A DNA stretch of 64,000 bases from Bacteriovorax sp. BAL6_X (GTDB taxonomy: Bacteria > Bdellovibrionota > Bacteriovoracia > Bacteriovoracales > Bacteriovoracaceae). The notes under the pieces are model-generated. The model searched no databases, was not told the DNA's origin, and saw nothing but the letters and a program-made list of their open reading frames with translations. This document shows positions 1 through 64,000 of the stretch, piece after piece. The stretch is from the NCBI RefSeq assembly GCF_000443995.1, contig NZ_AUMC01000008.1:1-64000 (forward strand), read 5' to 3'. Each line of letters starts with the position of its first letter. The stretch's first letter is position 1. Made by a program: the position numbers and the translations under genes.

Positions 1-70
1 GCCCCTTATAAGTTGCAGAATGAGCTGAAAGTGCAGTTAATGACAATAGCACTAGTAATAATCTTTTCAT
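1..70 (-). CDS. Start of an exported protein (partial, runs off the left edge)
   Basis: Only the first 23 codons are inside the window. They read as a classic signal peptide: Met-Lys-Arg, then a Leu-rich hydrophobic stretch, then an Ala-x-Ser-Ala type cleavage region followed by Thr-Tyr-Lys. A strong Shine-Dalgarno (GGAGGA) lies just upstream of the ATG at position 70. The mature protein is not visible, so no function can be given. The start is well supported by the ribosome site and signal peptide together. Confidence 0.7.
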   Translation of the reverse strand, partial: MKRLLLVLLSLTALSAHSATYKG

Positions 71-230
71 AATTGTCCTCCATTATTTTTCTTCATCTTA
101 AATCTTTAAGTAAACAATTTCAGAATACATCGCTATGGAAAAAAAGGTGAAAAGTTGAAATATTTATATATATGAACAAAGAATAATCTATGCTAACTAA
201 TGGAAATCTCGATTGGTACCCGCGCCCCTT

Positions 231-758
231 TTAGTGGTGAGGGATGAGAATTAGCTCACGAGTACTGTAGCCTAGAGAGTCTAGCTCCCTGATGGCATTC
301 GCAACAATTTTTGATGAGTGGGCCTTGCTATACTTGCGCGACATGATCCACAGGTACTTTTCGTCAGGAACACCAATGGCAACCCACTCATAATTTGGGT
401 CAAGTGCGATAACGAGATAGTCGAATTTAAGAGGCCAAAAGAGCTGTATTTTCCAATGAGCATTGGTTTGACTATTTTCGATCCAGGCCTTTTGCCTTAA
501 GACTTTTTTTTCACCATCAAATGAATATTTATTGAAAACGAATTTAACATCAATACGCTTTTCTTTTTCATTCCACGTATAAGTCTCGATTGAATTATGT
601 TGGCCGTCCTCGAGAAATGTCCCACGTGCTGCTAGCACAAACCAATCCCCCATAAAGCGATCGATATCAACATAGGCGACAGTTTTATCATAAGTAGTCG
701 TGCTACAACTTAAAAACAAAATGCTGAATATAAAGAGTAAATACTTTAGAACCACCAC
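231..758 (-). CDS. blc: Outer-membrane lipocalin, Blc type
   Basis: Bacterial lipocalins are small beta-barrel lipoproteins that bind fatty acids or lysophospholipids at the outer membrane. The 175-residue product has a hydrophobic leader ending in a lipobox with Cys18 as lipidated residue. The lipocalin signature DRFMGDWFVLA follows near residue 33, and later strands such as FDYLVIALDPNYEWVAIG and YLWIMSR are typical of Blc. Length matches the family. It is the last gene of a minus-strand unit and overlaps the metallo-hydrolase upstream by 13 bases, so the two are translationally coupled. The ligand cannot be told from sequence; the neighbours argue for a lipid. Confidence 0.85.
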   Translation of the reverse strand: MVVLKYLLFIFSILFLSCSTTTYDKTVAYVDIDRFMGDWFVLAARGTFLEDGQHNSIETYTWNEKEKRIDVKFVFNKYSFDGEKKVLRQKAWIENSQTNAHWKIQLFWPLKFDYLVIALDPNYEWVAIGVPDEKYLWIMSRKYSKAHSSKIVANAIRELDSLGYSTRELILIPHH

Positions 759-1876
759 TTCTTTGTAACATATTCCTGTTCATCAAAAGAGACAATTTCT
801 CCTAATTTTGGTGCCATTAACTTAAGAAGACCTAAATTCGAGAATTCATCTAACTTCTCAATAGGCTCCTGCCACGGATGAAATGAGAGTGAAAAAGCAC
901 CCCAATGAATTGGGAAGTAATATTTTGCGTTGATATCAGCAAAGGCCTTAGGCCACTCTTCAGGTAATAAGTGAACAGCAAACCAGTCAGGGTTATATTG
1001 GCCAGACTCCATAAAGGCGACATCAAAGGGCCCCAAACGGCTTCCAATTTCTTTGAAATGAATATCGTAGCCAGTATCTCCACTGAAGTAGAGGTTATTA
1101 TTCTTAGTCTTTACAACCCATGAGGCCCACAAAGTCGTATTTTCATGGGCCTGATCTCTCCCTGAGAAGTGCTGAGCAGGAGTTGCCGTAAACTTGACGC
1201 CTTCAAAATCGACGTCTTGCCACCAATCAAGTTCAGTAATACGAGAGTCATCAAATCCCCATCTTTTTAGATGCGAACCTACGCCTAGAGGCGTGATAAT
1301 TTTAACGTCTTTCTTCTTAGCAAAAAATTTCATCGTCGTCATATCAAGGTGATCATAGTGGTCATGAGAGATAATTATATAATCGATTTCTGGAAGCTCT
1401 TCTAAAGAGAGAACCGGAGCAGCAAAGCGCTTTACAAATAAAGGAACAGGTGAAGATGACCCTGAAAAGATTGGATCGATTAAAACGATCTTTGAATCAA
1501 CATTTAAAAGGATTGTTGAGTGCCCAAACCAAATCGACTTAACGTGATCTGACTTCTCTAAAAACTTTTTCATATCAGGCTTTACTGAAGGAAGGGCCTT
1601 TTCAGGATAGCGTCCTCCCCCTTTCCCTAAGAATTCAATAAATTTAGAAAGGCCAAATCCATCTTTTTGAATCGGCTGCTCTTTTGTTATACCAGGTCTG
1701 CGATTAACAAAGATTTGTTCAGAAGAATCGAAATTATCCGACTTTTCAAAAGTTCTTAATTGCCCCTTATTTGGGTGGGCACCAAGAGAAGACATGAAAA
1801 CTGAAGCAACTTTGCTCATAGCTGTACATCCAGATAAATTTAATAAGATAACTAATAGAAGAATATGCTTAAACAT
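746..1876 (-). CDS. Metallo-beta-lactamase-fold hydrolase, NAPE-PLD/RomA-like lipoprotein
   Basis: The protein has an N-terminal lipoprotein leader (LSGC, lipid Cys17) and then a metallo-beta-lactamase fold. The zinc motif HxHxDH is at residues 171-176 (HDHYDHLD). Downstream metal-ligand positions can be seen in the segments PAQHFSGRD, YFSGDTGYD and FPIHWGAF. The order WFGHST...DPIF...HDHYDH...HFSGR is characteristic of the group that includes NAPE-hydrolysing phospholipase D and bacterial RomA-like proteins. A phosphodiesterase or phospholipid hydrolase role in the periplasm or outer membrane is therefore likely, but the substrate is an inference. Its ATG shares one base with the stop of the permease upstream. 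Confidence 0.75.
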   Translation of the reverse strand: MFKHILLLVILLNLSGCTAMSKVASVFMSSLGAHPNKGQLRTFEKSDNFDSSEQIFVNRRPGITKEQPIQKDGFGLSKFIEFLGKGGGRYPEKALPSVKPDMKKFLEKSDHVKSIWFGHSTILLNVDSKIVLIDPIFSGSSSPVPLFVKRFAAPVLSLEELPEIDYIIISHDHYDHLDMTTMKFFAKKKDVKIITPLGVGSHLKRWGFDDSRITELDWWQDVDFEGVKFTATPAQHFSGRDQAHENTTLWASWVVKTKNNNLYFSGDTGYDIHFKEIGSRLGPFDVAFMESGQYNPDWFAVHLLPEEWPKAFADINAKYYFPIHWGAFSLSFHPWQEPIEKLDEFSNLGLLKLMAPKLGEIVSFDEQEYVTKKWWF

Positions 1877-3048
1877 TAAGTTCCTACTTTTTTAACAAAG
1901 CTAATGAAATTGCCATTATCCTTGAAGAATCTCCAATTAGAAAAAAGTGTAAAAATCACTGTAATAATAACAGGCACTAGGAATGAGAAGACGAACGATG
2001 TTCCAGTAAAGCGTACCGGAAGTGAACGATCCACAAACATCGCTGGCATAATGACTGGAGAAAACTGCGCTAAAAGTTTAAGTACAATAAAGCTTAAAAG
2101 ATTCCCAACTCCAATTGCACAAATTGTAATAATGGCAATATTAAGGCCTCCATACTTTTTGATCTGGTTCATACTCATGCCAAGTATCCAAAAAGAAGCA
2201 AAGTCATTCCTAACTCTTGCGTAAAATATTGAAAGGCCTGAAATGATCGAAAAAGTTACGAGAACAATTGTTGCTAAAAATAAAAAGAGAACCACATTAT
2301 TTTCTAAAGCGAGCGCGTAAACGAGGTTTTGATTTAACTCTTCCCAAGTTTTAAAGCTTGCACCTTGTGAAGTTAAATACTGTTCTAACTCCACTTTGGC
2401 CGGCCCAGACAAAGCACTAAAAACTCTAAGCTTATTATAACGACGGGACTTTGCAATTGAAAAGGCGCTATAAGCATGGCCCCAAGCATGAAGCTCATCA
2501 ATATCAGGGTCCATTGAATCTGTGAAATTTTCAATCATTAAAGACTTAAAGCGTGGTAGCTCTCCAAAGAATACATCAGTGTGGGCCGGTGAGATAAATT
2601 GAATCTTATCATCGAGACCTGCATAAATCTTTCTGGCCAAATATGGTGATAAGAGAATCTCTTCACGCTCGGGCCAATGGTCAATGGCCTGAGGCAGTAC
2701 AGTTGAAGTCTCTTTTGTTAGCCCGTGAAAAATAACAGGGGCCAAATAGCCTTCGAGACGAATAAGACCTTCAATTTCATATTCAAAAGAATATTTTAAA
2801 CTCTTATCATCTAAATAATCCTGTGTCTTTTCAAAGCTAAGATCTTTAGGAAGATCAATAATATAGCGCCCTAGGGTCTGCTTTCCTCGCTCAATACGGT
2901 TCGCTTGTAGTCCCTTTAGGACAGACTGAACACTTAATAGCGAAAAACTTGATATAATAAGACTCGCTAAGGCCATAATAAGTAGCCTTTGGCGAGTCTT
3001 AGCTTTAAATAAGTAATTTAGAAAGAATCTAAAAAAGCTTAGAAACAT
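1876..3048 (-). CDS. FtsX/LolC-LolE-like ABC transporter permease
   Basis: The 390-residue protein shows the LolC/E-MacB architecture: one N-terminal membrane helix (about residues 20-42), a soluble periplasmic domain of roughly 200 residues, and three C-terminal helices (about 250-276, 305-332 and 350-372). LolC/E permeases extract lipoproteins from the inner membrane; MacB relatives move other substrates out of the periplasm. No ATP-binding partner gene is next to it. The gene starts 5 bases after the end of fadJ and its stop overlaps the hydrolase start, so it belongs to the fad transcription unit. The exact substrate is unknown. Confidence 0.65.
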   Translation of the reverse strand: MFLSFFRFFLNYLFKAKTRQRLLIMALASLIISSFSLLSVQSVLKGLQANRIERGKQTLGRYIIDLPKDLSFEKTQDYLDDKSLKYSFEYEIEGLIRLEGYLAPVIFHGLTKETSTVLPQAIDHWPEREEILLSPYLARKIYAGLDDKIQFISPAHTDVFFGELPRFKSLMIENFTDSMDPDIDELHAWGHAYSAFSIAKSRRYNKLRVFSALSGPAKVELEQYLTSQGASFKTWEELNQNLVYALALENNVVLFLFLATIVLVTFSIISGLSIFYARVRNDFASFWILGMSMNQIKKYGGLNIAIITICAIGVGNLLSFIVLKLLAQFSPVIMPAMFVDRSLPVRFTGTSFVFSFLVPVIITVIFTLFSNWRFFKDNGNFISFVKKVGT

Positions 3049-3053
3049 CTAAT

Positions 3054-5171
3054 TTATAGCTCGTAAAAAGTTGAGTTTTCATCTGCAAGCTTATTTATAA
3101 GCGCACATGGAGTGAAGCGGTCTTTACTTACACTCTCAGAAAACTTAAGCATTTCATCTCTAAGTCGAGCGATACCTTGAGTATCTGCATATCTTAGAAG
3201 ACCTCCTCTAAATGGAGGAAAACCGATTCCAAAAATAAGTCCTAGATCGACATCTTTTGCTTTTGCAACAATCTTATCTTCAAGAGTTGTTGCCGCTTCA
3301 TTAATCATTGGCAGAAAAATTCTCATTTGAATCTCTGTTTCACTCATTTTCTTAGATGCTTTTGGAAGCATATTCCATGCTTCCTGATTTGGACCAGTTG
3401 GCTTACCTTTTTCATCATATAAATAGAAACCTTTGGCATTTTTCTTACCAAAGAATTCTTTTTCAAGCATCTGCTTTCCAATAGCATTTGAGGCCTGGCG
3501 CTCACCAAGGCCGTCATAGATAATTTTTGAAACTTTGTCCCCTACATCAATACCAACTTCATCAAGAAGTCTAAATGGACCCATTGGCATCCCAAAGTTA
3601 AGACAAGCATCATCGATATCTTTAATTGAAACACCTTCTTCAAGTAAGAAGCCGGCTTCATTCATATATGGCATAAGGATACGGTTTACAAGAAATCCCG
3701 GCCCATCATTAACAACGACTGGAGTTTTCTTAACTTTAACCACCCAATCATATAGAGATTCGATCGTTTCATCAGAAACACCATCGTGTTTGATGATTTC
3801 TACAAGAGGCATCATGTGAACAGGGTTAAAGAAGTGAAGACCTGCAAATCTTGAATTGTCTTCAAGTGCGCTTGCCATCTCTTGAATTGAAAGAGACGAA
3901 GTATTTGAAGTAAGAATCGTATCTTTGCGAACTTTCGTTTCAGTTTCAGCAAAAACTTTCTTTTTAATATCCATATTTTCAACAACGGCCTCGATCACAA
4001 GGTCAGTGTGTTCAAATCCACGATAATCAGTTTGAGCACTAATTGATCTCATCTTGCGCTCAAAATCATCCTTAGACATACGCTTTCTTTTAACAGCACC
4101 TGCAAAGTTACTCGATGCTTGCTTTAAACCAAGCTCAAGTCCAACTTGATTAAGATCTTTCATGATTGGGAACATATCATTCTTGGCCATAAGCCAAGCG
4201 ATACCACCACCCATCGTACCTGCTCCAAGACAAGCTCCACGGCGGAGTTTTCTTCCAACACCTTTTGCATCATCCATTTTCTTAGAACCTTCCATTAAGA
4301 AGAAAATATGACGAAGATTCTTCGATTGTTCACCAATACATAACTCTCCAAAAGCTTGTGCTTCAGAAGTTAAGTAAGACGTACGACCTTTCATGACTCC
4401 AGCTTCCATAACGTCAAGAATCTTAAGCGGTGCTTGATAGAAACCTTTAGTTTTCTTTAGAACAGACTCGCGAGCTTTTTGAAAAATAATTTTCTTAGTG
4501 AATACATTATCAGTTGCAGCGTCTTGCATTTTATCCATCATACTTCGCTTATCAACTTTCTTTTTGAAGTGCATTGGCGCTAGATCAACAAGACGCTCTT
4601 TTGCGTAAACCTCATCAACAAGTCCAGATCTCTTCGCTTTTTTAGCATTAAGAGTTTTCCCTGAAAGGATCATATCAAGAGCTGTTGGAAGCCCTACTGA
4701 TTTTGGAAGACGAAAAGTCCCACCGAAACCTGGAATTAGGCCAAGCTTAACTTCAGGAAGTCCAAGACCTGTTGCCTTGTCATCACTTACAATTCTTGAT
4801 TTACATGAAAGTGCAAACTCAAGTCCACCACCAAGACAGACTCCGTGGATACATGCAACAGTTGGCATTTTTAAATCTTCAATGCGATTAAAAATCGTCT
4901 GCCCAGCTTCCGCACCGGCTTGTCCATCTGCCGCCGTATGCATTGTATCGAATAACTTAATATCTGCACCGGCCATAAAACATCTATCTTTATGTGAAAA
5001 GAAGATTGCTCCATCCAGCTCTTTTTCTTTTGTATGAAGATCTTCAACGATATCTTGAAGTTCTTTTAATGTTTCTTCATCGAAAACTGTCATCGAAGCT
5101 TTGTCATTATAACCAAAGCCGATATATGCCTTCTTATCCTTGATTTCAAAACTGATTCTCTTATATGTCAT
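3054..5171 (-). CDS. fadJ: Beta-oxidation multifunctional enzyme: enoyl-CoA hydratase / 3-hydroxyacyl-CoA dehydrogenase
   Basis: This 705-residue protein carries out the middle two steps of fatty-acid beta-oxidation. The N-terminal crotonase domain (about 1-200) has the oxyanion segment HGVCLGGGLEFAL and the second catalytic Glu in LPEVKLGLIPGFGG. The NAD-binding Rossmann motif GAGTMGGGIAW follows at about residue 318. The C-terminal dehydrogenase region has HFFNPVHMMPLVEI and the conserved GFLVNRIL. Length and domain order match FadJ/FadB alpha subunits. The thiolase partner lies 27 bases upstream on the same strand, as in fadIJ operons. FadB-like naming is the main alternative. Confidence 0.92.
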   Translation of the reverse strand: MTYKRISFEIKDKKAYIGFGYNDKASMTVFDEETLKELQDIVEDLHTKEKELDGAIFFSHKDRCFMAGADIKLFDTMHTAADGQAGAEAGQTIFNRIEDLKMPTVACIHGVCLGGGLEFALSCKSRIVSDDKATGLGLPEVKLGLIPGFGGTFRLPKSVGLPTALDMILSGKTLNAKKAKRSGLVDEVYAKERLVDLAPMHFKKKVDKRSMMDKMQDAATDNVFTKKIIFQKARESVLKKTKGFYQAPLKILDVMEAGVMKGRTSYLTSEAQAFGELCIGEQSKNLRHIFFLMEGSKKMDDAKGVGRKLRRGACLGAGTMGGGIAWLMAKNDMFPIMKDLNQVGLELGLKQASSNFAGAVKRKRMSKDDFERKMRSISAQTDYRGFEHTDLVIEAVVENMDIKKKVFAETETKVRKDTILTSNTSSLSIQEMASALEDNSRFAGLHFFNPVHMMPLVEIIKHDGVSDETIESLYDWVVKVKKTPVVVNDGPGFLVNRILMPYMNEAGFLLEEGVSIKDIDDACLNFGMPMGPFRLLDEVGIDVGDKVSKIIYDGLGERQASNAIGKQMLEKEFFGKKNAKGFYLYDEKGKPTGPNQEAWNMLPKASKKMSETEIQMRIFLPMINEAATTLEDKIVAKAKDVDLGLIFGIGFPPFRGGLLRYADTQGIARLRDEMLKFSESVSKDRFTPCALINKLADENSTFYEL

Positions 5172-5198
5172 TGCTATATCCTATATTTTCTAAATTAA

Positions 5199-6488
5199 TT
5201 ACTTTTGTAAGTTCTCGATAATCATAGCACCACCTTGACCACCACCGATACAAAGTGAAGCAACACCAAATCCTGCTTTTCTCTTTTTTAATTCATGAGC
5301 AAGAGTTACAATTAAGCGTGATCCAGTTGATCCTACAGGGTGTCCAAGAGCGATAGCACCACCATTAACGTTTAGTTTATCAGCTGGAATTTCGCCCCAT
5401 AATTTATCAATACCAAAAAAGTCAGCAACTTTCTTATCAGTAAAGGCCTTCTTTACAGCAATAATTTGCGCAGCAAATGCTTCGTTAATTTCAATGAGAT
5501 CCATTTGCTCAAGAGTCATATTTGATCTTCTAAACACACCATCCATTGCATGAAGTGGCCCCATCCCCATACGCTCTGGCTCAAGTCCATGGAAATGATA
5601 ATCAACGACACGTGCTAGTGGCTCTAGGTTGTATTTTTTAACGGCCTCTTCTGAACAGAATAGAATTGCTGAACCACCATCTGTAATTGGACAACTATTA
5701 CCAACAGTAACTGTACCTGACTTGCGATCAAAGTAAGGCTTCATTTTAGCCAGGCCTTCAACTGATGACTCTTTTCTTGGGCCATGATCATTCATAAGTA
5801 ATTTATCTAATTTTGAACCATAGATTAAAGGAACAATCTCATCAGCAAAACGACCTTCTTCAATGGCCTTAATTGCTTTATGGTGAGATTCATTTGCATA
5901 AATATCCTGCTCTTCACGAGTGATACCAAGCTCACGGGCAAGAAGCTCTGCTGTTTGTCCCATATTTAGGCCACAGAAAGGATCTGTTAAACCTTGTTCA
6001 ATTGCAATAATTGGAGAAAGATATGCAGGTTTAAAAGTTGATAGAACTTTTAATTTATCACCAGTTGTTTTTGCTTTCATTAAAGATGCAAAAAGCTCAG
6101 TCATTTGCTTCCCATAAATAAGAGGCATATTTGACATTGATTCAACACCACCAGCAATCACGACATCACTACGTCCACTTGCAACTTTAATGAATGCTTG
6201 TGAAGCTGCCTCAAGTCCAGAAGCACAATTTCTATGTACAGAGTAACCAGAAGTCTTCTTATGCAGGCCGGCCTCTAATGCAATTACTCGTCCAACATTT
6301 GGATATTTTGCAGGAGTTCCAGTGTTTCCAAAAATGACCTCATCAACTTCATCGTCACCGATAGAAGTTCCATCCATAATATGGCGAACAAGGTAAGCAC
6401 CTAGGTAAGGAGCTTGAATATCTTTAATAATAGTTCCGGCTTTTGCATGAGGAGTTCTCACTGCCTCGACAATGTAGACTGGTTTCAT
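5199..6488 (-). CDS. fadI: Acetyl-CoA C-acyltransferase (thiolase), beta-oxidation
   Basis: Thiolase catalyses the last step of beta-oxidation, releasing acetyl-CoA. The nucleophilic Cys is in HRNCASGLEAASQ (about residue 88). The His-containing motif NGGAIALGHPVGSTGSR and the C-terminal catalytic Cys in ASLCIGGGQGGAM are both present. The 429-residue length fits FadI rather than the shorter 390-residue biosynthetic thiolases. It is the first gene of the unit; a short gap with an intrinsic terminator separates it from the next upstream gene. Confidence 0.92.
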   Translation of the reverse strand: MKPVYIVEAVRTPHAKAGTIIKDIQAPYLGAYLVRHIMDGTSIGDDEVDEVIFGNTGTPAKYPNVGRVIALEAGLHKKTSGYSVHRNCASGLEAASQAFIKVASGRSDVVIAGGVESMSNMPLIYGKQMTELFASLMKAKTTGDKLKVLSTFKPAYLSPIIAIEQGLTDPFCGLNMGQTAELLARELGITREEQDIYANESHHKAIKAIEEGRFADEIVPLIYGSKLDKLLMNDHGPRKESSVEGLAKMKPYFDRKSGTVTVGNSCPITDGGSAILFCSEEAVKKYNLEPLARVVDYHFHGLEPERMGMGPLHAMDGVFRRSNMTLEQMDLIEINEAFAAQIIAVKKAFTDKKVADFFGIDKLWGEIPADKLNVNGGAIALGHPVGSTGSRLIVTLAHELKKRKAGFGVASLCIGGGQGGAMIIENLQK

Positions 6489-6557
6489 TGATGATTCCTT
6501 TCTTCAAATTATTTTACTTGCTTAATATTGTAAGGATAATCAGTGGCAATGAAAAGT

Positions 6558-6584
6558 AAAAAGGCCCCTTATCGGAGCCTTTTT
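6558..6584 (-). terminator. Intrinsic terminator after the barrel-protein gene
   Basis: An 11-base stem (AAAAAGGCTCC with GGGGCCTTTTT, one G-T wobble) encloses a five-base loop and ends in T residues on the minus strand. It sits between the end of the 6614-7633 gene and the start of fadI, so it separates the two units. Confidence 0.8.
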
Positions 6585-6613
6585 ATGAGAACATAGGTTT
6601 TTTAAACAATTGT

Positions 6614-7633
6614 TTAGAATAGGTATGAAAGACCAACACCTAAAGTAAATGTGTCAGCATTTTCAATATTTCTAGCTTGGTCAACTAGTGCCTTCTGGTT
6701 ATTAGAACCATTGTACTGGGCCTCTTCTCCAAGTCTAAAAATATTCTTTTCGTATGAAAGTCCTACTTGTGCACTAAATTCTTTAGCAAAATTTACTTCT
6801 ACTCCAAGAGATGCACTACCTGATACATACTTCATCGACTGCTTAGTCTCGTTATAAGTATCAACTGGATTTTGAATTTCAAATGATCCAAAGTGAATTC
6901 CAGTTCCAACACTTAAATATGGTTTAATCTTAGCTGAACGTGAGAAATAAAATTTACCATATCCGCCAAAGTTAAATTCGTTATATGAAATCTCATCATT
7001 TTGAGAGTACGAATTGTAGCTATTATTATAACCGTTGTAACCATAACCATAATTATTATAGTTACTAAGTTCATTGCCTTGAATTGTTAGATTCATAAAC
7101 CCTGCACTAATTCCAATTGAAACTCGCTCAGACATTACTGTTTCAACAGCAGCTTGGAGGTTAATTCCAGCTGTCCACTCCTTCTGCTCACCAGTAATAC
7201 TCTTATACCCTGTCTCAATAGTTAGCTTGTTACTAAGCTCTGGCATTACAGGTTCTGCAACGACTGGTGCAACTGCCTGAACTCTTGCAGGTGCAGCTTG
7301 TTGATTATTAATTTCATCCATTGCCTTAAGCTGTCCCTCTAGGGCCTTTTGAATCTTGTCTGCAATACGCTTTTCTTCTTGTAGACGCATATCTTCAACA
7401 TTCTTTCTCATCATTTGCTCGTGCTTTTCTTCTAACTGGCGACGTAGCTTCTGAATCTTGTCAGCTTGAGATGGTTTCTTTTTCTTTTTGTAGAACCCGT
7501 CGATATTAATTTCGTCAGTATGTACAACCTGATCTGTTTCACTTAATAGTGGATCGTCTTGTTGTCCATATGAGGCAGCACTTGATAAAAGAAGCGCAGC
7601 TAATACGGCCGAGTTAATCATTGTTGTTTTCAT
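6614..7633 (-). CDS. Exported outer-membrane beta-barrel protein with a charged coiled-coil neck
   Basis: Unrecognised family. The 339-residue product has a signal peptide (cleavage after ASYG, about residue 23), a Lys/Glu/Gln-rich helical stretch at about residues 48-115 that looks like a coiled coil, and an Ala/Pro-rich linker. A region of alternating amphipathic strands follows from about 135 to the end and finishes in Tyr-Leu-Phe, the usual C-terminal signature of outer-membrane barrels. A Tyr/Asn/Gly-rich loop lies at about 190-215. The strand count suggests a small OmpA/OmpW-size barrel. A good Shine-Dalgarno (GGGAGA) precedes the ATG. The function is unknown. Confidence 0.65.
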   Translation of the reverse strand: MKTTMINSAVLAALLLSSAASYGQQDDPLLSETDQVVHTDEINIDGFYKKKKKPSQADKIQKLRRQLEEKHEQMMRKNVEDMRLQEEKRIADKIQKALEGQLKAMDEINNQQAAPARVQAVAPVVAEPVMPELSNKLTIETGYKSITGEQKEWTAGINLQAAVETVMSERVSIGISAGFMNLTIQGNELSNYNNYGYGYNGYNNSYNSYSQNDEISYNEFNFGGYGKFYFSRSAKIKPYLSVGTGIHFGSFEIQNPVDTYNETKQSMKYVSGSASLGVEVNFAKEFSAQVGLSYEKNIFRLGEEAQYNGSNNQKALVDQARNIENADTFTLGVGLSYLF

Positions 7634-7775
7634 GATGTTCTCCCTGTCTCTTTTTTTAAAATAGAGTTCAGTTTCTTATAACACATTGCGAGATTTTTCT
7701 GTTCAAAAGCGAACACTGATGAAATAATTTCATGAAAATGAGAAAACATTAATAATATTATACACTTAGATATGT

Positions 7776-8030
7776 CTAGCGTAGACGAAAGGTACGAAAC
7801 TTATTCGCATCGACCTCATTTGACCCATCTATTCCTATGGTTTTAAGGAAACAAAGGGGATTTATACTCCCCTGCTGGCATGCTTCAGGGTCGGCCTTAA
7901 AGCGTGCATCAAGAGTTTTAAAGACAGCAAATAAGATTGAAATTACTGCAACGAGAAGTAACATATACTCAACAGCAGTTTGACCGCGTTGGGAAAGAAG
8001 AATGGATTTCTTATCATTATTATTCATCAT
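7776..8030 (-). CDS. Flp-type pilin with class III signal peptide
   Basis: An 84-residue protein with a short charged leader ending in Arg-Gly, then QTAVEYMLLLVAVISIL. This is the Flp/TadE-style prepilin cleavage site (Gly before the mature residue, Glu at +5) followed by the hydrophobic assembly helix. Two Cys residues in the C-terminal half (CQQG and PLCF) probably form a disulfide. The start overlaps the end of the upstream gene by four bases. Flp pilins are assembled by Tad machinery powered by a CpaF ATPase; a cpaF gene lies about 51 kb away in this window. The assignment rests on the N-terminal motif only. Confidence 0.65.
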   Translation of the reverse strand: MMNNNDKKSILLSQRGQTAVEYMLLLVAVISILFAVFKTLDARFKADPEACQQGSINPLCFLKTIGIDGSNEVDANKFRTFRLR

Positions 8031-9355
8031 AAATATGTTTTAAAATCACGGGCCTCTAATAAAGTCTGTGTAATACCTAAATTATTCTTTTTCAGAGGTC
8101 CTTGGTAGTAGACTCCTTTTACAGAATCATACTTTCCACTGTCGGCCATTCTAAATTTAAGGTTTATTTTTGAACTCGAGTTAATCACACTATGATTTCG
8201 AAGCATACAAGTTTCATTTGTTAGTCGACCTTTAATGAGAGTATCATTTTCATCAATAATATCGTTGGCCAGCAGTAACTCATGCAACTCCTGTTCACAG
8301 AAGTTGTATTTAAGGCAGTCATCAAATTGTTTGAATATTTTGATCTGACATATTCGATCTTCTAAAATCTCTTTTCTTACAAGAGCTATATCACCACCAA
8401 ACGAAATTTCACTAAAGTGATAATAGTCGGCACTAATTAGCTTGTCATTTAACCTGTAGTCTAATTTTACACAGCGATAAAGATCAGTAATATTGTGAGA
8501 AATATTTAACTTATCTAAGTTTGAACTAAATATTGCAATTTTTTGAGGCGCCACGACTCCTGTAAAAGAAGAAAGCTGGACTGCCCACGGCCTTTTACTT
8601 GCAAAACTAAACTCTTCAGCAATATCTTCAAAACTACTTCCACCTAAACTTTCTATTGTCTTTGTGGCCTGCTCTTCTTTGTATTCTTGCCATTGGAAAC
8701 GGTAACGAGGTGACAACATAAGAATGAAGAAATAGATACTTTCAAGATCTGAAAATGTCTGCTCTAGCGTCTTTGTATAAACACAACGAAAACAACTTGT
8801 AAATTTCTCAAGCTCTTTATTCTCTCTTAAATGCTTTTTAAATAGAGTATAAATATCATAAATATAATTTGGGAGATCTGAGCGCAACGTACTAACAGTA
8901 ACTTGATGAAATGTCTTATAACGACATAGAGACTCTCCAAGGCGCTTAATTGAAGAAGTAAAATCTTGATCGAATTTCTCTTGGTCAACATCTTCAATAT
9001 TTAGACGGTTAATAAATTCATTATAAAGCTCAGGGAAATGGCGACAAATTTGTGAGAAATTGAGATACGGGCTTAGGCCTGCACACAATATTTGCTTCCC
9101 ATTAAACTTTAAATAAAACGGTGAATGAACAAATGAATCCTCGTCAAATATATTTGTTTCTAGCTCTAAGTCTTCTGCCCATGTCTTAATAAAAGAAAGA
9201 TCAAGTGGCCCAAAAAATTTAAAGTAAGGATCACTTTCCTTAATTCTCTTATCTTTCAAATAAATGGCACCAAAACCACTTTTTAAAATTTGAGTGGCCG
9301 TTAAGAAACTAGCAATATTATTTCCAATAACGAGGGTATTAATTTTTTTATTCAT
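8027..9355 (-). CDS. Unrecognised protein with an N-terminal Rossmann-like nucleotide-binding motif
   Basis: I do not recognise this 442-residue protein. The first 35 residues read beta-strand, glycine turn, helix, strand (NTLVIGNNIASFLTATQIL), which resembles the start of an FAD or NAD(P) Rossmann fold, although the usual GxGxxG is reduced to GNNIAS. No signal peptide or membrane helix is visible. The protein contains several Cys and many aromatic residues. It starts 11 bases after the Kdo-transferase-like gene and overlaps the pilin gene by four bases, so the three are co-transcribed. A flavin-type oxidoreductase is possible but not shown. Confidence 0.55.
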   Translation of the reverse strand: MNKKINTLVIGNNIASFLTATQILKSGFGAIYLKDKRIKESDPYFKFFGPLDLSFIKTWAEDLELETNIFDEDSFVHSPFYLKFNGKQILCAGLSPYLNFSQICRHFPELYNEFINRLNIEDVDQEKFDQDFTSSIKRLGESLCRYKTFHQVTVSTLRSDLPNYIYDIYTLFKKHLRENKELEKFTSCFRCVYTKTLEQTFSDLESIYFFILMLSPRYRFQWQEYKEEQATKTIESLGGSSFEDIAEEFSFASKRPWAVQLSSFTGVVAPQKIAIFSSNLDKLNISHNITDLYRCVKLDYRLNDKLISADYYHFSEISFGGDIALVRKEILEDRICQIKIFKQFDDCLKYNFCEQELHELLLANDIIDENDTLIKGRLTNETCMLRNHSVINSSSKINLKFRMADSGKYDSVKGVYYQGPLKKNNLGITQTLLEARDFKTYL

Positions 9356-9366
9356 ACGGTGATATC

Positions 9367-10710
9367 TTAATTTGTTAATAATGCAATTAGCTTACGTTTT
9401 GCTATTTCACTTTCTTCAATCATATCAGAAATCAACTCATTGGCCATCTTATTAGCGCTTGTGCTCTTCATGATATCGTAACCGTCTTTCATTTCATTGA
9501 TTACGCCAATCTCGACACCTAATTTAATAATTGTGTCATATTCAGTCGAGCGCTTAACATTTGGGCCACAAAATATCTGGGCCCCGGCCACAAAGGGCTC
9601 AAGAACAGAATGGATTCCTTTACCATGTCCTCCTCCCACAAATACTTTTGAGAAGTATGGATAAATCTCACACAATACGCCTTTTAAGGTACATATAACT
9701 AGTCCAGGAGTGGCCTGGAAATCATTGACGAATACATCAAGCTTACCATTATCAATAGTCTCTTTTGTCAGCATATGAATAGGAAGCTTAGGACAAGTTG
9801 ACTTAATTAATTGAACAAGGTTTTCTACATTTTCTTCTTTCAAAACATGGGGGGCCATAAAGACGAAGAGTTCTCCGGCCATCATTTGTTCACAAAAGTG
9901 AACATCATCAAAGAAAGGCATTTCAATAGGCCAAGTCTGAGCAAGGCATATTCTATCGTTATAATCATATAAAGATAAGGCCCTATTTAGCTCTTCGTAT
10001 AAAGGATGTTTCCTAAATAAGTGTTGGCGAGTATTAATCTGTAACATTCTAAGTTCAATTGGATGAACTAGCTTATCCTTATCAAGATCCTTATTAATGA
10101 CCTCATAATCTTGCGTAGTCGCACAAATTATTTTTGTAAACATAGAGTAAATATAGCGTTTTATTTTTGGTAAGCGTAGCTCCTCTATAGAGTCCTCTTT
10201 CATACGTGAACTTTTAACAGTAGCAGAAAATAAGATAAACTCACTCATTTTAGAACCCAGATATAATAGCTCAGGAAAAAAGTCGTAGCGAACCATCATC
10301 ATCTTATTAGCGCTAGACCAGGCAATAATATTTTGACGCGAAAGAAGTGGGAAGTAGATCATAAGAGGCAAACGTAAGTAGCGCACATTCTCACGGTTAG
10401 CTTGATAGTATTCTATCACCTTGTGCTCAACACTTGGTGAAGTGAAGATTAACTCAATATTCTTGCCTAAGGAAATTAGCTCATCACTCAAGGGCCTAAT
10501 CTGCTCAAATTCCCCCTCACTAGAAAAGTGAAAGACACAATGGGCCTTTTTGCCAAACCTAGCAAAAGGTCTACAACCTTCATCATGGTAATTTCGCCTC
10601 TCAAAAGAGGCTCGAGCGTAGAAAGGAGCTACTTTCAAAAGATACAACGCGATAAATAACGGATAGAGCGTAACTCTTACAATGGCCTGAATAAGAAAAA
10701 TCAATAACAT
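9367..10710 (-). CDS. waaA: Kdo transferase-like glycosyltransferase (GT30, WaaA/KdtA family), divergent
   Basis: WaaA adds 3-deoxy-manno-octulosonic acid to lipid A at the inner face of the cytoplasmic membrane. The protein begins with a membrane-anchor helix (about residues 1-28). SSEGEFEQIRPL (about 62-73) stands where the family has ASVGE with the catalytic Glu. The donor-site region VFVGGGHGKGIHSVLEPFVAG (roughly residues 360-380) is well kept, including the final His-Ser-x-x-Glu-Pro. Length (447) is close to the usual 420-430. The rest is strongly diverged, so acceptor specificity may differ. No Shine-Dalgarno is seen; a TATAAT box ends six bases before the ATG. Confidence 0.75.
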   Translation of the reverse strand: MLLIFLIQAIVRVTLYPLFIALYLLKVAPFYARASFERRNYHDEGCRPFARFGKKAHCVFHFSSEGEFEQIRPLSDELISLGKNIELIFTSPSVEHKVIEYYQANRENVRYLRLPLMIYFPLLSRQNIIAWSSANKMMMVRYDFFPELLYLGSKMSEFILFSATVKSSRMKEDSIEELRLPKIKRYIYSMFTKIICATTQDYEVINKDLDKDKLVHPIELRMLQINTRQHLFRKHPLYEELNRALSLYDYNDRICLAQTWPIEMPFFDDVHFCEQMMAGELFVFMAPHVLKEENVENLVQLIKSTCPKLPIHMLTKETIDNGKLDVFVNDFQATPGLVICTLKGVLCEIYPYFSKVFVGGGHGKGIHSVLEPFVAGAQIFCGPNVKRSTEYDTIIKLGVEIGVINEMKDGYDIMKSTSANKMANELISDMIEESEIAKRKLIALLTN

Positions 10711-10716
10711 AGGTAT

Positions 10717-10745
10717 ATTATAATGAGGTTTTTTCTAATATTGAA
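10717..10745 (-). promoter_or_regulatory. Candidate promoter giving a leaderless waaA-like transcript
   Basis: On the minus strand a perfect TATAAT (10717-10722) lies six bases before the ATG at 10710. Transcription would therefore begin at or next to the start codon. The matching -35 position (10740-10745, TTCAAT, 17-base spacer) is weak. No ribosome-binding sequence precedes the ATG. Confidence 0.45.
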
Positions 10746-10762
10746 GTCAAAAGAATGTCCAT

Positions 10763-10792
10763 TTGACACCAAATAAGCAGAATAAGCATATT
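10763..10792 (+). promoter_or_regulatory. Candidate sigma70 promoter for the 10906 gene
   Basis: A perfect -35 TTGACA (10763-10768) is followed after 18 bases by CATATT (10787-10792). This would give a 5' untranslated region of a little over 100 bases before the ATG at 10906. The -10 box is only four of six, so this is a moderate call. Confidence 0.4.
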
Positions 10793-10905
10793 TTTCTGAC
10801 ATGTTCTTACAGACTGAAATATTAAACGCGTAAATTACAATCATTTGTTGCAATTCAATAAAAAAAATTCGATTATCGTTAGTCTATAAGAAAGAGGGAG
10901 AGAAA

Positions 10906-11808
10906 ATGGGAATTTTAAAGGGAGCATTTATTGCATTCGTGGCAGTGAATACGATGGCCGCAACGTCATCGACTTCAGTATCAGTGCCATCTTCAAGCTC
11001 GAGCGCTTCAACAAGTGCATCGTCAACTGACGCAGCAACAACTTCAGAAGCATCAACAGGAACTTCTTGGTACCAAAAATTAAAGGATTCACCCTTTAAT
11101 ATGCAATACCTAGTTGAAGGTTCAAATAACTTTAAAAAATCAATTAATGGCTACAGTTTCTACAACTACTTGTACCTAGGTTACAATATTAATAAAACTT
11201 TTGCTGTCAAAGTCGTTCCTTACTGGAAGACAGACTTTACAAAAGCTCAAGAAAACAAAGATGGTAGTCGTACTATCCACCAACAATACGGTGCAACACA
11301 AGCACGTCTTTATGTTAAGAAAATCCTAACTAACGAAAAGCACGGCTATGACCTTTATGCACAAACTAGATTCTACTGGTACCCAAAAGCTACTCAAGAG
11401 AGCTCTGGGTATGATGCAAAAGCTCGCCTTTACTTAATTGGTGGAAAAAAAGTTACTGATAACTTCAAAATTGGAACTTATGCGTTCTATGAAAGCTATA
11501 TCAGAAATACTGGAACTTCAGGTTTTGTAGAAAACTACTATGCGGCCATTGCACCTACTTATTACATCAACGACAAGTGGTATACAGCAATGACAATTGA
11601 CTATTACAGAACAAAGAGAAAGACTGGTAATAGAGAGAGTGAAACACTTTCAATATCACCTGAAATTGGATATTCGTTCCCAATCTGTTCACTTTCAGCA
11701 TCTCTGGCCCTTGAGCCAGTTGATTTCAGAGGTGAGGATCCAGACTTCATTGATGGAACACTAAAGAATGCCTCTTTAGTTGTCTCAGCATACTTCCCGG
11801 TTTTTTAA
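10906..11808 (+). CDS. Exported outer-membrane barrel-like protein with a Ser/Thr/Ala-rich N-terminus
   Basis: Unrecognised family. A hydrophobic leader (about residues 1-19, ending MAA) is followed by a 35-residue low-complexity segment almost entirely Ser, Thr and Ala. The remaining about 240 residues alternate aromatic and polar residues in strand-like blocks (YNYLYLGYNINKTFAVKVVPYW, YDLYAQTRFYW) and end ASLVVSAYFPVF with a terminal Phe. This is typical of an outer-membrane beta-barrel. A GGGAGA Shine-Dalgarno precedes the ATG and a strong terminator follows, so it is probably a single-gene unit. A porin or surface-antigen role is plausible but unproven. Confidence 0.65.
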   Translation: MGILKGAFIAFVAVNTMAATSSTSVSVPSSSSSASTSASSTDAATTSEASTGTSWYQKLKDSPFNMQYLVEGSNNFKKSINGYSFYNYLYLGYNINKTFAVKVVPYWKTDFTKAQENKDGSRTIHQQYGATQARLYVKKILTNEKHGYDLYAQTRFYWYPKATQESSGYDAKARLYLIGGKKVTDNFKIGTYAFYESYIRNTGTSGFVENYYAAIAPTYYINDKWYTAMTIDYYRTKRKTGNRESETLSISPEIGYSFPICSLSASLALEPVDFRGEDPDFIDGTLKNASLVVSAYFPVF

Positions 11809-11832
11809 TAAATTACTCCATTTTAAATACTT

Positions 11833-11867
11833 ACAAAGCCGACTTTATAAGTCGGCTTTGTTTTTTT
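11833..11867 (+). terminator. Strong intrinsic terminator
   Basis: A perfect 11-base stem (ACAAAGCCGAC with its complement) and a seven-base loop are followed by a run of seven T residues. It closes the 10906-11808 gene. Confidence 0.93.
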
Positions 11868-11946
11868 AAGACTTTATTAAACTGCAGGCAAAAAATTCCG
11901 ATAAACCAGATAGAAAGTGACTAATCTAATCAGGGTTTGAGGAAAT

Positions 11947-13194
11947 ATGGCCACAAGTACAAAGAAAAAGATTACTGAATACCTACTGACGAACGATCAA
12001 ATTTCAGGAGGCCTCTATGAGCCTAATGAAGTCTACTTTATCAAAGATGGGGACAAGGAACTTGGACCATTTTGGCAAGAAGATCTTAAGGAGTTTATCG
12101 AGGACTACTCTCTCTTTAATCAATCAGTTTATGTAAAAAACATGCTTGAAGAACAATGGAGCATGATCACGGCACATCCTCTCTTTCAGAGAAGAAGGCC
12201 AGAGATAATTAAAGAATTCCAAATTGATGAGGATGACCAATTCTTCATTTTAAAGAATAATAAGAAAGATGGCCCATATAAAAGCAGTGAAATCATAGCA
12301 ATGCTTGATTCACTTGAATTACTATTCACAGACTTTATTTCTGTTGATCAAGGTCAAAGCTGGGGAACAATTCATGAATTTGAAGTCTTCGATCGTAGAA
12401 GTCGTACTAATGAAAGCTTACCAGACTCACCTCAAGGTCATATTTTCAAAAATTCAATTCTTGATGCAGACAAGGCCATGGCACTAGCAAAGAAAGATTC
12501 TGATGATCGAGAGTTTATTTATGACTTGGCCTATATTGGAAACCAAAAGCTAAATCCAAATAAGGCATCAATAGATGATTTTGAACAAAAAGAAAAATCA
12601 GATCCTGCAACAATGATTCGACTAGGAACATTTGCCACAAGCTTTGTACTTGTGGTTGCCGTCTTCTTTGTCTTTAGCAAACTATCAGGAACACCAGATG
12701 CACCAGTGGCCAAGGCCAAGAAATCATCAAGAATTCAAACAAAGCGCACACCTGCTGCACAGGAGCAGAAGAAGGCACCAACAAGAACATCAAGAACCGT
12801 TACCAAAAAAAGAGAAATACCTAATGCCTTTAAAAAGAAATCAAAAACAAAGCGTCAGATATCAAAAGGAAATGATCCAATTGGAAAAGCAGACTTTCTA
12901 GCAGATAGAAAAATGCAAGATACTGTTATGGACCCAGCTGATCTTGCACCAGAGGTAATCTTTGACGATGCCAATGAAGCACTAGAACTAGATCCTGTGC
13001 GCGAAAGGATTTCAAAGGAAACTTTTGATCCTCAAGAACAGGAATTAAATAACTACGACGAACTTGATGCGGCACGAGAAATTGTAGATGAGTATCTTGA
13101 TCGCTCACCTGCAGCAGGTTCAATGCCTGATGATAATGAGGCATATAATGACGACTTTACACCAGAAGATGCTGTCGAAGGTGAACAATTCTAG
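11947..13194 (+). CDS. Membrane protein with two GYF_2-like domains and a basic/acidic tail
   Basis: The first about 150 residues hold two copies of a small fold with the pattern YFIKDGDKELGPFWQEDLKEF and FFILKNNKKDGPYKSSEI. Both are close to the bacterial GYF_2 (DUF4339) consensus of Trp/Phe-x-Gly-Pro followed by a helix. A single membrane helix lies at about 222-245 (FATSFVLVVAVFFVFSKL). After it come a Lys/Arg/Thr-rich stretch and then a strongly acidic C-terminus with many Asp and Glu. GYF_2 domains are thought to mediate protein binding at membranes. A GAGGA ribosome site precedes the ATG. The partner and role are unknown. Confidence 0.65.
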   Translation: MATSTKKKITEYLLTNDQISGGLYEPNEVYFIKDGDKELGPFWQEDLKEFIEDYSLFNQSVYVKNMLEEQWSMITAHPLFQRRRPEIIKEFQIDEDDQFFILKNNKKDGPYKSSEIIAMLDSLELLFTDFISVDQGQSWGTIHEFEVFDRRSRTNESLPDSPQGHIFKNSILDADKAMALAKKDSDDREFIYDLAYIGNQKLNPNKASIDDFEQKEKSDPATMIRLGTFATSFVLVVAVFFVFSKLSGTPDAPVAKAKKSSRIQTKRTPAAQEQKKAPTRTSRTVTKKREIPNAFKKKSKTKRQISKGNDPIGKADFLADRKMQDTVMDPADLAPEVIFDDANEALELDPVRERISKETFDPQEQELNNYDELDAAREIVDEYLDRSPAAGSMPDDNEAYNDDFTPEDAVEGEQF

Positions 13195-13262
13195 TAAGTT
13201 GTGACTATAAAAATTAAAAGAATATGTAGTCAATAATTGATTACTTATGTTACTTTTAACAT

Positions 13263-13946
13263 ATGGAACACACTAAAGATATCGCACAACTAACTAACGT
13301 ATTTCGCCAGGCGGCCTTCCCTGGATCATTCTTTTTCAGTTTTGAAGGAATTGAAGGCTCTGGAAAATCAACTCAAATTGTTAAAATCAAAGACTACCTC
13401 GAAGAAAAGGGTTTTAACGTTATTGTTATTCGTGAACCAGGAGGGACAGCATTTGGTGAGAAGCTAAGACAAGCTATCTTAACATCAAATACTGAGCTAC
13501 ACCCTGCCGCCGAAGCACACCTGTTTGCTAGCGCACGTGCTCAAAACCTCAATGCTCTTATCCTCAAAGAGTTGGAAACACCTAATACAGTTGTTATCTG
13601 TGATCGTTTTCTTGATAGCTCAATCGCCTACCAAGGTGTTGCTCGAAAGCTTGGCCCAGATTATATATTAAATATCCACTCAAAATTTCCTTTAAATATT
13701 GTTCCTCATAAGACTTTCTATCTAAGAATTGACTTAGAAAAGTCACTAGAGAGGCAACGCTTAAGAAATATGCCGAAAGACTATTTTGAGTCCCGTGATA
13801 ATAGCTTCCACCAAGACCTTATCGAAGGTTATGACTATTGTGCTCAGATCTTTTCTAATCGAATTGCAACGATTGATGGAAGTGCACAACTGGAAGTCGT
13901 TACTCAAAAACTAATCCAAGAAATTGAAACGATTATTAATGGATAA
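13263..13946 (+). CDS. tmk: Thymidylate kinase
   Basis: Tmk phosphorylates dTMP to dTDP for DNA synthesis. The Walker A loop GIEGSGKST is at residues 29-37, the DRF motif in CDRFLDSSIAYQG is at about 118, and the REPGGT substrate motif is present. The 227-residue length exceeds the usual 205-215 because of about 20 extra N-terminal residues. The start at 13263 lacks a clear Shine-Dalgarno, so an internal start is possible. The gene overlaps holB, and the order tmk-holB-ricT matches the conserved cluster known from Bacillus. Confidence 0.92.
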   Translation: MEHTKDIAQLTNVFRQAAFPGSFFFSFEGIEGSGKSTQIVKIKDYLEEKGFNVIVIREPGGTAFGEKLRQAILTSNTELHPAAEAHLFASARAQNLNALILKELETPNTVVICDRFLDSSIAYQGVARKLGPDYILNIHSKFPLNIVPHKTFYLRIDLEKSLERQRLRNMPKDYFESRDNSFHQDLIEGYDYCAQIFSNRIATIDGSAQLEVVTQKLIQEIETIING

Positions 13947-14763
13947 TAAAGATATTGCACTTAATGCACTATTTGCTCGCTACAAAGAAAGTAAACTTGC
14001 CCACTTCTATACCCTTCAAACAGGAGGCCACAGCGAAGTTTCTCAAAAAGATGCACTACTTGAGAACTGGGTAAATGACTTCATTATCAATATTCTAGCT
14101 TATGAAAATAATTGGGAGCTTGGCCATACCAGAGAAGTCCTTGAGCGTGGCCATGAAGATATCCTCTTTGTCTCCACTGATCAAAAAACTTATAAAGTAA
14201 CAGATGATAGTATCGAAGAATTCTTCAACTTTATTCGATTTAGGCCATCTAAACTAAAATATTCATTCTCTATTTTTAAGCAATCACAAAAGATCACACA
14301 AATTCTAGCAAACAAACTTCTTAAAACACTCGAAGAACCACCGGAAGGCCATATTTTTATTTTCATCAAGTCAAATGATGAAAAAACTCTGGCAACAATA
14401 GATTCTCGAACAATCAAGATTAATATACTCGACAAAAATGACTCACAAAGCAAATTAGTGCAAGAACTAAGCTTTAGAGAATTTGTCGCAAAAAATTGCG
14501 AAGATGAGCAATTAGTCGCAGTTTTAACTAAGATTGAACGCAACAATTTACAACTAGACGAATTAAGAGAACTAATAAAAGAAGGCCCTACGCGTGAGGC
14601 CAATATTCATCACCTTATTGCTTCTCATATCAATCAAAGCACTAAATACAGCATCCAGGACGCTCAGATTTGCCTTCAAGCAACAAAAGACTCCACTTTT
14701 GAGATACCATTCAATGGATCATCTAAATCACGACTTGCTCGCCTACTTCAACTTGTGATTTAA
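13939..14763 (+). CDS. holB: DNA polymerase III delta-prime subunit-like protein
   Basis: HolB is the clamp-loader wrench subunit. The family hallmark ANKLLKTLEEPPEGHIFIFI is present at about residues 125-145 of a 274-residue protein, followed by DSRTIKI, which corresponds to the sensor region around TIxSRC. No Walker A loop or zinc-binding Cys set is visible, so the protein is probably not an ATPase; this is also true of many delta-prime subunits. I chose the ATG at 13939, which overlaps the end of tmk by eight bases. A TTG at 13924 is an in-frame alternative. The assignment relies on that motif plus gene context. Confidence 0.8.
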   Translation: MDNKDIALNALFARYKESKLAHFYTLQTGGHSEVSQKDALLENWVNDFIINILAYENNWELGHTREVLERGHEDILFVSTDQKTYKVTDDSIEEFFNFIRFRPSKLKYSFSIFKQSQKITQILANKLLKTLEEPPEGHIFIFIKSNDEKTLATIDSRTIKINILDKNDSQSKLVQELSFREFVAKNCEDEQLVAVLTKIERNNLQLDELRELIKEGPTREANIHHLIASHINQSTKYSIQDAQICLQATKDSTFEIPFNGSSKSRLARLLQLVI

Positions 14764-14835
14764 TGCAATTTGGCTAGACATAAGCTACCAATAATACGAC
14801 AATTAAAGCTACTCAAAAATAATTGATGGGACAAA

Positions 14836-16308
14836 ATGACGAACCAAGATCAACAAGATATATCTGAATCACGTGACAATGATAAGTCAGGTGATAAAAA
14901 GAAAGTTAATAAATTCAATAAGCACGATGACAAACTTGCAAAAGAGCAAGAAGGTAAATTTGAGGAAGGTCAGACTCTGACAATGGTAAGAGTTCGCTTT
15001 CCAGGAAATGCTAAAAGTCAGCCTTTCTTACTTGGTAAGAGAAAATTCACCTACGGCCAAAAAGTAATAGCAATGAGCGACCGAGGCATGACTGTTGGCT
15101 ATATCAACTCATTCCCATATGATGTTACCTTTGATAAATCGATGCTTCCTATACGTTCAATTTCTAAAGTTGCAACACAAGAAGATATCGACGAGCAAAA
15201 AAGCTATATGAAAAAAGAGAATGAAGCAGAAATTGTCTGTCTTCGTCTCATCGAAAAATATAACCTTAACATGAATCTTACTCACGTTGAATTTATTCAA
15301 TTTGGTAAGAAGGCCGTATTCTATTTTACTGCACCAGAGCGTGTCGATTTTAGAAACCTTGTTAAGGACCTTGTTGCAGAAATCAAAATGAGAATTGAAT
15401 TACGTCAAATCTCAGTTCGCGATCGTGCTGCAGCACTAGGCGCAACAGGAGCCTGTGGACTTCAAACTTGTTGTTCATACTTCCTAACAAACTACGGTAA
15501 TGTTTCAATAAAAATGGCAAAGAATCAAAACCTTGCCCTTATTCCTTCAAAGATCAACGGTGTCTGTGGGCAAGTAAAATGTTGCATTAAGTATGAAGAT
15601 GATGTTTACACGAATAAAAGAGAATTCCTGCCAGGTGAAGGCTCATATATTAGAGCAAAAAATGGTGACATTGGAAAAGTTCTAAAACTACATATTCTAC
15701 TAGAACAATTTGAAATGCTTACGGATAGAGGTTATATACGCCGCTACTATAAGAATCAATTCGACAAAAGACGTTGTCGTCCACCAAAAGAGTGGAGTTT
15801 TCCTACAGAGTTTAAATCAATTACAAAAGAAACTTCAACAATTATTGGAATTGAAGAACTAGAAGAAGAATTACGCCTAAGAAAGCAGGCCTTCCTCCAA
15901 AGTCTAAATAATGACACTGACAATGATGAAGAAGAAGACGCACACGAGTTACTTGATGATGAAGACAATAGCAGTAACGATGATGAAGAAATTGAAAAAA
16001 TCCCTCTCGATTCAACAGAAGATGAATCAGACAATATACCTAAGCAAAAGGTAGAGAAGAAGCATCATAACAATAACCGCCCTAGAAGACGCCCAACGAA
16101 TAGACGTGGTGACAAGAAATCGGCCCAACAAGATGGCAAGCAAGAGACAAGAGCGGATAATAAAGAGGCCAATAAACAAGATAGACAACAAAGGCCAAAT
16201 CGCAATAAAAATAAAAACCGCAATAAATCGAAGGGTGGGAACTACCGAAAGCCTTCTGGAGAGACAAAAGCAAAACCTGACTCTTCAGGAAATAAACCTA
16301 ATCAATAA
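14836..16308 (+). CDS. ricT: PSP1/RicT (YaaT) family protein
   Basis: RicT proteins carry iron-sulfur cluster ligands and in Bacillus form a complex that promotes RNase Y-dependent mRNA processing. The PSP1 core covers about residues 120-260 and includes two Cys groups, GACGLQTCCSY and GVCGQVKCC. Sequence such as ISVRDRAAALGATG before the Cys groups is strongly conserved in the family. The 490-residue length is far above the typical 270-280. The extra length is an N-terminal charged segment and a long low-complexity C-terminus, first Asp/Glu-rich and then Arg/Asn/Lys-rich, which could bind RNA. Third gene of the tmk-holB-ricT unit. Confidence 0.85.
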   Translation: MTNQDQQDISESRDNDKSGDKKKVNKFNKHDDKLAKEQEGKFEEGQTLTMVRVRFPGNAKSQPFLLGKRKFTYGQKVIAMSDRGMTVGYINSFPYDVTFDKSMLPIRSISKVATQEDIDEQKSYMKKENEAEIVCLRLIEKYNLNMNLTHVEFIQFGKKAVFYFTAPERVDFRNLVKDLVAEIKMRIELRQISVRDRAAALGATGACGLQTCCSYFLTNYGNVSIKMAKNQNLALIPSKINGVCGQVKCCIKYEDDVYTNKREFLPGEGSYIRAKNGDIGKVLKLHILLEQFEMLTDRGYIRRYYKNQFDKRRCRPPKEWSFPTEFKSITKETSTIIGIEELEEELRLRKQAFLQSLNNDTDNDEEEDAHELLDDEDNSSNDDEEIEKIPLDSTEDESDNIPKQKVEKKHHNNNRPRRRPTNRRGDKKSAQQDGKQETRADNKEANKQDRQQRPNRNKNKNRNKSKGGNYRKPSGETKAKPDSSGNKPNQ

Positions 16309-16897
16309 TTCTTTTTAAAGAAGTATAACAGCGATGGTGAGGGAATTGGTTTTCCCTCACTACTTCTAGCTGAGAGATTCCCTTTAAATATTTAATATTC
16401 AGCATCTCATCTCTTTGATCCACGATCACATCTGCAGTACACTTAGAGAGTGCGATTCCTTCATTCAAGACCAGAATTTCACGGTAAATACTTAACTCAA
16501 CATACGAACGTGCACGAGATTTAGGTGGAGCAAGTGAAGGAACAGGCAAATGACTTAAGACTCCCCTAGCAGAAACTTTAACAATCTTCGCCAATATAGT
16601 TGGTGGATAAAAAGCAGGTGCCATATAAATTAGTTTATTATCCCTTATATCTAAGTTTTCATTTTGAATGAGCCACTCAATTAAAAGAGCAGCAATAGAG
16701 TGAGCAATCACCACACTCTTTGAATTATTTTTAAAAATCTTTCTAATTTGTTTTAGATCATTTGAGAGATTAGGGCGCATTTTCTTATTAAAAGAAAGGC
16801 AAAGAAATTTAACATTTGGGTTTGAAAAGATAAAAGATGCCGGGGCCTGATTAAGCCCCGGTATAAAGATAATCAAATTATGATTATTAGAAGTCAC
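16298..16897 (-). CDS. Probable small alpha/beta-hydrolase
   Basis: The protein has an alpha/beta-hydrolase-like beginning (HNLIIFIPGLNQAPASF) and a nucleophile-elbow candidate VIAHSIAALLIEWL with Ser in an A-H-S-I-A context, a variant of GxSxG. A candidate late His occurs in NQFPHHRCY. At about 200 residues it is short for the fold. The start is uncertain: I give a GTG at 16897 preceded by AGGA. An ATG at 16933 would overlap asnS by 47 bases, and a TTG at 16876 lies just after the asnS stop. Its 3' end overlaps ricT by 11 bases tail to tail. Confidence 0.6.
   Translation of the reverse strand: MTSNNHNLIIFIPGLNQAPASFIFSNPNVKFLCLSFNKKMRPNLSNDLKQIRKIFKNNSKSVVIAHSIAALLIEWLIQNENLDIRDNKLIYMAPAFYPPTILAKIVKVSARGVLSHLPVPSLAPPKSRARSYVELSIYREILVLNEGIALSKCTADVIVDQRDEMLNIKYLKGISQLEVVRENQFPHHRCYTSLKRIID
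16840..16861 (-). terminator. Terminator-like hairpin after asnS, inside the next reading frame
   Basis: CCGGGGC and GCCCCGG pair perfectly around an eight-base loop about 25 bases after the asnS stop. On the minus strand they are followed by CATCTTTTATCTTTT. The hairpin lies within the coding sequence of the downstream hydrolase-like gene, so it may partly terminate asnS transcription. The T tract is interrupted, so strength is uncertain. Confidence 0.45.
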
Positions 16898-18299
16898 AAT
16901 TTCCTGGTGTTCGAGGAAAGGCAATAACATCACGAATATTGCTCATACCAGTGATATACATAATTGCTCTTTCAAAGCCCAGGCCAAAACCAGAGTGCGG
17001 AGCAGAACCAAACTTACGAAGCTCTAAGTACCACCAGTACCCTTCTTTCTCCATTCCCATTTCATCCATACGCTTTGTTAATTTATCAAGGTCCTCTTCA
17101 CGCTGAGATCCACCAATTAACTCACCAATTCCAGGAACAAGAACGTCCATAGCACGTACTGTTTTTCCATCGTCGTTTTGCTTCATATAGAAGGCCTTAC
17201 AAGTCTTCGGGTAATCAGTAACTGTAACAGGAGATTTGAAGTGAATATCTGTTAAGTATTTCTCATGTTCAGTTTGAAGTTCATCTCCCCAATTTGTCGG
17301 GTATTCAAACTTCTGCCCAGATGCATTTAAAATATCAATTGCCTCAGTATAAGTGATTTTCTTAAATTCACCGTCACGAACAGCTGCAAGAGTATCAAAG
17401 TGTGAAGCATCAACATCTGTAAATGGCATTTTATATAAGAACTCAAGTTCCTTACGGCAATGAGTGAAAGCATAGTCAATCATATACTTAATATAATCGG
17501 CTGCAAGTTCTGCAACATCATCAAGATCAGCAAAAGCAACCTCTGGCTCGATCATCCAGAATTCAGCAAGGTGACGTTTTGTATTTGAGTTTTCAGATCT
17601 AAAAGTTGGCCCAAAAGTATATACCTTACCAAGCCCTAGTGCGTGGCACTCACCTTCAAGCTGCCCAGTAACACAAAGAGAAACATCACGCCCAAAGTAG
17701 TCCTTAGTGAAATCAACTTCACCTTTATCTGTTTTAGGTGGAGTATTCTTATCGAGAGTTGAAACATTAAACATCTCCCCTGCACCCTCACCGTCAACAG
17801 CAGTAATAATTGGTGAGTTTAGATAGAAGAACCCTTTCTCATTAAAGAAGTTATGAGTGGCCATTGCAAGTGCGTGACGTACACGAAATACCGCTCCAAA
17901 GAGATTTGTTCTAACTCTTAAGTGAGCGATGTCTCTTAAGTGCTCAAGAGAAGTCCCCTTCTTCTGTAGAGGGTAAGACTCATCAACAGCACCGATTACC
18001 TCACCAGTAACTGCTTGCATCTCAATTGTTTGGTTCTTACCTTGAGACTCAACAACATTACCCGTGATACTGACACAAGTACCTGTTAGCATCGTTGAAA
18101 GAGCGTCATAATTTTCAATATCAGCATCTGCAACAATTTGCAGAAGATCTTGAGAAGACCCATCATTTAAAACAATGAAAGAAAACTTCTTAGACTTACG
18201 AACTGAGCGAACCCAACCCTTAACTACAACTTGTGTGCCAATAAAGTCACTAGAACGATCAAATAATTCTTTTAATTCAATACGCTTTAAATCTGTCAT
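16887..18299 (-). CDS. asnS: Asparaginyl-tRNA synthetase
   Basis: Class IIb aminoacyl-tRNA synthetase charging tRNA-Asn. It has an N-terminal OB-fold anticodon-binding domain (GWVRSVRKSKKFSFIVLNDG). Motif 2 has FGPTFRSENSNTKRHLAEFWM, and motif 3 is GFGLGFERAIMYITG near the C-terminus. The 470-residue length matches bacterial AsnS (about 466). The FRSENS and HLAEFWMIEPE stretches distinguish it from aspartyl-tRNA synthetase. An AAGGTG ribosome site precedes the ATG, and it follows the kinase gene by 10 bases. Confidence 0.95.
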   Translation of the reverse strand: MTDLKRIELKELFDRSSDFIGTQVVVKGWVRSVRKSKKFSFIVLNDGSSQDLLQIVADADIENYDALSTMLTGTCVSITGNVVESQGKNQTIEMQAVTGEVIGAVDESYPLQKKGTSLEHLRDIAHLRVRTNLFGAVFRVRHALAMATHNFFNEKGFFYLNSPIITAVDGEGAGEMFNVSTLDKNTPPKTDKGEVDFTKDYFGRDVSLCVTGQLEGECHALGLGKVYTFGPTFRSENSNTKRHLAEFWMIEPEVAFADLDDVAELAADYIKYMIDYAFTHCRKELEFLYKMPFTDVDASHFDTLAAVRDGEFKKITYTEAIDILNASGQKFEYPTNWGDELQTEHEKYLTDIHFKSPVTVTDYPKTCKAFYMKQNDDGKTVRAMDVLVPGIGELIGGSQREEDLDKLTKRMDEMGMEKEGYWWYLELRKFGSAPHSGFGLGFERAIMYITGMSNIRDVIAFPRTPGNCDF

Positions 18300-18309
18300 G
18301 TAACACCTT

Positions 18310-19308
18310 TTATAATACTTCTTTTAAAATTGATTTCGTTGTTTCAGCTTCTAAACGTGGCCCATATTGAGTAACAAGTTTAGCTGAACAGGCGCAAGCT
18401 AGAGTTCCCGCTTGTTCATAATTTAAGCCGTTTGTAATTCCATAAAGAAATGCACCTGCAAATAAGTCACCTGCACCATTAGTATCGATTGCCTCAACCT
18501 TTGGAGATGAAACATTAATACGCTCACTTCCGTCAAAAAGGTATGCACCTTTTGCACCAGCAGTAATTGCAAATGTATTTGAAACTTCCTTAAGAGCACT
18601 GAATGCATCTTCAATATTATCTAATCCAGTAAATGACTTAGCTTCTTCTTCATTACAAAACAGAAGATCAAGCTTCTGCTCTCCAATCATCTCTTTGAAA
18701 CCGTCCTTAAAGAATCCAACAATCCCTGGATCAGAAAATGTAAGAGCAACTTTAACATCATTTTTACGTGCGAAATCTCTTGCTGTTTGGCAAGCTGCAA
18801 TTCCAGCTTCTCCAGTTACTAGATAGCCTTCCATATATAACCACTTACTATCAGAAAGGGCCGATAAATCTAGTTGTTCATCAGAGTAAGTTGCTGTTGT
18901 ACCGAGGAAAGTATTCATTGTTCTCTCTGCATCTTCAGAGATCATAACAAGGCACTTTCCAGTTTCACCTTCATATAGGCCATTTTCAATATTTGACTTA
19001 ACTCCATTCGCTAACAGGTCATTCTTATAGAACTCTCCTGTTTCATCTTGTGCTACTTTACATGAGTAAAAAGTTTTTGCACCCAACTGAGTTGCACCAA
19101 TAATAGTGTTTGCAGCAGAGCCACCACATGCACGAGAGTGGCCAACATTACTTCCCTCTAGCGCTGAAAGAAGGTGATCTTGTCTCTCTTTTTCAACAAG
19201 AGTCATCAGTCCCTTTTCAATAAGATGATCAGCTAAGAATTCGTCCTTAACTTTAAATTCCATATCGACGAGAGCATTTCCCATTCCATATACATCAAAC
19301 TTCTTCAT
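18310..19308 (-). CDS. PfkB-family kinase, adenosine kinase-like
   Basis: Ribokinase-fold sugar or nucleoside kinase of 332 residues. The glycine-rich substrate motif CGGSAANTIIGATQLG (about 60-75) and the C-terminal catalytic motif DTNGAGDLFAGAFLYG are both intact, with the base Asp in GAGD. The N-terminal FDVYGMGNALVDMEF is typical of the subgroup annotated as adenosine kinase in proteobacteria. The exact nucleoside or sugar is not proven. AAGGA lies upstream of the ATG. It sits between yaaA and asnS with gaps of 16 and 10 bases, probably one operon. Confidence 0.82.
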   Translation of the reverse strand: MKKFDVYGMGNALVDMEFKVKDEFLADHLIEKGLMTLVEKERQDHLLSALEGSNVGHSRACGGSAANTIIGATQLGAKTFYSCKVAQDETGEFYKNDLLANGVKSNIENGLYEGETGKCLVMISEDAERTMNTFLGTTATYSDEQLDLSALSDSKWLYMEGYLVTGEAGIAACQTARDFARKNDVKVALTFSDPGIVGFFKDGFKEMIGEQKLDLLFCNEEEAKSFTGLDNIEDAFSALKEVSNTFAITAGAKGAYLFDGSERINVSSPKVEAIDTNGAGDLFAGAFLYGITNGLNYEQAGTLACACSAKLVTQYGPRLEAETTKSILKEVL

Positions 19309-19324
19309 ACTTAATCCTTTATAT

Positions 19325-20101
19325 TTATGACTCTTTTCTTTTGAAAATTAATTCATTATTTGCTTTATCGAAATCAGCATACTTATAACCAGCTGTATTA
19401 AATGTTTTTAAGTCTTCAATATCCTTTATCTTATTTTCGATGATAAAGCGTGCCATCATTCCGCGCGCCCTTTTAGCATTAAAGGAGATCACTTTATATT
19501 GGCCATTCTTAAAATCTAAGAAGCGTACGTTAACAAGCTCAGGGACAAGCTTGTCTTTTTTTACACTCTTGAAATATTCTTCAGAAGCAAGGTTGACTAG
19601 ATATTTTGATTTATTTGCCTTAGCGTCAGCATTGATTTTCTCAACAATCTTTTCGCCCCAAAAATTATAAAGATTAGTTAGCCCTTCTCCATTAATTCGC
19701 GTCCCCATCTCTAAGCGGTATGCACGTAGTTCATCAAAAGGTGAAAGCACACCATAAAGTCCAGATAAGATTTTGAGGTGTTTTTGAGCATAGTTAAGCT
19801 CACTCTTTTTAAGTTCACTTGCATTTAAACCTTGGTAAGTATCTCCTGCAAAGCTAAAGATTGCAGCACCGAAGTCAGCAGTTTTCTTAAAATTATTAAA
19901 ACGATCAACATTTAGGTCAGCAAGGGCCTTAGATAATTTCATCATTTTTGAAAGATCAGCACTTTCAAAATTAGCCATCTTTGTTGCAAGCTGCGTGGCC
20001 TCTTTCATAAAAGCAGGTTTCTCAAGATTAACACCTTGAGCAACACTAATTTCTGAGTGATCAAAATTAAGTTTCTTCGCTGGAGAAATAACGATATCCA
20101 T
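19325..20101 (-). CDS. yaaA: YaaA family protein (DUF328/UPF0246), peroxide stress
   Basis: The beginning MDIVISPAKKLNF and the internal NLASEEYFKSV, VRFLDFKNG and SFNAKRARGMMARF are hallmarks of YaaA. In Escherichia coli it lowers free intracellular iron during peroxide stress and has a DNA-binding fold. The 258-residue length matches the family exactly. A good AAGGA ribosome site precedes the ATG. It is the first gene of the yaaA-kinase-asnS unit. Confidence 0.92.
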   Translation of the reverse strand: MDIVISPAKKLNFDHSEISVAQGVNLEKPAFMKEATQLATKMANFESADLSKMMKLSKALADLNVDRFNNFKKTADFGAAIFSFAGDTYQGLNASELKKSELNYAQKHLKILSGLYGVLSPFDELRAYRLEMGTRINGEGLTNLYNFWGEKIVEKINADAKANKSKYLVNLASEEYFKSVKKDKLVPELVNVRFLDFKNGQYKVISFNAKRARGMMARFIIENKIKDIEDLKTFNTAGYKYADFDKANNELIFKRKES

Positions 20102-20187
20102 GAAATTCCTTTAATTTGAGTTTGTGTTACTAAGCGCTTGAAATAATAACAACAACTTTATTAAAAGACTATGATTTCTTAAGATAA

Positions 20188-21024
20188 TTAAGGGAGAAAG
20201 TAGCGCTCATAGCGAGTTGATTTACCTGTATAGACAACCTTTTGATGCTTACAATCTGCAGGTATCTTAGCCTCACTTGCCTTGATTGGTCTCTTTAAGC
20301 AAACTAAAGAAAATTTGGCACATAACGACCATAAATATTGATCCTGATCGACGTCTTTGCCTACTAAATCCTTAAAGACCTCCATCTCTTTTCGACTTAG
20401 TGCACTCTTGGCCTTTGACTTTGTCATTTCATACATTGGGTCATAGAAACAACGTTCAAAACCAACAGGGGCCTGTGCAATAGTGGCCTGTCCAAAATTA
20501 ATCTTCATATAGTTATTGAAAATGAGCCTAATCTTATGATCTTCACTACTTAAGGCCTTTTGATAGGCCCAAAGAGCAAGCCCAAAAACATAAGGATTTC
20601 TTTCAAAACACTCTAACTGACAGCCAAAACTTAAAAGCAAGCAAGCATCCTTACCTGTGCCTAGAGTCGCATCAATAACTTTATTATGTTCAATATCGCC
20701 CCCCTTAAGCTTCAGGGCGCGAAAAAGTGGCTCTTTTGTGACAGCATAATTTCTCTTCAAATGAGTTTGTAATTCCCCGGCCCAATCGAGCTTAAGCAAT
20801 GCTTGTCTGTGTGGGTCAAAGAGACATAGTTCGTCATCTTTCCAGGTTAAATAAACACCACTTAGCGATTCGCTCGAATTATGTAGTTGAAACGATAACT
20901 CATGACAAGAGAGTTCTTGTAAATAATTACGCAGCGCTTGATTCAGAGATTCTAATTGAAAATCTTTTCCGATTGTGTCTTCTATTACAATATCAATTTT
21001 AGTCTTTAGCGAAGTCTCATTCAT
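20188..21024 (-). CDS. rsmJ: RsmJ-like 16S rRNA guanine-N2 methyltransferase
   Basis: SAM-dependent methyltransferase related to RsmJ (YhiQ), which methylates G1516 of 16S rRNA. The SAM-binding motif is VIDATLGTGKDACLLLSFGC, the acidic ribose-binding position is in ECFERNPYV, and the target-base motif is FYDPMYEM. Family signatures SALSRKEMEVF and VCLKRPIKA follow. I place the start at the ATG at 21024, giving 278 residues. The longer frame to 21138 would run across the gcvP ribosome site and start, and its extra 38 residues are unlike the family. It is divergent from gcvP. Confidence 0.8.
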   Translation of the reverse strand: MNETSLKTKIDIVIEDTIGKDFQLESLNQALRNYLQELSCHELSFQLHNSSESLSGVYLTWKDDELCLFDPHRQALLKLDWAGELQTHLKRNYAVTKEPLFRALKLKGGDIEHNKVIDATLGTGKDACLLLSFGCQLECFERNPYVFGLALWAYQKALSSEDHKIRLIFNNYMKINFGQATIAQAPVGFERCFYDPMYEMTKSKAKSALSRKEMEVFKDLVGKDVDQDQYLWSLCAKFSLVCLKRPIKASEAKIPADCKHQKVVYTGKSTRYERYFLP

Positions 21025-21127
21025 ATTAAAATCAAGTAGATGGCCTGTTCTTTCTATGCTATATATACTTTTCGTAAATACATACTTTAGAATTAATTTA
21101 TCTAGATATAACACATACGGAGAATAG

Positions 21128-24100
21128 ATGTCACACACACAAGACGTATTAAACTCAACTATTGAGAAACTTGGTTTTGATCCAAGAAATTTAAAAGTAA
21201 ACTCTGGTGATCTAAATCGTGAACTAGCAAAGAATTATATCAGTGCAAGTGATGAAGAAATTAAGCTAATGTTAAACGAGCTTGGTCTAGAAACACTAGA
21301 AGAACTTTTCGCTCACATTAGTGATGACGTGAAGTTTTCATCAAAAATTCCATTAAAGAAAGGCCTTAGCTATGATGAGCTAGTTACTAACCTTGATGAA
21401 TTATCAAAGAAGAATAAGATCCCTACTAATTTTCTAGGTGATGGACTTCCACAATTTAAGATTCATGAGATTGTTCCTTACGTTTGTAATATTAGAGGAC
21501 TAACAACGGCATATACGCCATATCAACCTGAAAGATCACAAGGTACACTTAATACACTTTGGATTTATTCTAGTGCAATTAGTGCACTGACTGGTTTTGA
21601 GGCAGTTAACTCTTCACTTTATGACAGGTCGACTTGTCTATTTGAAGCACTTAAAACTGGTGTTCGTCTAGCACGTAAGAAAACAAAAGTCTTAGTAAGT
21701 GAAGCAATCTATCCACAAGATAGAAGTGTTTTGGAAACAAATGCTGCTCACACAGGTCTAGAAATTATTTGGGCACCAATTAATAAAGAAAGCGGATTAA
21801 CAGACTTTGATAGAGTTAAAGAAATACTTGAAAGCGATAAAGAAATTGCAACATTTGCTTTTGGTCAAGTAAACTCACTTGGACTACTAGAAGATGTCGA
21901 TGCCTTAACTGACTTATGTCGTGACAATGAAGTATTCTCAATTGCGATCATTGATCCTATGCTACTTGCTAAAGGTGGTTTAAAAAAGCCAAGTGAGTAC
22001 GGAAGTGACAAGGCCGGTGCAACGATGATCGTTGGAGAAGGTCAACACCTATGCCTAGATGCTAACTACGGTGGCCCAGGACTAGGAATTTTCGGAATTC
22101 GTTTTAATGACGCTAATAAGAATCAGATTCGTCAAACAGCTGGGCGCTACGTAGGTAATGCTGTTGATATGAATAATCAAGAATGTCTTGCCATGGTTCT
22201 GTCAACACGTGAGCAACATATTCGCCGTGAGAAGGCCACAAGTAATATCTGCTCTAACCAGTCATTTGTTGCATCAATTGCAGGTGCGGCACTTTTAGCA
22301 CTAGGAGATGAAGGCTTAGCTGAAAAGCTAGCGACAGCACGTCAAAACACTCAATACTTCTTATCAAATATTCTACACCTAGACGGAGTGGAACTTGCAT
22401 TTGATGCTCCATACTTCAATGAAGTTGTTCTAAAACTTAACAAGAAAGTAAATGAAGTTCTTGCTTCAAGTGAAGAGCTAGTTGCGGGAAAAGATATTAG
22501 TGGCCGCCATAACCTAGAAGGAAATCTCTTAAAAGTTTCTTTTGGTGATCAACACACACAAGTAGAGCTAGACAATTTAATTGCACTCTTTAATAAAAAC
22601 TTCGTAGCAAATAGTGAATCCGAATTCTTTATGCCAGAGATCCCTCAAACTTATATAAGAGAAGATGCTCCAGGAATTGCTACTTTCACAACTGATGAAG
22701 TTAAAGCATTCTATGACAAGTGTGGTAGTTTAAACGTATCTCCAGATGACGCCATCTATCCACTTGGTTCATGTACAATGAAATATAACCCTTACGTTAA
22801 TGACTGGGCAGCAGGACTTGCTGGCTTTACAAAGGCGCACCCAGACTTAGACGATAAATATACGCAAGGAACACTTGAGTTACTTTATCATATTCAAGAA
22901 GACTTCAAGGCCATTACAGGACTTCCTGGGCTTGTAACTCAAGCAGTTGCAGGTGCTCAAGGAGAGCTCGTTGGAATCAAAATGTTTCAGGCCTACCATG
23001 CAGACAGAGGAAATGCAGACACGAAAAATGTTATTCTCATACCACGCTCTGCTCACGGAACAAACCCAGCAACAGCTGCGGTAGCTGGATTTGTCCCTGG
23101 AAAAGTTGATGGTAAACAAGTCGGGATCATTACTTTAGATGCAGATGAAAGAGGACAGATCGATCTTGAGCAATTAAAAGAGATTATTAAATCTGATGGT
23201 GAGAGAATTGCTGGTATAATGGTAACAAATCCAAATACAGCAGGTATCTTTGAAGAAAACTTTAAAGAAGTAGCAGACCTAATCCACTCTGTAGACGGAC
23301 TAGTCTACATGGACGGTGCCAATATGAATGCTATTGCAGGGATCGTTTCACTTGAAAAATTAGGTGTTGATGCTTGTCACAACAATCTCCATAAGACTTG
23401 GACCATCCCACACGGTGGAGGTGGCCCAGGAGATGCTATTGTTGCTGTAAGTAACAAGCTTGTTGATTACATCCCAGGTACTCAAATTGAAAAATTAGCA
23501 AACGGATCATATAAGAAAGTTCGCGCACCAAAGTGTATTGGAGATTTTCACCGTCACGATGGAAATGTTGCTCACAAAGTACGTGCTTACACATACCTTA
23601 AGGCCTTAGGCCAAGATGGTGTTGTAACAATGTCACAGATTGCAGTTCTTAGTGCTCGTTACCTCTTCCAAAAACTAAAAGATGTTTATCCAATGCTTCC
23701 ACATGGAGCAGATGAAACACCACGTATGCATGAATTCATCATTACATTAAGTGATGATATGTTTGCTCATATTGAGAAATCTGGAACTCTAAAAAACCAA
23801 GTTATTGCAAAAGTTGGTAAACTCTTCCTTGACTTTGGTCTCCATGCACCAACAGTTGCTTTCCCAGAAGTCTTTGGACTTATGATTGAGCCAACAGAGT
23901 CTTTTACAAAGAAAGAGTTAGATGACTTTACAGAAGTACTAGTAGCAATCAAGAACGTCCTTTCAGATTCTCCAGAAGTTCTTCAAACAGCACCTCACTT
24001 TACGGCAGTAAGTAAAGTTGACGAAGTCTGGGCAAATAAAAATCTTAAATTCTACCGCGAACTTGACAAGCTTTGGGAACTACCAAGCGATGAAGTTTCA

Positions 24101-24178
24101 CCTAAGAGACTACGCTACAAGGATACACTCGAAGTTGTTAAGATGATTCAAGAAAAACACAATGAATTAAAGCAATAA
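21128..24178 (+). CDS. gcvP: Glycine decarboxylase P-protein, fused GcvPA-GcvPB form
   Basis: The PLP enzyme of the glycine cleavage system. Residues about 28-490 look like the GcvPA subunit of two-subunit systems (LFAHISDD, NFLGDG, TTAYTPYQPERSQGTL). Residues about 495-1016 look like GcvPB (PLGSCTMKYNPYVNDW, SAHGTNPATAAVAGF). The PLP lysine is in NNLHKTWTIPHGGGGPG. The single chain of 1016 residues is longer than the common about 950-residue P-protein, and both halves read more like the split type. No gcvT or gcvH is adjacent and no glycine-riboswitch-like leader is visible in the about 100-base upstream gap. GGAGA precedes the ATG. Confidence 0.92.
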   Translation: MSHTQDVLNSTIEKLGFDPRNLKVNSGDLNRELAKNYISASDEEIKLMLNELGLETLEELFAHISDDVKFSSKIPLKKGLSYDELVTNLDELSKKNKIPTNFLGDGLPQFKIHEIVPYVCNIRGLTTAYTPYQPERSQGTLNTLWIYSSAISALTGFEAVNSSLYDRSTCLFEALKTGVRLARKKTKVLVSEAIYPQDRSVLETNAAHTGLEIIWAPINKESGLTDFDRVKEILESDKEIATFAFGQVNSLGLLEDVDALTDLCRDNEVFSIAIIDPMLLAKGGLKKPSEYGSDKAGATMIVGEGQHLCLDANYGGPGLGIFGIRFNDANKNQIRQTAGRYVGNAVDMNNQECLAMVLSTREQHIRREKATSNICSNQSFVASIAGAALLALGDEGLAEKLATARQNTQYFLSNILHLDGVELAFDAPYFNEVVLKLNKKVNEVLASSEELVAGKDISGRHNLEGNLLKVSFGDQHTQVELDNLIALFNKNFVANSESEFFMPEIPQTYIREDAPGIATFTTDEVKAFYDKCGSLNVSPDDAIYPLGSCTMKYNPYVNDWAAGLAGFTKAHPDLDDKYTQGTLELLYHIQEDFKAITGLPGLVTQAVAGAQGELVGIKMFQAYHADRGNADTKNVILIPRSAHGTNPATAAVAGFVPGKVDGKQVGIITLDADERGQIDLEQLKEIIKSDGERIAGIMVTNPNTAGIFEENFKEVADLIHSVDGLVYMDGANMNAIAGIVSLEKLGVDACHNNLHKTWTIPHGGGGPGDAIVAVSNKLVDYIPGTQIEKLANGSYKKVRAPKCIGDFHRHDGNVAHKVRAYTYLKALGQDGVVTMSQIAVLSARYLFQKLKDVYPMLPHGADETPRMHEFIITLSDDMFAHIEKSGTLKNQVIAKVGKLFLDFGLHAPTVAFPEVFGLMIEPTESFTKKELDDFTEVLVAIKNVLSDSPEVLQTAPHFTAVSKVDEVWANKNLKFYRELDKLWELPSDEVSPKRLRYKDTLEVVKMIQEKHNELKQ

Positions 24179-24203
24179 AAAAAGGCCTGCAATGCAGGCC
24201 TTT
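24177..24203. terminator. Bidirectional intrinsic terminator shared by gcvP and the candidate small RNA
   Basis: The inverted repeat GGCCTGCA/TGCAGGCC is flanked by AAA and TTT. On the minus strand it is followed by seven T residues, while on the plus strand only TTTATATATATT follows. It is therefore a stronger terminator for minus-strand transcripts than for gcvP. Confidence 0.88.
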
Positions 24204-24348
24204 ATATATATTAGGTGTAGCAGAGATTGAAAAACATACGAATAATTCGAGAATAACAACAACACGAAATTTAACACGAATTTGGGGAACAAAGAACAAC
24301 AACACAACTTTATCGATATGTTTATTCATCAATCCCTGCTACATTAAT
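24177..24348 (-). ncRNA. Candidate structured small RNA closed by a long stem
   Basis: On the minus strand a promoter-like TTGTAA (24378-24383), a 17-base spacer and TATAAA (24355-24360) predict a start near 24348. The transcript would begin at a 14-base arm (24329-24342) that pairs fully with 24217-24230, including one G-U wobble. That position is an unpairable A-C if the plus strand were transcribed. An inner AAACATA/TATGTTT helix extends the stem. Two copies of GTGTTGTTGTT lie in the loop region, and the transcript ends at the strong minus-strand terminator (24177-24203). The shape, a long closed hairpin of about 170 bases, recalls 6S RNA, but no homology is claimed. Confidence 0.5.
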
Positions 24349-24354
24349 GAGTGG

Positions 24355-24383
24355 TTTATACGACGCGATTTTAGATGTTACAA
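24355..24383 (-). promoter_or_regulatory. Candidate sigma70 promoter for the small RNA
   Basis: TTGTAA (-35, four of six) and TATAAA (-10, five of six) are separated by exactly 17 bases on the minus strand. The expected start is about six bases before the long inverted repeat. The rest of the 24384-24500 gap shows no gene. Confidence 0.5.
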
Positions 24384-24500
24384 CCTATCATTTTTGCACG
24401 TGTAAATATTACAAAAGTAGTTTGTTGACCTAATAAGTCCTATTAAGAAAACTTAAAGATTAATAGTTCTAATCCTATTCTTACAGTAATTTTATTACAA

Positions 24501-26735
24501 TTACTGTCTAAAGCGATTTATTTTCTTACTATAAAACTTCGTATTCTCTATATCCTGTAACTCAACACTAAGTGCAAATAACAGCTGATTATAGAGAAAA
24601 GAATCTTCATAACTTGATTCCCGTGCCTTGGCCTTAGTTAAGGCCTGTTTAGCTCCATAAATTTGCTTATAAGTAAGGATATAAAGGTAGTGATAATAAG
24701 CATTATCGCTATCTAGCTCACTTCCAGATCTAAAGTAATCTAATGCCTTTGGGTAATCTCCTAGCCTTGTATAATGCATCCCTAAGGCCGTGAGGACACT
24801 AGTATTTTGAGGGTTTACGACAAGACCTTGATTAAGAATATTTGCAGTCTGTGCCTCATTTCCAATTGAACGATGTAGATCCGCTAGGTTTATATAGGCC
24901 GGTATAAAGTGCGGATACTTTTTAATTGATGCCTCTAAAAGCTCAGCTGGACTTTCTGGAAATAGGCCAAATCGAGAAAGTGTTGCAAGTTTAAGAATAT
25001 TATCAGGAGCATCACTATGGAGTTCAAGTAGAGTAAGATAAGCATCTAAGATAGGCTTTAACTCCTTACCAGTAGTACTCTTAAAATCAAACCCATGAGT
25101 AGCGAGTAAGTAAATTGCCGAAAAAGAAAGTGACTTAGGTCCTTGCTTAGCAATCTTAACAATAGAATCTTGGACTTGTGAAATATCTGGAAAGTTAAGA
25201 AGTAACTCAAGAGTTGCCTTCTTGATTAGAATAGAATCACTCGTTAATAAAGTTTCATAATCCTTCTTCTTCATACTAGGAAACTCTCTTAGCAACACAA
25301 TTGCAGATGCTCTTCTCATCTCAGGCATCTTAATATTATTGATATATGAGAGAAGTTTCTTTTTATTATCGAAGTTCCCTTTCTTCATTTCTCCAATGAT
25401 CTCTAAGAGCGAATCTCTAGTTTTAAGCTTCGTGAATTTCGTTTGAAACATTGTATTCATTTTCTCTTTAGAAATATCACCATGACAATTAGTACAACTA
25501 TTTGGGATATTGTACTTAAGCGAATAATCTGGCCTAGGAATCACAAATTTATGATCTGCCCTCATATCAACTCCCATAAATGCCTTCTTTGGCATATGAC
25601 AATCAACACAGCTTGCACTCGACTCTTTATGCTTATGATGATCATATTTCTCATAAGATAAATCGTGACATTGAAGACACAGAGAGTTCCCATCTTTCTT
25701 TAACTTGCCACTATGTGGATTATGACAATTAATACATTTCACTCCTTTATGAAACATTTTTGATTGAAGGAATGAGCCTCCAACAAAAGCTTCTTCAAGT
25801 TGTTGGCCATCAAGATGATATTGGCCATCATTAACAATCGTTAAAGAAAATTGATTAAAGAAATCTCCTGCAAAATCAGAATGAGTTGATATATCTTCTC
25901 TTAAACTGTGGCACGTAAGACAAGTAGTGTTTGCATCACCTTGTGTAATATACGTATGTTTACCACCGTCTTTTGCCGGAATAATTTCTTGATAACCTTT
26001 TGAAGGATTACGCCAAAAGCCTTTATTTGTAAGATTCTGATCCCTATCGGCTAGAGGCATCCTTGCCCACTTTAAGTGTGTTGAGGCATCGCCGTGGCAT
26101 GAGAAGCATGAAATATTTTCGCTCAAATACTTAGTCTTATAAGAATCAGACTTAATATCATAGGACTTATCAAGGCCTGTTGAATGGCAGTTAGCACAAC
26201 GATTATTCCAATTATTTACTCGATTATCCCACTTTAAAGAACCACTTAGATGAGGGTTTCGTTGTTCAACTTCACTTAGTGTATTAAACCATTTTTTTTC
26301 TTCTATATCCCACGCAATTGGTGCGACTTGAAATTTACCCTGTTTACCATAATCAATAACATATTGCTGTAAAGGGTAATGGCCAAATGTATAGAGAACT
26401 TTAAAATCAACTCCATCAATTGATATATAAAAATGATCATTATTATTTTTAAATTTGTAAATTGTCTTATTGGCCTTAAAGCTTCGATTATTAAAATCAC
26501 CTTTAACTGACTGCTCACTTACTTTATTCATAGAATGGAAATGGTCTGAAGACTGCCATTGAGTTGAGATATTTTCGTGACATTGAAAGCAGGTAGAAGG
26601 ATCGTTATTTATTTTTAACTCTTGATATGAAATTTTACCCGGGTCAAAATTTGACACCTCTAGTTTTTTTGAAAAACAAGAAGTTATTAAAAGAGTTATA
26701 ATGGATAGGAAAAACAAATTTAGTAAATTATACAC
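24501..26735 (-). CDS. Octahaem cytochrome c lipoprotein with C-terminal TPR repeats
   Basis: The 744-residue product has a lipobox leader (LITSC, Cys20) and eight CxxCH haem-binding motifs in the first about 400 residues: CFQCH, CANCH, CFSCH, CLTCH, CINCH, CLQCH, CVDCH and CTNCH. It would therefore be an eight-haem periplasmic electron carrier tethered to a membrane. Residues about 430-580 are helical repeats, and about 590-740 are TPR repeats (AYINLADLHRSIGNEAQTAN, ALGMHYTRLGDYPKALDYF). It is the last gene of the MoxR-Bat operon and its ATG shares one base with the preceding stop. Its redox partner is unknown. Confidence 0.88.
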   Translation of the reverse strand: MYNLLNLFFLSIITLLITSCFSKKLEVSNFDPGKISYQELKINNDPSTCFQCHENISTQWQSSDHFHSMNKVSEQSVKGDFNNRSFKANKTIYKFKNNNDHFYISIDGVDFKVLYTFGHYPLQQYVIDYGKQGKFQVAPIAWDIEEKKWFNTLSEVEQRNPHLSGSLKWDNRVNNWNNRCANCHSTGLDKSYDIKSDSYKTKYLSENISCFSCHGDASTHLKWARMPLADRDQNLTNKGFWRNPSKGYQEIIPAKDGGKHTYITQGDANTTCLTCHSLREDISTHSDFAGDFFNQFSLTIVNDGQYHLDGQQLEEAFVGGSFLQSKMFHKGVKCINCHNPHSGKLKKDGNSLCLQCHDLSYEKYDHHKHKESSASCVDCHMPKKAFMGVDMRADHKFVIPRPDYSLKYNIPNSCTNCHGDISKEKMNTMFQTKFTKLKTRDSLLEIIGEMKKGNFDNKKKLLSYINNIKMPEMRRASAIVLLREFPSMKKKDYETLLTSDSILIKKATLELLLNFPDISQVQDSIVKIAKQGPKSLSFSAIYLLATHGFDFKSTTGKELKPILDAYLTLLELHSDAPDNILKLATLSRFGLFPESPAELLEASIKKYPHFIPAYINLADLHRSIGNEAQTANILNQGLVVNPQNTSVLTALGMHYTRLGDYPKALDYFRSGSELDSDNAYYHYLYILTYKQIYGAKQALTKAKARESSYEDSFLYNQLLFALSVELQDIENTKFYSKKINRFRQ

Positions 26736-27991
26736 TAGTTGAGCTCACTTATTCTATTCTCATACTTAAATCTGTCCTTCAACAAGGTTTTCTTTAGCGT
26801 TAATTTTCTAAAGAATGGCCAATAATCCTCTGAAGGCCTACTCCCTGAAAAAAGATCAGTATAAAGAAGTTTCAAACCAACAACGGCCTCTTCATTAGAG
26901 ATACTAGCGCCATCAATATCATATTTTTTGAAGAATGAAATTAGAGAGAGCTCGTTGGCCTCATGCGCAAATCGATATAAGTAGTTAATAAGACCAGCTG
27001 AATCACGATTATTGATAATTTTTTTTAATATACGACGACTTTCTAGATCTTGGCGAATGGAGTGATAAAAATAAAGAAATGATTCAAGGTTTAGTCTTAT
27101 CAAATAAAAGAGAAATACTATAACAATGACTATAGCAACAATAGATAATTTTAGCTTATTAGATAAGTAGAATCCACCTAGTTTAACAGATAATTCTACG
27201 AGCTCGCTTGAAGCGACCTCCATATTCTCTAGATCATAAAAATGAATTTTAGAAGGGTTAAGTTTAACGTTGCCACCACGATTAAAGATGACAGTAATCT
27301 TTTGTCTTAAGATAGACTTAGCTGCCCCGCGATCAAATCGATCAGTCTTTTCTAAGATATCATAATAAAAGAAAACGTTATCCTGTTTTTCAAATCGAAA
27401 CTCAGGAATGAGAGCAACACTTGTATTATGTGCCTCAATCTTATACTCGTAAACGAATGCATCTTGTCCTTTTGTTTTTTCACCTAATAAAATCAGGCTT
27501 TCTTCAACATTATTTGCGACAAAATCATAATCTTTATCAACTGCCTCAACTGAGAATTGAGGGCCATCAATAATAAGTTCACTCCGACTAACACGATTTG
27601 TTTCTTTGTTACGAATTATAACACCTAACTTAACCCCTTCAACTTGTTGGTCTCCACTATAGCTAGGAAAAACTTGTATACTCTGAGATTTTTCAAGAAA
27701 TTGGCCTGAAGTTCTTATGAAATGTTCTCTTGACGACTGTTGCGTAGCAAGGCCTCTAGAGAATTGAATATCTAAAACAGAGACACTTACTTCTAGGTTG
27801 CGACGGTAGTTGATTAAGAGGTCAAAAACAACCAATTGTTTAGGAACAATCTTCAAATCACCACTGGTGGAAAATTTGAAATTAACTTCTCCAGAAGCAA
27901 TATAATCATGAATATTTTCACCAGCGTAGACTTGATATTTTGAAAGCATCAAGAAAGAAAGGAGAATGAGAGTTATTAATTTAATCATCAA
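26735..27991 (-). CDS. BatD-like exported membrane protein
   Basis: The 418-residue protein has a signal peptide (about 1-23), a large periplasmic part of beta-rich character, one membrane helix at about 287-310 (LSIVAIVIVIVFLFYLI), and a helical cytoplasmic tail. This topology and its place after two VWA genes match BatD (oxygen-tolerance) proteins, although sequence identity is too low for me to be certain. It overlaps the VWA-TPR gene by 11 bases and is followed directly by the cytochrome gene. It may hold substrates for the VWA partners in the periplasm. Confidence 0.55.
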   Translation of the reverse strand: MMIKLITLILLSFLMLSKYQVYAGENIHDYIASGEVNFKFSTSGDLKIVPKQLVVFDLLINYRRNLEVSVSVLDIQFSRGLATQQSSREHFIRTSGQFLEKSQSIQVFPSYSGDQQVEGVKLGVIIRNKETNRVSRSELIIDGPQFSVEAVDKDYDFVANNVEESLILLGEKTKGQDAFVYEYKIEAHNTSVALIPEFRFEKQDNVFFYYDILEKTDRFDRGAAKSILRQKITVIFNRGGNVKLNPSKIHFYDLENMEVASSELVELSVKLGGFYLSNKLKLSIVAIVIVIVFLFYLIRLNLESFLYFYHSIRQDLESRRILKKIINNRDSAGLINYLYRFAHEANELSLISFFKKYDIDGASISNEEAVVGLKLLYTDLFSGSRPSEDYWPFFRKLTLKKTLLKDRFKYENRISELN

Positions 27992-29579
27992 TTACCTCTT
28001 CATTATCCTGAGATATTATTTCGATTTTTCGTGCTATAAAGTCTCGAAGGGGCGAGTGAACCTTATTAATCCACAAGTCAATATTTAATACTTTATTTGA
28101 CTCATCAATATCTTGTTTTTTTCTATCTAGTACTTCTGCTCCACGTGAGACTTTGAATTTCTCACGGTATAGTTTTGCTTTCTCATCACCTTCGGCCCTC
28201 TGCGCAGAACTTGTTGCATCAATTTCAGCAACAAGCTTTTTCATGATCTCAGCATTCACCATAGCATATTTGGCATACGGCCCACCCATTTTAATTATTT
28301 TTTCATATTCAACTTGGGCAGAAAGATAGTATCCCATATGTGCTATAGAGTTAGCGTTTGCAAATTTTGATGCCGGATCATTAAGTTGAGAAAAATAAAG
28401 TTGAGCATTTTTAAAGTCTTCGGCCAAGTAATATGAGACGGCCTTATTATATTGATTCTCATACTCGATCGCGGCCTTTCTATAATCACCCAACTTAAAA
28501 AAAAGGGCGCCTTGCTGGTCAGCAGTCATAAAAGGGTCAAGTAAAATATACGCTTTTGCATTTGAAGGATTTATGCAAACAAATAGAATATAACAATGGA
28601 TAACTGCAATCCATCCACGTCTAAAGTACATTACAAATGGTATCAACGCAAAAAAGAGTAAGTAATAGCCTAAATCATGCCACGGAAGATTTTCATTGCG
28701 GTCCAAAGGGTAATAACTTTTCAAATGAGCACTTATTTGTACGATATCACTATTATCATCACTGTATTCGATAAACTTACCACCAGTAATTGTGGCCAAC
28801 TTTTTTAAATGACCTGAATAGAAAGTATTATTTTCTAACTCTACTTCTTCTTTCCCAACTCCATATACAATTAGATTTACATCAAGATCAGTTAGATTCT
28901 TTGACAAGATAGGAATTGAACTTTCATCTATTTGATCAGAAATTAGAATCATATTCTGAGCTTGAGCACCTGGGGTAAATGAATTCAATAACCTTTCATT
29001 AAGAGTTGAAAAATTTAAAAGATCATTTGGCACTAAGGAAGTATCAAGTGCCGAAATAAAATTCTCTAATATATTAAAATCTCTTGTGTAAGGAAGAATT
29101 TCAAAAGAATCCCCTCCAGTTACAACAAGAGAAAAGAGTGGACCTTGATTTAATTTTAAAAGATCAATTATCTTAATCTTTGCTCTGTCAATACGAGAGG
29201 GGGCCACATCTATCGCATCCATACTTTGTGAAAGGTTAATTACTAAGAGAGTTTTCGACTCATTCTCATCAAAGGAAGTTCGAACTTTTTCAAAAGTAGG
29301 TCCACTTACTGCGATGATTAAGACAGTAGCAAGTGCAAGTGCCCATAGTTGGGGGTCTTTTAGAAGCTCACCTCTTTGTTTAACAACCAGAGCATTAAAT
29401 ATGTCAGCGCTAAAGAAGTTACGTAACTCCCCCATCCTCTTACTTCTAAGATATAAGTAGCAAAATATAGTAACGAAAAGAAGAAGAATTAACCACCAGG
29501 GCCTTATAAAGTGAAAATCATCAATATTAGTAATCAACCTTAGAGAAAATGATTGAATATTCATTAAAGCTTCATACAT
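27981..29579 (-). CDS. BatB/BatC-type protein: membrane VWA domain fused to TPR repeats
   Basis: Two N-terminal membrane helices (about 27-44 and 77-93) precede a von Willebrand A domain at about 100-290. The metal-site motif is altered: where BatA has DLSGS this one has NLSQS. A third helix lies at about 305-345, and the C-terminus (about 355-480) is TPR-like, with segments such as DYRKAAIEYENQYNKAVSYY and DFKNAQLYFSQL, as in BatC. It thus combines BatB and BatC in one chain. It overlaps both neighbours (8 and 11 bases). The loss of the first MIDAS Asp suggests weaker metal binding. Confidence 0.75.
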   Translation of the reverse strand: MYEALMNIQSFSLRLITNIDDFHFIRPWWLILLLFVTIFCYLYLRSKRMGELRNFFSADIFNALVVKQRGELLKDPQLWALALATVLIIAVSGPTFEKVRTSFDENESKTLLVINLSQSMDAIDVAPSRIDRAKIKIIDLLKLNQGPLFSLVVTGGDSFEILPYTRDFNILENFISALDTSLVPNDLLNFSTLNERLLNSFTPGAQAQNMILISDQIDESSIPILSKNLTDLDVNLIVYGVGKEEVELENNTFYSGHLKKLATITGGKFIEYSDDNSDIVQISAHLKSYYPLDRNENLPWHDLGYYLLFFALIPFVMYFRRGWIAVIHCYILFVCINPSNAKAYILLDPFMTADQQGALFFKLGDYRKAAIEYENQYNKAVSYYLAEDFKNAQLYFSQLNDPASKFANANSIAHMGYYLSAQVEYEKIIKMGGPYAKYAMVNAEIMKKLVAEIDATSSAQRAEGDEKAKLYREKFKVSRGAEVLDRKKQDIDESNKVLNIDLWINKVHSPLRDFIARKIEIISQDNEEVIDD

Positions 29580-30549
29580 TTGCGCTCCTTTGTAAAAGAA
29601 AGCGGCGGATAAGAATAATAAGAATAGTCATCAAATAGATTAATAATATTATAACAATTGGGATAAAGAAGAGATCATACTTTGGCAGAAACGTTAATCT
29701 CGTCATCTCTTGTACTTCAATTGAGCTAATATCTTTAAATGCCTGTTCAAGCTGTTTTTCATCGCTAGGCAAGTAAAAACGTCCATTGGTAAGTCGAGAA
29801 ATTTCTTTTAGCGTATTAGTATCAAGGCTATTTTCACCTACTGTCTTAGGATCACCATAGCCCAAGACATAGATCTTAATATTTTCACTTCGAGCAATCT
29901 TAGCAGCATCAATTGGACGAATATCACTTCCGGTATCGTTACCATCCGTTAGTAATACGAGAACACGTTCTTTCATCTTTAATCCACGAAAACGTTTTAT
30001 CCCTAACCCTATAGCATCTCCTAAATGAGTACTTAGCCCGGCCATACCAACTTTAGATTGATTAACGAGTGAGATCAAGGACTCTCTATCATTTGTCAAT
30101 GGAGCTTGTAGATAGGCAGAGTCTCCAAACACGACAAGACCTAAATAATCGTCCTTTCTTTCATTAATAAATTTAACAATATTCTTTTTAGCAACATCTA
30201 GCCTTGTCTGACCACTTTGAGTATCTTCAAAATTCATTGAGCCAGATAAATCAAGAGCAATATAAAAGCTTTTAGACGAGATATTTTTAACAATTTCCTT
30301 CCCGCTCATCACTGGTCTTGCAAGAGCAACACAAAATAAAACCCAAGACACAATCAATAATGAGGTTTGAATAGTTTTTCTTTTTCTAATATTATGTAAG
30401 CTTTGTTTATCGCTAAATGACTGAGCAACAATATTAAAAAAAGAAACACGTACTGATGTTTGACGTATCTGAAATGGCCTTATCAGAAAGTGCACAAAAA
30501 TAGGAAGTACTACAATTAAGAAGAGCATAGGATAATCAAAACTAATCAT
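29572..30549 (-). CDS. BatA-type von Willebrand A membrane protein
   Basis: The 325-residue protein has a typical BatA layout: N-terminal helix (about 5-22), second helix (about 63-80), VWA domain (about 88-280) and a C-terminal helix (about 292-315). The metal-ion-dependent adhesion site is complete, with DLSGSMNF, the Thr-containing AGLSTHLGDAI loop and LLTDGNDTGSD. Such proteins work with MoxR AAA ATPases. It overlaps the upstream and downstream genes by eight bases each, implying tight translational coupling. Confidence 0.88.
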   Translation of the reverse strand: MISFDYPMLFLIVVLPIFVHFLIRPFQIRQTSVRVSFFNIVAQSFSDKQSLHNIRKRKTIQTSLLIVSWVLFCVALARPVMSGKEIVKNISSKSFYIALDLSGSMNFEDTQSGQTRLDVAKKNIVKFINERKDDYLGLVVFGDSAYLQAPLTNDRESLISLVNQSKVGMAGLSTHLGDAIGLGIKRFRGLKMKERVLVLLTDGNDTGSDIRPIDAAKIARSENIKIYVLGYGDPKTVGENSLDTNTLKEISRLTNGRFYLPSDEKQLEQAFKDISSIEVQEMTRLTFLPKYDLFFIPIVIILLIYLMTILIILIRRFLLQRSANV

Positions 30550-31021
30550 GATTTCTCCTTAGATCTTTTAACGTAAGACCAATATCGTAGAGCATCCTTT
30601 TTTTTAAGCTCTCTTCTACTCTTTTTTCTAAAGTAAGAGAATAATACAGATATTTATTTAAGCTTTCCTGTTCGGCCAGAGAATACTCTCCAATAGCTGA
30701 ATTTATTAAGAAACTGTCATCAATGCGATAGTCGAAACGTAATTTTGAAATTTTTTTATAAAGAAGATAAATATCCTGAATAGTATCGTCATTTGATAGG
30801 CCTTTATAGACTCTGACATAAGCTCCATATTTCTTGTAGTATAAGAGCGTTTTATAGATGTAATAGAAAATTAGGCCAATAGCAATTAAGGATAAAACTG
30901 ACCATCCCCAAGTCTTAGGGGCCATCGAAACAGGTTTCATATTAACTTCTATTTCTTTAATTCCCTTTATTGAGAGATTTCCAAAATATTCATGATTAAT
31001 CGTTTCAGTGGCCTTACTCAT
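30542..31021 (-). CDS. DUF4381-like small membrane protein of the MoxR-Bat operon
   Basis: A 159-residue protein with one membrane helix at about 38-58 (WGWSVLSLIAIGLIFYYIY) preceded by a Pro-containing segment (KPVSMAPKTWGW) and followed by a helical cytoplasmic tail. This layout, and its position between DUF58 and BatA genes, is that of DUF4381 proteins. It overlaps the DUF58 gene by eight bases. It probably helps assemble the VWA complex; the sequence itself offers no catalytic motif. Confidence 0.6.
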   Translation of the reverse strand: MSKATETINHEYFGNLSIKGIKEIEVNMKPVSMAPKTWGWSVLSLIAIGLIFYYIYKTLLYYKKYGAYVRVYKGLSNDDTIQDIYLLYKKISKLRFDYRIDDSFLINSAIGEYSLAEQESLNKYLYYSLTLEKRVEESLKKRMLYDIGLTLKDLRRNHD

Positions 31022-31931
31022 GAAAGCGCCTCTGTTTTAATTGAGTAAAAATATCTTCATGAGTATTAATGGTAAAAATAGGAAATGATAACTTACGACA
31101 TATTTCGTAAAGTCTATTGACATGGCCATCCCAATTCTCTTTATATTTATTTCTTAATTTCTGATCTCTAGAATTAATTGAGATCTCTCTCTTGCTATTA
31201 GAAATTACAAAATTACTGACGGCGGGAAGCCTCTCTTCATTTTGATCAACAATATGACCTATGACTAACTCATGCTTACTCGCAAGCATTTTTAACTGAG
31301 AAAATGCTTCTTCGTTAAATTCTAAGAAATCAGAAATAAAGATGATTAACGAGTTTTGACTTACTTCATGCCTAAGCCTCTTAAGCGCTTCTTCTACAAA
31401 TACTACTTTATTTGACAAGCAGTTAAGATCAAGCTTTCGATTCGCGGCCTCAAGTTCACTTAGAATGGCCATCGACTTATTTGTTGATTTTGTAGCTTTA
31501 ATAAAAGTATGTCCATCATTAGATATAAGAAACGCACCAACGGGATCTTGATTTCCCACAACACTCCAGTATGAAATCGTCGCCAATTCACAGGCGACAA
31601 CAGATTTCAATTTATAGGTAGAACCAAAGAACATAGTCGAACTCTGATCCACTACAAGGTAGACAGGTCGCTCCTTATCTTCAGTAAATCGTTTTACTAT
31701 TGGCCGAGAAAGCTTTTGACTAAGCCTCCAGTTCATATTTCTAATATCGTCACCTAGTCGATAATTATCCATCTCTTCAAAGATCAAACCTTGTCCTTTG
31801 ACTTTAGAGCTAAAACGGCCGACAAAATTATTGCGAATTGGTCGATCGACAAAAGTACGAAAATTAACGGCCTTAGACTTAAGTCCCATAAGGTAGTTCT
31901 TAGAAATATAAATCGAGTTTTGTTGAATCAT
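31014..31931 (-). CDS. DUF58 protein of the MoxR-Bat operon
   Basis: The DUF58 signature is clear: FSSKVKGQGLIFEEMDNY followed by RLGDDIRNMNWRLSQK and RPIVKRFTEDKERPV (about residues 42-92). A VWA-like fold follows, with VDQSSTM at the metal-site position. DUF58 proteins are regular partners of MoxR ATPases. The 305-residue length fits the short form without N-terminal membrane helices. It starts six bases after moxR and overlaps the DUF4381-like gene by eight. Confidence 0.88.
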   Translation of the reverse strand: MIQQNSIYISKNYLMGLKSKAVNFRTFVDRPIRNNFVGRFSSKVKGQGLIFEEMDNYRLGDDIRNMNWRLSQKLSRPIVKRFTEDKERPVYLVVDQSSTMFFGSTYKLKSVVACELATISYWSVVGNQDPVGAFLISNDGHTFIKATKSTNKSMAILSELEAANRKLDLNCLSNKVVFVEEALKRLRHEVSQNSLIIFISDFLEFNEEAFSQLKMLASKHELVIGHIVDQNEERLPAVSNFVISNSKREISINSRDQKLRNKYKENWDGHVNRLYEICRKLSFPIFTINTHEDIFTQLKQRRFHE

Positions 31932-31937
31932 TATTAA

Positions 31938-32900
31938 TTACAAAATAGCGACTGAGTCGATGATCTGATCAATGATATTATCTGCCGACACACCATCTGC
32001 TATGGCCTCATAACTGATATATAAACGGTGTCTAAGTACAGGTTTTATAATAGACCTAATATGATCAGGGTTAACAAATTCACTACCAGAGAGCCACGCC
32101 TTTGCTTTAGCAGCTATATCTAGAGACAATGATGTACGTGTACTTAGGCCCATCGAGAGGTACTTTTGTGTCTCTATTGGAAGTTTATTACTACTTCTTG
32201 TTGCATCAACTATATCGACAATATACTGATCAATAGATGGGGATGTCTTAATCTTTTGAATTTCGTTTCTTGCAGAAAAAATAGTTTCTTCATTAATAAT
32301 GCTTCTAACTTCTGGTGCTTGATATTGCTCCCTAATTAATTGCATAATCTTCATCTCATTTTCTTTACTCGGATAATTTAAAATGAGTTTGAATATGAAA
32401 CGATCTAATTGTGCTTCAGGAAGTGGATAAGTCCCATCTTGTTCAATTGGGTTTTGGGTTGCTAGAACCATAAAGAGTTGCGGTAATTTATATGTCAGGC
32501 CATTAACCGTTACTTGTCTCTCTTCCATCGCCTCGAGTAGAGCTGATTGTACTTTCGAAGGAGCACGGTTAATTTCATCGGCCAAAAGAAGGTTGTTAAA
32601 AACAGGACCTTTACTAAATTCGATATGTCCCTTGCCTGACTCATCAGTTAAGTACAACTCCGAACCTACAACGTCAGATGGAAGTAGATCAGGTGTAAAT
32701 TGAATACGACCTAAATTAGCGCCAATTAGACTCGCAAGATGTTTAACTGTAGTAGTTTTACCAGTTCCAGGATTTCCTTCGAGGAGAACATTTCCATTAC
32801 AAAGAACAGCAAGAATAATCTTTTCAACTATCTCTTCTTGGCCAATAATTCGGTTATTTAATTGAGTTTGTATATTGTGAAATTCATTAATAACAGACAT
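31938..32900 (-). CDS. MoxR-family AAA+ ATPase
   Basis: MoxR ATPases act as chaperones that help insert cofactors or assemble complexes. Walker A is GNPGTGKTT at about residue 44, Walker B is LLADEINRAPSKVQSALLEAMEE, and the sensor region is ATQNPIEQDGTYPLPEAQLDRF, all typical. I take the ATG at 32900 (MSVINEFHN, 320 residues). The upstream in-frame ATG at 32942 adds 14 residues unlike the family. It heads the Bat series and follows the sulfatase stop after about 50 bases. Confidence 0.92.
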   Translation of the reverse strand: MSVINEFHNIQTQLNNRIIGQEEIVEKIILAVLCNGNVLLEGNPGTGKTTTVKHLASLIGANLGRIQFTPDLLPSDVVGSELYLTDESGKGHIEFSKGPVFNNLLLADEINRAPSKVQSALLEAMEERQVTVNGLTYKLPQLFMVLATQNPIEQDGTYPLPEAQLDRFIFKLILNYPSKENEMKIMQLIREQYQAPEVRSIINEETIFSARNEIQKIKTSPSIDQYIVDIVDATRSSNKLPIETQKYLSMGLSTRTSLSLDIAAKAKAWLSGSEFVNPDHIRSIIKPVLRHRLYISYEAIADGVSADNIIDQIIDSVAIL

Positions 32901-32953
32901 GATTAATCCAAAAATATGTATGGCGAACCAGCGGTTCGCCACATGAAAGTTAG

Positions 32954-34486
32954 TTATTTCTTTTTATTATGTTGAAGAATATTTTTTGTAATATCCTTCA
33001 TGCTCCACGAGTCAGCAGTTTGACTTGCTGGATATTTCTTAAACGTATCGAGGAACTTAGCTGTAACATCCATGGCCATATACACGTAGGCCGCTTTATA
33101 CTGCATCCAGTCCCAGTATGTATTAGAATTCTGGTCTGCTCTCTCATAAGGATCACGACGAAGGTTAAATACTTTAGAAACGCGAAGGTCAACAAAAGGC
33201 TCTGCCCAAAGGGCCATTGTCTTTGCTCTTTGTTCAGAAAAGACCACTTTCCAATCCCCCATACGAACTGCAACAGGGACCCCTTGATCATCTAAGTAGA
33301 TAAACTCTTTACGAGGCGATTTCTTCTGCTTACCTTCGAGGTATCTTGATAAATCATATCCATCAAGATGAAGCTTAGCTTTCTTCTTGCCGATTCTCTT
33401 ACCTTTGAGTAGATCTTTCTTTAGGTTTTTAACACCGGCCCATGTCGCAATTGTTGGCATCCAATCAAGACTCGATACGATTTCATTTGAAACTTCTCCG
33501 GCCTTGATTTTACCTGGGAACATTACAAGGGCCGGAACTCGGTATGCTCCTTCCCAGTTCGTATTCTTTTCTGATCTAAACTTTGTAATACCAGCATCTG
33601 GCCAGGTATTGTAATGAACTCCATTGTCAGTTGAGTACATAACAAAAGTATTATCCTTTACTTTATTCTTCTCTAGTGAATCTAGTAAACGGCCAACGTA
33701 CATATCGTGCTGAACAAATACATCGTTATAATCACCTTGCCCAGAAAGACCTTTAGCTTCAGGACGTGGATGTGTACGATAATGCATACCAGTTGTATTA
33801 ACCCAAACAAAGAATGGCTTCTTTTTCTTAGCAGCATTTGTGATAAATTTAATCGAACGATTAACGATATCCTCATCAACCGTTTCCATTCTCTTTTTGG
33901 TGAGAGGACCAGTATCCTTTACTTTTCCATCAGCAAATGAATGGAGAACTCCACGTGGACCAAATTTCTTTTTGAATGCCTTATCTTTTGGATAGTCTGG
34001 ATCTTCTGGCTCTTCTTCGGCATTTAGGTGATAAAGGTTTCCATAGAATTCATCAAATCCATGTCTTGTTGGAAGAAATTCATCACGATCTCCAAGGTGA
34101 TTCTTACCAAATTGACCGGTAACATAGCCTTGCGTCTTTAGAACTTCTGCGATTGTAATATCTCGATCTTGTAGACCTGCTTTAGCACCAGGTAGACCTA
34201 CTTTAGAAAGCCCTGTTCTTAGAGTTGCTTGACCAGTAATAAAGGCCGAACGGCCTGCCGTACATGATTGTTCAGCATAATAGTCTGTGAACATCATCCC
34301 TTCTTTGGCTATACGATCGATATTTGGAGTCTTGTACCCCATGATACCATGGCTGTAGGCTGATATATTTTCAACACCAATATCATCACCCCAGATAATC
34401 AAAAAATTTGGTTTCTTCGCAGCATGAGTACTAATTGTAACAGCACCTACACAAACAAGACCAATTAAAGACTTTAAACCTTTCAT
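32954..34486 (-). CDS. Exported type I sulfatase (arylsulfatase family)
   Basis: The 510-residue protein has a signal peptide (about 1-22, cut after THA) and the alkaline-phosphatase-superfamily sulfatase fold. The metal motif is NFLIIWGDDIG, and the active-site signature SCTAGRSAFITG contains Cys75, which must be converted to formylglycine. The second conserved block GYVTGQFGKNHLG and the late GDWKVV fit as well. The maturation enzyme is not in this window. A strong AAGGAGT site precedes the ATG. It lies just before moxR on the same strand and may be co-transcribed. The sulfated substrate is unknown. Confidence 0.9.
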   Translation of the reverse strand: MKGLKSLIGLVCVGAVTISTHAAKKPNFLIIWGDDIGVENISAYSHGIMGYKTPNIDRIAKEGMMFTDYYAEQSCTAGRSAFITGQATLRTGLSKVGLPGAKAGLQDRDITIAEVLKTQGYVTGQFGKNHLGDRDEFLPTRHGFDEFYGNLYHLNAEEEPEDPDYPKDKAFKKKFGPRGVLHSFADGKVKDTGPLTKKRMETVDEDIVNRSIKFITNAAKKKKPFFVWVNTTGMHYRTHPRPEAKGLSGQGDYNDVFVQHDMYVGRLLDSLEKNKVKDNTFVMYSTDNGVHYNTWPDAGITKFRSEKNTNWEGAYRVPALVMFPGKIKAGEVSNEIVSSLDWMPTIATWAGVKNLKKDLLKGKRIGKKKAKLHLDGYDLSRYLEGKQKKSPRKEFIYLDDQGVPVAVRMGDWKVVFSEQRAKTMALWAEPFVDLRVSKVFNLRRDPYERADQNSNTYWDWMQYKAAYVYMAMDVTAKFLDTFKKYPASQTADSWSMKDITKNILQHNKKK

Positions 34487-34669
34487 CAGTACTCCTTAAA
34501 TTGTTATCATTATTGACTACTCTACAGAATTTTTATTGACACAAGTATGCACAAAGGACTCAACAAAGTAAATTTAAAAAATAAATAAGATTTGAGTTAA
34601 GCTATTCAATTTATTAACACTATGTTACAGTTTCGCATCATAAATTTATAAAATTAGGAAACAGACTTA

Positions 34670-36262
34670 ATGGAAGATTTAAAAAGAGCGACCTTTGCTA
34701 TTATTTCTCACCCAGATGCGGGTAAAACAACAATGACAGAAAAGCTTTTATGGTTTGGTCAAGTTGTTCGAAGCGTAGGTATGGTTAAGAGTAAGCAAGG
34801 TAATTACGCAAAATCTGACTGGATGGAAATGGAAAAAGAGCGTGGAATTTCAATTACATCCTCTGTAATGTCTTTTCCATATAACGAACGTGCCATGCAC
34901 CTTCTTGATACTCCAGGCCACAAGGATTTCTCTGAAGATACATACCGTACACTTACGGCAGTTGAGAGTGTTCTTATGATGATTGACTCTGCCAAGGGTG
35001 TTGAAACTCAGACTAAGAAATTAATGGAAGTTTGTCGTATGCGCGACACTCCGATCGTTTCTTTCTGTAATAAATTTGACCGCGATGCACTTGATCCATT
35101 TGAATTAATTGATGATGTCGAAAAAACATGTTCAATTCAATGTGTCCCGATGACATGGCCTATTGGCTCAGGTGTCGACTTCAAAGGTGTGTACGACCTT
35201 AGAAATAAAACGATCATGAGTTTTAAAGACGCTGAAGACCCATTTAGCCCAAAGATCATAGATGCCAGTGACTTAAGTGCATCTCATATTAAAGAATTTG
35301 TTGGAGAGGCCCTTTTAGAAAAACTCGAAGAAGACCTCATGATGATTAGTGAACTTATGCCAGAGTTCAATGAAGAAGAGTTTCTTGCTGGTATAATGAC
35401 TCCAATGTACTTTGGTTCAGCACTTAATAACTTTGGAGTAAAAGAGGTACTCGATACTTTTTCAAGGTATGCACCAGGGCCTGGAAAACGAGAAGTAATC
35501 ACTGCCCCAATTGAAAATGGCGAAACCCGTAGTGTTGACCCTAGCGAGAAAAAATTTAGTGGTTTTGTTTTTAAAATTCAGGCCAATATGGATAAGAAGC
35601 ATCGTGACCGCGTGGCCTTTATTCGCGTTTGCTCAGGGCGTTTTGAAAGAGGACAAAAAGTTACTCTAGCAAGAACAGGCAAAGAAATAAAAATTGCAAC
35701 ACCACTCATCTTTCAAGCTCAGGATCGTGAGATCACAGAGTACGCTATCCCAGGTGATATTATTGGTATCCATGACTCAGGAAAACTACAAATTGGAGAT
35801 ACCTTCACTGAAGGTGAGATTATGCAATTTACAGGCATACCAAGCTTTGCGCCAGAGTTATTTAAACGAGTACTTCTAAAAGATCCAATGAAAGGAAAGC
35901 AACTCGACAAAGGCCTACAACAACTTTCAGAAGAAGGTTCAGTTCAGCTATTTAGACGTCACAACTCTACTGAAAAAATTCTTGGTGCCGTTGGAGCTCT
36001 TCAGTTTGAAGTTGTCCAACGTCGTCTTGAAGATGAATATAATGTAAAAGGTGAATACGAAGGTTTTCCATATAACGGAATTAGATGGATAAAATTCCCG
36101 AGTGAAAAGATTAAGGATGAGTTCATCTCACGTTATAGTGCTAATATCGCCTTTGATATTAAAGATCGTCCGTGCTTTATTTACCGTACAGAGTGGGATT
36201 TAAAACTTGCGACGGAAAAATTTGAGGATGTAGAGTTTTTTAAGACAAATGATTTCAAATAG
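34670..36262 (+). CDS. prfC: Peptide chain release factor 3
   Basis: RF3 is a translational GTPase that recycles RF1/RF2 after termination. G1 is SHPDAGKTT, G2 lies in RGISITSSV, G3 is DTPGHKDFSEDTYRTL and G4 is NKFDRD. The 530-residue length equals that of E. coli RF3 (529). The C-terminal RF3-specific region is present (VGALQFEVVQRRLEDEYNV). AGGA lies 13 bases before the ATG. It stands alone, divergent from the sulfatase. Confidence 0.96.
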   Translation: MEDLKRATFAIISHPDAGKTTMTEKLLWFGQVVRSVGMVKSKQGNYAKSDWMEMEKERGISITSSVMSFPYNERAMHLLDTPGHKDFSEDTYRTLTAVESVLMMIDSAKGVETQTKKLMEVCRMRDTPIVSFCNKFDRDALDPFELIDDVEKTCSIQCVPMTWPIGSGVDFKGVYDLRNKTIMSFKDAEDPFSPKIIDASDLSASHIKEFVGEALLEKLEEDLMMISELMPEFNEEEFLAGIMTPMYFGSALNNFGVKEVLDTFSRYAPGPGKREVITAPIENGETRSVDPSEKKFSGFVFKIQANMDKKHRDRVAFIRVCSGRFERGQKVTLARTGKEIKIATPLIFQAQDREITEYAIPGDIIGIHDSGKLQIGDTFTEGEIMQFTGIPSFAPELFKRVLLKDPMKGKQLDKGLQQLSEEGSVQLFRRHNSTEKILGAVGALQFEVVQRRLEDEYNVKGEYEGFPYNGIRWIKFPSEKIKDEFISRYSANIAFDIKDRPCFIYRTEWDLKLATEKFEDVEFFKTNDFK

Positions 36263-36355
36263 TTAAATCAGTCAAACTAAATTACTTGATAAACAAATAA
36301 AAATTAACTATGATGTATTGTCGTTAAGGCAACACAGCACAACAGGATTTTTAGA

Positions 36356-36709
36356 TTGAAATTTTTATTTGTCGAAGATGAAGTTGAATTAGTAGAGCTC
36401 TATCAATATATGTTTGATCGTATCGGTCTCGATTATGAAGTCGCCTATAATGGTGAAGAGGCCCTTGAAAAAGTAAAAAATGGAAAATTTGATTTTATTT
36501 TTTCAGATATACGTATGCCTAAAATGAATGGTATCGACTTCTTAAAAAATTTAATAATCGAAGGCCTAGACTTTAAAAAATTTATTTTTGTGACGGCCCA
36601 CCAAGAAGTCTCTCTTGATGAAGTAAAAGAGTTAGGTGCTCATGACATTCTCTATAAGCCAATTCGTCATCAAGTCTTTATGGATTATATTCAAGAATTA
36701 CAAGCATAA
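36356..36709 (+). CDS. Single-domain response regulator receiver
   Basis: CheY-like receiver of 117 residues without output domain. The acidic pocket is in FVEDEVELVE, the phosphorylated Asp in FIFSDIRMPKMNGIDFL, the conserved Thr in FVTAHQ and the Lys in LYKPI. The start codon is TTG, supported by AGGA about eight bases upstream and by the absence of another start before the first strand. No kinase is adjacent. A terminator follows at once. It likely acts by protein contact or as a phosphorelay intermediate. Confidence 0.88.
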   Translation: MKFLFVEDEVELVELYQYMFDRIGLDYEVAYNGEEALEKVKNGKFDFIFSDIRMPKMNGIDFLKNLIIEGLDFKKFIFVTAHQEVSLDEVKELGAHDILYKPIRHQVFMDYIQELQA

Positions 36710-36736
36710 AAAAAGGCCTCAATCGAGGCCCTTTTC
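36709..36736. terminator. Bidirectional intrinsic terminator
   Basis: GGCCTC and GAGGCC pair around AATC, flanked by AAAAA on the left and by CTTTTCTTTT on the right. It serves the receiver gene from one side and the large 36741-39869 gene from the other. Confidence 0.85.
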
Positions 36737-36740
36737 TTTT

Positions 36741-39700
36741 CTATAAAATTTCGTTTAACAATTCTTCACAACTATTAGTTCGAACAAATTCACCTGGGAG
36801 CTCTCGAGCTGGAACAATCTCTTGTCTCATCTCTTGAGCAGTCAGAGCTGCGCGGATACGGTGATCATTATTCATCGTATTTAACTCATCTGCAGGCCCT
36901 GGTGTCCATTCTCTTCCAGTTGAATTAAGTGCATTCTCAGCACTTCTTGCTGCAACGGCCTTTCCCCAACCTGATTGATTTGGATGAATGGCCATTTTTT
37001 CATCAATACTTCTAAAGAACACTTTTTGAGACTCTAGTTGTGAGATTGATAAACCTTCCATTGTAGCAGTACGGAATTGATTTATATCTAACCCTAGGTC
37101 ATCACATAACTTCTTCAGATCATCTTCTGCCATTTGTGGCTTTTTCACATAATCAACGTGCGTAGTCTTATCAACTTCACCTGTTAACTCTTCAGTACTA
37201 TTTAGCGCCTTATCAAGCATTGCTCTTACTAACTGAATCTGCATTGCTGATTCAGCTGCATCACGTGGAGCATTGAACATTCTAAATTCGGCCTTTCTAA
37301 TTTTAGGATCAACTCTAAATGTTCTTCTCCAGTCAACAGTTGGATTTGAAATATCAAAGTCATCTGTAACAAATTCTTCAGGAATAACATCCTGGAAATA
37401 AGCTGAAACATCAAGCTGGATATAACGAGTCTTACGTCCAAAACGAGTGTTAAAATACCTTTCATTATAAAGAAGCTTCTTAAGTTCTTCCTCAGTCCCA
37501 TTAAAATCTTTCAGTGCTTTTCTTAATGTTTCACTGACTTCAACAGGCTCAGATGTGTGGGTACGATTAATATGTTGGAACATTAATGAAATGATTCCTC
37601 TATGCTCATGAAAGATTGTTAAGAATCTTGCAAGTGCTTTAGGATTACCATCAAATGCAGCAAGGTCAATATTTACGTGTCCACCGCCGGCCATTAGAGA
37701 AGGTAGTACATTATTCTTCTCAAAAGCTCTATATACTGAAGAAACTTCTTCAATTGTAGGCGTAAACTTTGGAGTAATTAGCTCTATTGTTCCCCCACGC
37801 GGAGAATCAGCAATGATCTCACCAGATGGAGTATAAGAGCGTCCAATTCCATCCCACTCAACTTGCCACTTACGCCCTTTATTGTCACGGATTGCATAGG
37901 CAACATCAAGTCCGTGCCCGTGCCCGTCAACTTCTAACTTAACAGGAGCCTCTCCTTCTTCACCACCTATTTCATTATAAAGATCTTGAGCAACTCGTTT
38001 AATGATTGCTTCACGCTCTTCAGATGATAGGTCAATAATAGTCTGCACCCAAGCACGCTTGCCATCTTCTAGACGCTCAGGAGATGTAATCGACTTAAGC
38101 CTTAAAGGAAATTTACCAGAGTACTCGATACCAAGATCGATTTGATTAACATCAACCGGGTTTGCGACTCTATTAGGAGCATTAACATTGGCCTTAAAAT
38201 CCATTGTAAGCTCATTATAATCCATCTTCTTAGGACGCATATAAGCTTCAAGATCATCAATTAGTTTTGATGCTGAAACCCATGTACGATTCATTTCACG
38301 AATTTCTTTCTTTAACTGCTCTTGAGACATATTCGGATCAAGAAGAGCAACTTTTTGCGTATAATCTTTAACAAGATTTTTAATGATCTCTCTTTTTGTA
38401 TCACCAATAAAAGCAACTTCAGGTTCAGTCCATCCCCAGAACATCACACGGTAGTCGGCCTTAATTCCGGCCTTTTGCATATTATCGAGTGCTTGGTTAA
38501 CAACATCGATCTCAATACCAAAGCGCGATGCAATACTTTCAGAGTTTCTAAACTCAGCACTATTTAAGTTATAGTCAGAAATACTTGCAATTCCACTAAA
38601 GTCATTGGCCCCAATACGAGCAGCTAGAGTAGTTTGATAGAATCTAGCTGGTGCAAGGTTTTTCGTACCTGCCCTAAACTCAATCCCTAAACCACCAGTG
38701 CTCTGCACCCATGGTTTCCATTGATCATCTGGTCTAATTACCCCACGTCCACCGTGGTAGAGATTAGTAAGGTTTGATTCCGGCTGTACACCTTTATAAT
38801 TTGCAAACTCGATTCCAGAGTTTCCTTTAATACCATTTAAAACAATATAAGATTGTATTGCACGGTAAAACTCAGAAAGCTTTCCTTCATCAAGATCAGG
38901 ATGTTTTCTAAAAACAATTCTTTGGTGACCAGGCGCCTGGAATAATTGAACCTTATTCTTGCCAGTTAAAGGATCACGCACGACTTGAGAAAGTGACTCT
39001 CTAAACCATGCAACCATTTCTTCAAATTCACCATAAGTGTCTTGGGCCTTGAAGTTAATCTCCCAACCGCCATTACCACCACCGTGACCATGGGCATCTG
39101 TTAGGAATCTTTCGGCCTTACCAAAGTTAGGCTTCCACTCACGGTAGTCTTGCTTGTTACCAAGAAATTTATGTGGTTTGCTATACCACCCTCCGTTTAC
39201 AGGCTTAACAATCTTTGGAAGTCCAGGAAGGTTTCCAGTAAAAAACTTACGCCTAACAGTCGGCTTAATGAAAGTCATTGCACGATCTTCCATTTGCTCA
39301 AAAAGATTATAGAAAACTTTTTCTAAAGTAGCTAAATCAGCTGTTTTAACATCAGTGGCCTTAAGTTCTGTAAGATCAATAACCTTAGGGTTACCTTCAG
39401 CGTCCACAACATCTCTAGCTAGATCAATTTTCTTACCAGTTGTGACGTCTCTATAAGTACGATAACCATTGGAGTCCTTTGCATAATTTTCTAAAAAATC
39501 ACGAAAGAACAATTCTTTATTATCATCAGAGAGTGTATCAATATTCTTCTTAATGATGGCCGTTGATGGCGACATAACACGTGTAAGAAGAGAAGAAGAA
39601 GCTTCTTTTTCCGCACCGTATGTAACACCTCCAAGCATTCCTGGTAGAGTTTGATCATCTACAAGAAGTGCCTTCGCACTATAAGAAGCTCCTGAATACT

Positions 39701-39869
39701 GAAGATCGGCCCAGGCCTCATAGGCCGTTTTAAAATTTCCATCTGAAGATGGGTTTCGATAATCGCCATGCTTTAATTGAGAAACCCCAAAGAATGCAGC
39801 AGTCCCAATTGCAACAGTTCCAAGAACTGGCAAATAAAGATCTTTAAATTTTTTATTAGTATCACTCAT
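36741..39869 (-). CDS. Very large membrane-anchored protein with two amidoligase-like halves
   Basis: A 1042-residue protein not matched to a named family. An N-terminal membrane helix (about 12-31) would anchor it with the bulk outside. The C-terminal half (about 640-890) has the pattern of glutamine-synthetase-fold amidoligases: KWQVEWDGIGRSY, GGTIELITPKFTPTIEEV, MAGGGHVNIDLAAF and KAEFRMFNAPRDA. The N-terminal half (about 250-420) repeats parts of it: DAHGHGGGNGGWEINF, GHQRIVF and GLGIEFRAGT. Both halves open with an HGHG motif (260-263 and 650-653). A peptide-bond-forming ligase role is an inference. ATP would be a problem outside the cytoplasm. It follows the 39904 gene by 34 bases. Confidence 0.6.
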   Translation of the reverse strand: MSDTNKKFKDLYLPVLGTVAIGTAAFFGVSQLKHGDYRNPSSDGNFKTAYEAWADLQYSGASYSAKALLVDDQTLPGMLGGVTYGAEKEASSSLLTRVMSPSTAIIKKNIDTLSDDNKELFFRDFLENYAKDSNGYRTYRDVTTGKKIDLARDVVDAEGNPKVIDLTELKATDVKTADLATLEKVFYNLFEQMEDRAMTFIKPTVRRKFFTGNLPGLPKIVKPVNGGWYSKPHKFLGNKQDYREWKPNFGKAERFLTDAHGHGGGNGGWEINFKAQDTYGEFEEMVAWFRESLSQVVRDPLTGKNKVQLFQAPGHQRIVFRKHPDLDEGKLSEFYRAIQSYIVLNGIKGNSGIEFANYKGVQPESNLTNLYHGGRGVIRPDDQWKPWVQSTGGLGIEFRAGTKNLAPARFYQTTLAARIGANDFSGIASISDYNLNSAEFRNSESIASRFGIEIDVVNQALDNMQKAGIKADYRVMFWGWTEPEVAFIGDTKREIIKNLVKDYTQKVALLDPNMSQEQLKKEIREMNRTWVSASKLIDDLEAYMRPKKMDYNELTMDFKANVNAPNRVANPVDVNQIDLGIEYSGKFPLRLKSITSPERLEDGKRAWVQTIIDLSSEEREAIIKRVAQDLYNEIGGEEGEAPVKLEVDGHGHGLDVAYAIRDNKGRKWQVEWDGIGRSYTPSGEIIADSPRGGTIELITPKFTPTIEEVSSVYRAFEKNNVLPSLMAGGGHVNIDLAAFDGNPKALARFLTIFHEHRGIISLMFQHINRTHTSEPVEVSETLRKALKDFNGTEEELKKLLYNERYFNTRFGRKTRYIQLDVSAYFQDVIPEEFVTDDFDISNPTVDWRRTFRVDPKIRKAEFRMFNAPRDAAESAMQIQLVRAMLDKALNSTEELTGEVDKTTHVDYVKKPQMAEDDLKKLCDDLGLDINQFRTATMEGLSISQLESQKVFFRSIDEKMAIHPNQSGWGKAVAARSAENALNSTGREWTPGPADELNTMNNDHRIRAALTAQEMRQEIVPARELPGEFVRTNSCEELLNEIL

Positions 39870-39903
39870 ACGCTATACCTTTATCTTTTATTACTTAAAT
39901 TAA

Positions 39904-40836
39904 TTATTTGAAAAAACACTTTTTAGCTTTTAACTCTTCAATACTATTAGCTGTCTCAGGAGTTTTATCGCTGATTTTATAAAGCTGCTTATAAAACTCA
40001 TCTTCTCTTTTAGAGGCAGGCTTCTTGGCCGCTTCATTAATTGCCTTTGCTAGTTTGGCAGCTCTTTGAGGAGAAAATTTACCGTCGATTATTTTCCAAA
40101 AAGTAGCTTTTGCTGTAGGGCCTGCAAAAGTCACATTACCAGCCTTATCAGAATTATACTTGGACACGGCCTCATAGAATTGCTTATATTCTTTCTTTGC
40201 ACCACGATCATTGAAGCTCATAAACAGAGCAAGTGTTTTACGATCACCAGAGTCTAGGTAGCGAGAAATGTCTTTCGCATTCCCCTTTCTACTCATTTTA
40301 CTAATATAGCGACTAATCGCTGTAGAACTTTTAGGAAGTCGAGAAACAAGTCTTTTTAAACTTGGATCAGCAATAACTGTAATATTTGACTTAAAGCCAA
40401 GGCTAGCTAATTGTTCAGATTTACAATAAGAACAATTAAGTAACTTACTTGAATCTTCCCCGTAAACAGAAGCAATATAAGCGAGGTCATTAACAATATC
40501 CTTGAATTCTTGTCCCGTTACTGTGTCGTGGTTCATTTTTAACGCCGCTTGGATACGACCAATCTTTGCTGCATCTTCTTTTGTTGCATCTACTTTGACT
40601 GCAGTAAGGCCATCACTTAGGCTTGCATGGCCATGTGAAAGTGAGGCAACACTATTGTGAATAGAGTCTTTTAAACTAGTAATAGAGCTACCAGAAACGC
40701 CTTCTTTTACAATTTTAGATTTGATAGAGACAGGCTTTAATAATAGCTCGCCAAAAGTAAAGATACTTGCATAAGTACTTCCAGAAATTGCTACAAACGC
40801 ATAAAGCGCAAGCATACTTCTTCCCATAAATTTCAT
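39904..40836 (-). CDS. Exported protein of unknown function, partner of the large amidoligase-like gene
   Basis: Unrecognised, 310 residues. I start it at the ATG at 40836 because GGAGAG lies just upstream and the product then opens with a normal signal peptide (MKFMGRSMLALYAFVAISGS, cut near TYA). A longer frame to 40911 would hide that peptide. A CxxC pair (NCSYCKSE) lies at about residue 135 and another Cys three residues from the end. The C-terminal half is Lys-rich and helical. It sits first in a two-gene unit with the large gene, which suggests a shared task in the envelope. Confidence 0.6.
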   Translation of the reverse strand: MKFMGRSMLALYAFVAISGSTYASIFTFGELLLKPVSIKSKIVKEGVSGSSITSLKDSIHNSVASLSHGHASLSDGLTAVKVDATKEDAAKIGRIQAALKMNHDTVTGQEFKDIVNDLAYIASVYGEDSSKLLNCSYCKSEQLASLGFKSNITVIADPSLKRLVSRLPKSSTAISRYISKMSRKGNAKDISRYLDSGDRKTLALFMSFNDRGAKKEYKQFYEAVSKYNSDKAGNVTFAGPTAKATFWKIIDGKFSPQRAAKLAKAINEAAKKPASKREDEFYKQLYKISDKTPETANSIEELKAKKCFFK

Positions 40837-41020
40837 TAAACTCTCCTCACGAAAAAAATGTGAATCAATTATATATATGTTAAAATTGATAAGCTTTCGT
40901 AATATCGTCATACTTAACGGAAAACTTAACCGAACACTTTAGTCGGACACTTGTAAAATATTAAAATTTAAGCATAATCATTGTGATATCAGATGCTTAA
41001 AAACCATAAAGGACCTCTCT

Positions 41021-41950
41021 ATGAGCGCAATTAACGGACGTATAAAAAAGCTTTATCGACATAAGAAGAAATGGGCCAAGAGAAATAATATCGATTCATT
41101 TCGACTCTATGATCGTGATATCCCAGACTTCCCTTTTATCGTTGATATTCACGGTCAATATTGCGTTATCTACAAGCGCAGTATTGAAAAGATTGATGCA
41201 GACAAGAATCACCTTCCCCTTTTAATAGAAGCAATAAGAGAACATACCCAAATAAATGAAGAGAATATTTTTATTAAGGAGAGAAAGGTTCAAGGCCAAA
41301 ATTTTCAATATGAAAAATCTAAAGGAGAAACTCCACTTATTACTAAAGAAGGCGATCTAAAATTCAAACTCATTTTAAATAAGTATATCGATACTGGACT
41401 TTTTCTAGACCACAGGCCACTAAGGCAACTTCTAGCAAAAGAGAATTTTACACAAAAGAGGGTTTTAAACCTCTTTTGTTATACAGGCAGCTTATCTGTT
41501 GCAAGCGCTTATGCTGGGGCCTCAGTAACAAGCGTAGATATGTCAAATACCTACATCGAATGGGCAAAAGAAAATTTTATATTAAATGAATTGGATATCA
41601 ATAAACATTCTTTTATCAGAGAGGATGTTTTGAAGTATTTGAAAGATGAAGCTCAAAAACAAGAGAAGAAATTTGATATCATCATCCTCGACCCTCCTTC
41701 TATGTCAAAGTCTAAGAGGATGGATGTAGTCTTTGACATACAAAAAGATCATGAAATGTTAGTTGAGTACTGTTCAAAGCTATTAAATGATGGTGGTGTC
41801 CTATATTTTTCAAATAATTTACGTAGCTTCAAACTGAGTGATAGCGTTCAACATAGCTTTGATGTCAAGGATCTAACGAGATGGAGCATACCAGAGGACT
41901 TTCATGACCAAAAGATACACAAGCTTTATAAAATCCATTTGCACAGCTAG
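41021..41950 (+). CDS. rlmK: RlmK-like 23S rRNA methyltransferase (stand-alone)
   Basis: The 309 residues match the C-terminal half of E. coli RlmKL, which methylates N7 of G2069 in 23S rRNA. Matching blocks are KKWAKRNNIDSFRLYDRDIP, YIDTGLFLDHRPLRQLL, the SAM motif VLNLFCYTGSLSVASAYAGA, VDMSNTYIEWAKENF, the catalytic-type IILDPPSMSKSKRM and LYFSNNLRSFKL. The N-terminal RlmL half is missing here. AGGA precedes the ATG. The amidase gene follows after 25 bases, so the two may be co-transcribed. Confidence 0.85.
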   Translation: MSAINGRIKKLYRHKKKWAKRNNIDSFRLYDRDIPDFPFIVDIHGQYCVIYKRSIEKIDADKNHLPLLIEAIREHTQINEENIFIKERKVQGQNFQYEKSKGETPLITKEGDLKFKLILNKYIDTGLFLDHRPLRQLLAKENFTQKRVLNLFCYTGSLSVASAYAGASVTSVDMSNTYIEWAKENFILNELDINKHSFIREDVLKYLKDEAQKQEKKFDIIILDPPSMSKSKRMDVVFDIQKDHEMLVEYCSKLLNDGGVLYFSNNLRSFKLSDSVQHSFDVKDLTRWSIPEDFHDQKIHKLYKIHLHS

Positions 41951-41975
41951 AACGTTATCCATATAATAACTATAC

Positions 41976-42731
41976 ATGATTAAAAACTTATTTCTTCTTT
42001 GTTCCATAATACTTACAACGCAGACGTTTTCAGCGACTGTCCTAATTGACCCAGGTCACGGTGGAGAGGACTGTGGTGCCAAGGCAAAAGTATGGAAGAA
42101 GAAGAAATTAAATATTATTTGCGAAAAAGATGTTGCTCTCAAGATTGCTCTCAAACTAAAGAAGTATATCAATCAAACTAAGAGGCATCGTGCCTATCTA
42201 ACAAGAACAATTGATAAAACAGTATCACTGCAAAAAAGAGCTGACATGGCCGATATTATTAAGGCCGATATCTTTATCTCGATTCATTTAAATGCGGCCG
42301 AAGATAGTAGCTCAAGTGGCTTTGAAACATATTATTTAAATAATCACCAGGATGCGGCCATCGCCAAGATCGAAGCAGTTGAAAATCGAGACGTTGAAGG
42401 TAAGCAAGTGATTATTAATAATATCCTAACAGATCTAGTCGTTGAAAGGGTTGCACCAGAATCTAAAAAACTTGGAACACAAGTACACGATCAACTAGGT
42501 AAACTTTTAACAAAGAATTATAAAATGAAAGACCGAGGCCTAAAGCCAGGGCTATTCTATGTTTTGGCCCTTTCGAAAAGACCTTCCATATTACTAGAGG
42601 CCGGCTTTTTAACTAATTCGAGTGAAGCATCTCTAGTTCTTGATGATTGGTTTCATCATCTCTATGCAAAGTATTCGGCCAAAGGAATTATTAGCTACTT
42701 AGATTCTATTTCTGGCCCAAGTTTATTTTAA
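41976..42731 (+). CDS. Exported N-acetylmuramoyl-L-alanine amidase (Amidase_3)
   Basis: Zinc amidase that cuts the peptide stem from peptidoglycan. A signal peptide (about 1-19, QTFSA) leads directly into the catalytic domain TVLIDPGHGGEDCG. Zinc ligands are His28, Glu50 (CEKDVALKIA) and His104 (FISIHLNAAED), with catalytic Glu208 in SILLEAGFLTN. It lacks the AMIN domain and SPOR or LysM modules, so it is a minimal 251-residue enzyme. The 1339-residue secreted protein follows 55 bases downstream. It could act in cell division or on foreign walls. Confidence 0.92.
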   Translation: MIKNLFLLCSIILTTQTFSATVLIDPGHGGEDCGAKAKVWKKKKLNIICEKDVALKIALKLKKYINQTKRHRAYLTRTIDKTVSLQKRADMADIIKADIFISIHLNAAEDSSSSGFETYYLNNHQDAAIAKIEAVENRDVEGKQVIINNILTDLVVERVAPESKKLGTQVHDQLGKLLTKNYKMKDRGLKPGLFYVLALSKRPSILLEAGFLTNSSEASLVLDDWFHHLYAKYSAKGIISYLDSISGPSLF

Positions 42732-42786
42732 ATACCTCAATATTTCCCTCAAGTATTAAGTAGATTATTCCGACAAGATCAATGAA

Positions 42787-45700
42787 ATGTATCGTTTTAT
42801 TGTTATTGTATTCATATTCATCAAAGTAAACTTTCAAGTCTACGCTGCAGACGAGCTATCGGCTTGCGTGTTAAAACGTGGGAATATTCAGGCCACAGCG
42901 CAAACAGCCAAACCGATTTGCAGTGCCACTATTTTAGACCGTAATACTATTATCTATGAACAAAGCTGTACGCGAGAAGCTAATCCTCGAGCTCTTCAAC
43001 TCACTAGTTATTTCGTTTCTTGTCATAACGACAGTGTTAGTTACAAAGTTCCAACAGCAAGTTTTAATCAAAGAGATTCAAAACATAAGAGCTTAAAACT
43101 TGATGTGCCTATTGCCTACTTTCCTACAAAACATCATACAAATGAAAAACTAACTAGTTGTACAATGAAATCAACAACTAGTACAACACAGTTAAGGGCG
43201 AGTCACTTGGCCAGTGATATTGAAAAACTTAGGCTTTCTAAAACGGCCAGTGCTGCACCTATTATCTGTAAGAATGAATCAAATACAAAAGAAGAGCTTC
43301 TCGCTGGTATTATTTCAAGTGATGGTAAATTTATACCAATAAAAAATTTACAAGAACAATATCAGCTTGAATCAGACTTTGAATCAACACTTGAAGATAC
43401 TACTTACAGTGAGGACTCCGCTATTGTGGTTTGTAATAATGCGTCTGAATGTATTACAAATCTTATTACACCCGCGATAGAGCTAAATGAACAATTAAAT
43501 GAAATTATCTCAAAATTAAATGGATATGAGAGAACATCAATTGCAACAGAAAGAGAACAGCTTACCAATGAATTTCGCGAGCTAGAAAAAGAATGTTACC
43601 GTAAGGCCCTCCAGGCAAAATTAAGTTATTCAAATATAGAAGAAGCAGACTTTGGCGACAAAACAATGGGAGCGATCGAAAGAGGGGCCATTGGCGTCTT
43701 TAATTTCTTTGGAAGTATAAACCCATTTGATAAAGAAGAGTTTCTCTACACTACCTTCAAGGATATTGGCGCAATTTCTCAAAACTTAAGTAATGCTAGA
43801 ATTAAAGAAATATTTGATGATATCAATGAACAAGATATCGGAAGTTTCGATAAGATTAGAAAACTTGCAAGTGCATATTCAAAAGAAGTCGTAAACCTCT
43901 TATTAGACGATATGAAGACATTCAAGAGTGGCCAAGAGAAACAGGCCTTTGTTGCCCCCTATCTTAAAGATCTTGATAAATGCTTAGAAAAAGCTGTACG
44001 TAAGGATCAAGTTATTGAATGTTCCAATATATTCACCAATAATATTTCTCTTTCAATAGGTGAAAAGGAATTGGAAAAACAAATAGGACTAAATTTCACA
44101 CCAGAAGATGGCCTACCAACTCTTAAGGCAAAATCAACTAGTGCATATATGAAGTGTGTAAATGAAAACTTCAATAAATTTGAAAAAATCATTGATACAA
44201 CTTCAGTTGTTAAAGGATGTGTTTATACAGGGATACTAGAAAGTTATCATCGCACACGTGCAGGACGTGTCAATGACGCAATAAAGGCATACACAGGAAA
44301 ATCTGAAAATAATGCCATTGTTGGCGACATCTTAAGAAAATCTAATAACTGTAGTTATGCTCCGATTGTAAATAGAAAAGGACAAACACCTCAAGAGTAT
44401 TTAGTCCTTGCTAAAATGAGTACCGAACAATTTACGAAAACTATTGGTGAATGTATTGATAGCTTAAAAGTAAGTGCTACTTACGATGTTGTAGAAATTG
44501 CAATTTTAACAAATCCAAAAATATCAGAGAGCTTATCACAAGATGAAAAGAATCTTTTAATTGAAGAGATTAAGACCAAGCATCTTCCGGCATGTATGAG
44601 CGCAAAGAAGACAACTGATGGAAATGAGTGTTCTGCTTTTATTACGGCCATGGCAACAGCACAAGCGGCCAAGTCAATACTTGCAATCGAGTTTGATAAA
44701 CAATTTGATACACTTGGAATAGATGAGTCAAAAAGAGCTCAACTTTCACAAAGAATCATTAGAGATTATGAGATTTGTGTTGAACATGCTAAACGAGAGA
44801 TTTACAGAGACCTTACAAAAGATGTAAATGAAAATCTTATTAATCAGTGTTTAACAGGAGCAATTACTTCCCTATCTGGCTCGATCTTAAAAGATAGTAT
44901 TTACAAGGCCACAAGTGATAAAGGAATTGCAGATAGCGTTGTTGAATCAGCAATATCTACACAAGAGCTTACACGCGTTCAAAATGGTATGAAGTCATGT
45001 CTTGAAAATGATTTAGCAAAGCATACTAAGTTAAACACTTATCAAGCAAATATGAATGAGACGATCTCATCGTGTACATTTAAAACCCAAAGAAGTGTTA
45101 TTGGCCTAATTGCAAAAGAGATGGCCCAAGGACAAGTAAAAGATTTCAACTTGCCAGAAACTGAAATTAGCTCACTTAATCGTTTTATTGAAAACCATAT
45201 TAATAATAGTGGCCCAGAAAATCTTGACAGTAATGTTGATACCCTAACACCGCTTCTAATTAAACGTGTCGCTCCAGGTGCGATTGACAAAACATTAGAG
45301 GACTTTAAATCTAAGTTCACAAAAGAACAATTTGAAGATGCTAAGAATAAGATCAGTACACAACTTAATTCATGTCTTGATAAAACCCTCAAAGAAAAAC
45401 AAAGTAATGATGAAGTCAATGCAACACAGGCAGCAACCGTCTGCATGTCTGTAACGGTAAAAGATGCATACCGCTCTCTTGCTCCAAAAATAATCGAAGA
45501 AACAATAGCACCTCTTTTTAATGGAGAGCCAAATAAAGTGAAATCACTTACTAATTCATCTTCAAGAGAATTGATGAAGTGTCTAGACTCTGTCAAAGAC
45601 GATGTAAGAGCACAGGATAAAGCTAAGGACTGTCTAAGTAGTCAGATTGGAAATATTGCAAAGACTATTGCAAAAACACTACTTACAGATCTTAATAAAT

Positions 45701-46806
45701 TTGCAAATCCAAATGGTACCTTAGAAGACTTCACGAGATCTCAAGCATACCGTCAATTTGAAAGATGTATTGATGGGCCAAATAGGCCAAGCCTTGAAGA
45801 GGCCACTGAGAATATGAATAATTGTGTTACCAAACTTGAGCAACAGGCTAAAGAAGAGGTTAAAGGCCGCTTTGTTCAAGTCTATGGCAATCAAAACCCA
45901 GACCAGCTTGGCAAGGTGATGGATATTCTTCTAACTATCCCAGCAAAGTCTCAGGAAACAGGATTCAAAGAAGAAGGATCTTCAGATGGAATGCCTAATG
46001 CCCAGCTTATTTCGACACTTGAGTTAGTAGGATCAACTCTAAAGTATTCATGCGAAAATAATACAGCAATCTGTGATCAAGCAATTCATAACACGACAAT
46101 TGCAATGCAAAGGCATAGTCTTGATAACCCACGCTCTACGACTGCACAGAATACACAGGCCCTTATGGAAAGTGAGATGTTAGAAAATCTTATCACTTCC
46201 CAATTAGGTATGAATCTAAACCAAGTCTTCAAAAAAGAGTTGGCCACGTATAATGGACCAGATAATCTTGTGTTAGAAAAAATAGATGACATTACAAATA
46301 ACCGTCTATTAACTGATATCATGAGAACTCGTGAAGGACGAGAGCTCAAAGAATACATTCTTAAGAAAGTTGAAGAAGGAGCCATAGATAATATTGCCGA
46401 AGATCCTAATCTTAGAAAGCTACTAGCAAATGCATTAACAAAAGATACTAGTGACGGATCATTTGGAGACCAACTCTCCTACGCTCTTGTTCAAACTGAA
46501 CTTAACCGAATGAAGAAACGCTCTCGAGGCTTACGAGGTTTCTTTAGAGAGTTTACAATCAATGCTGGAGATCTTTTTAATATCATCGATAAGAAAGATT
46601 TTAAGTGGTCTAAAATAACAAGAACAAGAACTGGTGTTCGTGCCCGCGAGTATATGATCAGAGAGATCATTGCACCAGCAATAGAAGGGCGTAACTTAGC
46701 GGCAGAAGCTGCATCGTCTAAGAAGCATAAGAATCAGCAAGAAGAAAGACTCGATCGATTTAAATCAATGTTAACAGATGCTCTAAAAGAGGCAAATAAG
46801 TTATAA
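42787..46806 (+). CDS. Giant exported protein of Cys-pair helical repeats with a degenerate protease-like head
   Basis: Unrecognised 1339-residue protein with a signal peptide (cut near VYA, residue 20). Residues about 25-190 resemble a trypsin-like fold that has lost its catalytic His: CSATILDRNTIIYEQSC sits where active proteases have an Ala-His-Cys. From about 270 to 1050 at least eight helical units each carry two Cys spaced about 12-30 residues, for example SCLENDLAKHTKLN...SC, KCLDSVKDD...DC and RCIDGPNRPS...NNC. Disulfide-closed helical hairpins in the periplasm or outside are likely. The last about 250 residues have few Cys and a basic tail. A terminator follows. Confidence 0.7.
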   Translation: MYRFIVIVFIFIKVNFQVYAADELSACVLKRGNIQATAQTAKPICSATILDRNTIIYEQSCTREANPRALQLTSYFVSCHNDSVSYKVPTASFNQRDSKHKSLKLDVPIAYFPTKHHTNEKLTSCTMKSTTSTTQLRASHLASDIEKLRLSKTASAAPIICKNESNTKEELLAGIISSDGKFIPIKNLQEQYQLESDFESTLEDTTYSEDSAIVVCNNASECITNLITPAIELNEQLNEIISKLNGYERTSIATEREQLTNEFRELEKECYRKALQAKLSYSNIEEADFGDKTMGAIERGAIGVFNFFGSINPFDKEEFLYTTFKDIGAISQNLSNARIKEIFDDINEQDIGSFDKIRKLASAYSKEVVNLLLDDMKTFKSGQEKQAFVAPYLKDLDKCLEKAVRKDQVIECSNIFTNNISLSIGEKELEKQIGLNFTPEDGLPTLKAKSTSAYMKCVNENFNKFEKIIDTTSVVKGCVYTGILESYHRTRAGRVNDAIKAYTGKSENNAIVGDILRKSNNCSYAPIVNRKGQTPQEYLVLAKMSTEQFTKTIGECIDSLKVSATYDVVEIAILTNPKISESLSQDEKNLLIEEIKTKHLPACMSAKKTTDGNECSAFITAMATAQAAKSILAIEFDKQFDTLGIDESKRAQLSQRIIRDYEICVEHAKREIYRDLTKDVNENLINQCLTGAITSLSGSILKDSIYKATSDKGIADSVVESAISTQELTRVQNGMKSCLENDLAKHTKLNTYQANMNETISSCTFKTQRSVIGLIAKEMAQGQVKDFNLPETEISSLNRFIENHINNSGPENLDSNVDTLTPLLIKRVAPGAIDKTLEDFKSKFTKEQFEDAKNKISTQLNSCLDKTLKEKQSNDEVNATQAATVCMSVTVKDAYRSLAPKIIEETIAPLFNGEPNKVKSLTNSSSRELMKCLDSVKDDVRAQDKAKDCLSSQIGNIAKTIAKTLLTDLNKFANPNGTLEDFTRSQAYRQFERCIDGPNRPSLEEATENMNNCVTKLEQQAKEEVKGRFVQVYGNQNPDQLGKVMDILLTIPAKSQETGFKEEGSSDGMPNAQLISTLELVGSTLKYSCENNTAICDQAIHNTTIAMQRHSLDNPRSTTAQNTQALMESEMLENLITSQLGMNLNQVFKKELATYNGPDNLVLEKIDDITNNRLLTDIMRTREGRELKEYILKKVEEGAIDNIAEDPNLRKLLANALTKDTSDGSFGDQLSYALVQTELNRMKKRSRGLRGFFREFTINAGDLFNIIDKKDFKWSKITRTRTGVRAREYMIREIIAPAIEGRNLAAEAASSKKHKNQQEERLDRFKSMLTDALKEANKL

Positions 46807-46807
46807 A

Positions 46808-46833
46808 AAAAGGCTTCCTACTGGAAGCCTTTT
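46808..46833. terminator. Bidirectional intrinsic terminator
   Basis: AAAAGGCTTCC and GGAAGCCTTTT pair perfectly around TACT, with a run of A residues before and T-rich sequence after. It lies between the converging 42787-46806 and 46846-47589 genes. Confidence 0.88.
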
Positions 46834-46845
46834 CTAATTTATTTC

Positions 46846-47589
46846 TTAATTCATTCTTTGAAGTAGGCCATCACCATTTACGTAGAAGATATCCGTTTCA
46901 TCAATTGATTTAAGTACTGATGAAGCTTTGTAATTGATATTAACTACTGCAGAAGCAACGGGTGAATCCATACTTCCCTGGTTTGCAATCGACATAATCT
47001 CACTTGATGCTGAGAAGTTGAATCCCCATGAAACACTCACGTTACTAGCGCTTACAAAAAGCCCAGTGATATAAGAGCCCTTCCCTTCAAACTTTCCACC
47101 GTATTGAAAAACAACTGTGTATACGAATGAGATAACTTCTGAGCCAAATCCATTGCGGTAAGCAACCTTAAATGAGCGAACAATAGGTGCTCTCCAGTGA
47201 GACATTGAAGAGAATGTGCCATTTACATCTTCCATATTTGGAATGATGCTAATTGGCTTTGTAAATTTAGTGCTGCTTACAGGTTTACCTGCATCGACAA
47301 TTTTCCAAATCTTTTGCCCTAGGGCCAAGATTTTATCAACTGTCATAAAGACTTCACCAAGTCCTGCGCTACTCTTTTCACTTACTAGCTTACTATAAAC
47401 CAGTTCATAACGAGGATAAACTTCAGTTACTTCACGATCAACGATTTCAAGATACTGCTCTTGATCTCTTGAGTCGAGCTTTTCAAACTTCGCTTTATTT
47501 AGCGCTCCAGCATCTAGAGAGAATGCATTCGTACTAAATAGTAATGTGGCCAGAACTGCCAAACAACTTAAACTTGTAAACGATTTCAT
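46846..47589 (-). CDS. Exported protein of unknown function
   Basis: Unrecognised, 247 residues. A clear signal peptide (MKSFTSLSCLAVLATLLFST, cut near AFS) is followed by a helical Lys/Glu-rich segment (about 30-95). From about 115 onward comes a beta-rich part with repeated strands (FKVAYRNGFGSEVISFVYTV, SWGFNFSASSE). No Cys or catalytic motif stands out. The divergent lexA promoter region lies upstream; the paired TTCAC-GTGAA repeats there could also serve this gene. A periplasmic or surface role is likely from the leader alone. Confidence 0.6.
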   Translation of the reverse strand: MKSFTSLSCLAVLATLLFSTNAFSLDAGALNKAKFEKLDSRDQEQYLEIVDREVTEVYPRYELVYSKLVSEKSSAGLGEVFMTVDKILALGQKIWKIVDAGKPVSSTKFTKPISIIPNMEDVNGTFSSMSHWRAPIVRSFKVAYRNGFGSEVISFVYTVVFQYGGKFEGKGSYITGLFVSASNVSVSWGFNFSASSEIMSIANQGSMDSPVASAVVNINYKASSVLKSIDETDIFYVNGDGLLQRMN

Positions 47590-47677
47590 GAACCCTCCCT
47601 TAAATTTGATGACCTATAAGTAGCTATTTCAAGGCCCTACGTCAATTCAAGAAAGGCATGATTTTAGATTGTAAGAC

Positions 47678-47721
47678 TTTTTCACAAAAAGCGTGAAAAA
47701 TATTCACAAATAATGTGAATA
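47678..47721. promoter_or_regulatory. Two perfect TTCAC-N7-GTGAA operators upstream of lexA
   Basis: The first site (47678-47700) pairs eight bases on each side of a seven-base spacer; the second (47701-47721) pairs seven. Both share the same half-sites and spacer length, and their centres are 22 bases apart, about two helical turns. They lie just upstream of the lexA -35 box and also face the divergent 47589 gene. The binding protein is unknown. Confidence 0.65.
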
Positions 47722-47730
47722 AAACTCATG

Positions 47731-47765
47731 TTGACTTACGCATATCTTACGCATAACATATTAGT
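47731..47765 (+). promoter_or_regulatory. lexA promoter with direct repeats; candidate leaderless start
   Basis: TTGACT (47731-47736) and TAACAT (47754-47759) are 17 bases apart. The expected start, seven bases on, is the A of the lexA ATG at 47766, and no ribosome site precedes it. CTTACGCATA occurs twice (47735-47744 and 47746-47755), 11 bases apart and covering the promoter spacer, where a repressor such as LexA would bind. Confidence 0.6.
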
Positions 47766-48425
47766 ATGGCATTAACAAAGAAACAAAATCAAGTCTACCT
47801 CTATATAAAGAACTACTTTCAAGCAGAAGGTTACGCTCCTACTCAAAAAGAAATTAAGGAGCACTTCGGGCTAAAGTCTTTTGGCTCTGTAAATAAATAT
47901 ATGCACTATCTTCAAGAGGCCGGGAAAATAGAAGTCGACTGGAATGCTCGTCGTGGAATTAAAATTTTAGACGAAGAACAACTTTCATCACAAGAGCTTG
48001 ATCAACAAATATCGGCATTGACGAATACAAATGCGCACTTTAGCGAGGTCCCACTTTTAGGAGATGTGGCTGCCGGAAATCCAATTGAGGCCATTGAGAA
48101 CCCTAGTGAACACACTCTCGTGCCAAATCACATGGTGTCACGTCCAGGTAAGTACTTTGCCCTAAACGTACAGGGTGATTCAATGATTAACGACGGTATT
48201 CATGAGGGCGATATCCTCGTTTGCCGTGCCCAAGAAAATGCCAACCAAGGACAAACAGTTATTGCCCTTGTTGATAATGAAGCAACTGTTAAAAACTTCT
48301 TTAAGAAGAAAAACTCAGTAGAGTTACATCCAGCAAATGACCGCCTCTCGCCTTTTATTATTACAGAAGCTAATGAATTTCGTATTGCAGGTGTAGTTGT
48401 TGGGCTAATGCGCAGTTATGAATAA
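47766..48425 (+). CDS. lexA: LexA repressor
   Basis: SOS-response repressor of 219 residues. The N-terminal winged helix-turn-helix (about 1-65) has APTQKEIKEHFGLKSFGSVNKYM. The self-cleavage bond is Ala103-Gly104 in GDVAAGNPIEA. The catalytic dyad is Ser139 (VQGDSMINDG) and Lys176 (EATVKNFF). Length and spacing are normal for LexA. Its ATG lacks a Shine-Dalgarno and the likely transcription start coincides with it. The last eight bases overlap the menE-menH fusion gene, an unexpected operon partner. Confidence 0.94.
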   Translation: MALTKKQNQVYLYIKNYFQAEGYAPTQKEIKEHFGLKSFGSVNKYMHYLQEAGKIEVDWNARRGIKILDEEQLSSQELDQQISALTNTNAHFSEVPLLGDVAAGNPIEAIENPSEHTLVPNHMVSRPGKYFALNVQGDSMINDGIHEGDILVCRAQENANQGQTVIALVDNEATVKNFFKKKNSVELHPANDRLSPFIITEANEFRIAGVVVGLMRSYE

Positions 48426-50508
48426 TACTGGTTTTATTTCTAACCTTATTAAAGACTCAAGTGGCCCATTTATCTATCAAGATGGCAAATGCATCCTTAC
48501 ATATGAAGAACTACGCCAAGAAATTTCTAAGGCAACTGAAATAAATTCAAGTTTTAAAGTTCTTTCTTGGCGGCCAGAAAACAATATTTCTTTTCTCGTT
48601 AATTACTTTAGTTTAATTGACAATGGTATCACACCAATACTAGTTGATCACAGAAGGCTTGAGCTATCACCATACGACTATGATTTAGAAAAGCTTTCTC
48701 AAGCAAAGTTAAATGGAATACAGTCTCATCAATCATGTGCCAGCATCATCTATACATCGGGCTCAACTGGCAGACCAAAAGGAGTAAGACTAAGCCTAGA
48801 CTCACTCCTAAATAGTGCAAGAGCAACTGTTAATCACTATCAAATCAATCAACAAGACAATTGGGCGTTATCCCTTCCTCTCTTTCATATTGGAGGGATC
48901 ATGATTGCATGGCGAAGTCTTGTGGCAGGGAGTTCACTAACAATTGTTGATGCAGGCCAACTTGAAAATGACCTATTAGAAAATTCACAAATATCAATTT
49001 GCTCGCTGGTCCAGCTGCAACTTGCAAGGCTTATGGACTCAGAACAAATGACTAAAAGGCTGAAGCAATTAAAAGGAATAGTTCTTGGTGGATCAAAAAT
49101 TTCAAGTGCTCTTATCCAAAAGGCCACAAGTTCTGGCATTTATCTTTCAAACTCATTTGGAGCAAGTGAAAGTTGTGCACAATTTTTAGCAACACCTTTT
49201 ACAAAAGATAATGAACTCTTAAGCACCTGTGGGAAACCGATGGATGGCAAGGTGAGCATCATCGATTCAAAATGCATCTTAGAAGGAAAAAGTATCGCCA
49301 TTGGATACTTATATGGTGATGACTTTAATCAGAAATATATTACCAATGATCTCATAAGACTTGATGAACATGGTAATTATACAATCTTAGGCCGAAGTGA
49401 TTTTGTTTTTCAAAAGGCCGCGGAAAATATAAATCCAGAAATTATCGAAGAGAAATTATCCAAGCATTTCAGTAATGCTTATGTCGCTCCAATTAAGAAT
49501 GATAAGTATGAAAATCTTATTGCTCTCACATTCTGCGATGATCACTCTCTTGCACAGGCCCAAAGCATTATAGAAGATGAACTCATCTCATTTGAAAGGC
49601 CTCACTTACTATACAAGGCCCGTGATCTAAAAGAGCAGCAAGTCGGTGTGAAAATCGGCAGAGAAAAAATAAAGCTACTCATGAATACGCTTTTTATGCA
49701 ATTTAATGAAGATATCTATATCAGTGCCCAAGGAAATCCTCACGGAGATATCATCTTCATCAGTCACGGCTTCATGGGAAACTCTCTCGAACTAGAGAAA
49801 GTTACAAAGCACTTGGCCAAAAATTACTTACTCATCTATATCGATCTACCAGGACATGGAAAAAATCATAAACTAAGATCTTTTGAGCTCTTCAAAGAAA
49901 GACTAATTTCTTCAATTTTAGAAATCGATACAATGACAAACAAAGAAGTTCACTTCATTACGTATTCAATGTCTGGCCGTCTTTTTAATGAAATCCTACG
50001 TGACAAAAGATTAGCAGAGGCCAAAGCAATAAAGACTTTTGTTAATGAATCAGGTGCACCTGGTTTTACTGGAAATATAGAAGATAAAAGAAAGCGACTA
50101 CAACACGATTCAATCTTATTTAAAGATGCACAGGCCGAAACATTTTTTCATAAATGGTATGACCAAGGAGTCTTTAAAAATATCAAGCTCTCACCTCGTG
50201 CATCTAAAATGTTAAAGCAAAAAGAAATTGAATTTATTAAATATGCCAAGAGTTGGTCTCAAGTCTCGAAAATACTTTCAGTTGCCAATCAAAGAGACTT
50301 AAGAGACTTAAACGAATTGCCACAAGGTATCACCTATCATTATCTATGCGGTGAATTTGACAAGAAATATCAAATGTATTGCGATGCCTATATTCCATCT
50401 GATCACGTTGATTTTCACAGCTATATAATTAAAGACGCTTCTCATAATATTCACTTTATGAATGAAGAATATTATTTAAATCTTCTTAAAAAAATATTCA
50501 AATCTTAA
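48418..50508 (+). CDS. MenE-MenH fusion: o-succinylbenzoate-CoA ligase plus SHCHC synthase-like hydrolase
   Basis: Two menaquinone-pathway enzymes in one 696-residue chain. Residues 1 to about 430 form an acyl-CoA-ligase domain: AMP-binding motif YTSGSTGRPKG at 112-122, SNSFGASESCAQF at about 245-257, ILGRSDFVFQ near 323-332, and a C-terminal GVKIGREKIKLL. Residues about 440-696 are an alpha/beta-hydrolase of MenH type: ISHGFMGNSLE, YIDLPGHGKN and nucleophile Ser517 in TYSMSGRLF, with later Asp (CGEFDKKY) and His (DASHNIHF) candidates. Translation is coupled to lexA by an eight-base overlap. Either domain could have a related acyl substrate instead. Confidence 0.85.
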   Translation: MNNTGFISNLIKDSSGPFIYQDGKCILTYEELRQEISKATEINSSFKVLSWRPENNISFLVNYFSLIDNGITPILVDHRRLELSPYDYDLEKLSQAKLNGIQSHQSCASIIYTSGSTGRPKGVRLSLDSLLNSARATVNHYQINQQDNWALSLPLFHIGGIMIAWRSLVAGSSLTIVDAGQLENDLLENSQISICSLVQLQLARLMDSEQMTKRLKQLKGIVLGGSKISSALIQKATSSGIYLSNSFGASESCAQFLATPFTKDNELLSTCGKPMDGKVSIIDSKCILEGKSIAIGYLYGDDFNQKYITNDLIRLDEHGNYTILGRSDFVFQKAAENINPEIIEEKLSKHFSNAYVAPIKNDKYENLIALTFCDDHSLAQAQSIIEDELISFERPHLLYKARDLKEQQVGVKIGREKIKLLMNTLFMQFNEDIYISAQGNPHGDIIFISHGFMGNSLELEKVTKHLAKNYLLIYIDLPGHGKNHKLRSFELFKERLISSILEIDTMTNKEVHFITYSMSGRLFNEILRDKRLAEAKAIKTFVNESGAPGFTGNIEDKRKRLQHDSILFKDAQAETFFHKWYDQGVFKNIKLSPRASKMLKQKEIEFIKYAKSWSQVSKILSVANQRDLRDLNELPQGITYHYLCGEFDKKYQMYCDAYIPSDHVDFHSYIIKDASHNIHFMNEEYYLNLLKKIFKS

Positions 50509-50599
50509 CTTTCTAACAACTTCTTACTAACTCAATTACGTATTTGTCGTTTACTTTCCCAGGATCTACTATATTTCTTCACGAACTAAGGAGAGAAGA

Positions 50600-51346
50600 G
50601 TGAAAAAACTAATCATAAGCGCACTATTACCATTCTCAATCTTTGCCATGGATAAGACAATTTGTGGAATGGATGATCGCGTACCATCAAGTGATCCAAA
50701 AGTAGGACGCTCTCTAGAAAGAGCAAGAGATAAGGCCGGTTGTACAGTTACATTAGTATCAAACTCATGTGCAATCTCAGTAGGCCACTGTGCCGCTACA
50801 TTCAATGTCATTGAGTTCAATACACCTCCTTCAACAAGAAGAGGAATTGCGCACCCTGACCCTAAAGATATCTATCAAGCAGATAAGGCAACAATTAAAT
50901 ACAAGAGTAATGGCCAAGGAGATGACTGGGCCGTATTTAAAATTAAGCCTCACAAAACAACAGGACTTCTACCTGGTCAAGCACAGGGCTTCTATCCTAT
51001 TGCAAAAGAAGCTCCGGCCGAAGGAACACTTCTATCAATTACTGGCTACGGAAATGATAATGAATTTGAAAGAAAATTTGCACAACAAAATAATATTGGG
51101 CCATTAACTGAAGTCGGTGGAGTTTATTATGGAAGTCATAGACCTGCAATTTTAAACCATAGAGTTGATACAATGGGTGGAAATTCAGGCTCAAGTATCA
51201 TTGATTTAAACACTGGAGAAATTGTTGGTGTACACTCTCATGGTGGATGCTACGGAAGTAATAAATCAAATGCAAATGCAGGGACAGTACTTCAATTACA
51301 TCCAGAATTCAAAGCAGCAGTTGAAAACTGTCTGGCCACTGAATAG
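50600..51346 (+). CDS. Exported trypsin-like serine protease, copy 1
   Basis: The 248-residue protein starts with GTG after a strong AAGGAG site and has a short signal peptide (cut after IFA). The catalytic triad can be placed at His63 (ISVGHCAAT), Asp109 (GDDWAVFKI) and Ser196 (MGGNSGSSIID). Gly replaces the usual Ala before His. A Cys pair (CTVTLVSNSC) lies just before the His. The early ICGMDDRVPSSDPKVGR block is shared with the next gene and may be a propeptide or structural loop. Overall it is closest to the glutamyl-endopeptidase/V8-like branch of family S1. Specificity is unknown. Confidence 0.88.
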   Translation: MKKLIISALLPFSIFAMDKTICGMDDRVPSSDPKVGRSLERARDKAGCTVTLVSNSCAISVGHCAATFNVIEFNTPPSTRRGIAHPDPKDIYQADKATIKYKSNGQGDDWAVFKIKPHKTTGLLPGQAQGFYPIAKEAPAEGTLLSITGYGNDNEFERKFAQQNNIGPLTEVGGVYYGSHRPAILNHRVDTMGGNSGSSIIDLNTGEIVGVHSHGGCYGSNKSNANAGTVLQLHPEFKAAVENCLATE

Positions 51347-51377
51347 ATTAAATACATAATATTTACTATATCAAATA

Positions 51378-51400
51378 AGGCCCTATAAGGGCCTTTTTTT
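51378..51400 (+). terminator. Intrinsic terminator between the two protease genes
   Basis: AAGGCCC and GGGCCTT pair around TATA and are followed by a run of T residues on the plus strand. The two proteases are thus separate transcription units despite being tandem copies. Confidence 0.85.
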
Positions 51401-51481
51401 ATCTATAATCTCTACACAAAGCATTGATAAGAATTCATAAATCCCCTAAATTAACCCATCGCAACATACAGAGGATTTTCC

Positions 51482-52216
51482 ATGAATAGATTAACACCTA
51501 TCTTTTTAATACTATTATCACCTTCAATATTCGCCTTAGAGAAATCAATCTGCGGTATTGATGACCGAGTCCCTTCCCAAGACCCAAAAGTAGGCCGCGC
51601 ACTCTATAGTGAAACTGCAGATAACGCCTGTACTGTAACTATGATTTCTAATAATTGTGCTATTTCAGTAGGCCATTGCAATGAATATTTTAAACTAGTT
51701 GAGTTTAATACTCCTGCTTCAGATAAAGAAGGACTTAACTACTCAGCTAAAGAGGATGTTTATAAGGTAGACGAGAGCACAATAGTCTATAGCAACGCCG
51801 GTCCTGGTAACGATTGGGCCGTTATGAAGCTTCTACCAAATATTCATACTGAATACGCTGCAGGACAAGTGCAAGGCTTTTATGAGCTAGATTATACGGT
51901 GCCTGAAAGCAAGGCCCTTATATCGATTACTGGCCATGGTTATGACGTAGAAGTAGAGAGATCATTTGCTCAACAAAATGGAATCGGATACCTAGAAAGC
52001 GTGGGGAGAACTGGTGTCATTCGACACAAAGTCGATACGACTGGTGGAAATTCTGGCTCAAGTATCATTAATTTAAAGTCAGGAAAGATTATTGGTGTTC
52101 ACTCCCATGGGGGCTGTTCAAGAAGTCACTTTAGTAACGCAACAAATCTAGGGACGAGTGTTGCCACGAATTTAAAATTTAAGAAGGCCATTCAAGCATG
52201 TCTTGATACAGAATAA
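51482..52216 (+). CDS. Exported trypsin-like serine protease, copy 2
   Basis: Paralogue of the gene at 50600-51346, 244 residues, with signal peptide (cut near IFA). The triad candidates are His65 (ISVGHCNEYF), Asp111 (GNDWAVMKL) and Ser191 (TGGNSGSSIIN). The ICGIDDRVPSQDPKVGR block and the C-terminal GVHSHGGCSRS match copy 1. Base-level and loop differences are large enough that the duplication is not recent. A GAGGA site precedes the ATG. The differing surface loops may give a different substrate range. Confidence 0.88.
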   Translation: MNRLTPIFLILLSPSIFALEKSICGIDDRVPSQDPKVGRALYSETADNACTVTMISNNCAISVGHCNEYFKLVEFNTPASDKEGLNYSAKEDVYKVDESTIVYSNAGPGNDWAVMKLLPNIHTEYAAGQVQGFYELDYTVPESKALISITGHGYDVEVERSFAQQNGIGYLESVGRTGVIRHKVDTTGGNSGSSIINLKSGKIIGVHSHGGCSRSHFSNATNLGTSVATNLKFKKAIQACLDTE

Positions 52217-52247
52217 AAAAAAGCCTCTCATACGAGAGGCCTTTTTA
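52216..52247. terminator. Bidirectional intrinsic terminator
   Basis: GCCTCTC and GAGAGGC pair around ATAC, with A residues on the left and CTTTTTATTTT on the right. It lies between the second protease and the converging 52252 gene. Confidence 0.82.
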
Positions 52248-52251
52248 TTTT

Positions 52252-53028
52252 CTATGATTTCTTTTTCTTCTTTTTACCTTTCTTCTTTTTAGAACCTTTC
52301 TTTTTACGATTCTTAGCAATGAAGATACCTGCTCCGACAACAAGTGCAATGATTAGATAAAGAGTCATATCATCGCCACCAGCGCCTTTACCTTTTTGCC
52401 TCTGTCCGCCGACACCAATATCATTAAGGCCAGCTTCATTATCTAAGAAGTCACCAGAAGCTCCAGGTACAGCTTCCCCTTTGTTTCCAGCAAGCTTAAG
52501 CCCATCAGCATTATTCTTAATACGAGAAAATACCTGCATTGTTTCGATAATCTTATCAAAGATTGGCTTATAAGTTTGGTAGTGTTCTTTTGCAACAGAG
52601 AATGTTACAGCAACTCCCAACTCTCCTTTAACAGTCGCAAGATAGCGAGTGAAAAAGCCAGGAACTTCACTTGATAAATGAAGAGAGTCTACCCAAGTAT
52701 GTCCTTGACCTTGAATCTTCTTCATTCTTGTATAAGATGGCTCAGAGATTTGAGTTTTACCACCAGGTAGCTTAAATGTTTTGGCCTGCTCAAGATAGGC
52801 CTTATATTGAATAAGGTCATCTTGTTTACCACGGTGTTTTGCCGCAAAAATAATAATGGCCTCTTTCTTTCTTCTATCATTTGTGGACTGACAAACGTAC
52901 TCACTTCCCTCAATTGAACATTCCCAACCATTTGGTAGTTCAAACTCAAGAAAGTTAGAAGTATAAGGTTTTGCAATTACAGCTGATGTTGCCAGTAGGT
53001 AGAAAGCAATTAAGATTTGCTTCATCAT
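52252..53028 (-). CDS. Exported protein with C-terminal membrane anchor and poly-Lys tail
   Basis: Unrecognised. I start it at the ATG at 53028, which has AGGAT seven bases upstream and gives a normal signal peptide (MMKQILIAFYLLATSAVIA). A longer frame to 53058 adds ten residues before it. The mature part (about 22-175) is a mixed domain with a Cys pair (WECSIEGSEYVCQ). Next come a Gly/Asp-rich linker, a membrane helix (LYLIIALVVGAGIFIA) and a terminal run dominated by Lys. The Gly-rich linker, helix and basic tail resemble C-terminal sorting signals, but a simple anchor explains it as well. Confidence 0.65.
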   Translation of the reverse strand: MMKQILIAFYLLATSAVIAKPYTSNFLEFELPNGWECSIEGSEYVCQSTNDRRKKEAIIIFAAKHRGKQDDLIQYKAYLEQAKTFKLPGGKTQISEPSYTRMKKIQGQGHTWVDSLHLSSEVPGFFTRYLATVKGELGVAVTFSVAKEHYQTYKPIFDKIIETMQVFSRIKNNADGLKLAGNKGEAVPGASGDFLDNEAGLNDIGVGGQRQKGKGAGGDDMTLYLIIALVVGAGIFIAKNRKKKGSKKKKGKKKKKKS

Positions 53029-53111
53029 CGATAATATCCTTTTTATGTTTATATTCAATATTTTAGCTTAACTTATAATTATATCAATTACTAAATATTT
53101 CCTCATTTCAA

Positions 53112-54293
53112 CTACTTAATCCTAGCAGCGAAGCCTTTTTCTATTGGCACCTTACGGTAGCGAGCGACCACCTTTACGATTGCTGATGCACTTGAGACCT
53201 CATAAACCTTTCCCTGGGCAACCAAAATATTGCCACCAAAGTAGTCGGTCTTATAAATATCAACAATATTTCCGGCCTGGATGTCATCAAGGGATCCGTG
53301 ATCTATCTTGATAAAAACACCTCTTGGTGAAACCTTAATAACGTTGGCCTCAACTGAGTATTCTTTAAAACTTTCTTCAAATTTTTGTTGTGCTGTAACG
53401 CCACCGGTAGTCCAACTTAGCCCAAGTGTTGTATAGAAGTCTTTATCTGCAGATGTTCCTAAAACCTTTGTCCCAACAGTTGCATAGGCCAGGTACTTAC
53501 TTCCAAATATCGTTTGCACACTAGCATCAATATTTACAAATTGACGATTAATGGAGTTCCATCTTGAAGTGTAACCGCTTGCCACAACTGGTTTTGCATT
53601 AGGAGTGTCAGTGTATTCATCTCCACCTAGTGAATAAACACCATTTGCAGAAAACCAAAAGGCCCAGTCAACATAGTGCTTAACAAGACGAGCATCAAAA
53701 GTAACTTCAGATGAAATAGGGGCCCCAGGGATGCGATAGCCGATCTTAAAATCGTATGAGGTCCACTTTGTTGATTCAAATTTTGCCAGGAAATTAACTT
53801 CGATATCATTTCCACCATCACCTAGGATTAGCTCATCACTTGGAGCCGAACCAGAATATGTATCGACCGTGTAAGGCCTAAAGCGGTAAATTGCACTAAG
53901 TGCAAAATCTTTTCCGTGTTTTTTATCAAGGCCATAGAAAGCACCAACATAGAACGACTCTAGGCCTGCTGTTGTTTGTGTTTCATTTGTGTCACCACTA
54001 CTGATATAGCGGCCTGTAAGACCAGCAAGAAGCTGAAATTTAGACATGATGGCATATTGATAATCAATATTCCCATCAAGAAGATTATAGCTAACGTCAT
54101 CATTGTAAACGACTTCATTTCCATCACTATCTACTTGTGAAAGAGTTGAAGAAAAACTTCCCTCTATCTTAACTTTAGATGCGCCCTTATTTAAGGCCGT
54201 GGCATCTGATTGATAGATACGAGAGTTGGCCAAAGCAAGTGGCCCAGTGGCAAGCAATGTCATTAACGTAATAAAGATCTTTATAAATTCCAT
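53112..54293 (-). CDS. Exported barrel-like outer-membrane protein with a small C-terminal beta domain
   Basis: Unrecognised, 393 residues. A signal peptide (cut near ALAN, residue 23) is followed by about 280 residues of alternating amphipathic strands with turn-rich loops (YQYAIMSKFQLLAGLTGRYI, YDFKIGYRIPG, WAFWFSANGVYSLGG), as in outer-membrane barrels. The last about 75 residues (from YSVEANVIKVSPRGVFIKID) look like a separate small beta domain with the feel of surface or flagellar-assembly SH3-like folds. No lipobox. It is flanked by short gaps and no clear partner. Confidence 0.6.
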   Translation of the reverse strand: MEFIKIFITLMTLLATGPLALANSRIYQSDATALNKGASKVKIEGSFSSTLSQVDSDGNEVVYNDDVSYNLLDGNIDYQYAIMSKFQLLAGLTGRYISSGDTNETQTTAGLESFYVGAFYGLDKKHGKDFALSAIYRFRPYTVDTYSGSAPSDELILGDGGNDIEVNFLAKFESTKWTSYDFKIGYRIPGAPISSEVTFDARLVKHYVDWAFWFSANGVYSLGGDEYTDTPNAKPVVASGYTSRWNSINRQFVNIDASVQTIFGSKYLAYATVGTKVLGTSADKDFYTTLGLSWTTGGVTAQQKFEESFKEYSVEANVIKVSPRGVFIKIDHGSLDDIQAGNIVDIYKTDYFGGNILVAQGKVYEVSSASAIVKVVARYRKVPIEKGFAARIK

Positions 54294-54349
54294 ATGTTAT
54301 ATAGAATAACCTTCTTTATTACTTTTTAATATAGATAGAATTCTTTTAC

Positions 54350-54976
54350 CTAGCAGGCGATATTTTGCGCCCTTTCCCCGAGTTTATCGATCAAGATTTT
54401 CGTAAACCATTTTTTCTCGGCCAAGTAGCTTTGAAAAACAATTCCATTCTCACTTGCAAGTCGCTTCATAGATAGAAGGCCAATACCATTAGAGGCCTTA
54501 TTTAAATCAGAGTGCTGATCAATTTCATTTGATAGAGTAATTTGAATCTTTTCTCCAACTTCACTGATATGACAATTAATCTTACCTTCAGGCCTTGACC
54601 ATAGATAGATATTCTTTGAAATATTTTTTATGAGGCGTTCAAAAATTTGTTCATCACAAGAAAATTCGATAGGGGCCAGCTCACATTGTGAAACTTCAAC
54701 TACTAAATCGACATTAAGCTGATAGATCTCAAATTGCATCTTACATGTTTCAATTAAGTCAGTGAACCGATAGGGGCCATTATCTTTTAAACGATTAAAT
54801 TGCTTGGAGATCTGATTTTCAAGGGCCGCAATTTCATTATAAATGACTTCTAGGCCTGACTGATCCATTTGACCATTACGCGACTCTAGATACAATTTTA
54901 GCCCATGCGTATGATTTAGAAGATCATGAAGGAAATGAAGAGCTTCATTATTTTCTTTTAGTTTTGAGTCAGACAT
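54350..54976 (-). CDS. Sensorless histidine kinase-like protein
   Basis: The 208-residue protein has no sensor or membrane part. An N-terminal helical pair carries FLHDLLNHTHGLKLYLE, a His-Asp motif like an H-box or a Spo0B-type phosphotransfer helix. The rest is a short GHKL ATPase-like fold: an N-box-like FERLIKNISKNIYLWS and a G-box ASNGIGLLSMKRLASENG. The D-box is weak, so ATP binding is not certain. Its ATG follows a hairpin whose 3' arm contains the only GAGG ribosome site. It probably passes phosphate to a receiver encoded elsewhere. Confidence 0.65.
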   Translation of the reverse strand: MSDSKLKENNEALHFLHDLLNHTHGLKLYLESRNGQMDQSGLEVIYNEIAALENQISKQFNRLKDNGPYRFTDLIETCKMQFEIYQLNVDLVVEVSQCELAPIEFSCDEQIFERLIKNISKNIYLWSRPEGKINCHISEVGEKIQITLSNEIDQHSDLNKASNGIGLLSMKRLASENGIVFQSYLAEKKWFTKILIDKLGERAQNIAC

Positions 54977-54978
54977 AA

Positions 54979-55005
54979 AAAGGCCTCTATTTTCTAGAGG
55001 CCTTA
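54979..55005 (-). terminator. eno terminator overlapping the ribosome site of the next gene
   Basis: AAGGCCTCTA and TAGAGGCCTT pair around TTTTC, followed by TTTTT and then the ATG at 54976. It is a strong terminator after eno, and its 3' arm holds the GAGG of the kinase gene. Readthrough would therefore hide that site in the stem. Confidence 0.85.
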
Positions 55006-55016
55006 TTTATTCTTAC

Positions 55017-56297
55017 TTAGATTAATCCGTCGTATTTTGCTTCACTACCAAGGGCCTCTTCAATTCTTAGTAGTTGATTGTATTTTGCAAGACGATCACT
55101 TCTTGAAGCTGAACCTGTTTTGATTAGTCCGCTTGAAGTTGCTACCGCAAGATCAGCAATGAATGCATCACTTGTTTCTCCTGAACGGTGAGAAATAATT
55201 GCTCTAAAGTCATTTTCAAAGGCCAGCTTTAGCGTATCAAATGTCTCACTTAGAGAACCAATTTGATTGATCTTAACTAAGATCGAGTTTGCTTGCTTCT
55301 TTTCAATACCTTCAGCTAGAATCTTCTTATTCGTTACAAATAAGTCATCACCAACTAGTAAACACTTATCCCCTAACTTTGCAGTCAGTTTTACCCAACC
55401 AGAATAATCAGCTTCGTCCAGCCCGTCTTCAATTGAATATATCGGATATTTTGAGGCTAAATTTGAGTAATATTCAACCATATCTTCACTTGAATAACTC
55501 TTTCCTTGCATTTGGTAACTACCATCTTTAAAAAATTCCGATGCAGCAGCATCCAGCGAGATCGAAATATCTTGGCCTGGCCTATATCCAGCTTTTTCAA
55601 TAGCACTTAGGATTAGATCAAGGGCCTCTTCGTGTGATTTAAGAGATGGTGCAAAACCACCTTCGTCACCAACATTTGTTGAATACCCTTTTTCAGTTAA
55701 AACACTTTTTAGAGCATGGAAAGTTTCAACACCTGCTCTTAAGTTTTCACTAAATGACTTATCCATATGTGGAATAATCATAAATTCCTGAATATCAAGA
55801 TTATTTGAAGCGTGTTCACCACCGTTAATAATATTCATCATTGGTGTTGGAAGACGATACTTATCATTTGCTACCGGAACACCTAGATCTTCTCTTAAAT
55901 AAGCGTATAGTGACTTTCCTTTCTCAAGTGCACCAGCGCGAGCAACACACATTGAAACCGCAAGAATTGCATTTGCACCTAGCTTTTCTTTATTTTCAGT
56001 TCCATCGATATCAAGCATCGCTTGATCAACAGCTCTTAGATCAAAAACATCCATCCCGATAATTTTTGGAGCAATATATTCATTGATATTTGAAATTGCC
56101 TTTTTAACAGACTTTCCAAGGTAGTAAGACTTATCACCATCTCTTAACTCTAAAGCTTCCTTAGAGCCAGTCGATGCCCCTGAAGGAACCGCTGCACGGG
56201 CCATAAAACCATTTTCAGTTATTAAATCAACTTCAACAGTTGGGTTTCCTCGTGAGTCTAAGATTTGACGTGGAGTTATAGATTTAATTTTAGACAT
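55017..56297 (-). CDS. eno: Enolase
   Basis: Glycolytic enzyme converting 2-phosphoglycerate to phosphoenolpyruvate, also part of RNA-degrading complexes in some bacteria. I start it at the ATG at 56297 ([20 protein letters not shown]), preceded by AAGGA at normal distance. A longer frame to 56330 adds 11 non-family residues. The result is 426 residues against 432 in E. coli. The signature [16 protein letters not shown], metal ligands in [17 protein letters not shown] and VGDDLFVTN, and the SHRSGET loop are all intact. Confidence 0.97.
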
Positions 56298-56360
56298 ATA
56301 CCAATCCTTCGTTAGTTTAAAATTTGCCATATTTTAACTTACGCTATTAAGGATCGTCAC

Positions 56361-57137
56361 TTAGAAAAAGGGAAAACCTTCTAAATTTTGTTTTTTAACT
56401 TTGCGCCATAAATCAGGACTTTTACTGTCTCGATAATAGAAGAAGTCAACAATCTCGCCATCATTAGATATGACACATTGATCGGCCATATGCTTGGCCA
56501 CATGATAACAAGGAGAAATACTGCGGGCACCAACACTGGCCTTAAAAAACTCTTTTACAAATGGGTAGTGAGTGCATCCCAAAATGACATAATCAAAGCT
56601 CTCCTTCCCACCTGATGGGAAAATCGATTCGACAATCTCTCTAGATATTTCTTCTTCATTTAGTCTACCGCTGTCAAAGCTATCTTCAATAATTTTTGCA
56701 AGATTCTTCGATACGCGGTAAGCCAAGTGGCCTTCGGGATCATAACGATCTTTCAAACTCTGAAATCGCATCGAGTCGGCCGTAATTTTTGTCGTAAGAA
56801 CAACTCCTTTTTGTTTCCTAAGTTCTGGTCTAAGATTAATCACATTAATAAATGGCTCAATTCCAAAGAAGCGAATCATTGGATAATTTTCCCGTAGCTC
56901 ATTAATGGCCATGGCCGTTGCGGAGTTACAGGCAATTAAGATTGTTTCGATTCCGTTGGAAATGAAGTCATCTACAATATGTCGGCAAAAATTAAACACA
57001 TCTTCTTTTGTTTTATTACCATAAGGCGCATTAAGACGGTCTGCGAAATAATAAATTTCGCAACGATCCATCAATTTTGCGACTTCACGCAACACGCTAA
57101 GCCCACCAATGCCTGAATCAAAAATCCCTATCTTCAA
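56361..57137 (-). CDS. murI: Glutamate racemase
   Basis: Makes D-glutamate for peptidoglycan. The first motif GIFDSGIGGLSVLREV has the conserved Asp and Ser. The two catalytic Cys are in ILIACNSATAMAI (about 71-74) and ILGCTHYPF (about 185). The 258-residue length suits the family. The start codon is TTG, supported by AAGGTGA just upstream and by the immediate start of the first strand. It is divergent from the 57151 gene with 13 bases between start codons. Confidence 0.94.
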   Translation of the reverse strand: MKIGIFDSGIGGLSVLREVAKLMDRCEIYYFADRLNAPYGNKTKEDVFNFCRHIVDDFISNGIETILIACNSATAMAINELRENYPMIRFFGIEPFINVINLRPELRKQKGVVLTTKITADSMRFQSLKDRYDPEGHLAYRVSKNLAKIIEDSFDSGRLNEEEISREIVESIFPSGGKESFDYVILGCTHYPFVKEFFKASVGARSISPCYHVAKHMADQCVISNDGEIVDFFYYRDSKSPDLWRKVKKQNLEGFPFF

Positions 57138-57150
57138 TATTTCACCTTAA

Positions 57151-57918
57151 ATGCTAGACATCCCTAAAAAAGTCGTTATTTTATCCCTTATGGGTATTAA
57201 AAATAAATTCGTAAACTTTTTCTCTAGAATTAATAAAAACCGTCTATCTGATAATGATAGCAGAGACAAGATCTTAAAGTCTATGCATGACTCATTACAA
57301 AGTCCAATGCGAATTTGCTTGGCCCATAATAATTTTGAAAAATCGCCTCTACGTGAAGACCGCAAAAACCTCCACGATATCTACCTCCACACAGAGGCAC
57401 ATGATAGCAACCTACTAATGCACTTCGATCAAATGAAAGTACTAAACTTAGTGGACAAAGAATTTATCGAATATCAGAAAGAAGTTTTAGACTTTGATGC
57501 AAAAAAGTATGAACACCTTGCAATTAAGGCCATGATCGATGGCTCAATTAATTATCTTAAGATTATCTCCCCTAAGACTGGACTAAATGAAGACAAGTCC
57601 CTTGAGTGGCTTAAGGTAACATTACTTACCCTAAAAAAATCTCTTGCTCGCATTGATCACAGAAATACAATCTTAAGTTACAAAATTTTCTTTGGACAAT
57701 GGGAAGAGTCACCTATTCTTAGAGTGATTATTTATAATCTCGATATCAAATTAATTTTTCTAGCGGATCAATTGAAACTAGAAGTTAAGAACAAAGAAAA
57801 TCGTGAAGTATTTGATTCTCATTCAAAAAAGTATGAAGCTAACTTCTGTCAGCTTCATAATGATGTATTAAATGAAGTCATAAATTTATTTGTAAGTTTA
57901 AAACAAAGTATTAATTAA
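57151..57918 (+). CDS. Helical protein of unknown function
   Basis: Unrecognised, 255 residues, no signal peptide and no clear membrane helix. The sequence is mostly helical and rich in Lys, Asp, Leu and Asn. Segments such as FIEYQKEVLDFDAKKYEHLAI suggest long amphipathic helices. No Shine-Dalgarno precedes the ATG at 57151; an in-frame ATG at 57190 (MGIKNKFVNFF) is an alternative and would remove a hydrophobic start. Its 3' end overlaps the converging 57911 gene by eight bases. Confidence 0.5.
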   Translation: MLDIPKKVVILSLMGIKNKFVNFFSRINKNRLSDNDSRDKILKSMHDSLQSPMRICLAHNNFEKSPLREDRKNLHDIYLHTEAHDSNLLMHFDQMKVLNLVDKEFIEYQKEVLDFDAKKYEHLAIKAMIDGSINYLKIISPKTGLNEDKSLEWLKVTLLTLKKSLARIDHRNTILSYKIFFGQWEESPILRVIIYNLDIKLIFLADQLKLEVKNKENREVFDSHSKKYEANFCQLHNDVLNEVINLFVSLKQSIN

Positions 57919-58789
57919 ATTTAGAATTAAGCTTTGTTAAAAACTCTTGTGCACTTGTCGTAGCAATGGCCGTGTACTGATAAGAATCTAAAATTTCTGA
58001 CTGTACATCTTTTTTAAGGGCATAAAGCTTTTTAAGATCAACACCCTTAGGCTTCCCTTCTGACAACTTATTAAGTTGCTTATTGATTGAACGAAGCTCT
58101 CCAATATAAGTGTTAATTTCAATTTCTGATCCAAAAGAATTTAAATTCTTCGTCGAGTTAATAAGAATCTCTGAAAGATTTGATGTCTTCTTCTTTTCGT
58201 TCTTTAATACTGCAACGACATCATACTTACCACGACAATTCGTAATACGGCCCTTTAGAGAAGGACAATTAAAGGCAAGATTCTTAATCTCATAGCGAAC
58301 TTTTGTGTTATCACGAAAACCAATTTTTGCAATCACACGATTAAGATTTGCGATGATATCTTTTTTAAGTATTTTTGCGGCCTGATTCTTATCAAGTCCT
58401 AATTTATGATTTTTTAATTTTGTTAATACTGAAGTCTTAGAATTTGCAGCACTTTCAATATTAACGAGATTATTCTTTTCTAATTTAATATTAACAAGCG
58501 AGTTCTTTTCAACTAAGAGAGATTCATCAATAGCGACTTCTAAAATTTCTGTTGAAGCTTTCTTATTAAGGCCAACTTCTAGTTTCGGTCGCTCAATTCT
58601 TGTAAAGGCCAATTCCTTATACTGTCCTTGCCCATAATTCTTCAAAGTATAGATTTGTTCAGATTTAAGCTGAAAACGAATTGAATCAATATCATCTTGA
58701 ATTGTTTCTAGTGCAAAAATATTTGCAGATAGAGCAATCGCTGTCATCACTAGAGTTGATTTGATGAATGATTTCGTTCTATTTCTCAT
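57911..58789 (-). CDS. Exported protein of unknown function
   Basis: Unrecognised, 292 residues. The N-terminus is a twin of a Sec leader with basic start (MRNRTKSFIKS), hydrophobic core and cleavage near IFALE. The mature part is Lys/Leu/Asn-rich. Two Cys at about 171 and 181 (FNCPSLKGRITNCRG) probably form a small disulfide loop. The C-terminal about 60 residues are helical. It is convergent with 57151-57918 and divergent from the small acidic gene at 58986. Confidence 0.55.
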   Translation of the reverse strand: MRNRTKSFIKSTLVMTAIALSANIFALETIQDDIDSIRFQLKSEQIYTLKNYGQGQYKELAFTRIERPKLEVGLNKKASTEILEVAIDESLLVEKNSLVNIKLEKNNLVNIESAANSKTSVLTKLKNHKLGLDKNQAAKILKKDIIANLNRVIAKIGFRDNTKVRYEIKNLAFNCPSLKGRITNCRGKYDVVAVLKNEKKKTSNLSEILINSTKNLNSFGSEIEINTYIGELRSINKQLNKLSEGKPKGVDLKKLYALKKDVQSEILDSYQYTAIATTSAQEFLTKLNSKFN

Positions 58790-58950
58790 TTAATTTTTCC
58801 CTCAAAAATAAAATTAGGCTAACTGACGCCTTCAATAATATCAGTGGAAAGTGTTCTTATGTGCTTAGTTGAAAAATAGTAATGCCATGTTCATTTTCTA
58901 TGCACTAAATTTTTGACACACCTACAGGAATCTACGTAGTTTAAATTTTA

Positions 58951-58978
58951 TTGCTTTTTACTCTAATGTAATTACAAT
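58951..58978 (+). promoter_or_regulatory. Candidate promoter giving a leaderless transcript for the 58986 gene
   Basis: TTGCTT (58951-58956) and TACAAT (58973-58978, five of six) have a 16-base spacer. The expected start falls at the ATG at 58986, which lacks a Shine-Dalgarno. An isolated TTGACA at 58913 has no good -10 partner. Confidence 0.4.
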
Positions 58979-58985
58979 TAATTAT

Positions 58986-59243
58986 ATGAAAATAGACGTG
59001 GATATTGACAAGTTTTCAGGGGGTTACAAAGTAACATTTCCCCTATCAGAATTCAGTGACTTAAGTGACTTAAGTGACTTTAAGATGAGTATTGCTATCA
59101 TTAAGGTATTTAGCGCAGACATGGAGCTTGAGCCAGAACTAGAAGTGGATGATATCAAAGAAATCGTTGAAAAGACAAAAGAGCTAGATCAGGATCGATT
59201 TATCGTAGAAATCTATGAAGATGGAATTGAAGTCGATATCTAA
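58986..59243 (+). CDS. Small acidic protein with a triplicated nine-base repeat
   Basis: Unrecognised, 85 residues, strongly acidic (Asp, Glu) and without leader or membrane helix. A nine-base unit AGTGACTTA is present three times in a row (59055-59081, last copy ending TTT), which encodes SDLSDLSDF. The alternating strand-helix-strand pattern looks like a compact alpha/beta domain. It is convergent with cpaF. No Shine-Dalgarno is visible, while a -10-like TACAAT sits seven bases before the ATG. Confidence 0.6.
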   Translation: MKIDVDIDKFSGGYKVTFPLSEFSDLSDLSDFKMSIAIIKVFSADMELEPELEVDDIKEIVEKTKELDQDRFIVEIYEDGIEVDI

Positions 59244-59258
59244 TAGCTCTCTCTATTT

Positions 59259-60395
59259 CTAAGCTGCTTTCTTCTTAACCATATCCTTAACCCAATCAGG
59301 GGCCAAGAAGCTTGATTTTGGAAATGGCAGCTTGTGAACTACAATATCCTCAAAGAAAGTTGGCACGTAATTACACGGCACCATCTCTCCTACATACTTA
59401 CCTGTTTGTGGATCCTTTCCAGTCTGCACCCAGCGGAAAATATCACGAACAATATAATTGCCATTATTATCGACACCTAAAACTTCAGAAATATGTGAAG
59501 TACGACGTCCACCATCATGATATCGACTACATTGCACGACAATCTGTAGAGCACTTCCGACCATTTTCCTAACAGCATCAGGTGGGATCTTTGTGTCCCC
59601 CATAAGACACAGTGTCTCAAGACGAGTACAGGCGTCAATTGGGTTATTGGCGTGAACAGTTCCCATTGAACCGTCGTGACCAGTATTCATAACTTGAACA
59701 AGATCAAGTGCCTCATCACCACGTACCTCCCCGACAATAATTCTATCAGGACGAAGCCTCATGGCAGAAATAACGAGATCACGAATCGAAACTTCTTCAA
59801 TCCCTTTTAGCTCATCGGCCTTTCTCGTTTCAAAATTTACGACGTGTTCGGCGTCAACTTGTAGCTCTGCTGCATCTTCAATAATGATAAGTCTTTGTGT
59901 TTTTGGTATTCGACCACCGAGAACATTTAGCATGGTTGTCTTTCCAGAACCTGTACCACCAGAAACGAGAATATTCTTTCCAAGATAGACACAAATATCT
60001 AAGAATCGTGCGGCGACATCTGACATCGATCCGAATGAGATTAAATCTTTTAATGTAAGGCTATCTTTTGAAAACTTACGAATGGCCACTGTTGTCCCAT
60101 TTTTTGCCATAGGAGGCAGCACAACGTGAATACGCGAGCCATCAGGAAGACGAGCGTCCAGGCGAGGATTGTCTTCATCAATTGTACGGTTTACTGATTG
60201 AGCAATGGCACGCATTGCAGAGATTAAAGAGGATTCATCTTCGAATTGATTTGGAACTTTAAACACAAGTCCTTTCTTTTCAACAAAGATTTCATGAGGG
60301 CCATTAATCATAACTTCAGATACACCCTCATCTTCCAGAAGGTCTCCAATTGGATAAAGTAAATTCTTAATCGCATCGCTAAATACCGAAGACAT
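59259..60395 (-). CDS. cpaF: CpaF/TadA-type secretion ATPase (VirB11 superfamily)
   Basis: Hexameric ATPase that drives Tad (Flp) pilus assembly. An N-terminal domain (VSEVMINGPHEIFVE, about 24-38) precedes the P-loop ILVSGGTGSGKTTMLN at about 137-152. An Asp box (IIIEDAAELQ), a Walker B-like LRPDRIIVGEVRGDEALDLVQ and a His box (GTVHANNP) follow in order. The 378-residue length lacks the long N-terminal extension of some CpaF proteins. No other tad genes are adjacent; an Flp-like pilin lies at 7776-8030. The cupredoxin-like gene is 33 bases upstream on the same strand. Confidence 0.9.
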   Translation of the reverse strand: MSSVFSDAIKNLLYPIGDLLEDEGVSEVMINGPHEIFVEKKGLVFKVPNQFEDESSLISAMRAIAQSVNRTIDEDNPRLDARLPDGSRIHVVLPPMAKNGTTVAIRKFSKDSLTLKDLISFGSMSDVAARFLDICVYLGKNILVSGGTGSGKTTMLNVLGGRIPKTQRLIIIEDAAELQVDAEHVVNFETRKADELKGIEEVSIRDLVISAMRLRPDRIIVGEVRGDEALDLVQVMNTGHDGSMGTVHANNPIDACTRLETLCLMGDTKIPPDAVRKMVGSALQIVVQCSRYHDGGRRTSHISEVLGVDNNGNYIVRDIFRWVQTGKDPQTGKYVGEMVPCNYVPTFFEDIVVHKLPFPKSSFLAPDWVKDMVKKKAA

Positions 60396-60428
60396 AATCC
60401 CTCACAATCAACTCTTTAATAAACTGCT

Positions 60429-60881
60429 CTAGTCGTCTTTTGGACGCCAGACACGCACTCGTTCATTTTCACGAGATGCGATCTCTCTTTTTTGTTCGTC
60501 TTTCTTTGCCTTTTCACGTGGATGTTCTATGACAGTTAAAGTCCCACTTATCTGTCCTGATGGGCAATAGAATTTAAAGCGGCCAGGAGTATCAAGGAAA
60601 ACAGACGCCTCCCTAACTTCACCCTTCTTGGCCTCTACATATACTTCGTGTTCTTTTAAAATAAGACAACTTGGTAAGTTTGTAGCAGCTGTCACATAGA
60701 GATTAAGCTTCTCCCCTACAAATGCAGTTACTTTCGAAGGAAAAAACCCTTTGTCAGTTGCGATAATCGACAAGTCTCTTTTTGGAATATCAAACTCTTG
60801 CTTATGGAAATAAGTCTCCTTAATTCCAAAGGCATAACTTGTCACAATCAATGTAATTAACGTCACAGCGATGCTTTTCAT
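60429..60881 (-). CDS. Exported cupredoxin-like protein, probably not a normal copper site
   Basis: A 150-residue protein with signal peptide (cut near SYAFG). The pattern FFPSKVTAFVGEKLNLYVTA, a Cys-containing ATNLPSCLIL, and GRFKFYCPSGQISGTLTVIEHP is that of a cupredoxin fold such as cytochrome oxidase subunit II or nitrosocyanin relatives. The usual loop Cys-x-x-His with a later Met is replaced by YCPSGQISG, so the blue-copper ligand set is incomplete. The C-terminus is a charged helix. It precedes cpaF by 33 bases and may be co-transcribed with it. Confidence 0.6.
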   Translation of the reverse strand: MKSIAVTLITLIVTSYAFGIKETYFHKQEFDIPKRDLSIIATDKGFFPSKVTAFVGEKLNLYVTAATNLPSCLILKEHEVYVEAKKGEVREASVFLDTPGRFKFYCPSGQISGTLTVIEHPREKAKKDEQKREIASRENERVRVWRPKDD

Positions 60882-61103
60882 AAATTATTTATCGGAAGCT
60901 TATCGACGATACTTTAGTCCTCTACTCAAATTTAGCTGAGGGTTTTGGTCGTTATTTCAGAGACTTAAGAGCATTAACAAATCTTATGAATTAATTTAGT
61001 TATAAAAAATAGTAGGTGGCACTAAAATGAGGACATATTGTTTGTAGGTTTAAGAGCAACTTTGCGATTTTATTGATACGGAAATCAAGACAAGGAAATC
61101 AAC

Positions 61104-61523
61104 ATGAAGGCACTCATAATTGACGACAAAAGAACAATTTCGGAATCATTAAAGTCACTTATTGCAAGTAGTGGCTACTTTGCAAATGTGTCAATGGCCT
61201 CAAATGGGCTTGATGCCTGTAAAATGATCAGAGACGATAATTATGACCTTATTGTCATTGACCTAAATCTACCGGAAATGGGTGGTCAAGAAGTCCTTCA
61301 ATATATTGAGCAGCTTTACGGCGTAAATAACATGGAAGGAAAGAGGAATGAAAATTATCCTCATATCATGTTGATCTCTGGCGATATCGATGTAGATAAA
61401 ATTCACGATGCTTCAAAGTTAAATGTAGAGGAAGTTCTAACAAAGCCATTTAACGTCCAGGACTTTAATCATAAGCTCTATTCAATTCTTGAAAATTTAA
61501 ACGGTGAGATTATCGCTGCTTAG
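61104..61523 (+). CDS. Single-domain response regulator receiver
   Basis: CheY-like receiver of 139 residues without output domain. The acidic pair is in LIIDDKRTIS, the phosphorylated Asp in LIVIDLNLPEMGGQEVL, the switch Ser in MLISGDID and the Lys in LTKPFN. A short insert with NNMEGKRNENYP lies before the fourth strand. AAGGAA precedes the ATG. No kinase is adjacent. Its 3' end overlaps the converging Hsp20-like gene by 14 bases, which could allow antisense interference. Confidence 0.88.
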   Translation: MKALIIDDKRTISESLKSLIASSGYFANVSMASNGLDACKMIRDDNYDLIVIDLNLPEMGGQEVLQYIEQLYGVNNMEGKRNENYPHIMLISGDIDVDKIHDASKLNVEEVLTKPFNVQDFNHKLYSILENLNGEIIAA

Positions 61524-61995
61524 ATTTTTCCAATACCTTAAAATCAAGAATAATATTACCATCCTTAACACTCATCTTCACAGTCGTTGAATCAAGGCCA
61601 GCTCTAATTGGAACAGACTGAGTAAAAGAAGATTTTGAAATACCGTTTGGAGACTTGATAACTTTTTGCCCCTTGATTACGACAAGCCCTTCTTTAACTT
61701 CAATATTGACTTCATCGTCTTTAGTAGCTTTGACAACTAGTGTGTCAGCATCCTGCCAAAAATATTCAACCATATTGACGTGATGATTGAGGCGATCAGG
61801 TAGCCCTTGAATCTGTCCCATCTTCTGCATTCTTTCAAACATTTTTTGTATTTCAGCATCAAAGCTATCACCGGCCTGCATTTGTTTCATCATTTCATCA
61901 CGCATCTGCATAATCTGATCAACAAGCGGATCATTACCTTGGCCATAACTTACAACTGAAAGTGTAAATAAAGAGATAAAAACTAGCTTCTTCAT
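61510..61995 (-). CDS. Exported Hsp20/alpha-crystallin-like protein
   Basis: The 161-residue protein begins with a signal peptide (cut near SYGQ). It then has a Met/Gln-rich helix (about 28-60) and an alpha-crystallin-like domain: VVKATKDDEVNIEVKEGLVV, GISKSSFTQSVPIRAGLD and VKMSVKDGNIILDFKV, with the order of strands seen in small heat-shock proteins. It lacks the C-terminal IxI motif. Small heat-shock proteins are nearly always cytoplasmic, so an exported copy is unusual. A holdase role in the periplasm is an inference. Confidence 0.65.
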   Translation of the reverse strand: MKKLVFISLFTLSVVSYGQGNDPLVDQIMQMRDEMMKQMQAGDSFDAEIQKMFERMQKMGQIQGLPDRLNHHVNMVEYFWQDADTLVVKATKDDEVNIEVKEGLVVIKGQKVIKSPNGISKSSFTQSVPIRAGLDSTTVKMSVKDGNIILDFKVLEKSKQR

Positions 61996-62125
61996 ATTGC
62001 TAAAATCTTATCATAATTTTAGTATGTTAGACAGATTCACAGTAAAAAAATCATCACATCCACAATGCATCACAGCATCAAGAAACCAACAAAATCTTAC
62101 ATTGAGGCCTAAATCAAAAAAAGAC

Positions 62126-62142
62126 TTTTACATAGTGTAAAA
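62126..62142. promoter_or_regulatory. Perfect palindrome upstream of the zincin gene
   Basis: TTTTACA-TAG-TGTAAAA is a perfect seven-base inverted repeat in the otherwise gene-free 62000-62218 gap. A TATACT box follows at 62197-62202. The palindrome is probably an operator; the regulator is unknown. Confidence 0.4.
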
Positions 62143-62218
62143 AATTCAGAAAAATCATATCTACGCTAAACGAGAAAATAATTGGCAAATCAATAATATA
62201 CTTTCAGGGAGGACTGAT

Positions 62219-63109
62219 TTGAAAAAAGGAATTTTAGCTCTACTACTTGCATGCACAGCATCATTTACTTTTGCATGTGATGAGCACGGAACAACAGGAA
62301 TCGTAGAAGACAACAACCTATGGATTCCTTCAAATGTAAAAAGTATCAACACAATTTCTGAAGGTGAATTCAATGGAATCATCGATAAGATTGAAGCGAT
62401 CTACGCACCAATCATTGCAGCTAAAGGTAAAACTTTAGAAATCGAAAGAAAATGGGAAGATGGAACAGTTAACGCATATGCTCAGCAAGTTGGTAACACT
62501 TGGCGCGTTTCGATGTTTGGTGGTCTAGCTAGACACGAAACAATTACAAGAGATGGATTTGCATCTGTTGTATGTCACGAACTTGGTCACCACCTAGGTG
62601 GAGCACCAAAGAAAGCAAGCTGGTGGGGATCATCTTGGGCATCAAACGAAGGTCAAGCTGATTACTTCGCAACATCTAAGTGTCTAAGAAAGTTCATGGA
62701 AAACGACGACAACGCTTCAATTATGAGCGAAGTTGAAGTTCCAGCAATCGCGGTTAAGAACTGTGAAGCTAACTTTGTTAACGAAAATGAATATGCAATG
62801 TGTTTAAGAGGTTCAATGGCAGGTATGTCACTAGCTAACCTATTCAGAGCACTAAGAAATATGACGACTGAGCTTAAGTTTGACACTCCAGATCCAGCTG
62901 TTGTTTCTAAAACTAATGACAATCACCCAGCACCACAGTGTCGTCTAGATACTTACTTCCAAGGTGCTCTATGTACTGTTGACGCTTACACAGATGTAGA
63001 TCAAAATGATGCTAACATCGGTACATGTAACAGAACTGAAAACTTCACAACTGGACTAAGACCACTATGTTGGTTCAAACCAGGACAAGCTGTAGTTGAA
63101 GCACAATAA
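62219..63109 (+). CDS. Secreted zinc metallopeptidase (HExxH)
   Basis: Unnamed family, 296 residues. A signal peptide (cut near TFA, residue 19) precedes a domain with the zincin motif VVCHELGHHLGG (His120, Glu121, His124). A likely third ligand Glu144 lies in SNEGQADYFATS, a spacing of gluzincin type. At least eight Cys residues suggest several disulfides, as expected for a secreted enzyme. The start codon is TTG, with a very strong AGGGAGGA site just upstream. A strong terminator follows. It would act in the periplasm or outside; the substrate is unknown. Confidence 0.85.
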   Translation: MKKGILALLLACTASFTFACDEHGTTGIVEDNNLWIPSNVKSINTISEGEFNGIIDKIEAIYAPIIAAKGKTLEIERKWEDGTVNAYAQQVGNTWRVSMFGGLARHETITRDGFASVVCHELGHHLGGAPKKASWWGSSWASNEGQADYFATSKCLRKFMENDDNASIMSEVEVPAIAVKNCEANFVNENEYAMCLRGSMAGMSLANLFRALRNMTTELKFDTPDPAVVSKTNDNHPAPQCRLDTYFQGALCTVDAYTDVDQNDANIGTCNRTENFTTGLRPLCWFKPGQAVVEAQ

Positions 63110-63134
63110 TTAAAAATAAAATTATTGAAAATAA

Positions 63135-63167
63135 AAAGGCCCGCAAGAAGCGGGCCTTTGTTTTTTT
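63135..63167 (+). terminator. Strong intrinsic terminator
   Basis: AAAGGCCCG and CGGGCCTTT pair around CAAGAAG, followed by G and seven T residues. It closes the zincin gene, and on the other strand the converging gene at 63170. Confidence 0.92.
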
Positions 63168-63169
63168 GA

Positions 63170-64000
63170 TTAATCTTTCTTGCGATCTTTCTTTGAACGA
63201 GTTTCAAGATCACCGTTGAATACCTTAAGTTGATTTACATAATCCTTGTATCCAAAAGTATCATCATATAATCCTTCAAGCTCTTGGGCCAAAGTTTTAT
63301 AAGTCTCTCTTGCTTCTTCATTAAGCTTTCCAGCGGCCGCTGAAGCTTTATATTCTTTTTGAAGAGCACCGATCATCGTAGTAGCAACTCTTGAATTACT
63401 ATCCCAATCAATATCAATTTGTCTTTCTGTAGCAGTTAAGATGATTGAAATTAAAGTTTCAACACGATCTTCTTTATAATCATCATCACCAAAGTTAGTT
63501 GTTGAATTAGTTAGGATTGAATTGAAGTAATCTGCAACTGCTGTATCAAAGTCAACACTATCACGAGATGTTACACGTGAGTTCATAACTCTTCCAGCAA
63601 CCTTAGATGTTGCTTTACCAGAAAGCCCTTGGTTAATAATAAATAGTGGATCAAGTCCTGTTACACGAACTGGAACTCTCTTAGACTCACCTGCTTTCAA
63701 AGCAGATGTTGTTGCTGTATAAGTTCTACCATCATTCATTGCCACAGAGATATCAACAGATGATGAAGTCTCTGAGTTTGAAGGGTTTTTTACTGTTACA
63801 AATACTGTCGCATCACCAGCAACAACAGAGTTAATACGTGTATCTGCTTGATAAACTGGAGCAACATCAAGAATCTCGATTCTCTTAGAATCTGTACTCT
63901 TAAGCTCATAAACTTTTTTAATATCACTTCCGTCAATACTAACAACTAGAAACGCTGAATCAAAAACGCTTAGATTGTTTGAAAGCTTACCTTGAGCACT
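63170..64000 (-). CDS. C-terminal part of a larger beta-sandwich protein (partial, runs off the right edge)
   Basis: The frame is open from the stop at 63170 to the window edge, 276 codons, with no reason to start inside. The GTG/ATG near 63745 are in the middle of an Ig-like strand series (ATVFVTVKNPSNSETSS, SVDISVAMNDGRT, KRVPVRVTG), which looks like a CARDB-type adhesion domain. After that come about 120 residues that are helical and charged, ending KKDRKKD. The beginning, including any signal peptide, is outside the window. A surface or periplasmic protein is likely. Confidence 0.7.
   Translation of the reverse strand, partial: SAQGKLSNNLSVFDSAFLVVSIDGSDIKKVYELKSTDSKRIEILDVAPVYQADTRINSVVAGDATVFVTVKNPSNSETSSSVDISVAMNDGRTYTATTSALKAGESKRVPVRVTGLDPLFIINQGLSGKATSKVAGRVMNSRVTSRDSVDFDTAVADYFNSILTNSTTNFGDDDYKEDRVETLISIILTATERQIDIDWDSNSRVATTMIGALQKEYKASAAAGKLNEEARETYKTLAQELEGLYDDTFGYKDYVNQLKVFNGDLETRSKKDRKKD

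Follow-up and report, generated by a model that had tools for sequence, protein, structure and literature searches.

Amidoligases with a glutamine synthetase (GS)-like fold, including the Pfam family Amidoligase_2 (PF12224), were reportedly described by Iyer et al. in 2009. Enzymes of this type are normally cytoplasmic because of their need for ATP, which is not expected in a normal periplasm; ATP-dependent ligases are, more generally, not expected outside the cytoplasm. Residence in the cytosol, with a glutamine amidotransferase or another ligase encoded next door, is typical of Amidoligase_2 members, if not strictly defining. The genome of Bacteriovorax sp. BAL6_X (3.23 Mb) encodes one conventional cytosolic example, a protein of 322 aa (C10:531054) that scores 190 bits to PF12224 and adjoins a glutamine-amidotransferase-like (gamma-glutamyl-GABA-hydrolase-like) gene. 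The same pair of genes occurs on a Dinoroseobacter plasmid, while viral contigs contain no relative of this canonical amidoligase. The window analyzed here, meaning the whole stretch of 64,000 nucleotides from the start of contig NZ_AUMC01000008.1 of the same genome, encodes a pair of proteins that departs from the typical pattern, showing export signals and a helical partner instead of a cytosolic location and a glutamine amidotransferase or ligase neighbor.

An earlier note, made from the DNA alone, had proposed a two-gene unit of a 1042-residue membrane protein and a partner starting at position 40836, and both open reading frames are confirmed (Table 1); they share a strand and lie 34 bases apart. 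Defence and phage families were looked for, and none was found. Elsewhere in the window, positions 42787-46806 encode a 1339-aa exported Cys-rich protein, 3' of an N-acetylmuramoyl-L-alanine amidase gene, with no Pfam match above cut-off.

Table 1. Positions of the gene pair and of the parts of the large protein in the window.
Feature	Position	Strand	Basis
Gene for 1042-aa exported tandem amidoligase-like protein	36741..39869	-	ORF, homologs, AlphaFold model
N-terminal membrane segment, residues 12-34, with Lys residues ahead of it	39768..39836	-	sequence, family comparison
N half, residues 80-445: GAEKE 85-89, WE 269-270, GH 314-315, R379, EFR 397-399	38535..39632	-	conservation in 39 homologs, shuffle test, model strands
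C half, Amidoligase_2-like, residues 576-890: GIEYS 580-584, HGH 650-652, EWDG 671-674, IELITPK 695-701, GGGHVNID 728-735, R848, EFR 861-863	37200..38144	-	PF12224 match, 17 homologs, register with other amidoligases
Gene for the 310-aa partner (exported, helical; C135xxC138 and C307 invariant)	39904..40836	-	alignment of 17, structure model

The C half of the large protein belongs to Amidoligase_2. The Pfam profile search that the earlier note had proposed as a check scores residues 628-826 at 28.5 bits against PF12224, above the curated cut-off of 22 bits, and each of 17 homologs taken from a diverse alignment also matches the profile by itself. GGTIELITPKF and GGGHVNIDL, both read from the sequence in that note, are present in this half, where IELITP stands for E[IL]xSP, HVNID for HxHxD, and EFR for ExR of the family motifs. 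The domain starts at G580-I-E-Y-S584, ahead of HGHG at 650-653. Residues invariant or nearly so in 39 homologs include G580, E582, H650, H652, D673, E696, P700, H731, N733, D735, R848, E861 and R863, and the HGH is invariant across homologs. A profile comparison brings other exported amidoligases into line with the whole of the C half, each motif meeting its counterpart (GIEYS, IELITP, GGHVNID, EFRMFN), at a modest E-value of 0.017 from a single comparison. The motif GxExE, in turn, reads GxEx[S/T] in all homologs, its second Glu always lost. This alteration favors an alternative that we hold to be possible, on the unlikely side, in which GS-fold domains that have lost catalysis serve as an envelope scaffold or receptor for peptides; the normal lack of ATP in the periplasm and the HEAT-like matches of some long homologs (see below), which suggest a scaffold, point the same way.

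The N half bears on this alternative from the other side. A Pfam search of ten N halves gives no family match, and neither hhalign against other amidoligases nor a search of all retrieved ORFs with an N-half HMM produces a significant link. The case for calling the N half amidoligase-like is made from its invariant residues and from how strands and helices follow one another in the model. Residues invariant or nearly so in the 39 homologs include G85, E87, E89, W269, E270, G314, H315, R379, E397 and R399, and these few, read along the chain, give the amidoligase signature (G85xE87xE89, E270, H315, E397xR399), an order of GxExE-E-H-ExR that only 33 of 300,000 letter shuffles over the conserved columns reproduce. 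The domain starts at G85-A-E-K-E89, and of the PF12224 motifs it has an invariant GxEKE and otherwise just E270, H315 and EFR, in sequence. That every one of these ligand positions is kept invariant, although overall identity is 29-40%, argues against a form that merely binds, as do exported relatives with intact signatures, some with ATP-grasp matches. The earlier note had each half opening with HGHG and carrying an EFR segment. The EFR segments are where it placed them (397-399 and 861-863) and so are the HGHG motifs (260-263 and 650-653), but the equivalence of the latter fails: both domains begin earlier, and the N-half HGHG, lost or altered in most homologs, is no counterpart of that in the C half, which rules it out as a common start.

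A confident AlphaFold model of the large protein (mean pLDDT 84.8, pTM 0.86) places the N-half motifs on strands 82-90, 269-273, 315-320 and 394-398 and the C-half motifs on strands 579-586, 694-698, 732-735 and 859-862, with the helices between motif strands in the same order in both halves. The top PDB matches found by Foldseek are nearly all glutamine synthetases, with GmaS, 1tt4 (a predicted glutathione synthase) and PafA also present; match probability is at most 0.85 and the best E-value is a weak 0.03, for a match of the whole model that is not resolved per half. Folds unrelated to glutamine synthetase, the outcome set beforehand in the earlier note as speaking against its reading, are thus not what the whole-model comparison returned. 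We take the signature motifs to correspond to metal ligands of glutamine synthetase, by the general layout of that fold rather than by a computed superposition, and we infer a GS fold and metal binding for the N half as well. Aligned to each other by hhalign, the two halves reach an E-value of 0.002, a marginal, uncorrected value from a single comparison, in register with GxExE and the best of the pairs tried. The proposal of two amidoligase-like halves stands for the C half, by profile, and is weaker for the N half, with its missing Pfam match and marginal half-to-half similarity; a full tandem is likely, short of proof from sequence.

Export signals run through the whole family. By inspection, every homolog with an intact start bears an export or anchor signal, as a lipobox (e.g. 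LLYNC, LIASC, LITGC or LLPGC), a cleavable signal peptide, or an N-terminal membrane segment. The probable export proposed for the window protein is strengthened by these relatives, and its single N-terminal hydrophobic segment agrees with the membrane helix first read there. The window protein itself has lost the lipobox Cys and shows no clear cleavage site while keeping the membrane segment and the Lys residues before it. The loss leaves room for domains that stay cytoplasmic behind a segment acting merely as inner-membrane anchor, which we consider very improbable: the Lys residues fit the positive-inside rule for an outward-facing protein, the nearest relatives are predicted lipoproteins, the more distant ones have cleavable signal peptides, and the partner is exported. 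In the window protein (residues 38-43, window 39741-39758), as in several unrelated exported proteins, the membrane anchor is followed by a short motif, RxP[AS][SND]. As a sorting signal it is not convincing, with five occurrences against 0.6 expected in a set that includes the window protein, and two against 0.3, one of them probably chance, in a fresh set.

The partner is, as first described, an exported protein with a signal peptide and the sequence NCSYC (residues 134-138); an alignment of 17 adds that its CxxC and a C-terminal Cys are invariant. Its confident model is all-helical (pLDDT 86.5) and finds no match in the PDB below E = 1, adding a helical fold that has no solved counterpart. 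The co-occurrence of the two genes holds among close relatives: in all 21 genomes, from six genera, whose sequence covers the stretch upstream of the large gene, the partner is the gene immediately upstream (two further genomes reach a contig edge), and it adjoins the large gene at 16 named loci. It is missing beside the divergent members of the large family and beside a second copy in the BAL6_X genome, 43% identical to the window protein (G000:C3:797809-800763; L063:7633-10782). Standalone paralogs of the partner also occur, and examining them for a functional clue gave none. One of these (L064:7147-8094) faces, in convergent orientation, the gene for an exported protein of 1535 aa and no assigned family (L064:2538-7145), and similar neighbors may recur near others.

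The large protein is found in 58 of 325 Bdellovibrionota genomes and in 31 of 165 genera. About 40 homologs were collected, all in this phylum (Halobacteriovorax, Bacteriovorax and other Bdellovibrionota), and the 39 compared range down to 29% identity. Most Bdellovibrionaceae lack the protein, and for this reason it has no place as a core or general predation gene. The family was looked for on plasmids and not found, with no sign of plasmid spread. Several divergent homologs run to 1800-2130 aa through a long C-terminal extension (L085, L086, L091-L093, L095, L097, L098 and L106), and some of them show sub-threshold matches to HEAT repeats.

Taken together, the evidence would fit a two-gene envelope unit in which an anchored, exported, tandem GS-fold amidoligase-type protein and its helical partner carry out amide or isopeptide chemistry outside the predator cytoplasm, a reading to which we give about even chances. 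The large protein would cross the inner membrane and stay anchored there, as a predicted lipoprotein in many relatives. Its N half would be the more likely catalytic site, because the full ligand set (GxExE, E, H, ExR) is kept, and its C half would more likely be an altered site with a part in substrate binding or regulation, because one metal-ligand Glu has become Ser or Thr. The exported CxxC partner probably binds or stabilizes the large protein. The bonds handled would most likely be amide or isopeptide linkages that involve acidic side chains, as in stem peptides or gamma-glutamyl-type compounds; cross-linking of the wall, suggested at the outset, is one possibility. Against an enzyme stand the N half's lack of a significant sequence link, the Glu loss in the C half, the weak Foldseek E-values and a periplasm normally expected to lack ATP. 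For the ATP problem we see three ways out: nucleotide could be drawn, if needed, from the invaded prey cell, catalysis could have been lost in favor of binding, or nucleotide and phosphate could serve a hydrolysis like that of Dop. In the last case, which we think unlikely, the protein would cleave amide or isopeptide bonds in prey proteins or in the stem peptides of the wall, and nucleotide and phosphate would stay bound as a catalyst instead of being spent. The GS-fold depupylase Dop, which hydrolyzes amide bonds with a catalytic phosphate, is a precedent (PMC8599861), and PafA is among the fold matches; yet Dop still requires ATP, or ADP and phosphate, and no sequence relation to Dop is seen. 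Acting on wall peptides or on prey, extracytoplasmic amide-bond enzymes or binding proteins are what these proteins most likely are.

The large protein is not the lone oddity that it had first seemed. A survey of exported Amidoligase_2 proteins, covering Bdellovibrionota and a few plasmid records, shows that they recur in the phylum, with many other examples (L143, L145-L151, L256-L260, L264-L269, L272). The lipoproteins among them are about 390-1180 aa long and those with signal peptides 341-1078 aa, several of the latter having an intact GxExE right after the signal. Single-domain cases are L256, L257, L265-L269, L272 and L145-L151. Four exported proteins combine Amidoligase_2 with a match to R2K ATP-grasp, above cut-off in two (L143:4924-8451 and L260:4143-6602) and somewhat below it in the others (L258:3820-6216 and L264:2568-4847). 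Peptide ligation is the predicted activity of R2K enzymes, some of which belong to toxin systems (PMC4431377). That exported proteins show matches to two ligase folds would point to genuine extracytoplasmic chemistry of the ligase type. It may be, and we offer this tentatively as a doubtful extension, that a set of ATP-dependent ligases for peptides or amides is exported by Bdellovibrionota (GS-like amidoligases, with R2K ATP-grasp fusions among them) and acts outside the predator cell, drawing on ATP of the invaded prey to alter either proteins of the prey or the shared wall, the tandem pair being one family of the set. The pair raises a testable possibility, amide-bond chemistry performed by predators outside their own cells. 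Putative active-site residues are conserved in the family, export signals recur, and among the genomes searched it is confined to a predator-rich phylum; it lets one ask whether predators bring ligation chemistry into the prey compartment or have made an envelope binding protein out of a GS fold.

Compared with known systems, the C half is in register with the PF12224 profile (E[IL]xxP, HxNxD for HxHxD, ExR), whereas the large protein as a whole is exported, probably tandem and about 1000 aa long, has the second Glu of the C-half GxExE replaced, and has no glutamine-amidotransferase neighbor at its locus. The 322-aa amidoligase of BAL6_X shares its Pfam family but is a single domain without a signal peptide, with an intact GxExE and in a different operon. 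Glutamine synthetase, GmaS and PafA/Dop share the order of metal-ligand motifs, and the first two and PafA are among the best structural matches; unlike the large protein they are cytosolic, and they show no significant sequence similarity to it. Other exported Amidoligase_2 proteins of Bdellovibrionota likewise join a signal peptide or lipobox to an amidoligase domain, but each has a single such domain, and what extends beyond it varies, with matches to R2K ATP-grasp or HEAT in some. Export together with a probable tandem layout sets the large protein apart within an otherwise known superfamily.
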